Positions 1 through 64,000 of a stretch of 64,000 nucleotides of DNA are shown in pieces (the stretch's first letter is position 1; each line of letters opens with the position of its first letter). A program made the position numbers and the translations under genes. The notes below the pieces were generated by a model, which saw only the letters and a program-made list of their open reading frames with translations, was not told the origin of the DNA and did not search any database. Location of the stretch: positions 124,001-188,000 of the forward strand of contig CANHGW010000001.1 in the NCBI GenBank assembly GCA_947460175.1. The letters run 5' to 3'. This stretch comes from Bacteroidota bacterium (GTDB lineage: Bacteria > Bacteroidota > Bacteroidia > Chitinophagales > Chitinophagaceae).

Positions 1-1267
1 AGTTTCCTAAAAATAAACCAGTCAAACCACCAGATATGAATAAGGATACAAACCCAATTGCAAATAACATAGGAACTGTGAAACGAATATTTCCTTTGAA
101 GATAGTCGTCAACCAGTTAAATACTTTTACGGCCGATGGAATGGCAATAAGCAACGTTAGTAATACAAATACACCACCTAAGAATGGACTCATTCCAGTT
201 ACAAACATATGATGTGCCCATACTAAGAATGCTAGAACTGTAATTCCTATAAGCGATAATATCATAGCAAGGTATCCAAAGATTGGTTTTCTTGAATGGG
301 TAGATAAAATTTCTGATGCCATACCCATAGCTGGTAACATAATGATATAAACCTCTGGATGTCCTAAGAACCAGAATAAATGTTGATACAAAATTGGTGA
401 TCCACCTACATTTGGTAATGCTTTTCCTGCAATGTAAATTTCAGATAAATAGAAACTTGTACCAGCATGACGATCCATTAATAACAACACTGCTGCTGAA
501 AGTAATACAGGGAAAGAAAGTACTCCTAAAATAGCAGTGAATAAGAATGCCCATATTGTTAAAGGCATACGTGTCATACTCATGCCTGTTGTACGCATGT
601 TTAAGATAGTTACGATATAGTTTAAACCACCTAACAATGAAGACACAACAAATAATGCCATACTAATTAACCATAAATCCATACCAATACCAGAACCCAT
701 TGAAGCTTCTTTCAATGCACTCAAAGGAGGATAGGTAGTCCAACCACCTGATGCTGGTCCTGTAGAAACAAATAAAGATGCAAACATAACCAAACCTGCA
801 ACTGCAAAAAACCAATAAGAAAGCATATTCAAGAAGGGCGAGGCCATATCACGAGCACCTATCTGCAAGGGGATTAAGAAATTACTAAATGTACCACTTA
901 AGCCAGCCGTTAATACGAAAAATACTAATACTGTACCATGAATAGTTATTAATCCATAATACATTTCAGGATCAATAATACCTCCTGGAGCCCAGTCACC
1001 TAAAAAGTAACTTAGTACTTTAAATGATTCTCCTGGATAACCCAATTGAAGACGAAAAAGTACAGACATTAAGCCTCCAACTATTGCCCAAAAAATACCA
1101 GTCACTAAAAACTGACGCGATATGATTTTATGGTCCATGCTGAACACATACTTTGAAAAAAAGTGTTGTTTGTGCTCATGATGATCGTGATGTCCATGAT
1201 CATCATGTCCATGATCGGAATGATGGGTATGTACCTCGTGTTGATGTAATGTAGCTTCGTTACTCAT
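1..1267 (-). CDS. ctaD: Cytochrome c oxidase subunit I (3' end cut by window)
   Basis: Haem-copper oxidase catalytic subunit of an aa3-type terminal oxidase. About 422 residues are visible; the C-terminus lies beyond the left edge. Hallmarks seen: the haem-ligand helix TIHGTVLVFF, the CuB His-Tyr motif GHPEVYIIMLP, and the following HHMF pair. The start is the ATG complementary to 1265-1267, just behind ctaC. The first 35 residues are extraordinary, with 14 histidines mixed with Asp, Gly and Glu before the family homology begins at VFSMDHKIISRQF. It is the last visible gene of the act-cta operon; subunits III and IV would be expected further left, outside the window. Family identity is certain; the function of the histidine tail is unknown. 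Confidence 0.96.
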   Translation of the reverse strand, partial: MSNEATLHQHEVHTHHSDHGHDDHGHHDHHEHKQHFFSKYVFSMDHKIISRQFLVTGIFWAIVGGLMSVLFRLQLGYPGESFKVLSYFLGDWAPGGIIDPEMYYGLITIHGTVLVFFVLTAGLSGTFSNFLIPLQIGARDMASPFLNMLSYWFFAVAGLVMFASLFVSTGPASGGWTTYPPLSALKEASMGSGIGMDLWLISMALFVVSSLLGGLNYIVTILNMRTTGMSMTRMPLTIWAFLFTAILGVLSFPVLLSAAVLLLMDRHAGTSFYLSEIYIAGKALPNVGGSPILYQHLFWFLGHPEVYIIMLPAMGMASEILSTHSRKPIFGYLAMILSLIGITVLAFLVWAHHMFVTGMSPFLGGVFVLLTLLIAIPSAVKVFNWLTTIFKGNIRFTVPMLFAIGFVSLFISGGLTGLFLGN

Positions 1268-1280
1268 TTTATATTCTTAT

Positions 1281-2324
1281 TTATTTCATTGTTATTTTTT
1301 TTGCAGAATCTGCAGGGGCTTCCACTGGTTTAGCAGCTGGAAATTCATCAGGGTGATTTTGAACATAATATGATTGCTGTTTAGCCATCCATGCATCATG
1401 TTCTGCTTGTGTTTCAACTACTACGACCGCTCTCATAGAGTAATGTCCTTTACCGCACATTTGATCGCAAGATATTTCATATACAAATTCTTCATTCCCA
1501 GTTTTAGCTTTCATTTCTGTAGTTGTAACTGTTGGTGTAAACCAAAGTCTTGTTGTAATTCCTGGTACGGCATCCATTTTCATTCTGAAATGTGATAATC
1601 CAACATCATGAATAACATCACGAGAACCAATAATTAATTCAACAGGTTTCCCTTTAATTAATCTTAATTCACCATTCTGTACAATAATGTCATCCATATT
1701 GGCTTTGTCTTTCCAATCCTGTCCTAACACATTATCTTTATCATTGATATTTGTAAAATATCGTTTGCCTAAAACACCATCAGCCCCAGGATAACGAGAT
1801 ATCCAGTTGAATTGTTTTCCAACAATCTCAATTTGCATTGCACCTTTTGGCGCATCTCCAGTCATTTGGAACCAAGATTTTAAACCAATAGCTACCAATA
1901 CCGCCATTGCTAAGGCTGGAACTGTTGTCCAGATCATCTCTAACTTGTTGCTATGAGAGAAAAACAATGGTTTACGGTTTTCATCACGTTGATATTTAAA
2001 AGCAAACCAAAATAATAGAAATTGGGTTAATAGAAATACTATACCAGTAACTATCAACGTTACCATAAACATAAAATCATATTGCTCTCCATGATCTGAA
2101 GCCGCAGCAGGCCCCATCAATGGCATCATGTATTTGTGACATGCATAAAAGCCTATCATTAATGTAGCAAACAAAATGAGCATTGAAAAGCCCAATAGCT
2201 TGTTTCTTTTCTTATCAAATAAATCTTCTCCTTGAATACTTGCTACCAATTCACTTGATCGTGATACCTGATAAAGGACCACAAAAATCAAAGCGACTAG
2301 AAGTACTAACAATAATCCTGACAT
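1281..2324 (-). CDS. ctaC: Cytochrome c oxidase subunit II
   Basis: CuA-carrying subunit that accepts electrons from cytochrome c and passes them to subunit I. 347 residues. Hydrophobic stretches lie near residues 1-20, 43-62, 83-111 and 127-152, more than the usual two, then the periplasmic cupredoxin domain. CuA ligands are visible: His239 in DVIHDVG, then Cys286, Cys290, His294 and Met297 in CDQMCGKGHYSM. There is no C-terminal cytochrome c domain, so this is not a caa3-type subunit; the cytochrome domains of ActE and ActA next door probably serve as donors. It sits 13 nt after actF and 13 nt before ctaD, clearly one operon. Confidence 0.96.
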   Translation of the reverse strand: MSGLLLVLLVALIFVVLYQVSRSSELVASIQGEDLFDKKRNKLLGFSMLILFATLMIGFYACHKYMMPLMGPAAASDHGEQYDFMFMVTLIVTGIVFLLTQFLLFWFAFKYQRDENRKPLFFSHSNKLEMIWTTVPALAMAVLVAIGLKSWFQMTGDAPKGAMQIEIVGKQFNWISRYPGADGVLGKRYFTNINDKDNVLGQDWKDKANMDDIIVQNGELRLIKGKPVELIIGSRDVIHDVGLSHFRMKMDAVPGITTRLWFTPTVTTTEMKAKTGNEEFVYEISCDQMCGKGHYSMRAVVVVETQAEHDAWMAKQQSYYVQNHPDEFPAAKPVEAPADSAKKITMK

Positions 2325-2337
2325 AAATAGTGTTGTT

Positions 2338-3567
2338 TTAGCTTATATGAATGATTGTTTCTTTTAATAATGGATTGTTTTGAGGCACCAAAGGTGCTTT
2401 TGTCAATTTATTACTAACTAAAAATATAATTAGACCGATGAATCCGCAAACGATTCCGATTTCAAACCAACCGATATGCCAATTTTCTCCAACTGTTGCT
2501 GGCATTACCATTTGATAAAAATCGATCCAATGACCTAACAATATCAATACAGCAACCAAAGATACGACAAAGTAGTTTCTTTTATTTGGTCGAGGCATCA
2601 ATATTAATATTGGGCAAACGAAATTAAGTATGATGTTAATCCAATAAAAAAACTTATAAGGTCCATGCATACGAATTTGAAAATAAATTGTTTCCTCCGG
2701 AATATTCGCATACCATATCAACATAAATTGAGAAAACCATAAATACGTCCAGAAGATACTAAATGCAAACATGAACTTTCCTACGTCATGAACATGCTCG
2801 TCTGTTACGATTTCAAGATAACCATGGCGCTTAGTGTATAGAATCCACAACATAATCATACTCATACCACTTACAAACGAACTAGCAAAAGTATACCAGC
2901 TAAACATGGTTGAAAACCAATGTGAATCTAGACTCATAATCCATAACCAAGGAATAGTAGAAGCTAATGACAATGCGAATACAAATATAAATCCTGCTGA
3001 TACATTAAAATTAGCCCAATAAGTTTTAGTCGATCCTTTAGCCTCTGAATCTTGACGAACTGATAACTCGCGAATTTTCACACCAAACCAACCCCACAAT
3101 GCAAGTACAATGACCGTCCATATTGTAAAAAATGGTTTGCTTAAGAAAAAGTTTTTCAGTGCGTTTAATGAGTTCTTAGGAATGTAATCCCCTCCATGTT
3201 CGTTTTTACCAAGCCAATGATAGATATTATGATTGTCGGTCCATATAAGTGTAAGCAATACAACACCAGCTATGATAGCTAATACCCATACAATACTACC
3301 AATAGCTTCTGGTATTCTTCGGAAAGAAACAATCCATGCACCTTGTGCAAGCGTAGTTGCACTCAAGATAAATATACTCGCTAAGCTGATTAGCAAAAAG
3401 AAAATACTATTTTGTAGTAATACAGCCCAAAAACGATTTTGAGCCATTTGGTCTTTGGACATTAATAACAAACCAGCACCAGCCAATAAGGTAATTACAC
3501 CTATTGCTAATAGGACCATACTGGTTGTTTTCAATTTTGCTGGGACTTTAAATTCTTGATTTAACAT
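2338..3567 (-). CDS. actF: Alternative complex III subunit ActF
   Basis: Integral membrane subunit of the quinol:cytochrome c / oxygen oxidoreductase called alternative complex III. 409 residues with about ten hydrophobic segments spread over the whole length and no cofactor motifs, as usual for ActF, which resembles ActC but lacks its quinol-binding features. The assignment rests on polytopic character, length and fixed gene order between actE and the oxidase subunits. The ATG at 3565-3567 is well placed. The C-terminal tail NNPLLKETIIHIS is predicted cytoplasmic. Confidence 0.93.
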   Translation of the reverse strand: MLNQEFKVPAKLKTTSMVLLAIGVITLLAGAGLLLMSKDQMAQNRFWAVLLQNSIFFLLISLASIFILSATTLAQGAWIVSFRRIPEAIGSIVWVLAIIAGVVLLTLIWTDNHNIYHWLGKNEHGGDYIPKNSLNALKNFFLSKPFFTIWTVIVLALWGWFGVKIRELSVRQDSEAKGSTKTYWANFNVSAGFIFVFALSLASTIPWLWIMSLDSHWFSTMFSWYTFASSFVSGMSMIMLWILYTKRHGYLEIVTDEHVHDVGKFMFAFSIFWTYLWFSQFMLIWYANIPEETIYFQIRMHGPYKFFYWINIILNFVCPILILMPRPNKRNYFVVSLVAVLILLGHWIDFYQMVMPATVGENWHIGWFEIGIVCGFIGLIIFLVSNKLTKAPLVPQNNPLLKETIIHIS

Positions 3568-3605
3568 CTTCTATCAGTTTTTATATAGATTAGTTTTAAA
3601 TAGGA

Positions 3606-4289
3606 TTAATGAGGTTTTGCAGTTTCGGGTGCTTTGGCAGTTTCAGGTGCTTTGGCATCTACTTTTACTGAATCTTTTTTAGTTTCAGTTGTAGATGTTT
3701 TTATCATCGTAAATGCTTGACCTCCATTTTCACTTTGTACTTTTTTGATATAAGCCACTACTTGCCAACGTTGTTTTGTATCTAATTGACTTGCATACGA
3801 TCCCATAGCATTTTTACCATACACTATACCATGATAAATTCTACCTTCTGACATTTTAAGGTATTTTTCACCACTTTTTAAATTAGCAGGCATAGCCGCA
3901 AATTTACCACTTGAATACAAAGGACCATTCCCGTCAAGCGCAGTTCCATGGCAGATTCCGCAATAGATCATGTATAAACGTTGCCCTTCTTCTACATCTT
4001 TTTCCGCCAAATTGATATTACAAGTATGAGCGTTTGCTAATAATGTATCATTCTCTCCAATATGGTCAGGCAATGACTGTTCACGTGCGACAGTTCCTGG
4101 AGCAGGCATTTTAGTGTAAGAGCCTTTTTCGGCTTCAATTTTTTCTGTTCCATTGTAATAATCCACCGCTCTAGAATAAACCATATCTGGAGCGTAGGTT
4201 TTACCTGGATTTCTTCTGTACTCGCTACCGCAAGACGCTATAAGTCCTGTAGTGGTTACGAATAATATGAATATACTTAACTTCTTCAT
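3606..4289 (-). CDS. actE: Alternative complex III monohaem cytochrome c subunit ActE
   Basis: Membrane-anchored cytochrome c of alternative complex III, passing electrons toward the oxidase. 227 residues. A lipoprotein signal ends at Cys20 (LIASC), implying a lipid anchor. The haem site is CGICH at residues 110-114; the candidate distal Met lies in GKNAMGSY. The C-terminal tail after about residue 195 is low-complexity and contains repeats of KAPETA. It starts 5 nt behind actD, suggesting translational coupling. Confidence 0.95.
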   Translation of the reverse strand: MKKLSIFILFVTTTGLIASCGSEYRRNPGKTYAPDMVYSRAVDYYNGTEKIEAEKGSYTKMPAPGTVAREQSLPDHIGENDTLLANAHTCNINLAEKDVEEGQRLYMIYCGICHGTALDGNGPLYSSGKFAAMPANLKSGEKYLKMSEGRIYHGIVYGKNAMGSYASQLDTKQRWQVVAYIKKVQSENGGQAFTMIKTSTTETKKDSVKVDAKAPETAKAPETAKPH

Positions 4290-4294
4290 GAGAA

Positions 4295-4876
4295 TTATGC
4301 TAGTTGTTGTTGAATTTCGTAATCTTCTTTTTTATCAAATCGACCATACCACCACTCTGATTCAGCTATCTGAATGTTAGTTTCTACAGCTCCAGTTGAC
4401 TTTAAAAACGCTTCAGTTTCTGCAGCATTGCTATCATCTACTTCAATAGCCATTACAAACAAGTCGTCTGTTTGTCTTGGATGAAAGATATGTTTTTTTA
4501 CACCCGGCATGATTTGATTCAAATAACAAAACGTCAAAACCATTCCTACTGCTGCAAATAATACAGTCAACTCAAATGTGATAGGAATGAAAGCAGGTAA
4601 TGGAAAATGTGGTTTACCACCAAAATTCTGAGGCCAGTCAGTTGTAAATATCCAACCCATAAAACCTAATGCCGTACAAGTACCAGTAATACCATAGATA
4701 AAACCAGCAATGTGCAAATCACTTTCTTTTTCTCCTAAAGCTACATCTAATCCATGCACTGCAAAGGGAGTGTATACATCATGGATTTTATAACCCGAGC
4801 CACGAACTTTCTTCACTGCTGGGAATAAAACTGCTTCATCGTCGTAAGCTGCTACAGCAAATTTTTTTATACTCAT
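4295..4876 (-). CDS. actD: Alternative complex III subunit ActD (DUF3341)
   Basis: Small membrane subunit of alternative complex III, 193 residues. The N-terminal soluble part contains the family-typical stretch KVRGSGYKIHDVYTPFAVHG, followed by two transmembrane helices near residues 54-78 and 96-119 and a C-terminal soluble domain ending in a run of acidic and glutamine residues. No cofactor motif is present, as expected. Position between actC and actE supports the assignment. The exact role of ActD inside the complex is structural as far as known. Confidence 0.94.
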   Translation of the reverse strand: MSIKKFAVAAYDDEAVLFPAVKKVRGSGYKIHDVYTPFAVHGLDVALGEKESDLHIAGFIYGITGTCTALGFMGWIFTTDWPQNFGGKPHFPLPAFIPITFELTVLFAAVGMVLTFCYLNQIMPGVKKHIFHPRQTDDLFVMAIEVDDSNAAETEAFLKSTGAVETNIQIAESEWWYGRFDKKEDYEIQQQLA

Positions 4877-4941
4877 TTTACTAAAATTATTTTTAATGTT
4901 TTCAGTCGTTTTTATTGAAACTTCCTGATACTTTAAATTGT

Positions 4942-6372
4942 TTAATGATGATGACTTTGTTCTTCTATAAAATGTTCATCCGATTGCTCTTCTATAGCGT
5001 TCATTTTATCTTTATAGTTTTGTCCGCTCGTTTTCAAAATAAATTTAATCTCTGCAATTGCAATGACTGGGAAGTATTTTGCAAATAAAAAGAAGCATGT
5101 AAAGAATAACCCAAATGAACCTAGGTAGAAACCAACCTCTGTCCAGCTTGGAGTGTAATAGCTCCAACTACTTGGAAGATAATCTCTATGCAAAGCCATG
5201 ATGATTACAAAACGTTCAAACCACATCCCGATATTTACGATAATACTCATAAAGAACGTAAACCAAATATTTCGTCGTAAGTTTTTGAACCAAAATAACT
5301 GAGGCGAAACCACATTACAAGTCATCATTGCCCAATAAGCCCACCAATATGGTCCCATTACACGCAAACGAAATGCCTCTTGCTCCCATAATACACCACT
5401 GTAATAAGCGATGAATAACTCTGTCAAATAAGCAACACCTACAATTGACCCTGTTAATACAATTACTTTATTCATTGCTTCAATATGTCCAATTGTAATA
5501 TATTCTTGTAAGTTTAAAACTTTACGTGTAATAACTAAAAGGGTTTGTACCATTGCAAAACCAGAAAATACCGCACCAGCAACGAAGTAAGGAGGGAAGA
5601 TAGTTGTATGCCATCCAGGTACTATAGATGTAGCAAAGTCAAACGATACAATTGTGTGTACAGAAAGTACAAGTGGAGTACTCAAACCAGCTAATACCAA
5701 CGATAACATTTCATGACGTTGCCAATGTTTTGCACTACCAGCCCATCCAAATGATGCTAAGCCATAAAGTCTTTTTCTTAATTTAGTTTTAGCACGATCA
5801 CGAATTGTAGCAAAATCAGGTATTAAACCAGAATACCAGAATAATAATGAGACAGTAAAGTAAGTTGAAATCGCAAATACGTCCCACAACAAAGGTGAAA
5901 TAAAATTTGGCCAAAGTGGACCACGTGTATTCCCATAAGGCAATACGAAGAAGGCATCCCATACACGGCCCATGTGCCATATCGGGAACTGCCCAGCACA
6001 CATTACAGCAAAAATAGTCATCGCTTCAGCAGCTCGGTTTACACCTGTACGCCATCCCTGACGGAATAGTAACAAGATGGCTGATATCAACGTACCAGCA
6101 TGACCAATACCTACCCACCAAACGAAGTTGGTAATATCCCAACCCCATCCGATTGTTTTGTTCAGGTTCCAAACCCCTGTACCCCAGTAAACTTCCCAAC
6201 CTACACTAAATGCTCCAAACGCTAAAAGCGCAGCTGAAAGGAAAAAACCAATTTTCCATAGCTTGGTAGGTGGATTCTCAATAGGAGCACAGATATCTTC
6301 AGTTACCTGATGATAATCTTTGTTGCCATCTACTAAGGCTTCTCTAATAACCGATTCGTACTTTAAATGCAT
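4942..6372 (-). CDS. actC: Alternative complex III quinol-oxidising membrane subunit ActC
   Basis: NrfD/PsrC-like integral membrane subunit carrying the quinol-binding site of alternative complex III. 476 residues with about ten transmembrane helices. Family-typical segments include WWVGIGHAGTLISAILLL and MWFERFVIIMALHRDYLPSSW. The C-terminus ends in an acidic, histidine-capped tail (EEQSHHH), echoing the histidine-rich extensions of ActB and oxidase subunit I. The ATG at 6370-6372 is unambiguous. It lies 62 nt behind actB. Confidence 0.96.
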   Translation of the reverse strand: MHLKYESVIREALVDGNKDYHQVTEDICAPIENPPTKLWKIGFFLSAALLAFGAFSVGWEVYWGTGVWNLNKTIGWGWDITNFVWWVGIGHAGTLISAILLLFRQGWRTGVNRAAEAMTIFAVMCAGQFPIWHMGRVWDAFFVLPYGNTRGPLWPNFISPLLWDVFAISTYFTVSLLFWYSGLIPDFATIRDRAKTKLRKRLYGLASFGWAGSAKHWQRHEMLSLVLAGLSTPLVLSVHTIVSFDFATSIVPGWHTTIFPPYFVAGAVFSGFAMVQTLLVITRKVLNLQEYITIGHIEAMNKVIVLTGSIVGVAYLTELFIAYYSGVLWEQEAFRLRVMGPYWWAYWAMMTCNVVSPQLFWFKNLRRNIWFTFFMSIIVNIGMWFERFVIIMALHRDYLPSSWSYYTPSWTEVGFYLGSFGLFFTCFFLFAKYFPVIAIAEIKFILKTSGQNYKDKMNAIEEQSDEHFIEEQSHHH

Positions 6373-6434
6373 ATCTTTTTCTTTTTTTTCAATTGTCGTT
6401 AGACAGTTGTTAGATATATTAATTTCTTTTTCTA

Positions 6435-9400
6435 TTATACATGATGTTCTGCTTCAGCACTGTGTCCACTATGTTCAGGATTAGCACTTTGTAAAACATT
6501 GGTATTTCTAATTTTTGATAAATAGTTCACATTTGGCAACGTATGTATTTCTTCCAATACATGGAATACACGTTCTTTTTGTTCTTCGTATCTTAATTTG
6601 TAGATTGAACTTGCAGTGTCATTTACATTTCCAAATACAATAGCATCAGTAGGACAAGCTTGCTGACAAGCTGTTCTTGCTTCACCATCATTCATGGTTC
6701 TACCTTGTTTCTTAGCTGTAGCTTTTGCTCCTTGAAGACGTTGTACGCAGAAAGTACATTTTTCCATTACCCCACGACTACGTACTGTCACATCTGGATT
6801 CAATACCATACGCGTGATATTGTTATTGATATCATCTCGACGTCCATCTTCATATGCGTTATCATCAAAACAATCTGCTTCATTCCAGTCTCTCCAGTTG
6901 AAGCGACGTACTTTATAAGGGCAGTTGTTAGCACAATAACGAGTACCGATACAACGATTGTAAGCCATTTGGTTAATACCTTCACTACTATGATTGGTTG
7001 CATTTACAGGACACACATTTTCACATGGTGCATTGTCACAATGCTGACAAATCATGGGTTGAAACAAGGTCTGAATTGAATCTGGCTTGCTTGGATCTCC
7101 AGCAAAATAACGATCGATACGAATCCAATGCATATCATGAGCAAGCAATACTTGGTTTTTACCGACAACAGAAACATTGTTCTCTGCTTGACAAGCAATA
7201 GTACATGATCCACAACCAACGCAACTACTCAAATCAATACTCATACCCCATTTCATTCCCAATGATTCATGATTAGGATAGAGAGTACCATTTTTACGAT
7301 AAGCATCTTGCCAGTCTTGGTCTGCCTTAGTAGGTTCTATGTGTGCATTGGCCTCATGACCACCTTCACCATGTCCTCCACCTGCTTCAAAACTGTGTGT
7401 ATAATGACCCAATTCTTCTTTTCTTTCATTGAAAAGTTCCATTGGATTCTTTTTAAATTCATCGAATGTAAACTCGTGAATAATTGGACGATCATTTTGA
7501 TAGCTATGATGTGTTTGTGTGATTGCTAATGGATATGTTGCAGAAGTACCCGTTAATTCTACATCAGAAGCATAGAAATAGGCATTTCCATTTTCTCCTT
7601 TCGAAACCATAGGGTAAACGTTAATACCAGTTCCAGCTGCTGCTTTTCCTGCTCCTTTATCACGACCATAACCAACTGCCACAGCAATTACATCATCATG
7701 CATACCTGGCAATACCAATACAGGTAGTTTTATTTCTTTTCCACCTGATTTGATACTAAATACTTTTTTCTCACGTTGAACTTCGTTCAAGTCAGTATGT
7801 TCGGCACCCATTGCTTTTGCGCGATTAGGCGACATTAATACATAGTTGTCCCAAGTACATTTTGTAATTGGATCTGGCAATTCTTGTAACCATGGATTAT
7901 TACTCCATGCACCTCCACGACCAATACCTACCTTTTCGTAGATAATCATTTCGGGCTTACCATCTGCGCTACCTTTCATTGCTGCAATCTTTGCAGTTGC
8001 ATCAGCTACATTTCCTGAGAATGATGCACCTGACATTGGCATAGCTTCTGGCTCAATTAGACCACTTTGGATTGCTGCGTCAAACGCACCTTCACCTCCA
8101 AGTTTACCCATCCAATATGATTTTACAAAATCATAGTGTGAAATAGGATTACCACTCCACTTCAATAAAGACTCCGCAAAATGACGAGTTTTAAATAATG
8201 GATTGATAGTTGGTTGCATTAATGATGTATAACCAGTATGTGGCTCAGCATCACCCCAACTTTCAAGCCAATGATGAGTAGGTGCTGCAACTTTACACAC
8301 TTGTGTAGTTTCATCATTACGATCGTTGAACGAAACGGATAATTTCAACGAAGGTAATTTTCCTTTGATTACCTCACCATGGATAGTATCATAAACTGGA
8401 TTACAATCCAAGAACATTGCACCACCCACTTGGCCATTTTTCAATGCCTCAGCGAATGCATTCATGTCTGAATCATTTCCTTGTTTTGTATTATTAACTG
8501 AACCAAATGAAATTGTAGTACCTAAGGCCCCAATTGCATTGTTGATTGCATTAACTATTGTTTGTACATTAGGGTCATTGCTTCCGCATACCACTAATGC
8601 ATTGCCTTTGTTGGCATTTAAATCAGCCGCAATTTTTTTAATCGCTTCGTTTATACTAGGAGAAACTGTAGCAGCACCTCCATTTAAAGCATTTAATAAA
8701 CCCAATGCAACAGCACCGTACTGAGATGGCTTGCAAGTGTAACGCTCATCGGCACTACTTCCTGTCAAACTCATCATTCCTTCCAATTGGTAGTGCTTAC
8801 TCATCATAAGATTTTTAGCACTTATTTTACGTCCTTTACTGTATTGTTTTGCATAAATTTCTGGTGAAATCCATGTTCCTAAAAAATCCGCCCCAATACT
8901 TACAATTACCTTTGCATTGTCAAATCTATAAGCCGGCACAGCTCGCTTGCCAAATGATGATAAATTTGCATCCAATAAGCCACTGTAAGACACTGCATCA
9001 TACATAACGTGTTTCGCAGTCGGGTATTTTGAAGCAAAAGCAGCAACAGCCTGAGCAGTCGATGCACTATTTAATGTAGATGTAATGATATAAAGTGGTG
9101 CACCGCCCAAACCAGCTAATGCATCCATCACCATTTTATCAACGGCTTCCCATGTACTTTCTTTTCCTTCGATGGTTGGAAATTTAAGACGAGTTGCATC
9201 ATATAAATTTAAAACTGAACCTTGGATACGGGCTGTTGTAGCACCTCCGGTCAATTTACTATCAAAATTACCTTCCACTTTAATAGGACGACCTTCACGT
9301 GTACGAACCAATACAGGTACTGCTTCGCCGCCGTCTACATAGGTAGAAGCGTACATCAAAGGTACCCCTGGTGTTACATTTTCTGGCTTGATTGCATAAG

Positions 9401-9623
9401 GAATCGCCTTACGCACTTCCATTTCACAACTTGCAGCCATTGTAGCTGCAACAGTACTGAAACCTAAATACTTCAAGAAATCTCTTCGTGATGTAGTTGC
9501 TTCAGCAATGGATTCAACACCGGCAAATGGAAGATCTTCACGAAACTCGTTCGCTACTTGATCATTGAACTTATCTGAAGGGTTTAATTCTTCAAGTCCT
9601 TTCCAATATTGTTTTTTACTCAT
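6435..9623 (-). CDS. actB: Alternative complex III iron-sulfur subunit ActB (molybdopterin oxidoreductase-like)
   Basis: Large periplasmic subunit of alternative complex III, 1062 residues from the ATG at 9623 (a TTG eight codons upstream is open but unlikely). A Tat signal with RR at residues 46-47 (SRRDFLKYLGFS) exports it folded. The first two thirds resemble molybdopterin oxidoreductases, a domain known to have lost its molybdenum cofactor in this family. The last third has four ferredoxin-like Cys groups: CVGCGSCTIAC; CQHCDNAPCENVCP; CIGTRYCANNCP; and CTFC with CQQACP. In the third group Thr replaces one Cys, which fits the single [3Fe-4S] cluster of the family. A His/Gly-rich insert (GGGHGEGGH) and a His-rich C-terminus are present. 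Confidence 0.96.
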   Translation of the reverse strand: MSKKQYWKGLEELNPSDKFNDQVANEFREDLPFAGVESIAEATTSRRDFLKYLGFSTVAATMAASCEMEVRKAIPYAIKPENVTPGVPLMYASTYVDGGEAVPVLVRTREGRPIKVEGNFDSKLTGGATTARIQGSVLNLYDATRLKFPTIEGKESTWEAVDKMVMDALAGLGGAPLYIITSTLNSASTAQAVAAFASKYPTAKHVMYDAVSYSGLLDANLSSFGKRAVPAYRFDNAKVIVSIGADFLGTWISPEIYAKQYSKGRKISAKNLMMSKHYQLEGMMSLTGSSADERYTCKPSQYGAVALGLLNALNGGAATVSPSINEAIKKIAADLNANKGNALVVCGSNDPNVQTIVNAINNAIGALGTTISFGSVNNTKQGNDSDMNAFAEALKNGQVGGAMFLDCNPVYDTIHGEVIKGKLPSLKLSVSFNDRNDETTQVCKVAAPTHHWLESWGDAEPHTGYTSLMQPTINPLFKTRHFAESLLKWSGNPISHYDFVKSYWMGKLGGEGAFDAAIQSGLIEPEAMPMSGASFSGNVADATAKIAAMKGSADGKPEMIIYEKVGIGRGGAWSNNPWLQELPDPITKCTWDNYVLMSPNRAKAMGAEHTDLNEVQREKKVFSIKSGGKEIKLPVLVLPGMHDDVIAVAVGYGRDKGAGKAAAGTGINVYPMVSKGENGNAYFYASDVELTGTSATYPLAITQTHHSYQNDRPIIHEFTFDEFKKNPMELFNERKEELGHYTHSFEAGGGHGEGGHEANAHIEPTKADQDWQDAYRKNGTLYPNHESLGMKWGMSIDLSSCVGCGSCTIACQAENNVSVVGKNQVLLAHDMHWIRIDRYFAGDPSKPDSIQTLFQPMICQHCDNAPCENVCPVNATNHSSEGINQMAYNRCIGTRYCANNCPYKVRRFNWRDWNEADCFDDNAYEDGRRDDINNNITRMVLNPDVTVRSRGVMEKCTFCVQRLQGAKATAKKQGRTMNDGEARTACQQACPTDAIVFGNVNDTASSIYKLRYEEQKERVFHVLEEIHTLPNVNYLSKIRNTNVLQSANPEHSGHSAEAEHHV

Positions 9624-9691
9624 ATTATACTGGTTGTCAGTTGACAATATTTTTAATTCTCTTGTTAATTTAATTTCCTATTTCTAAAAAA

Positions 9692-10963
9692 TTAATAATG
9701 ACATCGTTGACATTCCAAACCACCAATTTCACTCACTTTTACATCTTGGCGTGTTCCTGCTTTGATTTCATCATGATATTTTTGGAAGATTGAATAGTAA
9801 TTGTTGTCGGCAAATTGAACCTTAGTTTCACGGTGACAGTTTACGCACCATCCCATGCTCAAATCGGCAAATTGATACACTTCATCCATTTGCTCAATGT
9901 TTCCATGGCAACGTTGACAAGCCAACTTACCAGAAACTACGTGTAATGAGTGATTGAAATATACGTGATCAGGTAAGTTGTGGATTTTAACCCACTCTAC
10001 TGGTTTTGCTTGTATTGCTCCTTTATCATCGCGGATATAATCTTTCTTAGCAGGATCCCATCCAGCGTATTCGTATAATTTTTTAATTTCAGCATTTCCA
10101 TCCACTTTTTTACCTTCAAGGGTTACCAATGGATGTGTTTCAGCACCTGTGTATTCATTAATCTGTTTGTGACAGTTCATACATACATTCGTAGAAGGAA
10201 TCATCGCATGACGACTTTTCTCAGCACCAGCATGACAATATAAACAGTTGATTTGATTGATACCAGCATGTACTTTATGCGAATAGAAAATTGGTTGCTT
10301 AGGCATATAGTTTTTCTGACGGCCAAATTCCGATGCATTGGTCAACCAAACACCAAATCCAATTAAAATCAAAATTGCAATAACGGCTACGATTACTTTG
10401 TTCTTGAAGAATGGAACATCTTTAGGAGAAGGCAAGCCTGATTTCACATTGGCAGAGCGACTCAATACTTTGTTGACTTGAGTAAGAATGTATACAGCTA
10501 AAAGTAATACCAAAGTTAAAATAGCATATAGCAAGGTATTGTCCCCTGCTTCCTTAGGAGTTTCAGCTCCTGGGACAACTTTTGGTCCAGGCACTTCATA
10601 CTCATCTACATATTTTACAATAGCATCAATATCTTCATTGGATAAAGCAGGAAATGCTGTCATGGCAGTTTTATTCCATTTGGCATAAATTTCATTGGCA
10701 TATTTATCACCGCTCCCAATTACAGAAGCAGAGTTTTTTACCCATTTATAGAGCCATTCTTTACTAGGTACTCGACCTGAAACCCCTTTAAGAGCAGGAC
10801 CTGTAGCATCTTTGATTGGATTGTGACAAGCAGCACAATTTGCCTGAAATAGGGCTTTACCATCGGGCTGAGCCACGGTAGAATAGGTGTGAAGGAGTAA
10901 GAATGCTAGAAGCAGTAAGTATCCTTTAAAGTCTTTCGCCATACGCAATGAGTAACTTAACAT
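9692..10963 (-). CDS. actA: Alternative complex III multihaem cytochrome c subunit ActA with N-terminal extra cytochrome domain
   Basis: Periplasmic multihaem cytochrome of alternative complex III, first gene of the operon. 423 residues from the ATG at 10963; an ATG at 10942 (MAKDFKG) is an alternative. After a signal peptide a class I cytochrome domain carries CAACH at residues 43-47. Two hydrophobic helices follow, then five more CxxCH sites: CLYCH, CMNCH, CQRCH, CVNCH and CQRCH, the last ending one residue before the C-terminus. That makes six haems against the five of the well-studied family members, because of the fused N-terminal domain. A TACATTTG box lies 37 nt upstream. Confidence 0.94.
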   Translation of the reverse strand: MLSYSLRMAKDFKGYLLLLAFLLLHTYSTVAQPDGKALFQANCAACHNPIKDATGPALKGVSGRVPSKEWLYKWVKNSASVIGSGDKYANEIYAKWNKTAMTAFPALSNEDIDAIVKYVDEYEVPGPKVVPGAETPKEAGDNTLLYAILTLVLLLAVYILTQVNKVLSRSANVKSGLPSPKDVPFFKNKVIVAVIAILILIGFGVWLTNASEFGRQKNYMPKQPIFYSHKVHAGINQINCLYCHAGAEKSRHAMIPSTNVCMNCHKQINEYTGAETHPLVTLEGKKVDGNAEIKKLYEYAGWDPAKKDYIRDDKGAIQAKPVEWVKIHNLPDHVYFNHSLHVVSGKLACQRCHGNIEQMDEVYQFADLSMGWCVNCHRETKVQFADNNYYSIFQKYHDEIKAGTRQDVKVSEIGGLECQRCHY

Positions 10964-10999
10964 CAGTTAAATATAATTTTGTGTTAAATCAAATGTCTG

Positions 11000-11007
11000 C
11001 AAATGTA
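11000..11007 (-). promoter_or_regulatory. Promoter -7 box of the act-cta operon
   Basis: On the minus strand this reads TACATTTG, an exact TAnnTTTG element, 36 nt before the actA ATG. No good TTG is found 18-22 nt upstream, so only the -7 half is supported. Confidence 0.5.
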
Positions 11008-11346
11008 ATTCTCGAACGTTAAAAATTATACACATTTGGTAAAAATATTTTTATATCGCTTAGAAGACCATTATAACTGATATTTATCATGTTTTTAGTT
11101 TGGTTTTTTTGATGTAAAAGCGTGTATTGTCATGAAATTGTCATTCGGTATTCATAAAACTCAATTACATGGTCAATTATGTTCAATTAGAATTTAGTAT
11201 TCGATTCAGATTATATACCGATTATAAATATTCAATAGTCCACTTTTCGTTTCTCTCCATTGAACTATGAATATTTTATATCGGCATAACCATTGTAAAT
11301 TTATAAAATAGCCCATAGGCAATTTTACAAATACAATTGGTATTAA
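11008..11346. other. Divergent intergenic region, no gene seen
   Basis: AT-rich stretch between the divergent actA and GSCFA genes, about 400 nt in all. It holds a perfect 14-bp palindrome TAAAAATATTTTTA near 11040, two close copies of ATTGTCAT (around 11128-11148) and three TCAATTA-like words near 11160-11190. These could be regulator sites for the respiratory operon. No ORF with coding character and no RNA gene was recognised. Confidence 0.35.
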
Positions 11347-11354
11347 TACTTTTG
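11347..11354 (+). promoter_or_regulatory. Promoter -7 box of the GSCFA gene
   Basis: Exact TAnnTTTG element (TACTTTTG) only 8 nt before the ATG at 11363, implying a very short or absent 5' leader. The -33 half is weak. Confidence 0.5.
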
Positions 11355-11362
11355 TTCACATC

Positions 11363-12337
11363 ATGAACTTTACGTTAAATATAGACTTTCCCAAATTAAA
11401 TAAGCCGATTAATTACACGAATAAGATTGTATTACTAGGCTCATGTTTTACAGAACATATCACCCATTTTTTGCATCGTGCTAAGTTTAAAACCATGCAA
11501 AATTCGCATGGAATTGTATTTAATCCATTGAGTGTCTGTAAAGCCATAGATGATGTGATAGAATGTAAGGCTTATAAAGAAACTGATCTTTTTCTATTGA
11601 ACGAATATTGGAATAGCTGGTATCATCATACCGATTTTTCGTATCGAGATAAGTCTAAAACCTTGGATAGAATTATTCAAGAAATCAAGCTTCAACATGA
11701 GTTTTTGAAAACGGCTGACACTCTATTTATCACCTTGGGTTCAGCGTTTGCGTATAATTTAATAGAACAGAATATCTATGTAAGCAACAATCACCGAGCA
11801 CCTTCACAATGGTTTCGAAAAGAGTTGTTATCGATAGAAACAATCAGCACTTCGCTTGAAAATACTCTTTCAAATCTAAAAAAATTCAATCCTACAATTC
11901 AGGTTGTTTTCACCATTAGCCCTGTAAGACATATACGTGATGGCGTGATTGAAAACAATCGAAGCAAAGCCCGATTGCTCGAAGCTGTTCATAGCCTTGA
12001 GAATATTTACTATTTCCCATCCTACGAATTGGTGATTGACATCTTGCGTGATTATCGTTTTTATGATATGGATATGGTGCATCCCAATTATCAAGCGACT
12101 GCTTATGTATGGGAACAATTTGTATCGCATTGCATTGACCCCAATTGCCTCCCTTTGATGAAACAACTTGAGCAAATCTACAAAGCACGACATCATCGAT
12201 CCAAAGACACTGGTAGCGAAGCACACCTAACATTTTTACAAGATCATTTAGAGCTTTGTAATGAATTGAAACATAACTATCCTTATCTTGATTTAGAGGA
12301 GGATATTGACTATTTTTCAACACATTCTTCTCGCTAA
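11363..12337 (+). CDS. GSCFA-domain protein
   Basis: 324-residue cytoplasmic protein of the GSCFA family, named for a motif visible here as GSCFTEHI at about residue 27. The family has an SGNH-hydrolase-like character, but its substrate is not established. A second typical block is FTISPVRHIRDGVIENNRSK near residue 185, followed by YELVIDILRDYRFYDMDMVHPN, containing the Asp/His pair expected of a hydrolase. It is read in the same direction as purM, about 80 nt upstream. No signal peptide is seen. Confidence 0.85.
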   Translation: MNFTLNIDFPKLNKPINYTNKIVLLGSCFTEHITHFLHRAKFKTMQNSHGIVFNPLSVCKAIDDVIECKAYKETDLFLLNEYWNSWYHHTDFSYRDKSKTLDRIIQEIKLQHEFLKTADTLFITLGSAFAYNLIEQNIYVSNNHRAPSQWFRKELLSIETISTSLENTLSNLKKFNPTIQVVFTISPVRHIRDGVIENNRSKARLLEAVHSLENIYYFPSYELVIDILRDYRFYDMDMVHPNYQATAYVWEQFVSHCIDPNCLPLMKQLEQIYKARHHRSKDTGSEAHLTFLQDHLELCNELKHNYPYLDLEEDIDYFSTHSSR

Positions 12338-12404
12338 TTATAGTTTAAACAATTGAATGTTATTTTCTTCAATGCATTCGTTTAAATATTAATCTAATTC
12401 TTCG

Positions 12405-12412
12405 CATCTTTG
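12405..12412 (+). promoter_or_regulatory. Promoter -7 box of purM
   Basis: CATCTTTG, one mismatch from TAnnTTTG, ends 6 nt before the purM ATG. A TTG at 12410-12412 that could pass for a start codon is simply the end of this box. Confidence 0.45.
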
Positions 12413-12418
12413 CACCTT

Positions 12419-13579
12419 ATGAGCGATTTGTATTCAAAGCGAGGTGTTTCGGCACAAAAAGAAGATGTGCATTATGCGATAAAAAACCTAGACAAAGGAT
12501 TGTACCCAACTGCCTTTTGTAAAATATTGCCGGATACGTTAACTGGCAGCGAAGATCATTGTTGTATCATGCATGCCGATACCGCAGGTACTAAATCAAT
12601 CATTGCTTATTTATATTGGAAAGAAACCGGCGATTTGAGTGTATGGAAAGGCATAGCTCAAGATGCTATCGTGATGAATATCGACGATATGATATGCTCT
12701 GGTGCAACCAATCATTTTGTATTGTCTTCTACGATTGCTCGAAACAAACATTTAATACCAAAGGAAGTACTCGGCGCTATTATACAAGGCTGTGATGAAT
12801 TAATACGTGAGTGGAAAACGTATGGCATTGACATACAAATGGCCGGTGGTGAAACCGCCGATGTGGGCGACCTTGTTAAAACGATCGATGTAGGCTATAC
12901 TGCCTTTGCAAGATTTGAACAGAAGAATATCATAACCATTCAACCTCAAGCAGGCGATGTAATTGTAGGTTTTGCATCCTTTGGACAATCATCTTACGAA
13001 AGCGAATACAATAGTGGAATAGGTTGCAATGGATTGACAAGTGCTCGTCACGACCTATTGGATAAAAGCTATGCAACGAACTACCCTGAAAGCTATGATG
13101 GCAATTTACCACCTGAGGTTTGCTATATAGGCAAGCATAAACTTACCGACCATGCTGAAAATGGCATTCCAATTGGAAAATTATTATTATCGCCCACTCG
13201 CACATTTGCACCTATTATAAAACATGTAGTAGAAAATTATCACCATGCAATACATGGCATCGTGCACAATACCGGTGGAGCTCAAACTAAATGTTTAAAA
13301 TACATCGATCAACCGGTGCGTCTTATCAAAGATAATTTATTTACACCTCCTCTTATTTTCAATCTTATTCAAGAGGCTTCACAAATCAGTTATCATGAAA
13401 TGTATCAAGTCTTTAATATGGGTACACGACTCGAAATCTATACGGATGCACAAACAGCCGAAGCAATCATTTCATTTGCCAACACATTGAATGTAGAAGC
13501 TCAAATTGTAGGTCGTGTAGAAGCTTCGGATAAAAAAGAATTGATCGTACGAAGTGAATTTGGAGAGTTTAGCTATTAA
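12419..13579 (+). CDS. purM: Phosphoribosylformylglycinamidine cyclo-ligase (AIR synthetase)
   Basis: ATP-dependent enzyme of purine biosynthesis that closes the imidazole ring to form aminoimidazole ribonucleotide. 386 residues from the ATG at 12419; this start matches family N-termini (SDLYSKRGVSAQKEDVHYAI). PurM-type motifs seen: MHADTAGTKS near residue 52, MNIDDMICSGA near 87, and MAGGETADVGDLV near 140, which form the substrate and nucleotide pocket. The C-terminal domain has GIVHNTGGAQTKCLKYID. It is the longer Bacteroidota form of the enzyme. It stands alone; no other pur gene is in the window. Confidence 0.93.
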   Translation: MSDLYSKRGVSAQKEDVHYAIKNLDKGLYPTAFCKILPDTLTGSEDHCCIMHADTAGTKSIIAYLYWKETGDLSVWKGIAQDAIVMNIDDMICSGATNHFVLSSTIARNKHLIPKEVLGAIIQGCDELIREWKTYGIDIQMAGGETADVGDLVKTIDVGYTAFARFEQKNIITIQPQAGDVIVGFASFGQSSYESEYNSGIGCNGLTSARHDLLDKSYATNYPESYDGNLPPEVCYIGKHKLTDHAENGIPIGKLLLSPTRTFAPIIKHVVENYHHAIHGIVHNTGGAQTKCLKYIDQPVRLIKDNLFTPPLIFNLIQEASQISYHEMYQVFNMGTRLEIYTDAQTAEAIISFANTLNVEAQIVGRVEASDKKELIVRSEFGEFSY

Positions 13580-13655
13580 AAAGTTTAGAATACAATTTAA
13601 AGCAATGTATTACAAACTGTATTGCGATTAAAAAAATGTAGTTTTATAAAGTGAT

Positions 13656-14366
13656 TTATAATTTACCCAATTTACCTTCTATACCATAATTTACATCTTT
13701 TCCCAATGTCCCTTTCAATCGTTGAAATATATTTTTTCTTGCTTTTATAGAAACAAATCCATCTTTTCTATTTTTTTCTAGTTCTAAATTCACTTGTTCA
13801 GGCATCATTCCTGCGATGTATTTATATACAATAGGTATGTGTTGAATATGAGTGGCATATCTATTTCGAGTATGTTTTTTTAGCATCATTGACTGATAAG
13901 GATCTGTAACTAATGCAATTTTTTTAAATCCATTTTGTTTGGCAATTTTGTATGAATAATACACATTTTCAGTACTGTGTTCAGCAAGATTTTCTACAAA
14001 AATATGTTCTTGTTTTACGCCTAGTTGAAGTGCATAAGCAGCCATCACATTACTCTCGTAGTAGTCTGTATAAACTGCTCCACCAGAAAAAATTAGATTT
14101 TTTGTCACACCTGTATGGTATAAATATACGGCCCATTGTACTCGCTCCTTCACTGTCTTATTTAATTTACCATTATCAACAGGCATACCTGTTACAATAG
14201 CTGCGTCATAAACTTCTTTATTCGACATCACTTTTTGATAAAGGGATGCAGCCCTCTTGTGAAATTTGGAAAATGTAAAAGAGGATAACATGAGTTGGGT
14301 GACTAATAGAAGTAAGAACGTTTTTATTATGTGCTTTGATTTCAACGATTGTATTTGAGTGGTCAT
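13656..14366 (-). CDS. DUF218 (YdcF/ElyC/SanA-type) membrane-anchored protein
   Basis: 236 residues from the ATG at 14366 (an in-frame TTG 24 nt upstream is unlikely). An N-terminal hydrophobic segment (TFLLLLVTQLMLSSFTF) acts as signal or anchor. The rest is a DUF218 domain: DAAIVTGMPVDNGKL, then the glycine-rich LIFSGGAVYTDYYESNVM, and ENLAEHSTENVYYS and ALVTDPYQSMMLKKH. Relatives act on the cell envelope or bind S-adenosylmethionine, but no reaction is firmly established for this branch. It is convergent with purM, and its promoter region overlaps the structured stretch at 14484-14642. Confidence 0.75.
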   Translation of the reverse strand: MTTQIQSLKSKHIIKTFLLLLVTQLMLSSFTFSKFHKRAASLYQKVMSNKEVYDAAIVTGMPVDNGKLNKTVKERVQWAVYLYHTGVTKNLIFSGGAVYTDYYESNVMAAYALQLGVKQEHIFVENLAEHSTENVYYSYKIAKQNGFKKIALVTDPYQSMMLKKHTRNRYATHIQHIPIVYKYIAGMMPEQVNLELEKNRKDGFVSIKARKNIFQRLKGTLGKDVNYGIEGKLGKL

Positions 14367-14483
14367 GATTAATAATTTTATTAAGCACAAATATAAATAT
14401 CAATAACATCTATATGAATTGATAAAATCAATAGGTTATTTCTATATATTTAATTAGAGTCAATAATACACAAAAAGTGAAAA

Positions 14484-14616
14484 CCTGTTTTAGGACAAGT
14501 CATGTTGTCAATTGTTTGCAACAATTGACTTCCAACTACTTCTTCGTTTCGGCATTTTTAATGCTGAATCTGGGTTTAAATTAAGTACCCAAGAATGAAA
14601 CATTGTCCTTACATAC
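14484..14616 (+). ncRNA. Candidate structured RNA or decayed mobile-element end
   Basis: Between the DUF218 gene and the histone-like gene several inverted repeats are packed together: a perfect 10-bp hairpin GTCAATTGTT-TGC-AACAATTGAC (14507-14529), GCATT-TTT-AATGC (about 14572-14584), TGGGT...ACCCA (about 14591-14611), and an enclosing pair AGGACAA / TTGTCCT (about 14493 and 14603). A strong terminator follows at once on the plus strand, which would suit a small RNA of about 160-180 nt. The same segment on the minus strand has a 31-codon ORF (14508-14603, containing NLNPDSALKMPKRRSSW), so an insertion-sequence remnant is an equally open reading. Confidence 0.25.
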
Positions 14617-14642
14617 AAAAACCCCGCTGTTGCGGGGTTTTT
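14617..14642. terminator. Bidirectional intrinsic terminator
   Basis: Perfect 11-bp arms AAAAACCCCGC and GCGGGGTTTTT around a TGTT loop, with T-runs on both strands. It lies 33 nt after the stop of the histone-like gene on the minus strand and directly after the structured stretch on the plus strand. Confidence 0.92.
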
Positions 14643-14674
14643 CTGACGTAATTTCTACGTGAAAGTTTTGAAGC

Positions 14675-14953
14675 TTATTTCTTTTTAGGAGCTGCTTTCT
14701 TTGCTGCTGCTTTCTTAGGAGCTGCTGCTTTCTTAGGAGCTGCTGCTTTCTTAGGAGCTGCTTTTTTTGCTGCTGCTTTCTTAGGAGCTGCTTTTTTTGC
14801 TGCTGCTTTCTTAGGAGCTGCTGCTTTCTTAGGAGCTGCTTTTTTAGGAGCCGCTTTTTTAGGAGCTGCTGCTTTTTTAGGAGCTGCTGCTTTTTTAGGA
14901 GCTGCTTTTTTAGGAGCCGCTTTTTTTGCTGCTGCTTTTTTTGCTGTTGCCAT
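14675..14953 (-). CDS. Histone H1-like Ala/Lys/Pro repeat protein
   Basis: 92 residues which, apart from the initial Met-Ala-Thr, consist only of alanine, lysine and proline. They are arranged as about seventeen units of AAPKK, AAAPKK or AAAKK. Such tails resemble the C-terminal domain of eukaryotic histone H1 and bacterial Hc1/AlgP-type nucleoid proteins, which bind DNA non-specifically through lysines. No globular domain is attached. The DNA itself is a tandem array of GCTGCTTTCTTAGGA-like units, so copy number may vary between strains. It lies 72 nt behind rpmA and ends in the strong terminator at 14617. DNA binding is inferred from composition only. Confidence 0.8.
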   Translation of the reverse strand: MATAKKAAAKKAAPKKAAPKKAAAPKKAAAPKKAAPKKAAPKKAAAPKKAAAKKAAPKKAAAKKAAPKKAAAPKKAAAPKKAAAKKAAPKKK

Positions 14954-15025
14954 TTTGTTTTGAATTTTAAGGTTAGTAAATAAAAGAACTTTATGACGAC
15001 AAATATATATAATATTTATTTATAA

Positions 15026-15271
15026 TTACAAAATAGATACGAAAGTTTTTTCTTTCGACTTTCTAAATGTAACTGTCCCATCGTTTAATGCAAACAATGT
15101 AAAGTCTTTTCCTTGACCTACATTTTCACCTGGGTGGTATACATTACCACGTTGGCGAAGTATGATGTTTCCTGACTTTGCAGCCTGTCCACCAAATAAT
15201 TTTACACCTAAACGCTTGCTTTGAGAATCGCGTCCGTTTCTTACACTACCTTCACCTTTTTTATGTGCCAT
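15026..15271 (-). CDS. rpmA: 50S ribosomal protein bL27
   Basis: 81-residue ribosomal protein near the peptidyl-transferase centre. It begins with [22 protein letters not shown], the bacterial form with a directly exposed N-terminus and no cleavable Firmicutes-type extension. GNIILRQRG and [17 protein letters not shown] are typical. It follows rplU by 43 nt, the standard pairing. Confidence 0.97.
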
Positions 15272-15314
15272 GAGTTAAAAATTTTTTTAAAAATTGATAG
15301 ATTTTTTTTTGAAA

Positions 15315-15602
15315 TTATGCTATTGAAGTGATTTTCACTTTAGTCAATGCTTCACGATGTCCTATTTTTTTCGTGTAACCCTTACGACGTTTTTTGTGAA
15401 AAGTAATTACTTTATCACCTTGTAAGTGTTCAAGAATTTCTGCTTTTGCAGAACCATTCATGGCGATAGAACCATCGTTAGAGGTCATTAAAACTTTAGC
15501 GTCTACTACATCTCCTACATTACCTTGTAAGCGGTGTACAAAAAGACTGTCTTCATTTTTTACTTTAAATTGCTGACCAGCAATATCTACTATAGCGAAC
15601 AT
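15315..15602 (-). CDS. rplU: 50S ribosomal protein bL21
   Basis: 95-residue 23S rRNA-binding protein. The start is the ATG at 15602 (MFAIVDIAGQQFKVKNED); codons upstream in frame belong to the leader and promoter. HKKRRKGYTKKIGHREALTKVKI near the C-terminus is the rRNA-binding signature. First gene of the rplU-rpmA operon with an excellent promoter 26 nt upstream. Confidence 0.96.
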   Translation of the reverse strand: MFAIVDIAGQQFKVKNEDSLFVHRLQGNVGDVVDAKVLMTSNDGSIAMNGSAKAEILEHLQGDKVITFHKKRRKGYTKKIGHREALTKVKITSIA

Positions 15603-15627
15603 AGCTTCATTTTTAATTTTGGGAGTG

Positions 15628-15658
15628 CAAAGATATACATTTTTTCTTTTCCACCAAA
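15628..15658 (-). promoter_or_regulatory. Promoter of rplU-rpmA
   Basis: On the minus strand a TTTG (complement of 15655-15658), exactly 19 nt, then TATCTTTG (complement of 15628-15635). It is the best match to the Bacteroidota -33/-7 consensus in the window. Transcription should start about 5-8 nt further, giving a leader of about 20 nt. Confidence 0.85.
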
Positions 15659-15882
15659 TTACTTTCAAATGTTAATAATTCTAATGTATTCAGGGAGGTC
15701 AAATATATATGCTAAATAGTTCAAAACTGTATTATATGCCCTATTTAACTGAATAGATTGAAAAAGAGTGCTAGAAACACCACATTCATTTTCACCTTCA
15801 TTATTGTGAGTTGAATTATTTTACTCAATTTGGATTGAAATAGAATCGTTTTATTTCACATCTTTGCATCAATAAGCAATGT

Positions 15883-17373
15883 ATGCATATCAAGTCACTA
15901 CTGGCAAAACCATATGCACAGTATATTTATAATGGTATTCAAAAACAGCGAAAAACAGCCCTTCGAGACCAAGAAGCTATTTTGCAGTTTTTAGTATCCA
16001 AAGCAAAAATGACTGCGTTTGGTCAAGACCATCATTTTCTTCAAATTACATCTCATCATGATTTTGGACAAGCTGTTCCCTTACGAGATTATGAAGAATT
16101 TAGACCTTATATCGATAAAATAAAAAATGGCGAAGAAAATATACTATGGTATGGGAAGCCATTGTATTTTGCAAAAACAAGTGGCACAACCAGTGGTGCC
16201 AAATATATTCCAATTACAAAGGATAGTATGCCAGCACATATCCATGCAGCTCGAAATGCCCTGCTTTGTTATATAGCGGAAACAGGTAATAGTTCATTTG
16301 TAGATGGCAAAATGATTTTCTTATCGGGCTCACCCGAACTTGAAAAAACCGCGGGAATCTTAACAGGCCGATTGAGTGGAATTGTGAATCATCATGTACC
16401 CGATTATTTAAGAAGAAATCAACTACCAAGCTATAAAACCAATTGCATTGAAGACTGGGAAACTAAACTAGATGCTATAGTAAATGAAACCATTGATCAA
16501 GACATGACACTCATCAGTGGCATACCACCTTGGATGCAAATGTATCTGGATAGACTCACCGAGAAAAGTCATTTGAAAATAAAAGATCTCTACAAAAATC
16601 TATCATTGATAGTTCATGGTGGAGTAAATTTCGAACCCTACAAAGCCAAACTATTTGATACCATTGGTAAAGAAATAGATACCATTGAAAGCTTTCCAGC
16701 AAGTGAAGGTTTTTTTGCATATCAAGATACTCGAAATGAAGAAGGATTACTTCTTAATACTAATGCTGGCATGTACTTTGAATTTGTTGAGGCATCTGAA
16801 ATTTTTGAAGAGAATCCTCAACGCTTTTCACTGCATGATGTAAAAATAGGGGTAAACTATGCACTCATTATTAGTAGCAATGCAGGCTTATGGGCTTATA
16901 ATATTGGCGATACGATTAAGTTTGTCTCACTCGATCCATATCGTATTGTAGTAACAGGACGTATCAAACATTTTATTTCTGCCTTTGGAGAACATGTAAT
17001 AGCCGAAGAGGTAGAACATGCACTGTTGAGCATAGCAGATCAGTATAAACTACCTATTACAGAATTTACTGTAGCACCCTTCATCTCTCAATCAGGAGGC
17101 AAAAGCTATCATGAATGGTTTATAGAATTTGAACTCATCCCTGATAATTTAGCTGAATTCTCTATGGAAGTAGATCAAAAACTACGATCTAAAAATATAT
17201 ATTATGACGATCTTATAAGGGGCAATATACTTCAACCCTTGGTGATACGTCCATTGAAGAAAAATGCTTTTATCGATTTTATGAAAAGTCAAGGCAAACT
17301 AGGTGGTCAAAACAAAGTCCCTCGACTTAGCAACGATCGAAAAATTGCTGATGAATTAAGCGCTTATTTTTAA
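15883..17373 (+). CDS. GH3 family (auxin-responsive promoter-like) acyl-adenylating protein
   Basis: 496 residues related to plant GH3 acyl-acid amido synthetases, members of the ANL adenylating superfamily that join carboxylic acids to amines through acyl-AMP. The ATP-binding loop is visible as KTSGTTSGAKYIPIT near residue 105; other conserved blocks are IVHGGVNFEPY, ESFPASEGFFAYQ and YNIGDTIKFVSLDPYRIVVTGRIKHFISAFGEHV split over residues 345-380. Bacterial substrates are unknown. CATCTTTG lies 16 nt before the ATG and fits a promoter -7 box. Stand-alone gene. Confidence 0.85.
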   Translation: MHIKSLLAKPYAQYIYNGIQKQRKTALRDQEAILQFLVSKAKMTAFGQDHHFLQITSHHDFGQAVPLRDYEEFRPYIDKIKNGEENILWYGKPLYFAKTSGTTSGAKYIPITKDSMPAHIHAARNALLCYIAETGNSSFVDGKMIFLSGSPELEKTAGILTGRLSGIVNHHVPDYLRRNQLPSYKTNCIEDWETKLDAIVNETIDQDMTLISGIPPWMQMYLDRLTEKSHLKIKDLYKNLSLIVHGGVNFEPYKAKLFDTIGKEIDTIESFPASEGFFAYQDTRNEEGLLLNTNAGMYFEFVEASEIFEENPQRFSLHDVKIGVNYALIISSNAGLWAYNIGDTIKFVSLDPYRIVVTGRIKHFISAFGEHVIAEEVEHALLSIADQYKLPITEFTVAPFISQSGGKSYHEWFIEFELIPDNLAEFSMEVDQKLRSKNIYYDDLIRGNILQPLVIRPLKKNAFIDFMKSQGKLGGQNKVPRLSNDRKIADELSAYF

Positions 17374-17428
17374 ACAAAAAAAAAACAGCCCTAATCGCAA
17401 ATTTGTCTCTCTCATTTTCTTTATCAAA

Positions 17429-17456
17429 TTATAAAGACTACATTTAGTCTTTATAA
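17429..17456. repeat. 12-bp perfect inverted repeat before a T9SS gene
   Basis: TTATAAAGACTA and TAGTCTTTATAA are separated by four bases (CATT). The repeat ends 14 nt before the ATG at 17471. It is not followed by T residues on the plus strand, so it is not a terminator for the GH3 gene. It could be an operator or a 5'-leader hairpin. Confidence 0.6.
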
Positions 17457-17470
17457 AAAAAGTATACTCA

Positions 17471-19477
17471 ATGAAAAACAAATTTTTACTACTCATTGCA
17501 TTTCTATGCAGTCACTCACTTTATGCACAAATTACGTTTACAGACGATTTTGAAAACTACACCGTAGGCAGTCCGCTAGGACCACAATCACCCGATTGGA
17601 CAACATGGAGTGGTGTACAAGGCGGTGCCGATGATATCAATGTAAACAATACAGATGCACATAGTGGCACCAAGAGTCTTTATTTCAGTTCAATCGCTGC
17701 AGCAGGTGGACCTTCAGATATAGTTCTTCCATTTAGTGGACCACACAATAAAGGCACTTTTACATTTACATCATGGTTCAAAATGCCAGCAGGAAAAGGT
17801 GGTTATTTTAATTTTCAGGGAACCAATGTTCCTGGTACTCTTTTCACGTTAAATACATTTTTCAATCCAGATGGCACCTTAGATATACAAAATTCAAAAG
17901 AAGTCGTGCTAAGCAATACGTATCCTCAAAGTGCTTGGTTTGAATTCAAGTTGGTTGCAAATTTGAATACCAATTCTTGGGAAGCATTTGTAAACAATGT
18001 ATCGAAAGGTGTATTTCAAAATGCTGATTTCGATATCGCATCCATCGACTATTATGCTACTAGCCCTACAGATGCTTTTTGGGTAGATGATGTTTCATTT
18101 ACTTACACCCCTTATACAATGCCTAATTTGAATGGAGCTGTTTCATACTTTACAGTCAATAACGGCTTGGTATCTCAATCTCGTGTTCCTGAATTAAAAA
18201 TCAGAAATCTTGGGACAACAGCTATTACAAGTTTTAGTATGACGATCAATGCTAACGGAAACAATACAAATCAAAACTTCACAGGTTTAAATATCGCAAG
18301 TGGTGCTGCCTATACAGCTGTGCTTACAAGCCCTGTTACATTTATCAATGGATTAAACACATTGACTGCTACAATTTCTAATGTAAACGGAATGGGTGCC
18401 GACAATGATGCTACAGACGATATTAAAACATTCACGTTTACACCCGTATTAGCAGGTACCGACAAAATGGTTGTTGCCGAAGAAGCTACAGGCACATGGT
18501 GTCAGTGGTGCCCAAGAGGAGCTGTTACGCTTGATAATATGCATAAAGATTTTGATGGTTACTTTCAGGGAATTGCAGTTCATAACAACGATCCTATGGA
18601 AGTAACTCCATACGATTCTGTGTTGGGCATTTATATATCAGGCTACCCAAGTGCATTAGTAGATCGATTACCTAAAATAGATCCACTTGCTATTAAAAAC
18701 GATTTTATGCAACGCATCATATTAACACCCGTAGCTAAAATGAAAAACGGCGCAACATACAATAGCACAACTGGTCAACTAGATGTTTCTGTAACTACCA
18801 CTTTCAAATCGGCTGCTACGGGAAATTATAAAATTGCTTGTGTGATAATTGAAGATAGTATCAAGGGAACAACAGCTGGATACAATCAATCCAATGCCTA
18901 TGCTGGTGGAGCCAATGGTGTAATGGGTGGTTATGAAACGAAGCCTAATCCTGTACCTGCTGCACAAATGCAATATGATCATGTTGCAAAAGCTATTGCA
19001 CCTGATTTTAACGGAATCCCGAATGCATATCCTGCAAGTGTAACAGCCAATAGCAATTACATTCATAATTTTTCTTTCAATACAACTGGCTGGAATAAAA
19101 ATAAACTACATATCGTAAGTTTATTTATTGCTCCTGATGGAAAAATTGATAATGCTGCTTCCACAACAGTTGATCAAGCAGTAGCGAATGGATATGTAGT
19201 AGGTTTAACAGAAAAGAAAATTACACCTTCTTTTATGACAGTGTATCCTAATCCTGCTAACAACATAATACAATTACAAATCAATTCAAAAAAATACCAA
19301 TCAGCTGATCTTTTAGTAACTGATATCAATGGAAAAATAATCATGAAAAAAGTAACCTCAATTCATGATGGCGTTAATTTATTTCCGATATCATTGGCTG
19401 GATTAGCAAGTGGCAATTATTTAATCGTCGTAGATATGGATGGTGATACACAAACAACTCTGTTTACAAAAGAATAA
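17471..19477 (+). CDS. T9SS-exported Omp28-like protein with thioredoxin-like CxxC
   Basis: 668 residues. A signal peptide ends near residue 20 (LYAQ). Residues about 21-215 look like a concanavalin-type beta sandwich (TFTSWFKMPAGKGGYFNF), followed by an Ig-like segment. From about residue 335 there is an Omp28-related, thioredoxin-like domain with Cys344 and Cys347 in GTWCQWCPRG and the cis-Pro-like SGYPSALVDR. The last 80 residues are a type A sorting domain (VYPNPANNIIQL ... GKIIMKKV ... SGNYLIVV), directing outer-membrane passage by T9SS and surface attachment or release. Cargo function is unknown. Single gene, with a terminator behind it. Confidence 0.85.
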   Translation: MKNKFLLLIAFLCSHSLYAQITFTDDFENYTVGSPLGPQSPDWTTWSGVQGGADDINVNNTDAHSGTKSLYFSSIAAAGGPSDIVLPFSGPHNKGTFTFTSWFKMPAGKGGYFNFQGTNVPGTLFTLNTFFNPDGTLDIQNSKEVVLSNTYPQSAWFEFKLVANLNTNSWEAFVNNVSKGVFQNADFDIASIDYYATSPTDAFWVDDVSFTYTPYTMPNLNGAVSYFTVNNGLVSQSRVPELKIRNLGTTAITSFSMTINANGNNTNQNFTGLNIASGAAYTAVLTSPVTFINGLNTLTATISNVNGMGADNDATDDIKTFTFTPVLAGTDKMVVAEEATGTWCQWCPRGAVTLDNMHKDFDGYFQGIAVHNNDPMEVTPYDSVLGIYISGYPSALVDRLPKIDPLAIKNDFMQRIILTPVAKMKNGATYNSTTGQLDVSVTTTFKSAATGNYKIACVIIEDSIKGTTAGYNQSNAYAGGANGVMGGYETKPNPVPAAQMQYDHVAKAIAPDFNGIPNAYPASVTANSNYIHNFSFNTTGWNKNKLHIVSLFIAPDGKIDNAASTTVDQAVANGYVVGLTEKKITPSFMTVYPNPANNIIQLQINSKKYQSADLLVTDINGKIIMKKVTSIHDGVNLFPISLAGLASGNYLIVVDMDGDTQTTLFTKE

Positions 19478-19506
19478 TATATTATATTATACTAATAGAA
19501 TTTATC

Positions 19507-19538
19507 AAAAAGGTCGGAATTTACATTCCGGCCTTTTT
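19507..19538. terminator. Bidirectional intrinsic terminator between convergent genes
   Basis: 14-bp stem AAAAAGGTCGGAAT / ATTCCGGCCTTTTT with one G-T wobble and a four-base loop, T-runs on both strands. It serves the T9SS gene (plus) and the LytTR regulator (minus). Confidence 0.92.
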
Positions 19539-19558
19539 GATTGAAGAAAATAATTGCA

Positions 19559-20257
19559 TTAATTTCCTTTCATAATTTGTTGAACATCCTCTTTAAACTT
19601 TTTACCAATAGGAAATTCTTTATTTTCAATCATTAATGATGTAGATGAAATGCTTCTAACGAAATGAATATTGACAACATAGGATCGATGTATTCGAATA
19701 AATACTGAAGATGGTAATTTATCCATCATGCTTTTAGTAGTTATTTTACTCATAATAAATTTTCCATCCGACAAATATATTTTTACATAATCATCTTTAC
19801 TTTCAATATACATTATACGATCAACCGCTAAGTTTATCATTTTATATTCTGACTTGATCGTAATGTAGGTCAACTCCTTTTGGTGTGTATCTTGTTTACT
19901 TGCAAATACCCTCAATGCCTTTTTGCATGCAATTGAAAATCGTTCATAGTTAAACGGTTTTAATAAATAATCAACTGCATTTACATTAAAGCCTTCATTG
20001 GCATATTCAGAAAAAGCAGTCGTAAAAATGACCATTTTATCCAACCCATACTTTTTATAAAATTCAAACCCATTCAAATCGGGCATTTGAATATCTAAAA
20101 AAATTAAATCAAGTTGATTTGTTTCAAAAAACAAAATAGCTTCTTCTATGTCTGTAAAACATTTTATAAGATTTACATCTTCATGTTCTTTACAAAATGA
20201 TTCAATGACAGCAAGTGCCAATGGCTCATCATCTATTGCTACACATTTAAGTTTCAT
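19559..20257 (-). CDS. LytTR-family response regulator
   Basis: 232 residues. Receiver domain residues 1-120 with the phosphorylatable Asp55 in LIFLDIQMPDLNG and the conserved Lys in DYLLKPF. The C-terminal LytTR DNA-binding domain (about 130-232) has the typical YIESKDDYVKIYL and FIRIHRSYVVNI. Its ATG overlaps the kinase stop by four bases (ATGA), so the two are made together as a two-component pair. Targets are not evident. Confidence 0.95.
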   Translation of the reverse strand: MKLKCVAIDDEPLALAVIESFCKEHEDVNLIKCFTDIEEAILFFETNQLDLIFLDIQMPDLNGFEFYKKYGLDKMVIFTTAFSEYANEGFNVNAVDYLLKPFNYERFSIACKKALRVFASKQDTHQKELTYITIKSEYKMINLAVDRIMYIESKDDYVKIYLSDGKFIMSKITTKSMMDKLPSSVFIRIHRSYVVNIHFVRSISSTSLMIENKEFPIGKKFKEDVQQIMKGN

Positions 20258-21321
20258 TGTAAATTCAGCTTTAGTTCAACTACAAAATGATTGTCAATTT
20301 GTTCTAAACTCAACGAATACTTATCGGGATAATCAAAGTTAAGTCGTTTAGTTACATTTGCCACACCTATCCCCGATTCGATCCCTGCATTTGTTCCTTT
20401 ATCAAAAATCTCATTTCTAGTATTTAATACCAACGAATTTAATTGAACTTGTATTTCAATAAGTATTTCGCAAGGCTTCACTGTACTTAGTCCATGTTTA
20501 AAACAATTTTCGATAAATGGTATTAATATCATTGGTGATATAACCTGATCATTAACCTCACCAATAACATTATATGTAAGATTCACTTTAGGGTTTAATC
20601 TCAAACGTTGCAGCGAAATATAATGTTGCAAATAATCGAGTTCTTTGTCTAATCGTGTTTTTTCTTTCACAGATTCATCCAATATATATCTCATGATATA
20701 TGACAAACTATGAATAGATGGAGGTGTTTGAGGATTGTTTTGCAGACTTAATGAATATATACTATTCAATGAATTAAATAAGAAATGATGATTGATTTGC
20801 GATTTCAAAAACGCTAACTCCATTTCTGTGCGTTCCTTTTGAACAGAAATCCAGTTCTTGTAGATGGTAAGTAAAAACGGAAGTAACCCAATCAAGATAG
20901 ACATAAAGAAATGAATACCATTTTCTCCTCCAAACATTCGATTAGGTTTTCCGTGATTGTGCTTGTGCATTCCACCATGAGAATGAAGTTCGGTATGATT
21001 TAAATTAAAAGGGCGATGAGGCATTAACCACTCTACTAGCATTGGAAATGCTATAACAAACATAAGTAATATAACGACACTTACTATATACGTTGCATAC
21101 TTTTTCTGATTAAAAAATCGTGGTATAAGGACTAAATAATGGAAATAAAAAAGCAGGATGAATTTAATATTTTTAATAAAAAATATAAACAAAAATGCAA
21201 GTGGAGACTCAAATGCAGGATGATGCATTCCTTCTCTTAGCGGCGGTGCAAATAGGATCGGTATAAAACAGAATAAGATCCAAATGATTATTTGCGCTAG
21301 TATAAATCCAAATTTCCTCAA
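20254..21321 (-). CDS. LytS-type sensor histidine kinase with His-rich extracytoplasmic loop
   Basis: 355 residues. Four hydrophobic segments (about 6-28, 41-67, 77-98, 133-153), then a cytoplasmic His_kinase domain with QINHHFLFNSLNSIYSL at 176-192 (phospho-acceptor His178 or 179) and an ATPase domain (FIENCFKHGL; GIGVANVTKRL). Between helices three and four lies a loop with eight histidines in residues 102-137 (HSHGGMHKHNHG), suggestive of metal sensing. No ATG is available; the start is TTG at 21319-21321, 14 nt behind a TACATTTG box. Partner of the LytTR regulator. Confidence 0.9.
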   Translation of the reverse strand: MRKFGFILAQIIIWILFCFIPILFAPPLREGMHHPAFESPLAFLFIFFIKNIKFILLFYFHYLVLIPRFFNQKKYATYIVSVVILLMFVIAFPMLVEWLMPHRPFNLNHTELHSHGGMHKHNHGKPNRMFGGENGIHFFMSILIGLLPFLLTIYKNWISVQKERTEMELAFLKSQINHHFLFNSLNSIYSLSLQNNPQTPPSIHSLSYIMRYILDESVKEKTRLDKELDYLQHYISLQRLRLNPKVNLTYNVIGEVNDQVISPMILIPFIENCFKHGLSTVKPCEILIEIQVQLNSLVLNTRNEIFDKGTNAGIESGIGVANVTKRLNFDYPDKYSLSLEQIDNHFVVELKLNLQ

Positions 21322-21335
21322 TGGAATGTTTTTAT

Positions 21336-21343
21336 CAAATGTA
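21336..21343 (-). promoter_or_regulatory. Promoter -7 box of the LytS/LytTR operon
   Basis: Minus-strand TACATTTG, exact TAnnTTTG, 14 nt before the TTG start of the kinase. No clear TTG at the -33 position. Confidence 0.45.
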
Positions 21344-21482
21344 ATTCCTTTGAGTATAAGTAGTTAGATGCTAGTAGGTAAAAAGCTAAGAAAGATAGGT
21401 AAAATAACAAGCAACTGACAAAAGCACTTCTGCTAGCTCGAGTAAAATTAAAATCCTAACTTCGCAATCTTAAATTTGAACA

Positions 21483-23210
21483 ATGAAAACGTATAGTGCT
21501 GATATACAAAAACTACAACGAAACTTTTTGCCCAATGATTTTAAAATTACAGATTGGGAATCGTTAAAAACCTACTTTGAAGAATTATCAACAAGAGATA
21601 TTTCGTCGAAAGTATTATTAGAAAAATGGCTACTAGACTCTAGCGAATTACAAGCTGTAATCAGTGAAGACGCTTGCTGGAGACAAATTAAAATGACATG
21701 CGATACTGAAAACAAAGAGCTTGAAGATGCATTTACTTTTTTTTGTATGGAAATAGAACCACACATTAAACCCTTTGCAGATGCACTCAATAAAAAATTG
21801 ATGGCATCTCCCTTCATCAAGGAACTTGATCAAAAAACATATTATACCTATTTGCGAAACGTAAAAAAAGATATCAAACTTTTCCATGAAAAAAATATTG
21901 CATTGAGCGCCGACTTAAATGTATTGGCTCAGCACTATGGTGCTATCACTGGCAAGATGAGTGTGGAAATCGATGGCAAAGAATATACATTGCAACAAGC
22001 TGCTAAATTCTTAATGCAGAGCGACCGAAATCTTCGTGAAAAGGTATACACAAAAGTAAACGAACGTCGCATACAAGATGTAGATGCTTTAAATAAACTA
22101 TTTGATGAATTGCTCGAAAAAAGACATCAAGTAGCATTGAATGCAGGATTTGAAAATTATCGCGATTATAAATTTGAAGAGCTCGGACGATTTGACTACT
22201 CAGTTAAAGACTGTGAAGATTTTCATGAATCTATCAAAAAATATATCACACCTATAGTAGAAGACATTTACGAACACAAACGTAAACAACTTGGTTTGGA
22301 CATCTTAAAACCTTATGATACCGATGCAGAACCCGAAGGGCAAAAGCCATTGGAACCATTTAAAAATGGAGAAGAACTATTGACTAAATCTATAACTGCA
22401 TTTTCAAACCTTCGTCCTTATTTTGGCGATTGCTTACGCAAAATGGATGACTTACATCAGTTTGATTTGGAATCGAGAAAAGGAAAAGCCCCTGGTGGCT
22501 ATAACTGTCCGTTGGCTGAAACAGGTGCACCATTTATATTTATGAATGCTGCTGGCACAGCCGACGATGTTGTTACTATGATGCACGAAGGCGGACATGC
22601 ATTACATTCTTTCTTAAGTCATGATTTATCTCTCAGTGCCTTCAAAGAATATCCAATGGAAATGGCTGAGCTTGCCAGTATGAGTATGGAATTATTTAGC
22701 ATGGACCAATGGCCAATTTTCTATCCAAATGAACATGAATTGCAGCGAGCCAAAGCTGAAGAGTTAGAACGTGCATTGTCTATTTTCCCTTGGATAGCTA
22801 CTATCGATAAATTTCAACATTGGCTCTATACCAATCCTGGCCACACGCACGAAGAGCGCACAAATGCTTGGCTCCGTATACACAAAGAATTTGCTCCAAA
22901 AAATATTTCATGGGAAGGCTTAGAAAAATACCAATCCATACTTTGGCAAAAGCAGTTGCATTTATTTGAGGTTCCTTTTTATTATATAGAATATGGCATC
23001 GCACAACTTGGTGCATTGGCTATGTGGAAAGAATATAAGCTTGATAAAGAAAAAACATTGGACAATTATATGCTGTCATTGAGCAAAGGCTATACTCAGA
23101 CTTTGAAAGAATTATACCAAACAGCAGGTATTGCTTTTGATTTTTCGGCCAACAATGTAAAAGCCTTGAGCGAGTTTGTAAAGGAGGAGATGAAAGCCGT
23201 ATTTGGATAA
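21483..23210 (+). CDS. M3 family oligoendopeptidase
   Basis: 575-residue cytoplasmic zinc metallopeptidase of the oligoendopeptidase F / thimet type. The zinc site is HEGGH at residues 368-372 (MMHEGGHALHSFL), with the third ligand Glu expected in MEMAELASMSMELFS. The N-terminal helical region LRNVKKDIKLFHEKNIALSADLN and the MNAAGTADDV stretch before the active site agree with the family. It probably cleaves short peptides. TAAATTTG sits only 4 nt before the ATG; TAACTTCG slightly upstream is another -7 candidate. Confidence 0.93.
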   Translation: MKTYSADIQKLQRNFLPNDFKITDWESLKTYFEELSTRDISSKVLLEKWLLDSSELQAVISEDACWRQIKMTCDTENKELEDAFTFFCMEIEPHIKPFADALNKKLMASPFIKELDQKTYYTYLRNVKKDIKLFHEKNIALSADLNVLAQHYGAITGKMSVEIDGKEYTLQQAAKFLMQSDRNLREKVYTKVNERRIQDVDALNKLFDELLEKRHQVALNAGFENYRDYKFEELGRFDYSVKDCEDFHESIKKYITPIVEDIYEHKRKQLGLDILKPYDTDAEPEGQKPLEPFKNGEELLTKSITAFSNLRPYFGDCLRKMDDLHQFDLESRKGKAPGGYNCPLAETGAPFIFMNAAGTADDVVTMMHEGGHALHSFLSHDLSLSAFKEYPMEMAELASMSMELFSMDQWPIFYPNEHELQRAKAEELERALSIFPWIATIDKFQHWLYTNPGHTHEERTNAWLRIHKEFAPKNISWEGLEKYQSILWQKQLHLFEVPFYYIEYGIAQLGALAMWKEYKLDKEKTLDNYMLSLSKGYTQTLKELYQTAGIAFDFSANNVKALSEFVKEEMKAVFG

Positions 23211-23233
23211 GTTTAAAATAAATTCTTCTTTCC

Positions 23234-25567
23234 TTAAAACTCCACTTTGTAATTCAATATTGGCAATATGCCTGTTTGATAATAGGTTTTAACTGTGTTG
23301 GATTCTACATTATAAAATCTATCATACACATTTTGTCTATTGATGACATTTTGAATATCGAGCGACAGGGTACTTGTAAATCGCTTTCTATTCCATTTCA
23401 TACTCACTCTAATATCGGGTCTGATATATGCAGGCAATTGATCCGAATAAGCTTTATCTTGGTAGTAGACAGTCTCGCCTGCTTGTTGTGATGCTAATTG
23501 ATCAATAGGTGAAGTTCTATAACCTCCGGCATACACTGCTTTCAAATTTAACCCCAAGGTTCTTCTGTTATTTTTCGAAACAAATTCTTTGCCAGTTACT
23601 ACATTAATAATTTCGTTTCCATTGAATCTTGTATTGAATTCTCTTCCGTCTTTACCTATATATTTTGATTGATAAAATGACGAGCTCAACATGAAATAAA
23701 AATTCTGACTTAACTGTTTTTCCAACGAAATTTCTAAGCCGTAATTTTTCCCTTTGCCTTTATTAATCAATTTTTCTCTTACATAATCACCCTCAGAATT
23801 TAATACAGAAAACGTACTAGAATCTAATGCACTTACTGGTATATCATAAAGATGTTGGTAGTAGATTTCTGTTTTCAATTTCAAATTCTTGGCTATGGCA
23901 TAACTATGCGACAAGACTAGATGATGCGCTTTTGAAAATCCAATTTGATCATTTGGCTTCAAACCATTTTCTTGATAAAAATAAATCCCTAACGCTTGAA
24001 TTTGACTATGCTTGCCATATCCAAAAGCTAAACTTTGCTTTTTATCAACTTGCCATTTTATTGAAGCACGAGGTTCTATTGATTGCGAATGATTATAAGC
24101 TAAACCTATATAATGCAAGCCTGCATTGATGGTAATTTTTTCCGAAGGCTTATATTGCATTTGAGAATATGCTTGAAATGTTTCGGTTCTTCCAGTAGAA
24201 TTGACAAGTAAGCGCAATGGGTTTGTATACACATCTCTTATGTTTTCCTTAAAATTAAAAGCCATTGAATTTACGATGATACCTGAACGGACTAGCATGT
24301 GAGAATTTATCTTTTTGTTCAAACTCGATGTCAATGTCAATTTATCAATTTGATAAGACACTTTATAAACATCCAGCAATGAATAATCATCTTGCATATA
24401 ATTTCTATTGTATCCAATATTAGTTTTTGAATAACCAACAGCTGTTTTCAACAAGCTAGTTGAACCTATATTGATGGCATGCGTAATGCCCCACATACCA
24501 GTATTGGAAACAAAATCATCACTATGTCGTTCATTTCTTGTTGTCCATTTTGTACTATCTTTTTTTGCATTAAAATATTGATTGCTCAAGCCCCCAAAAC
24601 TAAATAGTGTAAAGTCACCGAAACGTTTGGTAGGCAAATAAATATTATACGACAAATCTTGAAAATTAGTTACAGACGGCGTCAGATCAATTCCAATTTT
24701 TGAGAACAAACTTAAGGTTGAGTAACGATAATTGATCAAATACGAACCTTTATATTTTTTACTAAATGGTCCTTCTGCAGCAGCGTTGATTCCTAATATG
24801 CCTGCTTGTAATGTATATTCTTTTTTTTCATTATTACCTTTGCGCAAATGCAAATCAAATACACCACTTAATGCATTTCCATATTCAGATGCAAATGCAC
24901 CAGTCACAAAATCTGAGTTGGCCAACAATTGTGTACTCAATATAGAAATGCCACCACCACTACTGCCTGCAGCCGCAAAATGATTTGGATTAGGAATATC
25001 AATTCCTTCCATACGCCATAGCATTCCCTTAGGCGAATTTCCTCTTATCACTATTTGATTATTACCATCGTCTCCCGCTATCACACCTGGAAAGTTGGTA
25101 GCCATACGTGCAGGATCATTCACCGAAGCGGCATATCGTTGTGTTTCTTCAACTGTAAAAGCTCGAGCACTCACCATACTCATTTCATTGAGCGGTTTAT
25201 TGTTCTTACTCTGAGCTTTTATTACTACTTCTTTGTGTTCTACTATTTTTTCTTCAAGTTTAATCGTGAGCACTATTTCTTTTCCAGCGTTGACAGACAA
25301 TTGCGAAACTATATTATCCTTAAAACCCATAGCAGTTATCATCACATTATGTATTCCCACAGGCACTTGCTCAATTTTAAAATGCCCTTCGGCATCACTG
25401 ACAGCACCAAATTGAGTGCCTTCAATTCTTATAGTAGCACCCGTGATAGGTTTATCCAAGGCATTTTCTATTACAGATCCTCTGATGGTTTGTGTAAAGT
25501 GTTGAGCCTTTGTATTCAAACTTAACAATTGAGCAATCCATAATAAAAGAATGATTTTCGAGTTCAT
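23234..25567 (-). CDS. TonB-dependent outer membrane receptor
   Basis: 777 residues from the ATG at 25567. Signal peptide to about residue 21, then a carboxypeptidase-regulatory-like beta domain (GSVIENALDKPITGATIRIEG) at about 28-110. A plug domain follows (RMATNFPGVIAGDDGNNQIVIRGNS), then a beta barrel of about 550 residues ending in an aromatic C-terminal strand (LNYKVEF). There is no STN signalling domain, so it should not control the nearby sigma factor itself. Ligand unknown; no SusD partner is adjacent. It is divergent from a small exported protein, with inverted repeats in between. Confidence 0.92.
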   Translation of the reverse strand: MNSKIILLLWIAQLLSLNTKAQHFTQTIRGSVIENALDKPITGATIRIEGTQFGAVSDAEGHFKIEQVPVGIHNVMITAMGFKDNIVSQLSVNAGKEIVLTIKLEEKIVEHKEVVIKAQSKNNKPLNEMSMVSARAFTVEETQRYAASVNDPARMATNFPGVIAGDDGNNQIVIRGNSPKGMLWRMEGIDIPNPNHFAAAGSSGGGISILSTQLLANSDFVTGAFASEYGNALSGVFDLHLRKGNNEKKEYTLQAGILGINAAAEGPFSKKYKGSYLINYRYSTLSLFSKIGIDLTPSVTNFQDLSYNIYLPTKRFGDFTLFSFGGLSNQYFNAKKDSTKWTTRNERHSDDFVSNTGMWGITHAINIGSTSLLKTAVGYSKTNIGYNRNYMQDDYSLLDVYKVSYQIDKLTLTSSLNKKINSHMLVRSGIIVNSMAFNFKENIRDVYTNPLRLLVNSTGRTETFQAYSQMQYKPSEKITINAGLHYIGLAYNHSQSIEPRASIKWQVDKKQSLAFGYGKHSQIQALGIYFYQENGLKPNDQIGFSKAHHLVLSHSYAIAKNLKLKTEIYYQHLYDIPVSALDSSTFSVLNSEGDYVREKLINKGKGKNYGLEISLEKQLSQNFYFMLSSSFYQSKYIGKDGREFNTRFNGNEIINVVTGKEFVSKNNRRTLGLNLKAVYAGGYRTSPIDQLASQQAGETVYYQDKAYSDQLPAYIRPDIRVSMKWNRKRFTSTLSLDIQNVINRQNVYDRFYNVESNTVKTYYQTGILPILNYKVEF

Positions 25568-25604
25568 AATATATATTTCAAACAAGACAACTTGCTTTTA
25601 AAAC

Positions 25605-25648
25605 ACCCTTATATCGAAATCTTTTTTTGTAGTATAAGGGTAATTTCG
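25605..25648. repeat. Interleaved inverted repeats in a divergent promoter region
   Basis: ACCCTTATA (25605-25613) pairs with TATAAGGGT (25633-25641), and CGAAAT (25615-25620) with ATTTCG (25643-25648). The arms are interleaved, not nested. They sit midway between the TonB receptor and the 25681 gene. Operator function is a guess. Confidence 0.45.
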
Positions 25649-25680
25649 TAGATTGTTGTCTTATTTATATACAATTGAAA

Positions 25681-26352
25681 ATGTTACACTTTTGTTTTAA
25701 TATAAATGAAAAAATTATGTTCACTGCCTTCTCAAAAAATATACATCACATAATTAGAGGAACTCAAATTTTACTCATGTTCTGTTTCTCGTTTTTAACT
25801 TTTATAGCAAATGGCGAAGCGCTTGTTTATACTGTGATGAAAGGAGATGACAATGTAGGGGAGTTTAGAATTGATCGAAATAAAATCAATGATATAACCG
25901 AATACACATCCCAATCTGTGGTGAAAGTAAATATGCTAGTGACTATAAAAGTGACAGACAAAATGAAAGTAAGTTACAGTGGCAATAGAATGGAAAGAGC
26001 CGAATTGCACAGAACTTTAAATGGGCTAGTAAGAGTCAATAACTTAGCTATTTGGAATGGCAGTTCTTATCATATGACAAATAAAGACAAAGATGTAACT
26101 ACATTGAGACATTTAATTCATTACAGCACCGCGTCGCTCTATTTTCTGGAACCAAGCAATATCCCTTCCGTCTTTTCCGAAAATTTTCAAAAAATGATTG
26201 CTATAAAATCAGTTGGAAATAAAAAGTATACATTAGAATTGCCAAACGGAAATAAAACAAGTTACACTTATGCCAATGGTATTTGCACATTAGTAGAGGC
26301 CGAAACCGATTGGGCTGATATTCGATTTGTATTGAGCAAGCGGATTCCATAG
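25681..26352 (+). CDS. Exported DUF6134-like protein
   Basis: 223 residues from the ATG at 25681; the ATG at 25717 would give a neater signal peptide (ILLMFCFSFLTFIANG). The mature part is all-beta in appearance: ALVYTVMKGDDNVGEFRIDR, then VNMLVTIKVTDKMKVSYSGNRME and NGSSYHMTNKDKDVTTLRH. It ends in a hydrophobic-alternating segment WADIRFVLSKRIP. Layout and motifs recall the DUF6134 family of Bacteroidota, whose function is unknown. It diverges from the TonB receptor and could share its control. Confidence 0.6.
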   Translation: MLHFCFNINEKIMFTAFSKNIHHIIRGTQILLMFCFSFLTFIANGEALVYTVMKGDDNVGEFRIDRNKINDITEYTSQSVVKVNMLVTIKVTDKMKVSYSGNRMERAELHRTLNGLVRVNNLAIWNGSSYHMTNKDKDVTTLRHLIHYSTASLYFLEPSNIPSVFSENFQKMIAIKSVGNKKYTLELPNGNKTSYTYANGICTLVEAETDWADIRFVLSKRIP

Positions 26353-26364
26353 TTGTATTGGCTA

Positions 26365-27612
26365 TTAATTTTTTCTAGGCACACGAAGTATGAATCCCAC
26401 ACGATGTTTAGCTCGTTTTCCTTTTGAAATATTTATGAATCCTACACTAGTTCCATCTGTACCATCCGTTACATTTACAAAACCAATTTGAAGGCCTTTG
26501 ATATTTTTTGCCTTATTATACAAGCTAGCTATTTGTATTCCTTTTACTTCTTTTTTGGCCACATTAGCCAATCCAGCTATTTGAGTTCCTCGAATCGTAT
26601 CATTCACTTCATTATAAAGTGATGATATTTGAACTCCATCCATCTTTCCTCCTACTAGATTAACAGCACCTGCTATTTGACAACTTTTTACATCTCGTTT
26701 GTCGATATTAAATATACCGCCTACTTCAACTATACTTGTGCCGCCACTATAGCCGCCAATCAAGTTGATAGAGATCCCATTCACTACTTGCGGGTTCATT
26801 TTTCCATGTGTTCCAATACCTGGTATAATTGAAAACTGATAACCACGCGTTGTATAAAATTTCTTCAAATTCAAACTTTGAATTTTTTGTTTTGATGTCA
26901 AAAACAAATTCGTAAACCATTTTTTTTCTATTACAAGTAGATAATCTTCCTTTCTTATAGTACCTGTTTCAGTTTCTACATTTATATATTGAGCATCTTC
27001 GATCGCCACAAATTCTGGTTCTTTTTTGGCAAGTGCTATTGTCAATTTTTGATTGAAATTAGTTTTAATTTCAACTGTTGTATCCTTATAATCTTGCTTG
27101 CTAATAGAGACCGATGCTGTTTTGAATTTGTTTTTCAACTTGAGCGAAAAATTACCTTTTTCATCTGTCATAGACGAAATCAAATTTTGTTGTTCATAGA
27201 TCGTTGCATCCTGAATTTTATCGCCTGTTTCTTCATCTATAATTACACCTGTAATATAAAAATGATCGCTTGTAACAGGAGAATTAGATATCACGCTCGA
27301 CGTAGTAATAGCCTTTCTACGAATAATAATATAATTGCCACTTTCTTTAAAATCGTAACCTGACTTAAAGAGCGTACGCAAAATATCGTGCACCGATTTA
27401 CTCTTAGCCGATATGCTTACGATAGAATCTTTCTTCACTACTTTGCTATTGTACGAAAATGTAAAATCACCTTCATTACTTATGACCGTCAATGCATCTT
27501 GCAATGGCAATGATTTTACATTGACAGATATAATTTTATTCAAATGATTTTGCGCAAATACAATTTGAGTGAACAATAAAATAGGAATAATTACAATGCT
27601 AATTTTTTTCAT
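26365..27612 (-). CDS. STN-domain protein with 16-residue GxQI repeats, no TonB barrel
   Basis: 415 residues. Signal peptide (FTQIVFAQ), then an STN (secretin/TonB short N-terminal) domain at about 25-105 with SLPLQDALTVISNEGDFTFSYN. A carboxypeptidase-regulatory-like domain follows (ITGVIIDEETGDKIQDATIYE). Instead of a plug and barrel there is a linker and, from about residue 265, repeats of about 16 residues: GVQISSLYNEVNDTIR, GTQIAGLANVAKKEVK, GIQIASLYNKAKNIK, GLQIGFVNV. It is the third gene behind the ECF sigma and FecR anti-sigma, 8 nt after fecR, so it occupies the place of a signalling receptor. Confidence 0.75.
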   Translation of the reverse strand: MKKISIVIIPILLFTQIVFAQNHLNKIISVNVKSLPLQDALTVISNEGDFTFSYNSKVVKKDSIVSISAKSKSVHDILRTLFKSGYDFKESGNYIIIRRKAITTSSVISNSPVTSDHFYITGVIIDEETGDKIQDATIYEQQNLISSMTDEKGNFSLKLKNKFKTASVSISKQDYKDTTVEIKTNFNQKLTIALAKKEPEFVAIEDAQYINVETETGTIRKEDYLLVIEKKWFTNLFLTSKQKIQSLNLKKFYTTRGYQFSIIPGIGTHGKMNPQVVNGISINLIGGYSGGTSIVEVGGIFNIDKRDVKSCQIAGAVNLVGGKMDGVQISSLYNEVNDTIRGTQIAGLANVAKKEVKGIQIASLYNKAKNIKGLQIGFVNVTDGTDGTSVGFINISKGKRAKHRVGFILRVPRKN

Positions 27613-27619
27613 GATTTTC

Positions 27620-28612
27620 TTATTTCAATATATACATTTTACCTTTCTTCTCCACTTGAAACTCAAACGTTTCACTCAATACGTCTAATACACTTTCCAG
27701 CGATTCGTTGTTGAATTGTGTAGTCAATGTCAACTTTTTCAACTCATTATTTTCTATCACAATAGTGTCTTCATAGGCTTCATTCAATACTTCTACTACT
27801 TTCCACAATGGCGTATTATCACATTCAAACTGCTTACTTCTATAGTATTTATACAATTTATTTTTGCTTTTAATTACAACAATAGTAGAGTCATCATTAT
27901 TGATTCTTGCTCGTTCATTCGGATGAAGCAATATTACTTTATTAAATTTTTTCAATTGAACAGTACCTGTTTCAACAATCACTTCTGTGTAATCATTGTA
28001 TGATTTTACATTGAACGAAGTTCCTAATACTTTTATCTCTACTTGATTTTGAGTTTCAATAATAAAAGGTTTTTCTTTATTAGGTGTGATAGAAAAAAAC
28101 GCTTCACCTTTCAAACTCACTCTACGTTCTTGACCTTCAAAAACTGTTGGTGCTTTCAGTTCGGTATGTTTATTCAATGTTACAATACTTAAATCCGACA
28201 AGGTATCTATCAATGTCATTTTATCAGAAAAGATAACCTGTTGCTTTATTGTATCTTCTTCAGGATGAACCGCTACTTCATTCCCTTTATTATTATTCTG
28301 ATTGAAAAATAAATATAAACCTATCATCAACAAAACGCTTGCTGCAGCTGCAAATGTCATCATTCTAAAAACCGACCGTTTGGGTTGTATCATTTTTGAT
28401 TTCAACCGCATCCATGCCTCTTCTTCATTGATTGGAATTGCGATGTCAAGTGCTTTGCTTTCGTCCCAAATAGTTTTTAATTGATTAAAATAGTGTTGAT
28501 TCTCTTCGCTAGCGGCAAGCCAATTTTCAACCTCGATTGTTTCTTGCATGGAGGTTTCCTCTAGCAAATATTTCACCAGCAAGTCATCTTCTATATGTAA
28601 CTTTTTACTCAA
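27620..28612 (-). CDS. FecR-family anti-sigma factor
   Basis: 330 residues. The N-terminal cytoplasmic sigma-binding region contains EVENWLAASEENQHYFNQLKTIW, followed by one transmembrane helix near 84-103. The periplasmic FecR domain (RRVSLKGEAFFSITPNKEKPFIIET) is followed by the C-terminal DUF4974-like segment LTLTTQFNNESLESVLDVLSETF in separate blocks. The only possible start is TTG at 28610-28612, overlapping the sigma stop codon as TTGA, so translation is coupled. It should hold or activate the ECF sigma in response to an envelope signal. Confidence 0.93.
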   Translation of the reverse strand: MSKKLHIEDDLLVKYLLEETSMQETIEVENWLAASEENQHYFNQLKTIWDESKALDIAIPINEEEAWMRLKSKMIQPKRSVFRMMTFAAAASVLLMIGLYLFFNQNNNKGNEVAVHPEEDTIKQQVIFSDKMTLIDTLSDLSIVTLNKHTELKAPTVFEGQERRVSLKGEAFFSITPNKEKPFIIETQNQVEIKVLGTSFNVKSYNDYTEVIVETGTVQLKKFNKVILLHPNERARINNDDSTIVVIKSKNKLYKYYRSKQFECDNTPLWKVVEVLNEAYEDTIVIENNELKKLTLTTQFNNESLESVLDVLSETFEFQVEKKGKMYILK

Positions 28613-29199
28613 AGAATATTATTTTTTAGGTGAATAAAAAAAAGTATCAACACCACGATAAAATCAACCAATTTCATACGAAGTAGTTTCAATGCTTTGC
28701 CCATATGCCCTTCTACAGTCTTTTCAGAAATGTTGAGTCGATCTGCAATTTCTCTGTATTTCAATTCTTCAAATCTACTCAATTGAAAAACTGTTCTACA
28801 TTGTTCTGGCAATTCATTCAAGGCTTCACGAAGTTTGCTCTCCAGATTTTTATACATCGTGGCATGTGCTGGGGTTTCGCTTTTAGTAGTTTTCATCGCA
28901 TGTGTTGCATAGGTTTCGTATTGTTGTTTTACTTTTTCATGTTTTATTACATTCAGACTAGCGTTGTGTACCGACCTATACAGATAGGCTTTCAACGAAG
29001 TTTGAATATCTATTTTTTCTTGCTTTTCCCACAGTTTCAAAAAAATAGTTTGCACTACTTCTTCTGCTTTCATTTCATCTTTCAACATGGTAAAGGCATA
29101 GACATACAAAGGTTTGAAGTAGTTTTTATACACCACTTCATATGTCTCTATATTACCATTGAGCAATAATTCTATGTCATTCGTATCCGTTACGACCAC
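28609..29199 (-). CDS. ECF RNA polymerase sigma factor
   Basis: 196 residues. Region 2 near residues 25-90 (AFTMLKDEMKAEEVVQTIFLKLWE; AYLYRSVHN) and region 4 near 125-175 (LPEQCRTVFQLSRFEELKYREIADRLNISEKTVEGH) place it in the Bacteroidota FecI-like ECF group. The extreme C-terminus is a hydrophobic helix (FIVVLILFFIHL). The start is GTG at 29199, because a stop codon lies four codons upstream and no ATG is in frame. It heads the sigma / FecR / STN operon. Confidence 0.94.
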   Translation of the reverse strand: MVVTDTNDIELLLNGNIETYEVVYKNYFKPLYVYAFTMLKDEMKAEEVVQTIFLKLWEKQEKIDIQTSLKAYLYRSVHNASLNVIKHEKVKQQYETYATHAMKTTKSETPAHATMYKNLESKLREALNELPEQCRTVFQLSRFEELKYREIADRLNISEKTVEGHMGKALKLLRMKLVDFIVVLILFFIHLKNNIL

Positions 29200-29203
29200 A
29201 TGC

Positions 29204-29211
29204 CAAAGTTA
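29204..29211 (-). promoter_or_regulatory. Promoter -7 box of the ECF sigma operon
   Basis: Minus-strand TAACTTTG (exact TAnnTTTG) with a TTG 22 nt upstream; the GTG start follows only 4 nt later. Housekeeping-type promoter, so the operon is not obviously autoregulated by its own sigma. Confidence 0.55.
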
Positions 29212-29230
29212 AGGTTACAGTTTAGTTTCT

Positions 29231-29950
29231 TTACAATTTTATCAACTTTCCCGAACCTGAAATATAAGAACTTACTGATGGATTCCCTTTATAATATACA
29301 TCTCCACTGCCAGAAATAGTTGCATTCAAAGTTTCCAACGCCCATACTTTCGTAGTGCCTGAACCACTTGTAGTCGTAGTTACAGATTGAGATTCCACTT
29401 GTTGCAAATCTGCTTTTCCACTGCCACTTATTTTGGTTGATACATTCTTACACTGACCTTGATATATAACAATTTTTCCACTGCCACTGATAGTTGCATC
29501 CAAGCTTGATATGCTAATATGATCTACACTTATTTCACCACTTCCACTTACGTTAAATTCCATGGAGCTTGATTCAACATAATTCGTCAGTTTTACTAAT
29601 CCTGATCCACTCACTGTTGCGCCATCAAATTTGGGGCTATGAATCATTACCGTGATTGGATCATGTTTAATAATATTGATCATGTTTTTAAATCCAATAC
29701 ATAATTCGCTTCCACGTTTTTCTACCTTCATTGCATCCAATACATTTTGTTGGGCTTGTATTTCTACATAATAATTGCTGTCCATTTTGTAATACACATT
29801 GGCCTCGTTAGACAAATTAATACTTGAAAAATCTTCTATTGAATAGGTTTTACTGACTATATCTCCTTGACCTACGAGCCTTTTTCCGCAGGAAGACATC
29901 ATTAAAATGGAGAAAAAACCGAACATACTTGCTACAAATACTTGTTTCAT
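29231..29950 (-). CDS. GIN-domain (DUF2807) lipoprotein
   Basis: 239 residues from the ATG at 29950; the longer ORF upstream overlaps the UbiD gene and lacks a signal. Lipobox MMSSC with Cys near residue 20. The mature part is a right-handed beta-helix-like GIN domain with the recurrent SGSG turn (VSGSGEI, ISGSGKI, TSGSGTT, ISGSGDV, ISGSGKL), about one per 18-20 residues. Family members are putative surface adhesin heads; no ligand is known. It lies 73 nt behind the UbiD gene and may be co-transcribed. Confidence 0.88.
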   Translation of the reverse strand: MKQVFVASMFGFFSILMMSSCGKRLVGQGDIVSKTYSIEDFSSINLSNEANVYYKMDSNYYVEIQAQQNVLDAMKVEKRGSELCIGFKNMINIIKHDPITVMIHSPKFDGATVSGSGLVKLTNYVESSSMEFNVSGSGEISVDHISISSLDATISGSGKIVIYQGQCKNVSTKISGSGKADLQQVESQSVTTTTSGSGTTKVWALETLNATISGSGDVYYKGNPSVSSYISGSGKLIKL

Positions 29951-30023
29951 ACTATTTATATTGTTTGTGTTTATAGTAATGAGACAACCTACATTTACTT
30001 TACCCCTACTTCTGGTAAAAAAA

Positions 30024-31826
30024 TTAAAACTTATATTTTGAAAGAATTTCATCAACTCTTTTTTCCACTTCAGCATCTTTCTCTACCGGTGGTGCATGAT
30101 GAGGTTTGATGCGTGCATCAATAATGAGCGACGCTTTGCAACCCCAATGTTTATGTTCTGTAAACTCTCCTATTCCATGTATATCGTGCGATGGATTACA
30201 ACGAGTGAATGTAACCCACAAAAAATTATTGAGTTTTTCGGCCACAAAATCAGCATCATCACATAAAATGATCATAGGCGTTTCTTGAAGTTCGTTGATA
30301 TATTGTTCCAGTTTCGCTTTGATATAACCTATATCCTGATTATCAGATTTATACTGAGCAGATTGAATAGCCACTACCCCTGGGATCACCATGTTGGCAT
30401 TCCATTCATTTAAGCATAATGGAACTTCTGTAGATAATGTTCGTTTCACATCGCCATAGGCTGCTATCACTATTTTACTGCCGCTATTCAAATTTTCGCC
30501 AGAATAATCTAAGGTGTCAATAGTCGTTTTGGTATAAAAGTGAATGTCGCGTGTCAAATCTATGCGCTCTAATATATACTTGAAATACGATTCTATATGA
30601 TGTGTGCTTAACTGATTGGTTTCGTCGGCAGTGATAAATAAAAACTTTGCTAAACTTAACTGTCCTGTTCCTAATGCATGATTCGCAATAGTTAATATTT
30701 CGGCAGGTTGCTTGGTTTGTGCATATGGCGTATATCGTTCACTTCCAATCGCTAACAATAGAGGATGAACACCTGCAGCATCTACGGCATGTACTTCTTT
30801 CAAGCCAGGTATTTCGTGTTTGAGAGCATTGCCTGTCATTTCATGAATGAGTTGACCAAAGCTTGTATCTTCTTGTGGTGGACGACCAACTACTGTAAAT
30901 TCCCAAATAGCATTCTTTCGTGCATATACTTTATATACTCGCATCACAGGAAATGAATGTGTGAGACTATAATAGCCAAGATGGTCGCCAAAGGGCCCTT
31001 CAGGTTTTACTTCACTAGGATATACTTCGCCAGTGATGACAAAATCAGCATCAGTACTTACACAAAATCCATCTTCATAACTGTATCTAAAACGACGATT
31101 CCCTAGTATGCCGGCAAACGTCATTTCGCTGATTCCTTCAGGCAATGGCATGACTGCAGAAACGGCATGCGAAGGAGGACCACCAACAAAACAACTCACT
31201 TTCAATGGTTGATTTTTTTTATTGGCTTTTGATTGATGAACACCGATACCTCTATGCAATTGATAATGTAATCCAATTTCTTGATTGGGCACATATTCAT
31301 TTCCTGATAATTGAATACGATACATACCCAAGTTAGCATTCATAATACCTGGCTTATCAATATCCTCTGTATATACTTGTGGGAGTGTTACAAATGCACC
31401 ACCATCCATTTTCCAATGATGTATATGAGGCAAATCCGAAATGGAAATTTCTTCATAGATCACTGGTTTCGACCAAGGATTTTTCAACGGTAAGGCTTTC
31501 AAAGCTGCCAAGCCAGTTTTGAAATTTTTTATTGGACTTTTGATTGCTTTGATAGGATCATTTTTTACTTTAATCAAATCTTGTACTTGTTTCAACGTAT
31601 CTCTAAATATGAATTTACTTCGCTCCAGGGTTCCATAAATATTTGAGGCACACCTGTATTTAGAACCTTTTACATTTTCGAAAAGTAGGGCAGGACCTCC
31701 TTGTTCATAAACCCTGAGATGAATAGCCGCCATTTCAAGATATGGATCTACCTCTTCGCGTATACGCATAAGATGTCCATTTTTTTCAAGGTCGAGCAAA
31801 CAAGCTTCGAGGGAAGAATAACTCAT
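30024..31826 (-). CDS. UbiD family decarboxylase
   Basis: 600 residues from the ATG at 31826. Prenylated-FMN-dependent (de)carboxylase of the UbiD family; relatives act in ubiquinone or menaquinone synthesis and on aromatic acids. Recognised blocks: GGPALLFENVKGS near residue 37, EIGLHYQLHRGIGVH near 185, EFTVVGRPPQEDTSFGQLIHE near 320 containing the Arg and Glu of the active site, and FTRCNPSHDIHG near 545. Because the window's respiratory chain uses quinol, a menaquinone role is plausible but not shown. Which substrate it uses cannot be read from the sequence. Confidence 0.88.
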   Translation of the reverse strand: MSYSSLEACLLDLEKNGHLMRIREEVDPYLEMAAIHLRVYEQGGPALLFENVKGSKYRCASNIYGTLERSKFIFRDTLKQVQDLIKVKNDPIKAIKSPIKNFKTGLAALKALPLKNPWSKPVIYEEISISDLPHIHHWKMDGGAFVTLPQVYTEDIDKPGIMNANLGMYRIQLSGNEYVPNQEIGLHYQLHRGIGVHQSKANKKNQPLKVSCFVGGPPSHAVSAVMPLPEGISEMTFAGILGNRRFRYSYEDGFCVSTDADFVITGEVYPSEVKPEGPFGDHLGYYSLTHSFPVMRVYKVYARKNAIWEFTVVGRPPQEDTSFGQLIHEMTGNALKHEIPGLKEVHAVDAAGVHPLLLAIGSERYTPYAQTKQPAEILTIANHALGTGQLSLAKFLFITADETNQLSTHHIESYFKYILERIDLTRDIHFYTKTTIDTLDYSGENLNSGSKIVIAAYGDVKRTLSTEVPLCLNEWNANMVIPGVVAIQSAQYKSDNQDIGYIKAKLEQYINELQETPMIILCDDADFVAEKLNNFLWVTFTRCNPSHDIHGIGEFTEHKHWGCKASLIIDARIKPHHAPPVEKDAEVEKRVDEILSKYKF

Positions 31827-31894
31827 TGGGTGCAAGTTACAACGAAATTAAAAATTCTTATAGATGATGTATCTATAGTGTGTAAATAGTATAA

Positions 31895-31926
31895 ATAAAA
31901 AATGCGACTAACTAATTAGCCGCATT
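31895..31926 (-). terminator. Intrinsic terminator behind the 31947 gene
   Basis: On the minus strand AATGCGGCTAA pairs with TTAGTCGCATT (one mismatch), followed by TTTTTTATTTA. Confidence 0.8.
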
Positions 31927-31946
31927 CAATAAATCAATCTTTTTAA

Positions 31947-32399
31947 TTATTTTTTCTTAAAAATATATCGTGTGATAAAAATTCCTTTGCCATCTTTTTC
32001 GCCAGCATCACTTTCTACTCCACTAGTTACAAACATCAATTCCCAACCTTGCTTTGCCATTTCGTTGAGTTTAGATGAAACGATTGCATCATTGGAAGCT
32101 ATATTTTGAAAATTGATTCCAACCATACTATAGAAATTCAGTAATTTGGTTTCTTCTAAATTCTCTATTTTAGCATCATTGCGATCCACCTTACCTTGAT
32201 CACTATCTTTACCATCACTCCTTACAGTCGTAAATTTTTTATAATCTACTTGCTCGGTATTATCTATCATACGCGATCGTCCCATTCCACCAGGCACGAT
32301 AGATTCTACAGTAGTAATAATTTTATATTCTTGTGCATTTACCAATGTAGCTGTAAATACAAGTAAAAATGCTATCGTTATTAATTTTAATTTTCTCAT
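31947..32399 (-). CDS. Small exported protein of unknown function
   Basis: 150 residues with a clear signal peptide ending VNAQ near residue 22. The C-terminus (LNEMAKQGWELMFVTSG ... FITRYIFKK) resembles the end of DUF4177-type small domains, in which a Gly-Trp-Glu-Leu block is typical. The middle is charged and rich in Asp and Lys. It begins 5 nt after the OmpR-type regulator, so the two are translated from one message. No function is assigned; a link to the regulator's signal is inferred from position only. Confidence 0.6.
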   Translation of the reverse strand: MRKLKLITIAFLLVFTATLVNAQEYKIITTVESIVPGGMGRSRMIDNTEQVDYKKFTTVRSDGKDSDQGKVDRNDAKIENLEETKLLNFYSMVGINFQNIASNDAIVSSKLNEMAKQGWELMFVTSGVESDAGEKDGKGIFITRYIFKKK

Positions 32400-32404
32400 T
32401 TAAA

Positions 32405-33112
32405 TTATGCTGTTTCTTGTACAACTAATCTAAAACCATTCCCGTGAATATTCACGATTTCAACAGCTTCATCATCTTTTAAAAATTTGCGCAATTTGGC
32501 GATATACACGTCCATACTACGTCCATTAAAATAGGTATCACTTCCCCATATTTTCTTCAAGGCTTGTTCGCGTGGCAGCAAATCATTGATATGCTCAGCA
32601 AGCATTTTTAACAGATCATTTTCTTTGGGCGAAAGTGTATGTACAGTATCTGCAATTTTCAATTCGCGTAATTTACTATTGAAAGTAAATTTACCTATAG
32701 AGAATTCAAAATTTTCATTTTGTTTTTCAACAGCATCTGCATTTCGTTTGATAATAGCTTTGATTTTTGAAAGCAAAATTTCACTATCAAACGGTTTCAA
32801 GATATAATCATCGGCACCTAAGCGATATCCGTTCAAGATGTCGTCTTTCATATTTTTGGCAGTCAAGAAAAACAACGGAACATCAAGATCAATATTTCGT
32901 ATTTCTTCTGCAAGTGAGAAGCCATCCAAATTAGGCATCATGACATCTAGAATACACAAATCAAATTTTTCTCTTCTGAATGCTGCAAGTCCAAGAATAC
33001 CATCTCGAGCAAGTTCTACAACGTAATCATTTAATTCTAAATAGTTTTTTAATACTTTCCCAAAGTTGGTATCATCTTCAACTAAGAGAATTTTTGATTT
33101 TACTGTTTCCAT
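32405..33112 (-). CDS. OmpR/PhoB-type response regulator
   Basis: 235 residues. Receiver domain with DLCILDVMMPNLDGFSLAEEIR (phospho-Asp near residue 56), the conserved Thr in FFLTAKNMKDD and Lys in DDYILKPFD. C-terminal winged helix with HTLSPKENDLLKMLAEH and SMDVYIAKLRKFLKDD. No histidine kinase is adjacent on either side, so the partner is elsewhere. A TACTTTTG box lies 20 nt upstream. Confidence 0.95.
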   Translation of the reverse strand: METVKSKILLVEDDTNFGKVLKNYLELNDYVVELARDGILGLAAFRREKFDLCILDVMMPNLDGFSLAEEIRNIDLDVPLFFLTAKNMKDDILNGYRLGADDYILKPFDSEILLSKIKAIIKRNADAVEKQNENFEFSIGKFTFNSKLRELKIADTVHTLSPKENDLLKMLAEHINDLLPREQALKKIWGSDTYFNGRSMDVYIAKLRKFLKDDEAVEIVNIHGNGFRLVVQETA

Positions 33113-33132
33113 GATGTTTTGTTTTTCTAGCC

Positions 33133-33140
33133 CAAAAGTA
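33133..33140 (-). promoter_or_regulatory. Promoter -7 box of the OmpR-type regulator
   Basis: Minus-strand TACTTTTG, exact TAnnTTTG, 20 nt before the ATG; -33 half not clear. Confidence 0.4.
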
Positions 33141-33249
33141 ACTCACATCAAATAGGGACACACATATTAGCGTGTAATATTTTGTTAAATCACACAATCA
33201 AATCAAGGAAGTAAAAAGTGAATAAAATAAATTAATTTCACCTTTTTAT

Positions 33250-34479
33250 ATGGTACTATTATTTGCATGGCGATATTTTAAAGGTAAAAAGTCAACACAG
33301 GCTGTGCAGATTATCTCGTGGGTGAGTATACTTGCCATGGCTGTGGGAACTGCTGCGTTGATTATTGTTTTATCTGTATTCAATGGCTTTGAATCCTTTA
33401 TCAAAAATTTGTATTCCGATTTTTATCCTCAAATAAAAATAACAGCAATAGAAGGAAAAACATTTATACCTAATGACAGCTTGTTAATTAGACTTAAAAA
33501 CTTACAAGGAATACAATCTATCAGCACTTCGCTCGAAGAAAATGTATTATTCTCCTATGAAGAAAATCAAGTAATCGCCACCTTAAAAGGAATTGACACT
33601 GCTTATAATCACGTAACGAATATGAATAAAAATGTTCGATATGGCAAAATGGATTTTACCTCGGTTGAAGATATTGCACCAATTGTATTAGGTATAGGCA
33701 TTTCCAATCGATTAGGCGCAAGCGACGAATCGCCCCTACCTATCAATTGTTATTCATTTAAAAAAGGCACTTCGACATCCTTTTTAGACATGGCACAAGC
33801 ATACAACAGCAGTTATTTTTCTGTAACTGGTGTTTATTATCTTCAAGAGGAGATTGATAATAAATATGCATTTGCGCCGCTTCATATTGTGCAAGAGCTT
33901 ACACAAAATGTTGACAAAATTAGTTCTATTGAAATTGCATTTAGTAAAGATGCAAAACAAGCAAGCTTAGAAAAGGAATTAAAGCAACTAAGCGCTCAGT
34001 ATCATTTAAAAGCTGAAACCAGATACGAACAAAATAAAACCTTGTATTTTATTCTTGAAAGTGAACGATGGGCCGTGTATGCAATTCTTACGCTCATGCT
34101 CATTATTGCCTCTTTTAATATCATTGGTTCCTTGTCGATGCTAGTCATCGAAAAACAAAAGGACATCTCTATCCTCAAAGCCATGGGCATGCAACACGGA
34201 CACATAAGAAATATCTTTATGGCTACAGGAATATTATTATCAACTATAGGAGCTGGTATTGGATGTATACTAGCTACATCAGTCTGTATCTTACAACAGC
34301 AATTTGGATTTATAAAACTAGGCGGTTCTGGCTCGTTTTTAATAGATGCCTATCCTGTAAAAATGAAATGGGAAGATTTCTTACTTGTAATGCTTACAGT
34401 TATTGTCATTGCAGCTATTGCATCCATTATACCTTCTATCAAAGCTTCCAAGAAGCCTATAGAATTAAGGGTGAAATAA
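33250..34479 (+). CDS. LolC/LolE-like ABC transporter permease
   Basis: 409 residues with the FtsX/MacB-type layout: one N-terminal helix (about 20-45, SWVSILAMAVGTAALIIVLSVF in part), a periplasmic domain of about 220 residues, then three helices at about 270-300, 320-345 and 375-400. The block LVIEKQKDISILKAMGM is the coupling motif of this permease family. Lipoprotein release (Lol) is the most likely role. The ATPase partner is not in the window. Confidence 0.88.
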   Translation: MVLLFAWRYFKGKKSTQAVQIISWVSILAMAVGTAALIIVLSVFNGFESFIKNLYSDFYPQIKITAIEGKTFIPNDSLLIRLKNLQGIQSISTSLEENVLFSYEENQVIATLKGIDTAYNHVTNMNKNVRYGKMDFTSVEDIAPIVLGIGISNRLGASDESPLPINCYSFKKGTSTSFLDMAQAYNSSYFSVTGVYYLQEEIDNKYAFAPLHIVQELTQNVDKISSIEIAFSKDAKQASLEKELKQLSAQYHLKAETRYEQNKTLYFILESERWAVYAILTLMLIIASFNIIGSLSMLVIEKQKDISILKAMGMQHGHIRNIFMATGILLSTIGAGIGCILATSVCILQQQFGFIKLGGSGSFLIDAYPVKMKWEDFLLVMLTVIVIAAIASIIPSIKASKKPIELRVK

Positions 34480-34545
34480 TTATTACCAATGGACGTACCA
34501 TTTTGATTTGCAAATTTGTACATTAGTGTTATAGAAAAAACCAAT

Positions 34546-37500
34546 TTGTATAATTTACTTAAAATATTTTTAATTGTATTTTTTAGCTATGTTAATTGCT
34601 CCATAGCCAAAGATTCTATTGTAAATTCATTTAGGATCAAAACATTGACAATGGACGATGGTCTATCGCAAGGTTCCAATTATTTCAAATACGAAGATAG
34701 TAAGGGGTTTATGTGGATTACTGGGAATGATGCTATAAATAGATATGATGGCAAAACAGTGAAGGTTTACAATAAAGAAAAATACTTTAAAAACTGCCCA
34801 ATCCTTCAACAAGGCTATGGATTTACCGAAGACACTAAATGCAATATTTATATCGGTAGTATACGGGGTTTGTATATCTATGTAAGAAATGAAGATCGGT
34901 TTATATTAAAAAATATTTTCCCAAATGAAAAGGAACAGGTCGCAATGCCATTTGGGTATTACAATGGGAAAATATGGTGTTTTAATAAAAACTACAACAT
35001 TGTATCTTATGATGTTGAAAAAGGTATTGTGAAGCACGAATTCCAACTGAATGTATCTCCAATAAAGTCGATTCATATATATGAACTATCAGGAAACTCG
35101 TTTTATTTTCATTATCCATTCATTGATCATAATGGAATAATTTGGATTACAACTGAGAAGAATGTGTACACATTGAATCTAAGCTCAAAAGAAATAGCAA
35201 ACCCACTTTCATCCTTCATATATCCCAAACAATCTAAAACCTATTTCTGTTGCCATTATGATAAAACTAATAACCATATTTATTGGGGGACTCAGCATAG
35301 CATTATTGATTATGATATAGAAAATAAACTATTTCAAGAACTATTCAATATAGGCTCCTCAAAAATATCGATCGTTGCTTCCATTACATCTAACGAAAAT
35401 ATGTTGATTTTCAGAGAAGGTAATCAACTTGTTTTTTTATCAAAAAATGAAAAAAATAAATTGCCAATTTCACCTGTTATAGTCAAAAAATATAACAGGT
35501 CCTATGGGTTTACTTTTGATAAAAGTAACAGGCTTTGGTTATGTGATGATGGTAATGGGCAGGTAATATTTAATTTTAATCAGCCTGTACTCAATAAAGA
35601 ACCTAATGACAATTTAATTTTGAATTTTTTTGAAAATATGGGCGCCAATCGATTTGTCGAAATGCCCGATTCAACAGTTAGTATTCCAAACTATCTAAAT
35701 GGTTGTAATATAATGGTTAGTCATGATAACAAAAAAAGGACTTTCCAAAAACATGATTTGCCTTTTCTAAAAGATATATTTATATATGAATGTACAACAG
35801 ACAAAGCAAGAAAAGGCTTTTGGTTAATCAGTGGATTTCATTCAAATACAAATCCGAAAAGAACCATTTCATTTATAGATCAACATTATAGACTCAAATA
35901 CAATATTCAATTACCCAAATATGACACCTTAGGAATTGCACAAGACATTCAAGTGCTAAAAGACGGCAGCGTATTGTGTTCATTTGAAACTGGATTGTAT
36001 TGGATCAATACAATTTCGAAAACACTTGAAAAAGCGCAAGGTGATTACTTATTAAAACCGTTTAAAATAAATCAACTGAATGAAAATAAAATAGCAGTCA
36101 GTTATTTAAACGGCCATATGAATCTTATTAAAATTGAAAAAGACAATTTACTCCAATTTGAAAAAGCAATACTCCCGGGTGTCCAATCATTTTATATACA
36201 AGTTGATACGATACGTAAATGTTATTGGACAGGAACTAATCAGGGTGTGTATTTATTAGATAATAATTTTCAAATTATTAAAAAATTTGACATTAGCACC
36301 GGATTGGCAGGCACCTATATATATGGTCTATTATTAGACAACGATGGCAATGTGTATTGCAGTCATCAACATGGGTTAAGTTCTATAAATGCTGAAACTC
36401 ATCAGATAATTAATTTTGATAAAAGCGATGGAATTCAAGGGTGGGATTACAACAATAGATCTTTCCTTAAAACATCGGATGGCACATTATTTTTTGGGGG
36501 AAACAATGGATTTAATTATTTTAAACCCCCATTAGATTTCACTTCTTATTACAAACCTGAAGTATATGTAGATGAAATATTAGTAAACAATATCACATAT
36601 AACTCGAAACTAAATGCTGATATAATTAATTTACTTGACCTAGATTACAAACAAAATAATATATCAATTAAAGCAATTGTAAAAGATCTCTTAAATGCTG
36701 ATCAACGGCAAATAATATACAGAATTACTGAAAAAGAGACCACGTGGAATTACTTGCCCAATAATAGTACACTGCGATTTACTAATTTAGCTCCAGATGA
36801 TTATACATTAGAGTTAGGCACGTATGACAAGTATTCCAACAAAGAATTAATTCAAAAGAAAATAATTATTTCTATCGCTTCGCCTTTTTATTATAAAAGT
36901 TGGTTTTGGATCCTTAGTTCAATTGTTGCCACTGCTTTGGTATTTATTTTTATTAATAATCGAAAACAGGCCAAACATAAAGTATTAAAAGATCAACAAA
37001 TAGCACTAGAAAAACAACGCGCAAAAATAACTGCTGATCTACATGATGATATAGGTGCCACTTTAAGCAGTTTGCAAATTAATAGCGCGGTTGCAAATAA
37101 ACTGATTGCTTCTAATACATCCAAGGCACAACATGTATTGAATAAAATCGAGGATCAATCTCGCGAATTAGCAGATAAAATAGGTGATATTATTTGGAGT
37201 ATGAAACCGGGCAAAGATGAATTTATGACCATGAGTAGTAGAATTAAGACTTTTGCAAATGATATACTTTCTTCTACAAGTATTCACTACACAATTCAAA
37301 TTGACCCAAAAGTTGATACACTTATACAAGATATTTCAGTTAGAAAAAATATTGTACTTATTACTAAAGAAGCTATCAATAATGCAGCCAAGTATAGCAA
37401 GGCTTCTGAACTCGAAATACGTCTCAACTATGAACACAATAATTTAGTTTTAGAAATTTCAGACAATGGCTTAGGATTTGAGCTTGAAAATGTGAAGGGT

Positions 37501-37611
37501 AATGGAATTCGCAACATAAAAAAAAGAACCGAAGAATTACATGGCAACCTAGAAATAAAAAGCTCCCTTAATTTAGGTTGTCATGTACGTGTTACCATTC
37601 CCTGTCCCTAA
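34546..37611 (+). CDS. Hybrid-type sensor kinase: beta-propeller, Y_Y_Y domain, LytS/NarX-like kinase
   Basis: About 1020 residues. After a hydrophobic N-terminus (LLKIFLIVFFSYVNC) come about 680 residues of two-component-regulator propeller repeats (MWITGNDAINRYDGKTV; IWITTEKNVYTLNLSS). Then a Y_Y_Y-type domain (TLRFTNLAPDDYTLELGTYD), one membrane helix (WFWILSSIVATALVFIFI), a HisKA_3-type site TADLHDDIGATLSSLQIN and an ATPase domain (ITKEAINNAAKYSKA). No ATG precedes the signal segment. TTG at 34546 is chosen because the upstream TTG at 34516 lies inside a promoter-like CAAATTTG; either is possible. The NarL-type regulator follows. Confidence 0.88.
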   Translation: MYNLLKIFLIVFFSYVNCSIAKDSIVNSFRIKTLTMDDGLSQGSNYFKYEDSKGFMWITGNDAINRYDGKTVKVYNKEKYFKNCPILQQGYGFTEDTKCNIYIGSIRGLYIYVRNEDRFILKNIFPNEKEQVAMPFGYYNGKIWCFNKNYNIVSYDVEKGIVKHEFQLNVSPIKSIHIYELSGNSFYFHYPFIDHNGIIWITTEKNVYTLNLSSKEIANPLSSFIYPKQSKTYFCCHYDKTNNHIYWGTQHSIIDYDIENKLFQELFNIGSSKISIVASITSNENMLIFREGNQLVFLSKNEKNKLPISPVIVKKYNRSYGFTFDKSNRLWLCDDGNGQVIFNFNQPVLNKEPNDNLILNFFENMGANRFVEMPDSTVSIPNYLNGCNIMVSHDNKKRTFQKHDLPFLKDIFIYECTTDKARKGFWLISGFHSNTNPKRTISFIDQHYRLKYNIQLPKYDTLGIAQDIQVLKDGSVLCSFETGLYWINTISKTLEKAQGDYLLKPFKINQLNENKIAVSYLNGHMNLIKIEKDNLLQFEKAILPGVQSFYIQVDTIRKCYWTGTNQGVYLLDNNFQIIKKFDISTGLAGTYIYGLLLDNDGNVYCSHQHGLSSINAETHQIINFDKSDGIQGWDYNNRSFLKTSDGTLFFGGNNGFNYFKPPLDFTSYYKPEVYVDEILVNNITYNSKLNADIINLLDLDYKQNNISIKAIVKDLLNADQRQIIYRITEKETTWNYLPNNSTLRFTNLAPDDYTLELGTYDKYSNKELIQKKIIISIASPFYYKSWFWILSSIVATALVFIFINNRKQAKHKVLKDQQIALEKQRAKITADLHDDIGATLSSLQINSAVANKLIASNTSKAQHVLNKIEDQSRELADKIGDIIWSMKPGKDEFMTMSSRIKTFANDILSSTSIHYTIQIDPKVDTLIQDISVRKNIVLITKEAINNAAKYSKASELEIRLNYEHNNLVLEISDNGLGFELENVKGNGIRNIKKRTEELHGNLEIKSSLNLGCHVRVTIPCP

Positions 37612-37643
37612 TTTTAGTTACATAATAAAATAAATAAAATCTA

Positions 37644-37651
37644 TATGTTTG
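37644..37651 (+). promoter_or_regulatory. Candidate -7 box before the NarL-type regulator
   Basis: TATGTTTG, exact TAnnTTTG, 4 nt before the ATG at 37656. It could allow the regulator to be made independently of the kinase. Confidence 0.35.
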
Positions 37652-37655
37652 CTAA

Positions 37656-38276
37656 ATGCAAATACGCCTTTTTATATATGATGACAATGCTGACCGAAGA
37701 GATAGTTTAAGAGCATTATTAAGTTTAAACGACAATCTAAAATATGTAGGTGAAGCTCCTAATTGTTTACATGTAAAAGAAGAAATTGAAAAATATTATC
37801 CCGATGTTGTACTTATGGATATCAATATGCCAGAAGTAGATGGCATTGAAGGACTAAAAATTATTAAAAGTACTTATCCAGAAATTAAAGTTTTAATTCA
37901 AACAGCCTTTGATGATAGTGATAAAATATTCACATGTATCAAAAATGGTGCTAGTGGCTATATTCTCAAGAATGATAAGCCTCAGCGAATTTTGCAAGCT
38001 ATAGAAGAAGTATACCAAGGTGGCGCTTCTATGAATCCTGCCATTGCACAAAAAGTATTAGATTTTTTCACACCACAAAAAACAAAATCACCTTTAAGCC
38101 CTAAAGAAAATGAAGTTTTAGCATTACTTGCAGAAGGACTAAGTTATAAAATGGTTGCTGATAAGCTAGGTGTAAGTTATTCAACTATCAACACACATAT
38201 AAAACGAATTTACGAAAAACTGCACATTTCATCGTTGGGCGAGGCCATAGCCTACTATTATAAAAATGTAAAATAA
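37656..38276 (+). CDS. NarL/FixJ-type response regulator
   Basis: 206 residues. Receiver domain with DVVLMDINMPEVDGIEGLK (phospho-Asp about residue 53), Thr in LIQTAFDD and Lys in GYILKND. C-terminal LuxR-type helix-turn-helix: LSPKENEVLALLAEGLSYKM and TINTHIKRIYEKL. It follows the propeller kinase by 44 nt and is its obvious partner. A terminator comes after it. Confidence 0.95.
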   Translation: MQIRLFIYDDNADRRDSLRALLSLNDNLKYVGEAPNCLHVKEEIEKYYPDVVLMDINMPEVDGIEGLKIIKSTYPEIKVLIQTAFDDSDKIFTCIKNGASGYILKNDKPQRILQAIEEVYQGGASMNPAIAQKVLDFFTPQKTKSPLSPKENEVLALLAEGLSYKMVADKLGVSYSTINTHIKRIYEKLHISSLGEAIAYYYKNVK

Positions 38277-38312
38277 ATATCTCATTTCATACAATTTACG
38301 AATCAATAAAAG

Positions 38313-38335
38313 TCCCTACAATTAGGGATTTTTTT
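38313..38335 (+). terminator. Intrinsic terminator behind the NarL-type regulator
   Basis: TCCCTA-CAAT-TAGGGA followed by seven T residues. Confidence 0.88.
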
Positions 38336-38441
38336 AGTTTATATAGTTATCATCTTTGTATCAGAATTATTTCACTATAACAACAACAGAGAAGCCGAAA
38401 ACTGATTAGAGTAGGCAAAAAAATAACTAAAATTTACAATT

Positions 38442-40525
38442 ATGAAAAAACAACTTTTAACGATAGCATTATTACTCGCTATTCATTTTGCAAACGCACA
38501 AGCACCAATTATACCAGCAGGTAATTCTTTTCCAAATGGATTTGGGATTGGCGTTCCAGTTGGAGCTAATTATTCAGATGCCGCATTACATGTAAGAGCA
38601 TTGGATAACAACTTTTATGGCTCTGGAAATGGACAAACCATTTTTTACGGCGAACTACAACGTGCACAAAACGGAGACAATATCCGTATCATGAATGCTA
38701 AAGGTGGGGCAGGTAATTCATTCGCGCCTTTACTATGGGTACTAACGTGACCGACAATTTATCATGTGGATTAAACCTAAGTGCTAATATTCGAAGCACT
38801 GTTGATTTAGGAACTACTCCAGCAATGATATTTTCAACTCTAGTTAATTTTATGCCTTCTTCTAGTCTTGAAAATCCACCTATACCTTATGGCACTGTTG
38901 GTCCTATTGTAACAAGACCTTTATTTCAGTGGAGAAATTCTTCAGCTCAATTAATGACTATCACTCCTCAAACTGCTGCCAATGGAGATGCTCGATTAGG
39001 TTTAGGAACTGCAACACCTGCATGGAAATTGGATATTACTTCACCTTTTACCAATGATGGCATTCGAGTGACTCAAACTACCACATCAGCTGCCACATTG
39101 AAACTCAAAGGAGGTGGTACAGGTTCAAAAGAATGGTCGTTATGGTCTGGCGGTTCAGGCAGTAGTATAGGTGCTGGCAATTTTGGCATTTGGGATCCTA
39201 CGCCTAGTAGATATAGAATGAGTATTAATGGAACAACAGGCAATTTACGTATTGGTGGGACTGCAATTCTTGCAAATGCTACTCATCGATTACATGTAAT
39301 ACCAGAAAGTCCAAATTTTGATCCAGTTCGCTTTGAAGGATTAAATTTTGCTGCAGATCCATTTATTATTACTGCAGATATTAATGGCGTTTTACACAAA
39401 ATTAATTCCACTGGATTTGGAGGAATTTCAAATAGCTGTACAACTGCAAGCTTTATTCCTATGGTACAAACTACAGGATCTGGCAACCTCACTTGTAGCC
39501 AAATCTTTGACAATGGTAATGTAGGAGTAAACACAATTACTCCAACGAACAAATTACATGTAGTACCTGTAATTGGTTTCGATCCCGTTCGTTTCGAAAA
39601 TTTAAATTCATCAAACGACACTACAATTGTTACAACAGATGCTTTGGGAGTATTACATACAATTGGAATAAGTTCTTTATTGTCAGGTACCGGTACTACT
39701 GGAATCAATAGTAATTGCAGCACTGCAAATTTTGTACCTAAAGTACAAACTACAGGTTCTGGTGATTTAACATGTAGTCAAATATATGACAATGGTTCCG
39801 AGGTTGGTATTGGTACTTCTACCCCCGCTGCTGGTTGGGAATTGGAAGTCAATGGTGATATAAAATGTGTTTCGCTTTGGGCAACTTCAGATGCTAAATT
39901 CAAAAAAGATATAACTCCATTAAAAAATGCAAATGATATTATCAGCAAACTTCAAGGTGTAACGTATAATTGGAGAACAGAAGAATTTAAATCAAAAAAA
40001 TTCTCTTCCGAAAATCAAATAGGATTCATCGCACAAGAAATACAAAAAGTATTGCCTGCTGCTGTAACCAAAGATGCTAATGGTGATTATGCAATTAATT
40101 ATATCGAAATAATTCCTGTATTGACTGAAGCAATGAAAGAACAAAATGCAACCATAGAAAATCAAAATTCTAAAATTGAAAATTTAGAAAATCAATTGGC
40201 AGAAATCAAAGCAATGCTTTCAAATGGCAATAAATCAAGTTTGAATACCAATACACAAATTGCAAATAACAATATCAAAATTTATCCTAATCCTATACGC
40301 AATAATAATTTAAATATTGAAATGTATACTCACAACGAAGGATCTGTTTGGGTAACAATTTCGGACATGCAAGGTAAAGAAGTAGCACGCAAACAATTTA
40401 CAACATGCGCTAATTGTACAAACAATCTAACATTTGATTTACCTCAATTAAGTAATGGCAATTATCATGTTAGTATACTAGCTGATGGACAAATAACTAC
40501 TGAGAAATTTACAATCGCTAAATAA
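38442..40525 (+). pseudogene. T9SS protein with peptidase S74 chaperone domain, interrupted by a frameshift
   Basis: The first 102 codons (signal peptide MKKQLLTIALLLAIHFANAQ, then AALHVRALDNNFYG) run to TGA at 38748-38750; the rest continues in another frame from about 38735 to 40525. One extra G in the GGG run at 38737-38739 would read APLLWGTNVTDN and restore one protein of about 694 residues. The second part has two ~100-residue repeats (FDPVRFE ... TTGSGNLTCSQIFDNG and TTGSGDLTCSQIYDNG), and a peptidase S74 intramolecular chaperone domain starting at SDAKFKKDITPL. It ends with a coiled coil and a type A sorting domain (IYPNPIRNN). A sequencing error is as likely as a true mutation. Confidence 0.8.
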
Positions 40526-40546
40526 ATCCAACTATGACAAAAAGAG

Positions 40547-40575
40547 AAGCGCAAGTTTTCACTTGCGCTTTTTTT
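40547..40575. terminator. Bidirectional intrinsic terminator
   Basis: Perfect 10-bp stem AAGCGCAAGT / ACTTGCGCTT with TTTC loop and T-run; separates the S74 gene from the convergent efflux adaptor gene. Confidence 0.9.
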
Positions 40576-40581
40576 AATTAG

Positions 40582-41931
40582 TTATTCCCCACTATCGTCT
40601 TCTTTCTTCTTCTTTTCAAACAAATCTTTTTTAGGCACTACTTTTACTTTCATATCCTTTTTCAATGTACGGGCAATAGCACTAAATGGCGCTATCACTA
40701 CCTTATCCCCTTCCTTCAATCCTGATATTATCTCAATATGCAAATTATCTTGCACACCTGTTTTTACTTCTTTTAATGTTGTCATATTATTTTCATTTAC
40801 AACAAATACATACTCTTTGATTTTATCATCTTTTACTTTGACCTCTTCCTCGTTGGTCTCTTCTTCACGAGTTGTAACAGCATTGATAGGAACAGATACG
40901 ACTTGCAATTGGTGCCGAGTTAGTATTTCTACTGAAGCTGACATGCCTGGTCTGAAAGGAAAATTACCAGTATTTAATGACAACAAATCCTGATAACTTT
41001 CAGTCAATAATTCAACACTCACCGTATAGTTAGTTACTTGATCGGTTAATGATGAAATGGATTGTTGTAATCCTGTTGCAGTACTCGATTGTGAAATTTT
41101 TACTACTACACCTTTAAATACTCTTGATGGATACGCCTCCACTTCCACATTGGCTGTATCGCCATACTTTACTTTTTGTATATCATTCTCACCTACTTCT
41201 ACATCCACCTTCATTTTACTCATATCAGCTACTCGCATGATTTCAGTACCAGCCATTTGAGCAGTACCAACAACTCGCTCTCCCTTCTTTACAAACAACT
41301 TTGATACAATACCCGTCATAGGCGAATAAATCGTAGTACGTTGCAAGGACTGTTGAGCTTCATTCACATTAGCGCGTGCACCATCTACACTGTATCGATT
41401 TCCATTGATACTTTCCATAGCTGCATTATAGGTAGCCTTTGCGGCTTTGTAAGATGCTTCTGCATTTTCAAATTCCATGGCACTAATTACCTTCTCTTCA
41501 AATAAACTTTTATTGCGCATATAAGCAGCCGTAGCTTGTTCGAGTTGCGCCTTTGCTTGTTGCATCAATGCGCTTGCATTGGATACAGATGATCGCGATT
41601 GATTTAATTGTGCATTGGCTTTATTCACCATCGATTTATACATGGTTGAATTAATAGCTGCCAATACTTGTCCTTTGCGAACACTATCCCCTTCTTCAAT
41701 ATATAATTCTGTAATTTCTCCAGATACATCAGGGCTAATTTTCACTTCAGATACTGGATATATTTTCCCACTAGCCGAAACTGATTCTATGATATCATGT
41801 TTACTTACAGGCTCTATAGCCACCTTAGGTGTATGATCGTTCCCTAATAATCCAGCTTTTGAAAGCGCTATAAGTACTCCAATTAACACAACAACTCCAC
41901 CTATAATCCAATACAGTTTTTTACCACTCAT
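40582..41931 (-). CDS. Efflux pump periplasmic adaptor (HlyD/MacA family)
   Basis: 449 residues. One N-terminal membrane helix (about 7-25), a biotinyl-lipoyl half (GEITELYIEEGDSVRKGQVLA), a long alpha hairpin rich in Ala and Gln (about 85-185), the second lipoyl half (YSPMTGIVSKLFVKKGERV), then beta-barrel and membrane-proximal domains. The C-terminus is strongly charged (LFEKKKKEDDSGE). It bridges an inner-membrane transporter and TolC. The TolC gene is 14 nt upstream, but no inner-membrane pump follows; a terminator does. Confidence 0.93.
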   Translation of the reverse strand: MSGKKLYWIIGGVVVLIGVLIALSKAGLLGNDHTPKVAIEPVSKHDIIESVSASGKIYPVSEVKISPDVSGEITELYIEEGDSVRKGQVLAAINSTMYKSMVNKANAQLNQSRSSVSNASALMQQAKAQLEQATAAYMRNKSLFEEKVISAMEFENAEASYKAAKATYNAAMESINGNRYSVDGARANVNEAQQSLQRTTIYSPMTGIVSKLFVKKGERVVGTAQMAGTEIMRVADMSKMKVDVEVGENDIQKVKYGDTANVEVEAYPSRVFKGVVVKISQSSTATGLQQSISSLTDQVTNYTVSVELLTESYQDLLSLNTGNFPFRPGMSASVEILTRHQLQVVSVPINAVTTREEETNEEEVKVKDDKIKEYVFVVNENNMTTLKEVKTGVQDNLHIEIISGLKEGDKVVIAPFSAIARTLKKDMKVKVVPKKDLFEKKKKEDDSGE

Positions 41932-41945
41932 TTTTTATTTCGGTA

Positions 41946-43766
41946 TTATAATTTTAACGGATTACCCATATAATAATCCAATACTTTTAATTTAAAAATC
42001 AAATCATACTTAGCTGCTAACGTTGATGTACTTGCATTATTGAAACTATTTAGACTTGATGTATATTCAAACGTGTTTATCATTCCTATCGCATAGCGTT
42101 TTACTGAAAAATCCAATGCGCGTTGCGCAGCATCTTCAGCTCGCTTGGCTGACGAATATTTTTGTGAAGCTGCTTTGGCTTGTTCGTAAGCAGTATATAT
42201 ATCTTGCTTAAGTCGTTGCATATCATTATCCATTGCTATTTGCTGACTTACTAATCCAATTTTCGCTTTTTGAATGTTTGTTTTGGCTGAGAACCCATTG
42301 AATATTGGCACATTCAAACTCAATCCTACATTTAATCTTATGTTATTACCATATTGCTTAAACAATGGTCGAGTTTGTGTGGTATAACTATAATCCGGTC
42401 GAGTAATTGCATAACTTGTACCTAATATATTTACATTACCCAATGACACTTCTCCTAAATAATTTTGTCCAGTAATATCTTTTACATTGGATGAAAAATT
42501 GGTTCCAAGGTTTCCAAATATTGACAATTGAGGATATTGAACAGACTTCGCTATATCAAGGGCTTTATTTGCTGACAACAATTTAGTTTGATTGTATTTC
42601 ATTCTATTTTGATTTTCGATTGCAATAGAATAAATAGCCTCAGGTGAAGGCAAGTTGTACATGTTGGTAATCTGCATCATATCTAGATTCGGCGCAGTAA
42701 CATCAAAATTATCTTCGAAATTAAAATTCATCAACGCACGAAGTTGTAACAATGCGATACGCTCATCTGCTTTATTACTTACGAGTGTTGCACTGTCGGA
42801 CGACAATTGCGAAAGCATCTGATATGAATTCAATTCTGGTAATTTACCCGATGTAACCAATTTGATAGTTTGTTGATATTGTTCATTATCCAACTTCAAC
42901 TGTGATTCACTTATTTTCACTTGCTCGCGAGCCAATAAAACTCTAAGAAAACCAGTAGCAACATTTAATGACACATCTTCTTTCAATTGATTATATGCGT
43001 AAGTGGCAGCTTCAATATCATACTTGCTTTGATCTATCTGATGCTTTTTCTGAAACCAACCAAACAAGAGCGCTTGCGAAGACAAGCCTGTGGTATTGTA
43101 CAAAAAGCCTTTTGTAACAAATTGATTGGACGTAGGGTCAATGGATCTACCATAGCTTTCGCCCAATGACATTTCGCCATTTAAATTGGGCAATCGGCTT
43201 GCTTTATTTTGTTCAAATACCAATTTTGCCAATCGCTCATTTAATTCCGATTCTCTTACTTGCAAGTTATTCTCTCTTGCATAGGCAACACACTCATTCA
43301 GCGGCCATACCCCTTGATAGTTTTTAGATGGCTTTTGTTTTTGCACTTCTTCAATAATAGGTTCACGTTTAATAGGGGTTTCTTTTACAACAGGTGGCTT
43401 TATTTTTTTTTCTTTTGGATTGCTCACTTTTTTCTCAGGAGTATTTTTCACCACTTTTTCTTTGCCTTGCTTTCTCTCTAATCTCTTTTTATCTTCAGCT
43501 TCTTTTTTATAAGCAGCCTCTTGTTTTAACCTTAATTCTTCTGCTTCTTTCATTTGCTTAGCTTGTATTTCCTCAGCCACTTTTTTGGCATTTGCAATTG
43601 AATCTGCTGTTCGAGCTGCTTTAGGATTACCATATACTTGTTGAGGTACTATTTTTTTCACCCCGTCTGCTTTTGTAGGTATATATCTTCCCTTCGTTTG
43701 AGCTTGGGTAAAAATGCTTAATGCATTCAATAGAACTAATAATAAAATGCTTAGACTATTTTTCAT
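41946..43766 (-). CDS. TolC family outer membrane channel with charged N-terminal extension
   Basis: 606 residues from the ATG at 43766 (an ATG at 43781 is also in frame). After the signal peptide (ALSIFTQAQ) there is an unusual stretch of about 120 residues rich in Lys and Glu (KEAEELRLKQEAAYKKEAED; EKKIKPPVVKETP), probably a periplasmic coiled coil or linker. The TolC core starts at WPLNECVAYARENNLQVRE and has the usual duplicated helical hairpins, for example EQVKISESQLKLDNEQYQQT and QAKAASQKYSSAKRAEDAAQ. It forms the trimeric exit duct for the adaptor next door. Confidence 0.9.
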   Translation of the reverse strand: MKNSLSILLLVLLNALSIFTQAQTKGRYIPTKADGVKKIVPQQVYGNPKAARTADSIANAKKVAEEIQAKQMKEAEELRLKQEAAYKKEAEDKKRLERKQGKEKVVKNTPEKKVSNPKEKKIKPPVVKETPIKREPIIEEVQKQKPSKNYQGVWPLNECVAYARENNLQVRESELNERLAKLVFEQNKASRLPNLNGEMSLGESYGRSIDPTSNQFVTKGFLYNTTGLSSQALLFGWFQKKHQIDQSKYDIEAATYAYNQLKEDVSLNVATGFLRVLLAREQVKISESQLKLDNEQYQQTIKLVTSGKLPELNSYQMLSQLSSDSATLVSNKADERIALLQLRALMNFNFEDNFDVTAPNLDMMQITNMYNLPSPEAIYSIAIENQNRMKYNQTKLLSANKALDIAKSVQYPQLSIFGNLGTNFSSNVKDITGQNYLGEVSLGNVNILGTSYAITRPDYSYTTQTRPLFKQYGNNIRLNVGLSLNVPIFNGFSAKTNIQKAKIGLVSQQIAMDNDMQRLKQDIYTAYEQAKAASQKYSSAKRAEDAAQRALDFSVKRYAIGMINTFEYTSSLNSFNNASTSTLAAKYDLIFKLKVLDYYMGNPLKL

Positions 43767-43905
43767 GTGTGTATTATTCATTTTTTGTGTGCATGTTGAA
43801 TAAATCAAACAATTAAGTTCAATACTATTCAAGGTTTGCAAAAATAAGGTATTGATCACCTTTATCTGCAGGTTAACGATGTAAATTTAACAAACTAATT
43901 TCTAG

Positions 43906-43913
43906 TATATTTG
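43906..43913 (+). promoter_or_regulatory. Promoter -7 box of nadB
   Basis: TATATTTG, exact TAnnTTTG, 21 nt before the ATG. An AAGGT-N7-ACCTT inverted repeat (about 43846-43862) and a GTTAAC word (43872-43877) lie just upstream. Confidence 0.45.
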
Positions 43914-43934
43914 ATTTTTATTTAAAACAATTAC

Positions 43935-45536
43935 ATGACTACAGACGTATTGGTGATTGGCTCTGGCATAGCAGGCTTGACTTACGCACTACACACTGCG
44001 ATTGACCGACCCGATTTAAAAATTATCGTGTTGACAAAAACAAATGAGGATGAGACTAATACCAAATATGCACAAGGTGGTGTAGCTGCAGTATTTGACG
44101 ACCAAAAGGATAGTTATGATAAACATATTGCTGACACCTTAATAGCAGGTGATGGGCTTTGCAACCCTTCAATAGTCGAAATAGTAGTAAAAGAAGGCCC
44201 TCAACGAATGCGTGAAATTATTCAGTGGGGAACTGCTTTTGATAAAGAACAAGATGGTGATTATAAATTAGGCAAAGAAGGAGGCCATTCTGAAAATAGG
44301 ATTCTACATCATAAGGACATTACAGGTAAAGAAATTGAGCGTGCCTTATTGGCAAAGGCACATGAACTTCCTAACATCGAAATCATAGATTATTGTTTTG
44401 TAGTAGACATTATTACCCAACATCATCTTGGAAAACTAATTACAAAAGCTACTCCAAAAATTGAATGTTATGGCGTGTATGTTATAAATCTTGAAACCAA
44501 TCAGACTGAAAAAATATTATCCAAAGTAACATTATTAGCAACTGGTGGTTGTGGACAAGTATACAGAACAACGACTAACCCTAAAATAGCAACTGGCGAT
44601 GGAATGGCAATGGCCTATCGGGCTAAAGGTCGTATAGAAAACATGGAATTCATTCAATTTCATCCTACAGCTTTATTCGAACCTGGCAAACGTTTCGGAC
44701 AAGCCTTTCTCATTACAGAAGCTGTGCGTGGCGATGGTGGCATTCTTAGAAATAGCAAAGGGGAAGATTTCATGATTAAGTATGATAAACGTCTTTCATT
44801 GGCTCCACGCGATATAGTAGCCCGTGCTATTGATAATGAATTAAAAGTTTTAGGAGATGAACATGTCTTTCTTGACTGTAGACATATGGATATAGATAAG
44901 TTTAAAGATCATTTTCCCAATATTTATGAAAAATGCATGAGCATTGGTATAGATGTTTCAAAACAAATGATACCCGTAGCACCTGCAGCTCATTATAGTT
45001 GCGGAGGAGTCAAAACGAATGAAATGGGTAAAACATCCATTGATTATCTATATTGCTGTGGTGAAGCATCTAGCACGGGATTGCATGGAGCCAATCGACT
45101 TGCTAGCAACTCTTTATTAGAAGCCCTTGTATTTGGATATCGGTGCTTTGAAGATACAATTCAGTCTATCGACTCTATTTCTATCATGCATGATATTCCT
45201 GATTGGAATACAGAAGGTACTACCGAACCAAAAGAAATGATTCTGATTACACAGAGTATTAAGGAACTCCAATTAACTATGAGTGATTATGTGGGAATTG
45301 TACGCAGTAATGTGCGTCTCGAACGTGCAATGAAACGACTCGATTTGCTACATCAGGAAACCGAACAGCTTTATAAAACGACTACACTTTCACCTCAACT
45401 TTGCGAACTTCGAAATTTAATTACAGTTGCTTATCTAATTGTAAAATCAGCTCAATTTAGAAAAGAAAGCCGAGGACTTCATTTCACCCTTGACTATACA
45501 GAGAAAAGCGATTTAGTTCAAAATATCGTATTGTAA
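43935..45536 (+). CDS. nadB: L-aspartate oxidase
   Basis: 533-residue flavoenzyme that oxidises L-aspartate to iminoaspartate, the first step of de novo NAD synthesis. FAD-binding VLVIGSGIAGLTYALH at residues 5-20; substrate and flavin blocks NTKYAQGGVAAVF, FIQFHPTALFEPG, LITEAVRGDGGILRN, and HYSCGGVKTNEMG with GEASSTGLHGANRLASNSLLEA. The 2Fe-2S enzyme NadA and NadC are not in the window, but nadD is 1.1 kb downstream. Confidence 0.96.
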   Translation: MTTDVLVIGSGIAGLTYALHTAIDRPDLKIIVLTKTNEDETNTKYAQGGVAAVFDDQKDSYDKHIADTLIAGDGLCNPSIVEIVVKEGPQRMREIIQWGTAFDKEQDGDYKLGKEGGHSENRILHHKDITGKEIERALLAKAHELPNIEIIDYCFVVDIITQHHLGKLITKATPKIECYGVYVINLETNQTEKILSKVTLLATGGCGQVYRTTTNPKIATGDGMAMAYRAKGRIENMEFIQFHPTALFEPGKRFGQAFLITEAVRGDGGILRNSKGEDFMIKYDKRLSLAPRDIVARAIDNELKVLGDEHVFLDCRHMDIDKFKDHFPNIYEKCMSIGIDVSKQMIPVAPAAHYSCGGVKTNEMGKTSIDYLYCCGEASSTGLHGANRLASNSLLEALVFGYRCFEDTIQSIDSISIMHDIPDWNTEGTTEPKEMILITQSIKELQLTMSDYVGIVRSNVRLERAMKRLDLLHQETEQLYKTTTLSPQLCELRNLITVAYLIVKSAQFRKESRGLHFTLDYTEKSDLVQNIVL

Positions 45537-45562
45537 TTTTTATCTATTTCAACCTACTTTTG
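45531..45562 (+). promoter_or_regulatory. Promoter of the lipid A acyltransferase gene
   Basis: TTG at 45531-45533, 21 nt, TACTTTTG at 45555-45562; the ATG follows 20 nt later. The TTG lies at the very end of nadB. Confidence 0.7.
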
Positions 45563-45582
45563 TTTTACATTTTATCAATTAC

Positions 45583-46455
45583 ATGTATTATATATTATAC
45601 GGTTTTATTTATGTGATATCTCTACTTCCTTTCAAGGTATTGTATGCAATAGCCGACATGCTATATATACTACTCTATCGAGTATTAGGCTACAGAAAAG
45701 AAGTTGTCCATAACAATTTAATCATTTCATTTCCTGAAAAAACTGCAGAAGACATTCAAGAAATAACAAAAAAATATTATCGCAATTTATGCGATAGTAT
45801 AGTTGAAACCATCAAGCTATTATCTATTACAAAAGAAGAATTAGATTGTAGAATTAAATGCAACTGGGAGATGTTTGATTTGATGACACAACAAAACAGA
45901 AATGGACAAGGCTATATGTCACATCAATTTAATTGGGAATGGGGGACTGTCATATGTAATTGGAAAGCACCTCGACGATTTACAGGCCTCTATATGCCAT
46001 TGACCAATAAAGCTTTTGATAAACTCTATTTAAAAATTAGAGGCCGAAGTGGTACACGATTGATCAAAGTACAGGATATGCAAAAAGAAATGGCATCGGT
46101 ACAACAAGACCAATCACTCTGGGGGTTTATAGCCGATCAAAATCCTAGCGATCCTAAACGCGTATCATGGAATGATTTTTTAAATCGAAAAACAGCCTTC
46201 TTTAAAGGACCCGAATTTGTAGCACGTAGATATAACAATCTTGTTTTTTTTGGAGAAATAATAAAAATCAAACGAGGGTACTATGAGATAAAACTAAAAC
46301 TGGCATTTGAGAATCCCCGTGATACGAACGAGGGCGACATTACAGAAGCTTATGTTCGTCATTTGGAGGACAGCATCAAACGCCAGCCTGAGAATTGGGT
46401 TTGGTCACATCGAAGGTGGAAACACATCTACCCCACCCAACAGAAACTGAAGTAA
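45583..46455 (+). CDS. Lipid A biosynthesis acyltransferase (LpxL/HtrB family)
   Basis: 290 residues. Inner-membrane enzyme that adds a secondary acyl chain to lipid A. N-terminal membrane helix (FIYVISLLPFKVLYAIADML), the catalytic HxxxxE dyad at His114/Glu119 (SHQFNWEWG), GLYMPLTNKAFDKLY and the block LWGFIADQNPSDPKR. C-terminus WVWSHRRWKH is diagnostic for the family. Single gene with its own promoter. Confidence 0.94.
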   Translation: MYYILYGFIYVISLLPFKVLYAIADMLYILLYRVLGYRKEVVHNNLIISFPEKTAEDIQEITKKYYRNLCDSIVETIKLLSITKEELDCRIKCNWEMFDLMTQQNRNGQGYMSHQFNWEWGTVICNWKAPRRFTGLYMPLTNKAFDKLYLKIRGRSGTRLIKVQDMQKEMASVQQDQSLWGFIADQNPSDPKRVSWNDFLNRKTAFFKGPEFVARRYNNLVFFGEIIKIKRGYYEIKLKLAFENPRDTNEGDITEAYVRHLEDSIKRQPENWVWSHRRWKHIYPTQQKLK

Positions 46456-46593
46456 TTCCAACTTCGCGGACCAAATAAAATTGATAGTAAAGATCAAACC
46501 ATATATCAAAGTTTAAAAAAAGGAATGATAATGTCAAGTCTTTTTTTGCACGTTAACAAAACTTGGCTTAACTATGTAGCATTAATAGGTTTC

Positions 46594-46607
46594 TTAACAA
46601 ATGTTAA
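46594..46607. repeat. Short palindrome upstream of nadD
   Basis: TTAACA-AA-TGTTAA, perfect 6-bp arms, 23 nt before the nadD ATG; a GTTAAC word lies 37 nt further up (46552-46557). Possible operator. Confidence 0.3.
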
Positions 46608-46630
46608 AGTTTTTATAGACAATTTATATC

Positions 46631-47203
46631 ATGAAAATCGGACTATATTTTGGCAGTTTCAATCCCATTCACATTGGCCATATGATTATTGCAAATCATG
46701 TATTGAGTCATTGCAAAATAGATCGATTATGGTTTGTGGTTTCACCGCATAATCCATTGAAAGAGACATCAAGTTTATTAAACGAAAATCACCGTTTGCA
46801 TCTTGTAAGACTTGCTATTGAAAATGAAAGTAAATTCAAGGCAAGCAATATAGAATTCTCGCTGCCTCGCCCTTCTTATACAATTGATACTATTTCCTAT
46901 TTATCAGATAAATACCCTCAACATGAATTTTCCATTGTGATGGGTAGTGATAGTTTTTTCAATATCAAAAAATGGAAAAATTACAAGGAGCTTTTGAAAC
47001 AATGTAAAATAATCATATACAAGCGACCTGGTTTCGAACCCGATTTATCGCTTAGTAAAAATATAGAACTGGTAAACGCTCCATTACTCGATATTTCATC
47101 CACTTATATTCGAAATTTAATCAAAGAAAAAAAAACAATTCGTTATCTTGTAAAAGATGAAGTAATGGAAGATATTTTGGCCAATGGATATTATAGTAAG
47201 TAA
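46631..47203 (+). CDS. nadD: Nicotinate-nucleotide adenylyltransferase
   Basis: 190-residue nucleotidyltransferase that makes deamido-NAD from nicotinate mononucleotide and ATP. N-terminal (H/T)xGH-type signature in GLYFGSFNPIHIGHMIIAN; VVSPHNPLKE and FSIVMGSDSFFNIKKWKNY bind substrate; the ISSTYIR block near residue 160 is the second nucleotidyl signature. It ends one base before the stop of the convergent aminotransferase gene. Same pathway as nadB. Confidence 0.95.
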   Translation: MKIGLYFGSFNPIHIGHMIIANHVLSHCKIDRLWFVVSPHNPLKETSSLLNENHRLHLVRLAIENESKFKASNIEFSLPRPSYTIDTISYLSDKYPQHEFSIVMGSDSFFNIKKWKNYKELLKQCKIIIYKRPGFEPDLSLSKNIELVNAPLLDISSTYIRNLIKEKKTIRYLVKDEVMEDILANGYYSK

Positions 47204-48400
47204 CTAATCGTTTTGTCCCATTACTTCATCTATGCTTTTTAAAATATGCTTACAAGCACTTTCGATTTCTTGTAACGAAATAGTCAATGGAGGTGCAATA
47301 CGCAATGCATTTGACGCAAATAAAAACCAATCGGTAAATACCCCATTCATAATACATTGATCAATAACTTTTTTATTCAATTCATAACTTTCAAAATGAA
47401 TCGCAATCAATAAACCACAACTGTTTACATGTTGAATGCTTGGATGAACAAGCAATGATTTAAATAATGATTCTTTGTCGTTTACTGAAGGAATTAATTC
47501 TTGTTGGTTCATATATTCTAATGCAGCCATCCCTGCAGCACAACTTACTGGATGACCACCAAATGTAGTAATGTGACCTAATACAGGATTATTAGTCAAT
47601 GCATCCATATTCTCTTTGGAAGATACAAATGCACCCAATGGCATTCCACCTCCCAAGGCTTTGCCCAATAATAATATGTCTGGAATTACGTCAATTGCTT
47701 GAAACCTAAATAATGAACCTGTACGACCAAAAGCTGTTTGTATTTCATCCAAAATCAACAAACATCCAGTTTCATCACATTTTGCTCGAATAGACTTAAG
47801 CCAGTTTACATCTGGAATAATTACGCCCGCTTCACTTTGCACTGGCTCTAGAATAATACAGGCTGTTTGACTATCTATTGCATTTATCACATCAACGTCC
47901 CCATAATCATATTGATAAATACCTGGCAGTAATGGTCTGAAAGCTTGTTGCCAATACTCACTCCCCATTACACTCAATGCACCTTGTGTACTTCCATGAT
48001 ATGAATTTTTACATGAAATCATTTTACTCCTGCCTGTCAATCGCTTTGCTAACTTCATTGCCCCCTCTGTAGCCTCGCTTCCACTATTGGTAAAATAAAT
48101 ACTTTGCAAACTAGGTGGTAAATACGATGCAAGTAAAGTTGCATATTTTACTTGAGGACTTTGAATGACCTCTCCATATACCATTACATGTAAATATTGA
48201 TCTACTTGATTTTTAATCGCATCATTAACATACTCGTTTCCATGACCTACATTACATACACTAATACCTCCTATTAAATCAATATGCTTCTTGCCATTTA
48301 TATCTACTAAATAAATGCCTTCTGCTTTAGCAACTTCAAAACATAAGGGCGTTTCTGAAGTTTGGCCTACATGGTTTAAAAAAAGTTGTCGTTGTGTCAT
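47204..48400 (-). CDS. Class III pyridoxal-phosphate aminotransferase (acetylornithine/ornithine type)
   Basis: 398 residues from the ATG at 48400; the open frame upstream overlaps the divergent carbonic anhydrase gene and is not real. PLP-binding features: TNSGSEATEGAMKLAKR near residue 100, the Asp of LLILDEIQTAFGRTG near 215, and the Schiff-base Lys in LLLGKALGGGMPLGAF near 250. Subgroup motifs fit acetylornithine or ornithine aminotransferases, but substrate cannot be settled from sequence. TAACTTTG is 6 nt before the ATG. Confidence 0.9.
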   Translation of the reverse strand: MTQRQLFLNHVGQTSETPLCFEVAKAEGIYLVDINGKKHIDLIGGISVCNVGHGNEYVNDAIKNQVDQYLHVMVYGEVIQSPQVKYATLLASYLPPSLQSIYFTNSGSEATEGAMKLAKRLTGRSKMISCKNSYHGSTQGALSVMGSEYWQQAFRPLLPGIYQYDYGDVDVINAIDSQTACIILEPVQSEAGVIIPDVNWLKSIRAKCDETGCLLILDEIQTAFGRTGSLFRFQAIDVIPDILLLGKALGGGMPLGAFVSSKENMDALTNNPVLGHITTFGGHPVSCAAGMAALEYMNQQELIPSVNDKESLFKSLLVHPSIQHVNSCGLLIAIHFESYELNKKVIDQCIMNGVFTDWFLFASNALRIAPPLTISLQEIESACKHILKSIDEVMGQND

Positions 48401-48406
48401 GTGATG

Positions 48407-48453
48407 CAAAGTTATGTAAATACAATACAGATTAAAAGTTCTTATTACATTTG
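48407..48453. promoter_or_regulatory. Divergent promoter pair
   Basis: TAACTTTG on the minus strand (48407-48414) for the aminotransferase and TACATTTG on the plus strand (48446-48453) for the carbonic anhydrase, both exact TAnnTTTG, separated by only 31 nt, so the two polymerase sites overlap. Confidence 0.6.
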
Positions 48454-48469
48454 CATTCAACTTATTCTT

Positions 48470-48982
48470 ATGTCGATCATACTTCCAGTTAAAGGTATTA
48501 CGCCTACAATTCCAGCATCTTGTTTTTTGGCCCCTAACTCCACTGTTGTAGGTGACGTAATAATGGGTGAAGAATGTTCGATTTGGTTCAATGCTGTCGT
48601 GCGTGGCGATGTGAATAGTATTCGAATTGGTAACAAAGTAAATATACAAGATGGGGCTTGCATACATTGCACTTACGAAAAAACGAAAGCTATAATTGGT
48701 AACAATGTATCCATTGGTCACAATGCATTGGTACATGGATGTACTGTCGAAGACAATGTCCTCATTGGCATGGGTGCTATCGTGATGGATAATGTACACA
48801 TAGGATCGAATACAATTATAGCAGCAGGTGCCGTGGTGCTCGAAAACACCAAATGTGAAAGCGGTAGTATTTATGCAGGTGTGCCTGCCAAAAAAGTGAA
48901 GGATATTTCGCAAGAACTTATTTCTGGTGAAATAAATCGCATTGCAAATAATTATATAATGTACAGTAGTTGGTTTAAATAA
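48470..48982 (+). CDS. Gamma-class carbonic anhydrase-like protein
   Basis: 170 residues from the ATG at 48470. Left-handed beta-helix of hexapeptide repeats (IRIGNKVNIQDGACIHC; VLIGMGAIVMDNVHIGS) as a trimer. The three metal-binding histidines of the gamma class are at 66, 84 and 89 (IHCTYE; SIGHNALVHG), with the correct five-residue spacing of the last two. C-terminal helix ISGEINRIANNYIMYSSWF. May hydrate CO2; some relatives have lost activity, and the acidic proton-shuttle loop is short here. Confidence 0.9.
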   Translation: MSIILPVKGITPTIPASCFLAPNSTVVGDVIMGEECSIWFNAVVRGDVNSIRIGNKVNIQDGACIHCTYEKTKAIIGNNVSIGHNALVHGCTVEDNVLIGMGAIVMDNVHIGSNTIIAAGAVVLENTKCESGSIYAGVPAKKVKDISQELISGEINRIANNYIMYSSWFK

Positions 48983-49086
48983 AATTTCATTTGATTTTGT
49001 TCAATTGTTAATTTGTTTTATTCTTTCAAAATCTTCTTTATCTTAGTTGGAGAATTTGTGTTAGCAAATCAAAAAACTCTGACTAT

Positions 49087-51246
49087 ATGAATAAAAAAAT
49101 ATTTTTTCTTTTATTTATAGTGCTTTGTATTATTTCTAAAAAAGATATTCATGCACAAGGTGGTCTTTGGGCTCATATGGGCGGTAGCCTAGGATCAGGA
49201 GCAATGGGACTTTACGGCACCAAAGGCGTAGCCAATGCAACAAACATGCCTTCTGGGCGCTATCAGGGCGCCTTTTGGACCGACCTTCAAGGCAACTTTT
49301 GGCTTTTTGGCGGATTCCTTCCTTATGGCTATGGTAATGATTTATGGAAATATGATATTACTACAAATCAATGGACATGGATGAATGGTCCACAATATGT
49401 AACCGATCAAAATGGCGAATGGGGCGTAATGGGTGTGCCATCACCTAATAATTATCCTCCCGCTCGTACCTTTGGACCTAATTGCTGGACTGATAAAAAT
49501 GGAGACTTATGGCTTTTTGGTGGTTTTGGATTTGATAAAAATAGCAATCAAGGAGGACTCTCTGATTTGTGGAGATACAATATTGCGACGAATCAATGGA
49601 CTTGGATTTGGGGTGCTGATACTGTTAATAAATCGCCAGTATACGGAACCATGGGTGTAGCAGCCAATACCAACGACCCAGGTTCAAGAGCCGAATGCAA
49701 ATCGGGTTGGGTTGATGACAATAATAATCTTTGGATGTATGGAGGACAAGATGGTGCAACAGCGCAAACAGTTGTAAACGTACGTAGTGATGTATGGAAA
49801 TATGATATAGCTGCTAATGTATGGACTTGGATGAAAGGTCCTAATACATTGAACTCAGGGCCTATATGGGGTGTAAAAAAAGTAGAGGACCCGGCCAATA
49901 ACCCGGCTGCTCGATTGTCTTTTACAAAATGGAAAGGGAAAGACAATAATTTTTATGTATTTGCAGGAGGTAATAGCACAAGTGCTCGAAATGACTTATG
50001 GCGATTTAATCCATTCACAAATAATTGGACATATATGTCAGGGTCAAAAGTGGTAAACAATCTCGGCACATACAATGGACAATGCTTGCCAGATACAAGT
50101 ACGTATCCTCAAGCACGTATCGAAAATCAAACCGTTGCAACCTCTACATGTACAGAAGTGTTCTGGTCATTTGGTGGTTTTAAAACTCTCACCAATACTG
50201 AATCATTCAACGACTTATGGCTCTATAATCTTACTACCAATAAATGGACTTGGGTAAGTGGTGGTAATGCAACCAATGTAGTAAATGCACCTGGACCTAT
50301 AGGAGTGGGTTTGCCAACAAATAAAATTGGCTCTCGTGGCGGTGTATATATATGGTCGGATCCTCAAAATAATTTATGGGTATTTGGTGGCTTAGCATAT
50401 GATAGCACAACAGCTGCATTAGGATTAAAAAATGATTTATGGAGATTCCAACCTGATTCGACTTGTTTTGATGCTGGATTTTCGTCAGTTTTAAATTTGG
50501 ACGGTCCACAAGATTTAGATATTTGCCCAGGTGATACTACTTCAATGTCGATACCTGCAGATATCAATATTGACATTCAGCCTTCAAGCGATTATGTATA
50601 TAATTCAGATTCTTCTCGTATTATATTTTCACCAGTTACTACCACAACCTACACCGTAATGGGAAGTGAAATAGGTATTTGTGCTGGTAAAGATACCATT
50701 GTATTTACTATCAATGTTGTACCTTATCCTATTGCAGATTTTACACTTGCTCCTCAATCAGCATTTATAACTGACCCAATATTTAATTTCACAAATACAT
50801 CTCAATTAGCTTCATCATACGAATGGATTTATAAAAATACAAACACCGCTTTTTCAAATGCACAAGATGCCACTTATACTGTAACAGATAGTGGCCAACA
50901 TTGTTTTGTATTGATTGCACATAACTCTCTTGGATGTACTGATACTGCTGAGCATTGTGGTATAAGGCTTATGCCAGATTTTGTATTTGTACCGAGTGCC
51001 TTTTCCCCCAATAATGATGATAAAAATAATACATTCAATATTGTAGCAAGCTATATCACTCTCAAGAAATTTGAAATATACAATCGCTGGGGTCAAATGG
51101 TCTTTTTTACCAATACACTTGGGAAAGGTTGGGATGGCAAATACAAAGGTCAAGATGCAGAAATTGGAACCTACTACTATTACATCGAATATGAAGCTTA
51201 TGGCAAGAAAAAAACCTTGAAAGGTGATATTAATTTAATTCGTTAA
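49087..51246 (+). CDS. Kelch-repeat T9SS-exported protein with type B sorting domain
   Basis: 719 residues. Signal peptide (IISKKDIHAQ). Residues about 40-460 form a kelch beta propeller with five full repeats of the form NDLWKYDITTNQWTWMNGP and a sixth partial one. An Ig/PKD-like pair follows (about 480-630, containing YEWIYKNTNTAFSN). The last 90 residues are the gliding-motility-associated type B sorting domain (FVPSAFSPNNDDKNNTF ... IYNRWGQMVFF ... YYYYIEYEA). It is secreted to the cell surface by T9SS. Ligand unknown. Confidence 0.9.
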   Translation: MNKKIFFLLFIVLCIISKKDIHAQGGLWAHMGGSLGSGAMGLYGTKGVANATNMPSGRYQGAFWTDLQGNFWLFGGFLPYGYGNDLWKYDITTNQWTWMNGPQYVTDQNGEWGVMGVPSPNNYPPARTFGPNCWTDKNGDLWLFGGFGFDKNSNQGGLSDLWRYNIATNQWTWIWGADTVNKSPVYGTMGVAANTNDPGSRAECKSGWVDDNNNLWMYGGQDGATAQTVVNVRSDVWKYDIAANVWTWMKGPNTLNSGPIWGVKKVEDPANNPAARLSFTKWKGKDNNFYVFAGGNSTSARNDLWRFNPFTNNWTYMSGSKVVNNLGTYNGQCLPDTSTYPQARIENQTVATSTCTEVFWSFGGFKTLTNTESFNDLWLYNLTTNKWTWVSGGNATNVVNAPGPIGVGLPTNKIGSRGGVYIWSDPQNNLWVFGGLAYDSTTAALGLKNDLWRFQPDSTCFDAGFSSVLNLDGPQDLDICPGDTTSMSIPADINIDIQPSSDYVYNSDSSRIIFSPVTTTTYTVMGSEIGICAGKDTIVFTINVVPYPIADFTLAPQSAFITDPIFNFTNTSQLASSYEWIYKNTNTAFSNAQDATYTVTDSGQHCFVLIAHNSLGCTDTAEHCGIRLMPDFVFVPSAFSPNNDDKNNTFNIVASYITLKKFEIYNRWGQMVFFTNTLGKGWDGKYKGQDAEIGTYYYYIEYEAYGKKKTLKGDINLIR

Positions 51247-51389
51247 AGTTGGGTTTCTTGTATTTTGATGGTAATGATTCGTTACGTTTTCAATTTAAAA
51301 ATTCCGTAACCCTCATTACTAACACAATTATATTTTAATTATAAAAAACCATGTTTCTACTCTTTGGCATTGTTTTTGAAACTACATCC
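51247..51389. other. Spacer between kelch gene and T9SS remnant
   Basis: AT-rich, without a recognisable ORF, terminator or promoter; probably further decayed sequence of the same lost gene. With the remnant at 51390-51640 and about 115 nt behind it, it makes up the roughly 510-nt gap between intact genes. Confidence 0.3.
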
Positions 51390-51640
51390 TATCCAATTAA
51401 TAAAGTAATCTGAACAAACGAATAGTACAACCAAAACTATGACATATGAAAATCAAGATTCATAACTTAAAAGAAATATCTAAGATAGAATTATTTACAA
51501 TTGATGGCAAAATGTTGTTTCAAAATATAGCAGCTTATAACAACGAAATGATATCAATACCTATGCTCAATAAAGGAACTTATTTGCTTAGAGTAATCAA
51601 TAAAAACAGTGTTTGTACATCTCGCTTTTATAAGCGTTAA
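51390..51640 (+). pseudogene. Decayed T9SS type A sorting domain
   Basis: From the ATG at 51446 a 64-codon ORF encodes only the rear two thirds of a type A sorting domain: ISKIELFTIDGKMLFQN, NEMISIPMLNKGTYLLRVI, CTSRFYKR. A stop lies directly in front (51440-51442). In another frame at 51390-51410 the codons read YPINKVI, close to the missing YPNP front part, before a stop. No cargo domain or signal peptide is found upstream, so this looks like the tail of a deleted and frameshifted T9SS gene. Confidence 0.6.
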
Positions 51641-51755
51641 GATTAATAATGATAAATGACACATTCAAATTGATTGCATTATTTTTTACCATCCTAAATG
51701 AAAAATTACTTTCTAGATTATTGAAAGCTGATTTGAATACAAGAAATTACCCAAT

Positions 51756-52529
51756 TTATTTCATACTCTCATCTAAATCAGGTTCATGCAATTGAACAGG
51801 CTTAGCAGCTCTTTTTCTCAATTGCATATTAAGTATCTCTACTGCAAATGAAAATGCCATTGCAAAATATACATAGTTTTTCAAGTGTAAATCATGTGCT
51901 TGCTCAGCATCCCATCCTTCTACTAACAATACAACACCAATCATCACTAAAAATGATAGGGCTAACATCTTCACTGTAGGATGTTTTTCTATAAAGGCTG
52001 CAATCTTAGGCGAAAACAAAAACATAATAAACATCGCTATTACAACTGCGATAATCATTACCTCTACATGCTGTGCCATTCCGACTGCCGTGATAATGCT
52101 ATCAAATGAAAACACCATATCTACCAACATCATCTGTATCACTACTTGCATCAACGAAGCAACTACTTTTTTACCGCCTATTTGATGCTCTTCACCTTCT
52201 AGTTTTTGATGTATTTCACCTACTGTTTTGATTAATAAAAACAAACCTCCTCCTAACATAATGAGCCCTCTTAGATTGAATGACTTTCCAAAAAGTGAGA
52301 ACAATTCCGAACTGCCATTTTTGACCAACCAAGATAAACTCAACAATAAAAGCACACGAACTAAAATGCCTGTAAACATCCAAATTTTACGAGCAGTTTT
52401 CTGTTTTGCGAGATCAAGTCTACCCATTATGATAGAGACAAATATCACATTGTCAACTCCCAATACAATTTCTAAAATAGTTAACGTAATTAAACTGATA
52501 ATCGCATCAGCGGTTAATAAATATTCCAT
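51756..52529 (-). CDS. TerC family integral membrane protein
   Basis: 257 residues, about seven membrane helices. Family motifs: TILEIVLGVDNVIFVSIIMG at 18-37 and MVDMVFSFDSIITAVGMAQ near 135, each with acidic residues inside the membrane that bind metal ions. TerC proteins are linked to manganese export and metallation of exported enzymes, and to tellurite resistance in some bacteria. It starts 1 nt behind pyrD, so the two are one transcription unit. Confidence 0.93.
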   Translation of the reverse strand: MEYLLTADAIISLITLTILEIVLGVDNVIFVSIIMGRLDLAKQKTARKIWMFTGILVRVLLLLSLSWLVKNGSSELFSLFGKSFNLRGLIMLGGGLFLLIKTVGEIHQKLEGEEHQIGGKKVVASLMQVVIQMMLVDMVFSFDSIITAVGMAQHVEVMIIAVVIAMFIMFLFSPKIAAFIEKHPTVKMLALSFLVMIGVVLLVEGWDAEQAHDLHLKNYVYFAMAFSFAVEILNMQLRKRAAKPVQLHEPDLDESMK

Positions 52530-52530
52530 A

Positions 52531-53559
52531 TTATTTTATAATCAATGATTTACAAATATTTTTTGCAATGGCCGGTCCTTGATAAATAAACCCAGTATAC
52601 ACTTGAACTAACTTAGCTCCAGCTTCTATTTTTTCTTGTGCATCTTCGGCTGTAAAAATTCCACCTACTGCAATTATCGGCAATGTACCGTTTGTTTTTT
52701 GAGTGATGTATTTTATAATCTCAGTGCTTCGTTCCTTCAATGGCTTTCCACTTACTCCACCTGCACCCGTTTTTTCAATCATTTGTTTATCGGCACTCAA
52801 TCCCTCTCGATCGATGGTAGTATTGGTGGCTACTATACCACTCAATTTTACCGAGTTTACAATTTCTATTACATCATCCAATTGTGATTCTGTAAGGTCC
52901 GGTGCTATTTTCAATAACAATGGCTTTGGTGCAGGGTAACTTAAATTTAAATTTTGCAAATGCAATAGCAAATCATGCAAGGGTTTCTTCTCTTGCAATT
53001 CTCTTAAATTAGGTGTATTGGGACTACTTACGTTTACTACAAAATAATCTACTACATTAAATAATTTGATAAAACAAGTTTCATAATCTTTAACAGCATC
53101 TTCGTTTGGAGTCATTTTATTTTTTCCAATATTTCCGCCTATTATGATGTTCGTTTTTCTATTTTTCAATCTTCGCACAGCAGCTTCTACGCCTTCATTG
53201 TTAAATCCCATTCGATTAATGATTGCTGCATCTTCTGGAAATCGAAACAAACGAGGCTTCTCATTTCCATCTTGTGGACGAGGAGTTACAGTGCCTATTT
53301 CTATAAAACCAAAACCCAAACATGCGAGCTCATCTACATATTTTGCATCCTTATCAAATCCTGCTGCAAGGCCTACTGGATTTTTAAATTTCAATCCAAA
53401 TACTTCTCGTTCCAATGATGGATGCTTGATACAATAGTTGCTTTCAAGATATTTTTTTCCTACTCCCAAATTGTATGCCTTCGTAAGCCAGTTCATTACT
53501 TTGTAATGAACTTTTTCAGGATCATACTTGAATAATATTTTTTTGACGATATTGTACAT
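52531..53559 (-). CDS. pyrD: Dihydroorotate dehydrogenase (quinone), class 2
   Basis: 342-residue membrane-associated flavoenzyme that oxidises dihydroorotate to orotate and reduces quinone. N-terminal amphipathic helices ([20 protein letters not shown]) mark class 2. FMN-binding [19 protein letters not shown] and [20 protein letters not shown]; catalytic Ser in [32 protein letters not shown] and [21 protein letters not shown] near the C-terminus. Feeds electrons to the quinone pool used by the ACIII chain. First of the pyrD-terC pair. Confidence 0.96.
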
Positions 53560-53586
53560 GAATGCTGAAATGTATTTCGTATAAAA

Positions 53587-54699
53587 TTATTTTACGACTT
53601 CATTGAGTTTTTGCATCAATGATTCTCCTCTCAAATTTGTAGCGATAATATTTCCATTGGGGTCCAATAAGAAATTACCCGGTATACTATTTACTTGATA
53701 GTTACGAGCTATTGCGCTTCCCCAGCCATTTAACTCACTTACATGTATCCAAGTTAGTCCATCTTTTGCAATTGCTTCAGTCCATTTTTCTTTACTTGAA
53801 TCGAGCGACACGCCTACTATAGCAAAATTCTTAGACTTGTTTTGTTGATAGGCCGCTACTACATTCGGATTTTCTTGCCGACAAGGTGCACACCATGATG
53901 CCCAAAAATCTACTAATACATATTTGCCTTTCAAGCTACTTAATGTAAAACTTGTTCCTTCAGGTGTATTGGCCGTAAAATCTGGCGCTGCTGTTCCTTC
54001 AGTTGGTGTTTCTGCTTTGGTAGATTCTATCTTTTTACCACTAAATTTAGCGGCAAATGATTTAGCCGAAGTTGAATTAGGGAATCGCTTTGTAATTTGC
54101 TCATAAAACGATTTTACATAAGGCCCTTCAAAAGCAGGATTAATCATATTAACAGCAAACAATGCACATGAAACACTTTTGGTAGTATCTGCAAATTTTT
54201 TAATATAATCCATAAATCGCGTATTAATTATACGCATATCTGCCTCAGCCGACTTACGTAGTGAATCTTTGGATGGATTTGCTTTAATAGAATCCATAAT
54301 CACTTGAATGGTATTGATATCCTTGATATTTTCTCTCAGATTAACCAAAAAGCCTTTCATTGTTTCACTACCAGCAGAACCTTCTACTTTATAATTCTCG
54401 AGCATATTCCAATCGCCAGATATATTGGCTTTATCACCTTCTTTCAGCACAAGTAAAATATACTTTCCTTTTTCAAATTTCAATCGATACAATGATTCCT
54501 CATGCGTTTTATGAGATAATTCAAATGTACCATCCACTTTAGTTGTTCCACTATCTACAAATACGTTTTCATCAACTGTCAATTCCTCCAATCGGAATTT
54601 TTGAACTGGCATATTTTCAATTTTACCTTTTACTGAGTAGTTGCTATTACAACTGTACAACAAAACTGAAAATAAAAATAAGAGGGCGATTTTTTTCAT
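53587..54699 (-). CDS. TlpA-like thioredoxin lipoprotein with DUF4369 domain
   Basis: 370 residues. Lipobox LLYSC with Cys17. N-terminal DUF4369 beta domain (about 20-115, SVKGKIENMPVQKFRLEE), a helical middle, then a thioredoxin fold with the redox pair in DFWASWCAPCRQENPNV near 268 and the cis-Pro in NSIPGNFLLDPNGNI. It acts in the periplasm, probably reducing disulfides of cytochrome c apoproteins or exported proteins. It starts upstream of pyrD by 27 nt and may share the transcript. Confidence 0.93.
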   Translation of the reverse strand: MKKIALLFLFSVLLYSCNSNYSVKGKIENMPVQKFRLEELTVDENVFVDSGTTKVDGTFELSHKTHEESLYRLKFEKGKYILLVLKEGDKANISGDWNMLENYKVEGSAGSETMKGFLVNLRENIKDINTIQVIMDSIKANPSKDSLRKSAEADMRIINTRFMDYIKKFADTTKSVSCALFAVNMINPAFEGPYVKSFYEQITKRFPNSTSAKSFAAKFSGKKIESTKAETPTEGTAAPDFTANTPEGTSFTLSSLKGKYVLVDFWASWCAPCRQENPNVVAAYQQNKSKNFAIVGVSLDSSKEKWTEAIAKDGLTWIHVSELNGWGSAIARNYQVNSIPGNFLLDPNGNIIATNLRGESLMQKLNEVVK

Positions 54700-54850
54700 A
54701 TTGTGCTTTTAGCGCTTTAAGAGTTAAGACTTATAAATTAATTTATGGTCCTAGTTAAAACGAGCGCAAAAATACACTAAAAAACTATTTATATGGATGT
54801 TTAGTATAGTTGAAACTATAAAGGCAGCAAATCACTCTAAACAGCTACGC

Positions 54851-55066
54851 TTATTGATTCTTAGTTGGTTTTAATTCCTTTTTAAACATCCCTCCCAGTA
54901 AAAAACCCATCAATGCACCATAAAGACTACTATTGAAAGGTTTGGAGGTAATCATACACGTTCCGCTTGCACATCCAATTTGTTGCCAATAAATATAACC
55001 TGCTATAGCTCCAAGCAATGCGCCTAATATACTTTTCCAGTTATTTGTTAACCACCTTTGTATCAT
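54851..55066 (-). CDS. Small DUF6132 family membrane protein
   Basis: 71 residues, two membrane helices (about 13-30 and 47-62). Between them lies the signature YWQQIGCASGTCMITSKPFN with two Cys, then SLYGALMGFLLGGMF. This matches DUF6132, a Bacteroidota family often found with thioredoxin or redox genes, fitting the TlpA-like neighbour. The two cysteines suggest thiol or metal chemistry; not established. Confidence 0.8.
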   Translation of the reverse strand: MIQRWLTNNWKSILGALLGAIAGYIYWQQIGCASGTCMITSKPFNSSLYGALMGFLLGGMFKKELKPTKNQ

Positions 55067-55108
55067 TTCGAGTTTTTATTATATGCAAAAATGAATTAAA
55101 AAAAGAAA

Positions 55109-55136
55109 TCTCTGAGTGACATTTATCACTCAGAGA
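55109..55136 (-). terminator. Intrinsic terminator behind the 55160 gene
   Basis: Perfect 11-bp stem TCTCTGAGTGA / TCACTCAGAGA with six-base loop; on the minus strand a run of T and C (TTTCTTTTTTT) follows. Confidence 0.88.
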
Positions 55137-55159
55137 CATTATTATCTAATTAATACTAT

Positions 55160-56587
55160 TTATCGTTTAATTGTTCCACGTTGTTGTGATGGAATGTTGG
55201 TCGCTTTAGAAGGACTCGAATATTGTCTAGTTGGTTGCTCTCGAGTTTCACGAATGGGTGCAGATGGTGTTCTTTCAATTGAAGTGCGTTCGGTTCGTTG
55301 CTCTCGAGCTGGCACATTGGAAGGTTGAGATCGTTGCTCCCTTCTAGGTGTTTGTGTCTTTTCCATGACCGGGCGTTCAGTTCGAGAATCTCTTATTGGA
55401 ACTGCTGCGGGCTCTTGTCGTTGTTCACGTACAGGAGTGCTTGCAGGTTGTTCACGCTTTGGTACTTGAGTTGGTTGTTCTCTATCCATACTAGGTCGAT
55501 CGATGCGCTGATCTCTTGCTGGCTTTGTTGCAGGCAATTGTCTTACAGGTTCGTTAGATGGTTGCGAACGATCTATTGAAGGACGGTCGGTACGAGTAGG
55601 CGCGACATTTTGTTGATTTTTATCATTCATATTCAATCTACCTGGTCTATTTCCATTGATAGGATTTTGCTTATCTTTTTGTCGACTTGTAGCAATTGAA
55701 TTTGATTGATTCAATACTCTTCCTTCTGGTCTTTTTACACCACTTCGAATATTTTTCTCACGACCATCGTATACCTTGTTGTATACGCCTCGTTGCTTAT
55801 TTTGCGAATAGATAGGAGATCGGCTTCTGTGTTGATAGTACTGTGGTCTTACATGATTGAACATACAATGTCGTGAACGATTATACCAACCTCTATTCCA
55901 ACGGTAGCTATAGCCCCAATAATAATTATAATCGTACCAATAGTAGCAACTCCAAGGTCTCCAATAGCTAGGATAGTAACCCCAATACCAAGGTGAGCGC
56001 CATGGGTTATAACCATAATCGTAGATATAGGTTACAATTCCCCAAGTTATAATTTGCGGTGCATATCCACCGTTGTTGTTGTTATCATAGTAGTCATTAT
56101 CGTAATTATTTAGATTGCCAGAATAACCAGGATTTGGTGTGGAATTTCCTTTATAATTTGGTTCAACTATATAATCTTTTCCATATAAATCTTCATCCCC
56201 GATGAGTTGTATATTCACATTACTTCCTTTTTTGTCAACATAAAATACCGCCACATCTTGTGACTCTGTTTGATTCAAATCAACTTGTAATACAATCGTA
56301 TGTGCTGTACCATATTTACTATCAGACACTCTTACATAATCTGTTTGTCCATCATTGTCAAGATCAAGATTATTTACTTTGCTATCTTGTTGATTGATTT
56401 TGCTTTCAAATTCTTCAAGTGTTTTTGAATTTTGAAAAAAATCCATAACAGCATAAAGATTGAAGTTGTCGCCTGGCAATCCGAGTCGCTCATCATTGTA
56501 ATTTTGAGCTGTTGCAATATTGCTTACTAGCACCAATCCTAAAAGTGCTAAAAGGCCTTGTTTAAGATTAAAAAATTGAGTTTTCAT
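55160..56587 (-). CDS. Exported protein with Tyr/Trp-rich middle and Arg/Gln/Pro repeat tail
   Basis: 475 residues. Signal peptide to about residue 27 (NIATAQ). Residues 28-145 form a soluble domain (NLDLDNDGQTDYVRVSDSKYG, calcium-loop-like DxDxDG pattern; TIVLQVDLNQTESQDVAVFYV). Residues about 180-260 are extremely rich in Tyr and Trp (SPWYWGYYPSYWRPWSCYYW). The rest is a basic, disordered tail with recurring units such as REQPASTPVREQR and PSNVPAREQRTER. Family known only as hypothetical Bacteroidota proteins as far as I can tell; an envelope or surface role is inferred from the signal peptide. Confidence 0.7.
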   Translation of the reverse strand: MKTQFFNLKQGLLALLGLVLVSNIATAQNYNDERLGLPGDNFNLYAVMDFFQNSKTLEEFESKINQQDSKVNNLDLDNDGQTDYVRVSDSKYGTAHTIVLQVDLNQTESQDVAVFYVDKKGSNVNIQLIGDEDLYGKDYIVEPNYKGNSTPNPGYSGNLNNYDNDYYDNNNNGGYAPQIITWGIVTYIYDYGYNPWRSPWYWGYYPSYWRPWSCYYWYDYNYYWGYSYRWNRGWYNRSRHCMFNHVRPQYYQHRSRSPIYSQNKQRGVYNKVYDGREKNIRSGVKRPEGRVLNQSNSIATSRQKDKQNPINGNRPGRLNMNDKNQQNVAPTRTDRPSIDRSQPSNEPVRQLPATKPARDQRIDRPSMDREQPTQVPKREQPASTPVREQRQEPAAVPIRDSRTERPVMEKTQTPRREQRSQPSNVPAREQRTERTSIERTPSAPIRETREQPTRQYSSPSKATNIPSQQRGTIKR

Positions 56588-56727
56588 TATTCTTTATTTT
56601 AATTGTTATGTTCGGTTTACTAAAGTTACCGCTTTTTAATTGAAACCGAATCCTTACCATCGAACACAAGTTGGACATTTCGTTTTTATATTAGTTAAAG
56701 TCATATTACATACTTTTAATGATTGTA

Positions 56728-56756
56728 TTGTTAATATCCATTATTGAATATATTTG
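56728..56756 (+). promoter_or_regulatory. Promoter of tRNA-Val
   Basis: TTG at 56728-56730, 18 nt, TATATTTG at 56749-56756; tRNA begins 12 nt later. Confidence 0.75.
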
Positions 56757-56767
56757 CTCTTCTAAAT

Positions 56768-56841
56768 GGATGGTTAGCTCAGTTGGTTAGAGTGCTACGT
56801 TGACATCGTAGAGGTCGCTGGTTCGAATCCCGTACCATCCA
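56768..56841 (+). tRNA. tRNA-Val (anticodon GAC)
   Basis: 74 nt. Seven perfect acceptor pairs (GGATGGT / ACCATCC), D arm with GCTC...GAGT, anticodon stem CTACG / CGTAG with loop TTGACAT giving anticodon GAC, and T arm GGTTCGAATCC. The discriminator is A; the CCA end is not encoded. Stand-alone. Confidence 0.97.
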
Positions 56842-56860
56842 CTATAATATAAAAATAGAC

Positions 56861-56878
56861 CCCTTTTTTTTAAAAGGG
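56861..56878. terminator. Terminator between tRNA-Val and the Crp/Fnr gene
   Basis: CCCTTTT-TTTA-AAAAGGG; on the minus strand it is followed by GTCTATTTTTAT. Mainly suits the Crp/Fnr gene. Confidence 0.6.
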
Positions 56879-56907
56879 AGCAACTCAATATAAATTTTGA
56901 GAAGGAA

Positions 56908-57534
56908 CTATCGCAACATCGTTATCTTATTTCTACCTAATATAAGCTCGCCATCTTCTTCAAGCTTTTTCAACAATCGAGAGACAACCGCTCGTGCTGT
57001 TGCTAGTTCATTGGCAATCTGTTCGTGCGATACATGAAGTATTTTATTGCCAGTCAATTCTACTTTCTTATTTAAGAGCAACAGCAATCGTTCATCTACT
57101 TTTTTAAATGCAATGGCATTTACCACTTCGAGCAATTCTTCAAAACGTTTGTGGTATTGTTTAAATATATATTCAAGCCATTGAGGATACTCTTTTATAA
57201 AAGAATTGACTTTATCGATTGGTAAAAAAAATATTTCAGCTTCTTCTTCTACCTCTGCACGTACCTTACTGGTTTCATGATGTATGCCTCCCAAAAAAGA
57301 CATAATACAACTTTCGCCTGCTTTGATATAATAGAGCAAAATTTCACGTCCATCTTCATCTGTTCGCATGACTCGTATGCTTCCTTCTGCTACCATGGGG
57401 ATTGAACGTATAGTAGAATGTTCGTTTAATATAATATCGCCAGGCATATAATGCTTTACAATACAATACTCCTGTAATTTTTGCTTGAGCTCGGGTGAGG
57501 ATCTGAACTCGGCTATTTCATCGATGGCTGTCAT
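56908..57534 (-). CDS. Crp/Fnr family transcription regulator
   Basis: 208 residues. Cyclic-nucleotide-type beta-roll (IILNEHSTIRSIPMVAEGSIRVMRTD) at about 35-60, dimer helix near 120-140, and C-terminal winged helix with recognition region VSHEQIANELATARAVVSRLLKKLEEDG. The Cys residues of an oxygen-sensing iron-sulfur FNR are absent, and no clear cAMP-binding RxS triad is seen, so the effector is unknown. A TATCTTTA box lies just upstream. Followed by a terminator. Confidence 0.92.
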   Translation of the reverse strand: MTAIDEIAEFRSSPELKQKLQEYCIVKHYMPGDIILNEHSTIRSIPMVAEGSIRVMRTDEDGREILLYYIKAGESCIMSFLGGIHHETSKVRAEVEEEAEIFFLPIDKVNSFIKEYPQWLEYIFKQYHKRFEELLEVVNAIAFKKVDERLLLLLNKKVELTGNKILHVSHEQIANELATARAVVSRLLKKLEEDGELILGRNKITMLR

Positions 57535-57569
57535 TGTGTAAAGATAATAGGAATAAAAAAATTATACGT

Positions 57570-58376
57570 TTATTTATCAACTCGAGGAAAAACCAAGCTT
57601 CTCAATTCCCAACCACCTGGTGTAAATTGCATAGGCACTATACATTCTCCACTGAAATGATGTGGCTGATGGATTCCTTCAAGATATGCATTGAAATCAA
57701 TCTTCAATTTCACTACAGCATGCATGTGCTCCTCATCCAATTCAACTTCATTTACTTCAAGTTCATTCAATTCAAATGAATCATACGCATTTCTGAAATC
57801 CCTGACTGATTTGTTTTTCACATCTAAGTCTTCTATAGCATATTTATATCGTTCAGTCGGTTCGTTTTTGTCAAAAAAATTATCAAAAAATGTTGCGATG
57901 CATTTCTTCACATCCTTTTCATCATCCGGATAAAAATCTTCATAGATAAACTGAGTCACCATGCCTTTCATCAACTTCATATCGTAGATTTCATGTATAA
58001 ACAAATCCTCAATAATGAATCGATATAACTCTCGGTCATCCACTTCGTGGATGGTATCTATCCCAATGCCATTTTCAAATAATATTTCCAGCAGATTATC
58101 CAATTCATCACTTATTTCATCCTCATCTAAATCCTCTAGCAGCTTGTAGCTTGGCTTACCTGCTTTATCGTACACCGATATCTTGGGCGAGTCGGCATGC
58201 ATAGATTCAAATTGTTCAATGTAATTCAAAAAATCATTTTCTATCTCTGGAGGTAAAGAGGGCATTTCAGGATCTTCAATAAATTGAGCACCCTTTTCGA
58301 GTGACAATTTTATCTTCCTGATTTCATTTTCGAGTCGAAGTTTTTCGCGTTCTTCATCGCTCAGTTGGTCTTCCAT
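57570..58376 (-). CDS. Acidic protein of unknown function
   Basis: 268 residues, no signal peptide or membrane segment. The N-terminal 30 residues form a charged coiled coil (LSDEEREKLRLENEIRKIKLSLE). The middle is rich in Asp and Glu (LLEDLDEDEISDELDNLLEILFENG), and the C-terminal part looks beta-rich (VVKLKIDFNAYLEG; ECIVPMQFTPGGWELRSLVFPR). I recognise no family. It starts 22 nt behind the SCO gene and is probably co-transcribed, which hints at, but does not show, a link to copper or oxidase assembly. Confidence 0.55.
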   Translation of the reverse strand: MEDQLSDEEREKLRLENEIRKIKLSLEKGAQFIEDPEMPSLPPEIENDFLNYIEQFESMHADSPKISVYDKAGKPSYKLLEDLDEDEISDELDNLLEILFENGIGIDTIHEVDDRELYRFIIEDLFIHEIYDMKLMKGMVTQFIYEDFYPDDEKDVKKCIATFFDNFFDKNEPTERYKYAIEDLDVKNKSVRDFRNAYDSFELNELEVNEVELDEEHMHAVVKLKIDFNAYLEGIHQPHHFSGECIVPMQFTPGGWELRSLVFPRVDK

Positions 58377-58398
58377 ACTTGAACGGTTTTATTCAAAA

Positions 58399-59031
58399 TT
58401 AATTATATTCTTTTCTTAATTCAATGATATCGTCAATCAATTTTTTTACATCCCCTGCATTGGTTCCATCATAGATACCACGTATATGTTTTTCTTTATC
58501 AATCAATACAAATTTTTCGGAATGGATGAAATCGGGTAGTATATTTTTTTGCGTAGTATCTTCTACTGCCGATACCAAATAACTATTGATAGCCATATCA
58601 TACAATGCTTGCTTATCACCTGTTACAAAATTCCATTGCGATGCATCAGCTTCATACTTCAGCGAATATCGTTTCAATTGCGTCACAGTGTCCGTTTCAG
58701 GATCTACGGTATGTGAGAGTATAGCAATGTCATTTTGCCCACGAAAAGCCTGATACACCTTTGCCATATTATCATTCATCTTAGGGCATATGCCTTGACA
58801 GGTAGTGAAAAAATATTCCACTACATAAATCTTGCCTTCTACATCTTTTTCTGTTACGATTTTACCATCTTGATTGGTAAAAGAAAATGGTGCAACCTTA
58901 TGACCGGGATTACCATAGGTAGTCAATCGACGAGGATGTTGCTTGTATGTAAAATAATAATAACCTAGGAATGCAATACCCAACAACATGAAAAATGTAA
59001 TGAGTATTATGGCGATTTTGTTGACTTTCAT
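58399..59031 (-). CDS. SCO1/SenC family copper chaperone
   Basis: 210 residues. Membrane anchor at about 8-28, then a thioredoxin-like fold facing the periplasm. Copper ligands are visible: Cys78 and Cys82 in TTCQGICPKM and His170 in DFIHSEKF. SCO proteins deliver copper to, or reduce, the CuA site of oxidase subunit II, so ctaC (1281-2324) is the likely client. An exact TACCTTTG box is 8 nt before the ATG. Confidence 0.94.
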   Translation of the reverse strand: MKVNKIAIILITFFMLLGIAFLGYYYFTYKQHPRRLTTYGNPGHKVAPFSFTNQDGKIVTEKDVEGKIYVVEYFFTTCQGICPKMNDNMAKVYQAFRGQNDIAILSHTVDPETDTVTQLKRYSLKYEADASQWNFVTGDKQALYDMAINSYLVSAVEDTTQKNILPDFIHSEKFVLIDKEKHIRGIYDGTNAGDVKKLIDDIIELRKEYN

Positions 59032-59039
59032 AATGGGCG

Positions 59040-59047
59040 CAAAGGTA
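59040..59047 (-). promoter_or_regulatory. Promoter -7 box of the SCO operon
   Basis: Minus-strand TACCTTTG, exact TAnnTTTG, 8 nt from the ATG. Confidence 0.5.
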
Positions 59048-59085
59048 AGGAAAAGAGTTTATTTCATGAGAAATCATTCTCGGTC

Positions 59086-59151
59086 TCTGACGAAGGACGT
59101 GTCTCGACGGAATTAAGAACTGAAGTAGAAATCCTTCGCTGTGCTCAGGAA
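59086..59151. repeat. Candidate interspersed repeat (REP-like)
   Basis: A patch less AT-rich than its surroundings with inverted arms CGAAGGA (59091-59097) and TCCTTCG (59132-59138), ending in CGCTGTGCTCAGGA. This word type recalls short palindromic elements scattered through many bacterial genomes. Only one copy is in the window. Confidence 0.4.
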
Positions 59152-59260
59152 ACGAAACGAATAGATAAGAGAATAGACTCTTTTTAAAAAATATATCGGA
59201 TTCCTAAAATAAACACATCACTTACTTCATCTGTTTTCATTCAATGCTTACTTTTACAAC

Positions 59261-59962
59261 ATGAGTCTCCCTTATTTTTTCGAGCCCTTCGATTCTCCCA
59301 ATATAGTAGAATTGAGCGAAGCCAATATGCACTATATGATGCATGTATTGCGTATGAAAGTAGGTGAACAATGCTGGATTACCAATGGCAAGGGTGTACG
59401 TTGTCTGGCAACGATTACGAGTGCTAGTAAACGATCCTGCACTATTGATATAGTCGATAGCATGAAAGAATCATCCTCCTCCTCTTGCCTGCATCTTGCT
59501 ATCGCTTTTACCAAAAATCCTGCACGCATCGAATGGCTACTTGAAAAAGCAACTGAAATAGGTATAGAAACTATTACACCTTTAATCACTCATAGAAGCG
59601 AAAAGCTACATTGGAAAAAAGAGCGATATGAAAAAATACTCGTTGCTGCCATGTTGCAATCACAGCAAACCTATTTACCTACTTTACATGAAGCTACTAC
59701 CATTGAGCAAGTACTACATGGTGATGAAGAAATAAAATGCATCGCTTGGTGCGAAGAACTTACAGATAAAAACCATCTTACACTCGCCTTGCAAAAACAT
59801 AAAAAAACATTAATTCTCATAGGTCCCGAAGGCGACTTTACTGCAGATGAAGTACATTTGTGTATTCAACAAGGATGCAAACCCGTAAGCTTAGGTTCGA
59901 ATCGATTACGTACCGAAACCGCCGGCTTGTATGCATGTGTTGTTTATAATTCACTACTATGA
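59261..59962 (+). CDS. rsmE: 16S rRNA m3U1498 methyltransferase
   Basis: 233-residue SPOUT-class methyltransferase that modifies U1498 of 16S rRNA. N-terminal PUA-like part (MHYMMHVLRMKVGEQCWITNGKG), then the knot domain with KNPARIEWLLEKATEIGIETITPL, ILIGPEGDFTADEV and the closing LGSNRLRTETAGLYA. Its stop overlaps the start of the next gene by four bases (ATGA). Confidence 0.95.
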   Translation: MSLPYFFEPFDSPNIVELSEANMHYMMHVLRMKVGEQCWITNGKGVRCLATITSASKRSCTIDIVDSMKESSSSSCLHLAIAFTKNPARIEWLLEKATEIGIETITPLITHRSEKLHWKKERYEKILVAAMLQSQQTYLPTLHEATTIEQVLHGDEEIKCIAWCEELTDKNHLTLALQKHKKTLILIGPEGDFTADEVHLCIQQGCKPVSLGSNRLRTETAGLYACVVYNSLL

Positions 59963-60615
59963 TGAAAAATGTTTTTTTAATTTGTCTGTTGTTAATGACT
60001 TCATTGATAAGCTATTCGCAAAAAATGAAATTGGGATTGCTCGTATATGGTGGTGGCGGTGACTGGTATGCCAATCCAACGGCACTTAAAAATCTGGCTC
60101 GATTTTCAAATCAAAATTTGGGGACTCAATTCGATGCACAAGAAGGACAAGTAGAAGCTGGTAGTCGCGAACTATTCAATTACCCTATCTTATTTGCAAC
60201 AGGTCACGGTCGTATTATGTTCAACGATGCCGAAGCCCAAAATCTACGTACTTATTTGTCAGCAGGTGGCTTCTTACATTTAGATGACAATTATGGTATG
60301 GATAAATATGTACGACCTGCTATGAAAAAAGTATTTCCTGAATTAGATTTTGTAGAACTCCCTTTTTCGCATCCGATCTATCATCAAAAATTTGATTTTG
60401 CCAATGGCCTACCAAAAATACATGAACACGATAAGAAACCACCTAAAGGTTATGGACTCATCTATCAGGGAAGAGTGGTTTGCTTTTACACCATAGAGAC
60501 CGATTTGAATGATGGCTGGGAAGATCCTGAAGTACACAAAGACCCTGAAGAAAAGCGCCAACAAGCTTTGCAAATGGGTGCCAATATGATTCAATATACG
60601 TTTATGGGTAAATAA
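59959..60615 (+). CDS. DUF4159 exported protein
   Basis: 218 residues with a signal peptide (LLLMTSLISYSQ). The domain has GLLVYGGGGDWYANPTALKNL, then the glutamine-amidotransferase-like stretch ILFATGHGRIMFNDAEAQNLR and LSAGGFLHLDDNYGMDKY, and ends with MGANMIQYTFMGK. DUF4159 resembles class I amidotransferase folds without known catalysis. Coupled to rsmE by an ATGA overlap, although the pairing has no obvious functional logic. Confidence 0.85.
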   Translation: MMKNVFLICLLLMTSLISYSQKMKLGLLVYGGGGDWYANPTALKNLARFSNQNLGTQFDAQEGQVEAGSRELFNYPILFATGHGRIMFNDAEAQNLRTYLSAGGFLHLDDNYGMDKYVRPAMKKVFPELDFVELPFSHPIYHQKFDFANGLPKIHEHDKKPPKGYGLIYQGRVVCFYTIETDLNDGWEDPEVHKDPEEKRQQALQMGANMIQYTFMGK

Positions 60616-60630
60616 TACCAATATCCAACG

Positions 60631-60663
60631 TTGATGTTAGTATTGTATTTATACCTAACTTTG
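60631..60663 (+). promoter_or_regulatory. Promoter of the MbnP-like gene
   Basis: TTG at 60631-60633, 22 nt, TAACTTTG at 60656-60663; ATG at 60683. Confidence 0.6.
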
Positions 60664-60682
60664 TGATATAATAATATTTCAA

Positions 60683-61417
60683 ATGAAAAAGAACCTTGTT
60701 TTATTTCTTTTTGCTGTCTTAACACTAAGCGCATGCAAAAAAAATCCTGCACCACCTACCAAGGGTAAACTAACGATTAAGTTCAATCACCAAATAAATG
60801 GCCAAGCACTAACCAATGGTCAATTGAATTATACCAATGCTGCTGGCAACAAATACAGTGTTAATTTGTTTAAGTATTTTATTTCCAATGTTGTATTGGT
60901 TAAAGATGACAATACAGAAGTGAAACTGAACAACTACGATTTAATCAATGCCTTTGAACCTGCCAATTTCTCTACAGTAGAAGCATCTGATTTACCTTAT
61001 GGCAATTATACATCCATTCGGTTTTATATGGGTGTTGATAGCGCACGCAATCACAATGGCGCACAAGATGGCGACCTCGATCCTGCTTATGGTATGATAT
61101 GGGATTGGAATACAGGTTATATCTTTTTCAAGCATGAAGGTAAATTTATTACAACAATTGGCGATACCATTGATTTGCAGTACCACCTCGGAACAGATAG
61201 GGCATTGTCAACGATCAATATTCCAATTACACTTAATATGGATGCTGAAACTAAAAAAGTAAATCTGCTTTTTGATTTAAACAAAATGTACAATTCTCCA
61301 GTTATTAATTTCAACGATGGACCTAATCGTCAAAGTACAAATGCCGCCGATTTTAATTGGATAAACGAAATGTCGTCTAATACAGTAGATGCTTTTACTT
61401 TTATGAATCAAGAGTAA
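60683..61417 (+). CDS. MbnP-like lipoprotein
   Basis: 244 residues. Lipobox LTLSAC with Cys18. The mature domain matches the MbnP family of copper-associated proteins: KLTIKFNHQINGQ, NLFKYFISNVVLVKDDN, the GVDSARNHNGAQDGDLDP block and GMIWDWNTGYIFFKHEGKF with two conserved Trp. In methanotrophs MbnP works with the dihaem protein MbnH, which oxidises one of its tryptophans; no MbnH-like gene is in this window. Copper binding here is inferred from the family. Confidence 0.8.
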   Translation: MKKNLVLFLFAVLTLSACKKNPAPPTKGKLTIKFNHQINGQALTNGQLNYTNAAGNKYSVNLFKYFISNVVLVKDDNTEVKLNNYDLINAFEPANFSTVEASDLPYGNYTSIRFYMGVDSARNHNGAQDGDLDPAYGMIWDWNTGYIFFKHEGKFITTIGDTIDLQYHLGTDRALSTINIPITLNMDAETKKVNLLFDLNKMYNSPVINFNDGPNRQSTNAADFNWINEMSSNTVDAFTFMNQE

Positions 61418-61441
61418 ATCTATTTACAATCTTTACATACA

Positions 61442-61472
61442 AATACACCTGAACTATCAGGTGTATTTTTTT
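61442..61472 (+). terminator. Intrinsic terminator behind the MbnP-like gene
   Basis: Perfect 11-bp stem AATACACCTGA / TCAGGTGTATT with ACTA loop and following T residues. Confidence 0.92.
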
Positions 61473-61491
61473 ATATTTACATTCTATCTCA

Positions 61492-63078
61492 ATGTTAAAA
61501 TACGAAAAATATTTATTTCACCTTCTCGTGCTCTTCGCATTGAGCATTATCTTGATACCCAAGTATTATATTACTGGCGATGGTGCTTCGCACACATACA
61601 ATGCCAAGGTTTTGTTTGATTATGTACTAGGACATGAGCGCGATTTTTACAAAGAGTTTTATACAATCAATCGCGGCATCGACCCCAATTGGATGAGTCA
61701 TTTAGTATTGGGTGTTTTTGTACAATTTATGCCAGCATGGCTTGCCGATAAATGTTTTCAAATAATCTATGTACTAGTCTTTGCATATGGCTTTCGTTAT
61801 TTTATTCGATCGATTGAAAAAGAAAATTCATTTCTTAGTTTTCTATTTTTCTCATTTCTTTTTACACTTCCATTTCAACAGGGTTTTTACAATTATTCCA
61901 TATCGCTTGGTATGTTGTTTTGGTCTGTAGGATTTTATATTCGTTCACGTAAGCATATTGACAATTCATTTATTCAACTTATACTAAGTATCCTGATTCT
62001 CATTACATCTTTTTCGCATGGGATGCCGGCTATCTATACGATGTTATTGATATTATTAATATGGGTTTCGGATCATTATCGTTCACTGATTCCTTTTGAT
62101 TTTAAAAAAAATCTCGTTGAACTCTCTCGTTTATTTTTAATCTTTTTGCCTTCTGCATTTATGATTTTATTATTCATGGCAAAACGCGGCACAGGCACTG
62201 TGCCTCATGCCTGGAGTAAATGGAAAAAGTTAGTTGAGTTTTTAAAAATGTGGACATCACAAAGTACACGCAATGCCGAAATGTATCCTGCTATTGCCGT
62301 TGGCTTATTATTGTTGATTTGTTTGATAGTATTATTATTTACTCATCGAAAGGTACATATTCGTTCTAAAAACCCCATGGGAATGGTGTTTGTTTTCATG
62401 GCAGTATTCACTTTTTTCTCTTATATCACTTGTCCTCATAGTATTGGAGGAGCAGGATCCATCGATATTCGTTTAGCTTTTTTACCACCCCTTTTTCTTA
62501 TCTTTTTTTATGCTACCAAAACGTGGCAATCTACTATGAAACATATTTTCATTGGATTATCATTTGTAATTTCTATTTCATTTTTAGTTATTCGGTTTCC
62601 CTTTGTGATGAAAGCCAATCGTATTGCTCAAGAGATAATGAAAGCAAGTGATTCAATAGAAGATAAATCAGTCGTGCTTAATATTAGTATGGATGCTTGG
62701 CAACAATTACCCAATGGAGATAGTCTGTTTCATAAAGACGGATCTTTTATACATATTGGTGATTATATAGGTGCAGAAAAAAACAAACATCTTGTATTGG
62801 CTATGAACTATGAAGCTGAGATTAATTATTTCCCTGTGAACTGGCAAGCAGGTAAAAACCCTCGTGAAAATGTAGAAGGATTAATACCGGGCAACTACCC
62901 CCCATGCGGTGATGTGATGGCCTATGAGAAACAAATAAATCGAAGATTAGATTATGTATTACTACAAAATATACGAAGCTACTCTACTTGTAGTCAAGCA
63001 ATGATGAATAGCATCCTTACCAATTTTACAAAAGTATATGGTAACAAGTATGTTGAATTGTATAAACGGAATCAGTAA
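61492..63078 (+). CDS. Polytopic membrane protein, possible GT-C glycosyltransferase
   Basis: 528 residues with roughly ten to eleven membrane helices up to about residue 385 and a C-terminal periplasmic domain of about 140 residues (AQEIMKASDSIEDKSVVLNIS; NYPPCGDVMAYEKQINR). Early acidic residues after helix one (YYITGDGASHTYNAKVLFDY) recall the first loop of GT-C type sugar transferases that use lipid-linked donors. No family is certain. Stand-alone; convergent with paaD. Confidence 0.5.
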   Translation: MLKYEKYLFHLLVLFALSIILIPKYYITGDGASHTYNAKVLFDYVLGHERDFYKEFYTINRGIDPNWMSHLVLGVFVQFMPAWLADKCFQIIYVLVFAYGFRYFIRSIEKENSFLSFLFFSFLFTLPFQQGFYNYSISLGMLFWSVGFYIRSRKHIDNSFIQLILSILILITSFSHGMPAIYTMLLILLIWVSDHYRSLIPFDFKKNLVELSRLFLIFLPSAFMILLFMAKRGTGTVPHAWSKWKKLVEFLKMWTSQSTRNAEMYPAIAVGLLLLICLIVLLFTHRKVHIRSKNPMGMVFVFMAVFTFFSYITCPHSIGGAGSIDIRLAFLPPLFLIFFYATKTWQSTMKHIFIGLSFVISISFLVIRFPFVMKANRIAQEIMKASDSIEDKSVVLNISMDAWQQLPNGDSLFHKDGSFIHIGDYIGAEKNKHLVLAMNYEAEINYFPVNWQAGKNPRENVEGLIPGNYPPCGDVMAYEKQINRRLDYVLLQNIRSYSTCSQAMMNSILTNFTKVYGNKYVELYKRNQ

Positions 63079-63084
63079 TTGATT

Positions 63085-63567
63085 TTAATGACACTTGAAA
63101 TAATCAAATGGCTCAAGGCAATCCATACATTTGTACAATGCCTTGCAGGATGTAGATCCAAACTGACTCAGCAATTGAGTGTGAGTTGAATTGCATTGAG
63201 GACATGGTACTACAACCTCCGTTTCACTCGGATTGTTTTTGGTGGTATATTGTGGTGGAGCTATACCATATTCTTTTAGTTTTTGCTTACCAGTTTCAGT
63301 CATCCAATCGGTCGTCCAAGCTGGCGATAAAACTTCGGTAACTATCACTTGTTGTATCCCTCGCCCAATCAATTCAAATTTAATATTGGTAGAGATTGTA
63401 TTCATGGCAGGACATCCACTATAGGTAGGTGTAATTACAACTTCAACTTTTTGATCTGAATGAATAATAACATCTCGAACGATTCCTAAGTCTTGAATAG
63501 TCAATACAGGTACTTCAGGATCAAAGACCTCTTCTAAATAATTTAATATGGTTTCTTTTGTAATCAT
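63085..63567 (-). CDS. paaD: 1,2-phenylacetyl-CoA epoxidase subunit PaaD
   Basis: 160 residues from the ATG at 63567, 5 nt after the paaC stop; a GTG further up overlaps paaC. MIP18/SufT-like N-terminal domain with EEVFDPEVPVLTIQDLGIVRDV and TPTYSGCPAMNTI, followed by a C-terminal zinc-ribbon-like part (CPQCNSTHTQ ... CMDCLEPF). PaaD probably helps mature the metal centre of the PaaABCE epoxidase that starts aerobic phenylacetate degradation. The operon runs off the right edge. Confidence 0.92.
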   Translation of the reverse strand: MITKETILNYLEEVFDPEVPVLTIQDLGIVRDVIIHSDQKVEVVITPTYSGCPAMNTISTNIKFELIGRGIQQVIVTEVLSPAWTTDWMTETGKQKLKEYGIAPPQYTTKNNPSETEVVVPCPQCNSTHTQLLSQFGSTSCKALYKCMDCLEPFDYFKCH

Positions 63568-63572
63568 AGTTA

Positions 63573-64000
63573 TTACCACTCAAGTCCAGGATACGATTTT
63601 TGAAGATATTGCATTTCGGCTAACAAGAATCCCATATATTCAGTATGAACACCTGTTTTGCCTCCTTTCTGAAACCACGCTCCTTGCATTTGAATAGGAA
63701 AAGACAAGGTAGCTTCTTCCAATGTATCACTTATGATTTGTTCCCACATTGGCTTAAGAGATGCAATATCCGGTGCAATTCCTGTCTCAATCATTTGTTT
63801 TTCAACATCACTTGCATCAAACATTTCGCCTGTGTAGGACCACAATTCGTTGATAGCATGTTGAATTTTTTGTTTGCTTTCTTCTGTACCATCACCCATA
63901 CGTATCGTCCACTCTTTGCTAAAGCGAAGATGATAGGTGACTTCTTTCAATGATTTCTCAGCAATAGAAGCCAATTGTTTATCTGAACTTTTTTGCAATG
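63573..64000 (-). CDS. paaC: 1,2-phenylacetyl-CoA epoxidase subunit PaaC (5' end beyond window)
   Basis: The C-terminal 141 residues of the structural subunit of the phenylacetyl-CoA mono-oxygenase. Ferritin-like helical features: EKSLKEVTYHLRFSKEWTIRMGDGTEES in two blocks and QHAINELWSYTGEMF, then QMQGAWFQKGGKTGVHTEYMGFLLAEMQYLQ. The N-terminus and the catalytic subunit gene paaA would lie to the right. It is translated just ahead of paaD. Confidence 0.92.
   Translation of the reverse strand, partial: LQKSSDKQLASIAEKSLKEVTYHLRFSKEWTIRMGDGTEESKQKIQHAINELWSYTGEMFDASDVEKQMIETGIAPDIASLKPMWEQIISDTLEEATLSFPIQMQGAWFQKGGKTGVHTEYMGFLLAEMQYLQKSYPGLEW

Follow-up and report, generated by a model that had tools for sequence, protein, structure and literature searches.

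A gene cluster of a Chitinophagaceae bacterium probably encodes a cell-surface signaling (CSS) circuit in which a dedicated protein, composed of an STN domain, a CarboxypepD_reg-like domain and a solenoid, carries the signaling STN domain instead of a TonB-dependent transducer. Cell-surface signaling is usually described as the task of TonB-dependent transducers. The operon, its domains, the pairing of one FecR with one STN protein, the conservation in multiple Bacteroidia families and the shared promoter motif are all properties of the sequences. Such a conserved multi-family system, with the signaling STN domain placed on another envelope protein, would separate sensing from TonB transport.

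The window, that is, the whole stretch of 64,000 nt that was analyzed, comes from a Bacteroidota bacterium (Chitinophagaceae; GCA_947460175.1, CANHGW010000001.1, positions 124,001-188,000). Its relevant features are the following:

23234..25567, minus strand: TonB-dependent receptor with CarboxypepD_reg and Plug, without STN; conserved cluster member
25586..25611, minus strand: predicted promoter variant TAAGGGTG-N12-GTTGTC before the TonB receptor (motif match)
25635..25660, plus strand: predicted promoter variant TAAGGGTA-N12-GTTGTC before DUF6134 (motif match)
25675..26352, plus strand: DUF6134 gene, predicted regulon member (PF19630, E 1e-21)
26365..27612, minus strand: STN-CarboxypepD-solenoid protein, 415 aa, with signal peptide (Pfam, NCBIfam)
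26425..26856, minus strand: predicted solenoid of 16-residue LA_2272 repeats, about residues 253-396 (NCBIfam, AlphaFold2 model)
27019..27267, minus strand: CarboxypepD_reg-like domain, residues 116-198 (Pfam and structural alignment)
27301..27540, minus strand: STN domain, residues 25-104 (Pfam and structural alignment)
27620..28612, minus strand: FecR-type anti-sigma factor with a TM segment and FecR and STN-like FecR_C domains
28609..29199, minus strand: ECF sigma factor, Bacteroidota type TIGR02985, regions 2 and 4 (Pfam)
29231..29950, minus strand: putative lipoprotein of the DUF2807 (head GIN domain) type, encoded first in the operon (PF10988, E 4e-37)
29983..30008, minus strand: predicted promoter upstream of the DUF2807-sigma-fecR-STN operon, TAGGGGTA-N12-GTTGTC (matches perfectly; 0.04 such matches expected in the window)

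The minus-strand order is DUF2807, sigma, fecR and STN gene, followed by DUF6134 on the plus strand and the TonB receptor on the minus strand. An earlier note on this DNA had described the sigma, FecR and STN genes as a compact operon, and the three open reading frames are indeed found at these positions and tightly packed, with fecR overlapping the sigma gene by 4 bp and a gap of 7 bp between fecR and the STN gene. The operon starts one gene earlier than had been proposed, at the DUF2807 gene, whose ATG at 29950 and lipobox-like SSC were read directly from the sequence. The TonB receptor lacks STN, as the note had observed, and the domain is absent from all 24 scanned members of the receptor family; the receptor is, however, a conserved member of the cluster and no bystander. 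By the sequence comparisons given below, the cluster is wider than noted earlier and includes both the DUF2807 lipoprotein and the STN-less TonB receptor. Near the cluster, a histidine kinase is paired with a response regulator of the LytTR type (window 19559-21321).

Pfam matches STN at residues 50-100 of the 415-aa protein (E 6e-10, over the cut-off) and CarbopepD_reg_2 at residues 120-197 (E 3e-10), and the same scan detects neither a Plug nor a TonB barrel, in agreement with the earlier description of an STN protein that has a regulatory-like domain and no TonB receptor parts. The modeled STN part superimposes on PupR/PupB (complex 6ovk_B; Z 9.4 and rmsd 2.4 over 79 aa) and on FoxA (6i97_B; Z 9.3), and the CarboxypepD_reg-like domain on the SusC NTE (9hfj; Z 12.1, rmsd 1.8, 80 aa). 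The C-terminal repeats, counted earlier as about six GxQIxxLxN units, include three copies of the strict unit GxQhxxhxN at an exact spacing of 16 residues, whereas 2000 shuffles averaged 0.09 copies and never exceeded 2, and amount to 6-7 repeats when degenerate units are included. The repeat is already named in NCBIfam, where the window protein passes the LA_2272_repeat model (28.8 versus a 25-bit cut-off) and fails the cut-off of the VC2662 family, an equivalog model (23.4 versus 140 bits). Neither family model carries STN. In relatives there are mostly 5-9 strict units, with a period of 16 in nearly all, and LA_2272 repeats were matched in 38 of 38 homologues.

AlphaFold2, run on the window protein with 38 sequences (mean pLDDT 82, repeats mostly 86-96), yielded alternating 7- and 4-residue strands in the repeat region, the arrangement of a β-solenoid; this reading is tempered by the shallow alignments on which the fold models rest and by the readiness with which repeat proteins are modeled as solenoids. 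Structure prediction had been proposed as a check on the repeats, and the model predicts a β-solenoid and not a transmembrane barrel. For the repeat region, a TonB-like or ordinary transmembrane barrel was rejected on the basis of the modeled 7- and 4-residue strands. The left-handed helix of GlmU/LpxD was considered as the solenoid fold and dropped (Z 12.8, with an rmsd near 11), and phage tailspike β-helices are a better fit (6f7k; Z 11.2, rmsd 2.9, 186 aa); for these reasons the class is stated simply as β-solenoid.

The genome (3.12 Mb, 98% complete) contains one FecR match and one STN match, which are mutually adjacent, together with 23 Plug matches, and STN was detected on none of the 23 Plug proteins. 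Thus, no detected TonB receptor can be the STN partner of FecR and, as judged by these domain matches, the 415-aa protein is its only STN candidate in the genome. Six of 14 genomes from the genus encode the sigma orthologue, and exactly these six also encode the STN-repeat protein and DUF2807. The probability of this 6/6 versus 0/8 distribution would be 1/3003 by chance if the genomes were independent; however, they share ancestry. FecR occurs in the six cassette carriers and in one more genome, G010, where it adjoins a classical fused STN-CarboxypepD-Plug receptor and not a separate STN protein (L095:3-1244). An orthologue of the TonB receptor (at least 55% identity) is present in five of the six carriers; in the sixth, a short contig carries a motif site followed immediately by a receptor fragment. 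The cassette of the carrier G004 (L094:6812-9683) exhibits frameshifts and ambiguous bases, with the receptor orthologue ~ 150 kb away, and may reflect decay or assembly error.

A scan of bacterial genomes returned 61 homologues of the STN-solenoid protein, nearly all labeled Chitinophagaceae or unclassified Bacteroidota, plus Flammeovirga; a scan of viral contigs found no relatives. The search for STN-repeat proteins beside fecR that the earlier note had suggested was productive: sigma and FecR lie directly upstream of the STN protein in 44 of 44 full-flank loci, and a phylum sample of 395 genomes and their neighborhoods gave 15 STN-solenoid loci from at least seven families, 14 of them with FecR, where both locus and genome counts include related genomes. 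The exception, L136, is an STN-solenoid locus with no adjoining FecR or sigma gene. The fusion of homologues to a full TonB receptor, named earlier as evidence that would overturn the idea, was looked for, and Plug was found in 0 of 38 scanned homologues. A truncated TonB receptor as the origin of the window protein is ruled out by the same count. DUF2807 is found within the cluster in 32 of the 44 full-flank relatives, in first position in the window's genus and in last position in most others, which indicates that the cluster has been rearranged yet held together.

The promoter motif TAGGGGTA-N12-GTTGTC was found de novo when spaced word pairs were counted blindly in front of the sigma and receptor genes; the pair occurs in 37/56 sigma and 25/33 receptor upstream regions versus at most 6 in shuffles. 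With a weight matrix trained on the sigma promoters and a fixed score cut-off of 12, sites were counted before 26 of 33 receptor genes, 6 of 6 STN-less solenoid genes and 47 of 55 sigma genes, the last count alone being partly circular because 34 of those sites had served to train the matrix. The fecR and STN genes serve as a built-in negative control because they are internal to the operon, and sites precede 1 of 59 and 0 of 60 of them, respectively. Shuffled loci contained one site in 432 kb. The same motif is present before cassettes in other families. In the window, the main site scores 30.7 and the two variants 12.7 and 10.7; the DUF6134 gene of another locus (L033) is also preceded by a motif site. 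The relaxed pattern TARGGGTR-N12-GTTGTC, which was written after the window variants had been seen, occurs just three times genome-wide, each time without mismatch and inside the cluster. Since a reversed-pattern control also yields three genome matches, at up to one mismatch, weight is put on the exactness and position of the sites. Within the genus, five cassette carriers have exact sites, compared with 0 of the 8 other genomes. From these sites, a single regulon is predicted that takes in both the TonB receptor and DUF2807. One FecR, one STN and three predicted promoters in a single cluster offer an unusually clean setting for following an outer-membrane event to an ECF sigma factor, and with the motif as a ready reporter, the circuit is open to direct test.

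Most relatives are longer than the window protein. The 619-aa homologue from Terrimonas ferruginea has the same solenoid followed, in the model, by a barrel at residues 468-619 that superimposes on OprF, NspA and OmpA with Z of 12-14 and rmsd near 3 (OprF 4rlc: Z 13.8, rmsd 2.6, 121 aa; NspA 1p4t: Z 13.3, rmsd 2.6, 131 aa) at less than 15% identity. Nearly all long homologues whose sequence extends to the stop codon terminate in F, and a terminal aromatic residue is typical of barrels. Computationally, the long homologues possess the eight antiparallel strands and the C-terminal aromatic residue of an OmpA-like barrel; the C-terminal 150 residues that fit these barrels in the long homologue are absent from the window protein, which has neither. 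The models predict that an OmpA-like eight-stranded outer-membrane barrel follows the repeats in other genera. About 130 C-terminal residues are missing in all members of the window's genus, and the five intact short proteins form one clade with 100/100 support in a tree from which the lost part was excluded, suggesting most simply that the barrel was lost once, in this genus only. The STN-solenoid receptor of this genus is accordingly predicted to be a periplasmic protein. Of the different signal route to sigma that the earlier note had proposed, the pairing of the sole STN protein with the sole FecR stands; the notion of the repeats alone as the sensor describes at best a derived state, given the predicted barrel after the repeats in the wider family.

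The cluster resembles the Fec, Pup and Fox systems (FecI-FecR-FecA, PupI-PupR-PupB and FoxI-FoxR-FoxA) in that one operon encodes an ECF sigma factor, a periplasmic STN domain and a FecR-type anti-sigma factor whose C-terminal domain is STN-like. In contrast to those systems, the STN domain is detached from the TonB receptor, the homologues carry neither Plug nor TonB barrel, and the neighboring receptor has no STN; a transducer of the FecA/FoxA type, with STN fused to Plug and a 22-stranded barrel, is not encoded in the cluster. A partial precedent is the PUMA3 system of Pseudomonas aeruginosa (VreA-VreI-VreR), in which a mostly soluble STN protein without a TonB barrel is found beside an ECF sigma and an anti-sigma factor (PMC2729926), and hence the present circuit is not categorically new. 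VreA, however, is a 23-kDa protein with a TolA/TonB-like domain after STN. No such domain is present in the window protein, where a CarboxypepD_reg-like domain follows STN and the C-terminus is the LA_2272 repeat, modeled as a solenoid, with the OmpA-like barrel added in relatives. Literature searches, which covered open-access papers, yielded no description of this STN/FecR/CarboxypepD system, of the solenoid-barrel receptor or of the motif.

In the Fox and Pup systems, the signaling domain binds the anti-sigma factor before the signal arrives and shields it from proteolysis (PMC11637429, PMC9249621). From this analogy we infer the STN-FecR contact and its direction, the proteolysis of FecR and the signal. 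In the resting state, STN would bind the STN-like C-terminal domain of FecR in the periplasm, with FecR intact and sigma held. A change sensed by the envelope-facing part, which in most relatives would be the solenoid with its OmpA-like barrel and in the window's genus the solenoid alone or together with the neighboring TonB receptor, would alter the STN-FecR contact. FecR would then be proteolysed, and the freed sigma factor would direct transcription from TAGGGGTA-N12-GTTGTC promoters of its own operon (DUF2807-sigma-fecR-STN), the TonB receptor and DUF6134. The outcome would be a small local regulon under positive autoregulation.

The role of the TonB receptor may be read differently. It is conceivable, though rather unlikely, that sensing is actually done by the STN-less receptor, with the STN-solenoid protein serving only as its periplasmic adaptor, so that two chains rebuild a classical transducer. 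The receptor lies downstream of the STN gene in 29 of the 44 full-flank loci, shares the promoter motif in most relatives and tracks the cluster within the genus, and this arrangement would make the barrel loss in the window's genus understandable. However, sigma, FecR and STN are kept with no receptor nearby in 15 of the 44, most long homologues have an outer-membrane barrel of their own by prediction, and the receptor, with this promoter in front of it, is an output whichever reading holds.

STN-less solenoid-barrel genes beside the cassette (L058:6645-7886, L052:6853-8070, L055:6878-8125, L063:11952-12998, L082:12207-13445 and L092:12114-13235) look like outputs of the circuit because the motif precedes all six. 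Solenoid-barrel proteins without STN are also common elsewhere and, in the fetched loci, mostly occur without this type of sigma or FecR alongside. These observations would fit an STN-solenoid protein that is itself a regulated structural or surface output, with FecR sensing by another route, but this appears very improbable, since the protein is the sole STN carrier in a genome with one FecR and aligns, in its STN part, to CSS signaling domains. Least probable of all is that barrel loss left a non-functional receptor in a decaying locus, as the short proteins of the genus and the frameshifted G004 copy might suggest, since the loss is one old event, the solenoids of four other species are still 52-71% identical to that of the window, and the window retains the operon intact behind a perfect promoter.

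Beyond the preferred reading of a dedicated STN-solenoid protein that signals to FecR, a broader proposal is offered tentatively, with doubt slightly outweighing belief. The cluster may belong to a widespread Bacteroidia class of TonB-independent CSS receptors, in which an outer-membrane family of solenoid plus OmpA-like barrel, standing alone elsewhere, gained an STN-CarboxypepD head and with it access to the FecR/ECF-sigma pathway, and in L093 the same module would sit on an inner-membrane anchor beside a sigma gene. Such receptors would sense a cue that is not imported through TonB, e.g. the state of the outer membrane or a surface ligand. Stand-alone solenoid-barrel genes with the LA_2272 repeat are common in other classes of the phylum (L131, L134, L135, L138-L140, L142, L144 and L145). 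The L093 locus, a natural variant from another family of the order that lends support to the inferred mechanism, comprises DUF2807 (9210-10019), an ECF sigma gene (8620-9153) and then a 749-aa protein (6361-8607) that starts in the cytoplasm and continues through a TM segment and a long linker into the same kind of solenoid-barrel, with neither FecR nor STN; here the envelope module seems to be joined straight to the inner membrane.
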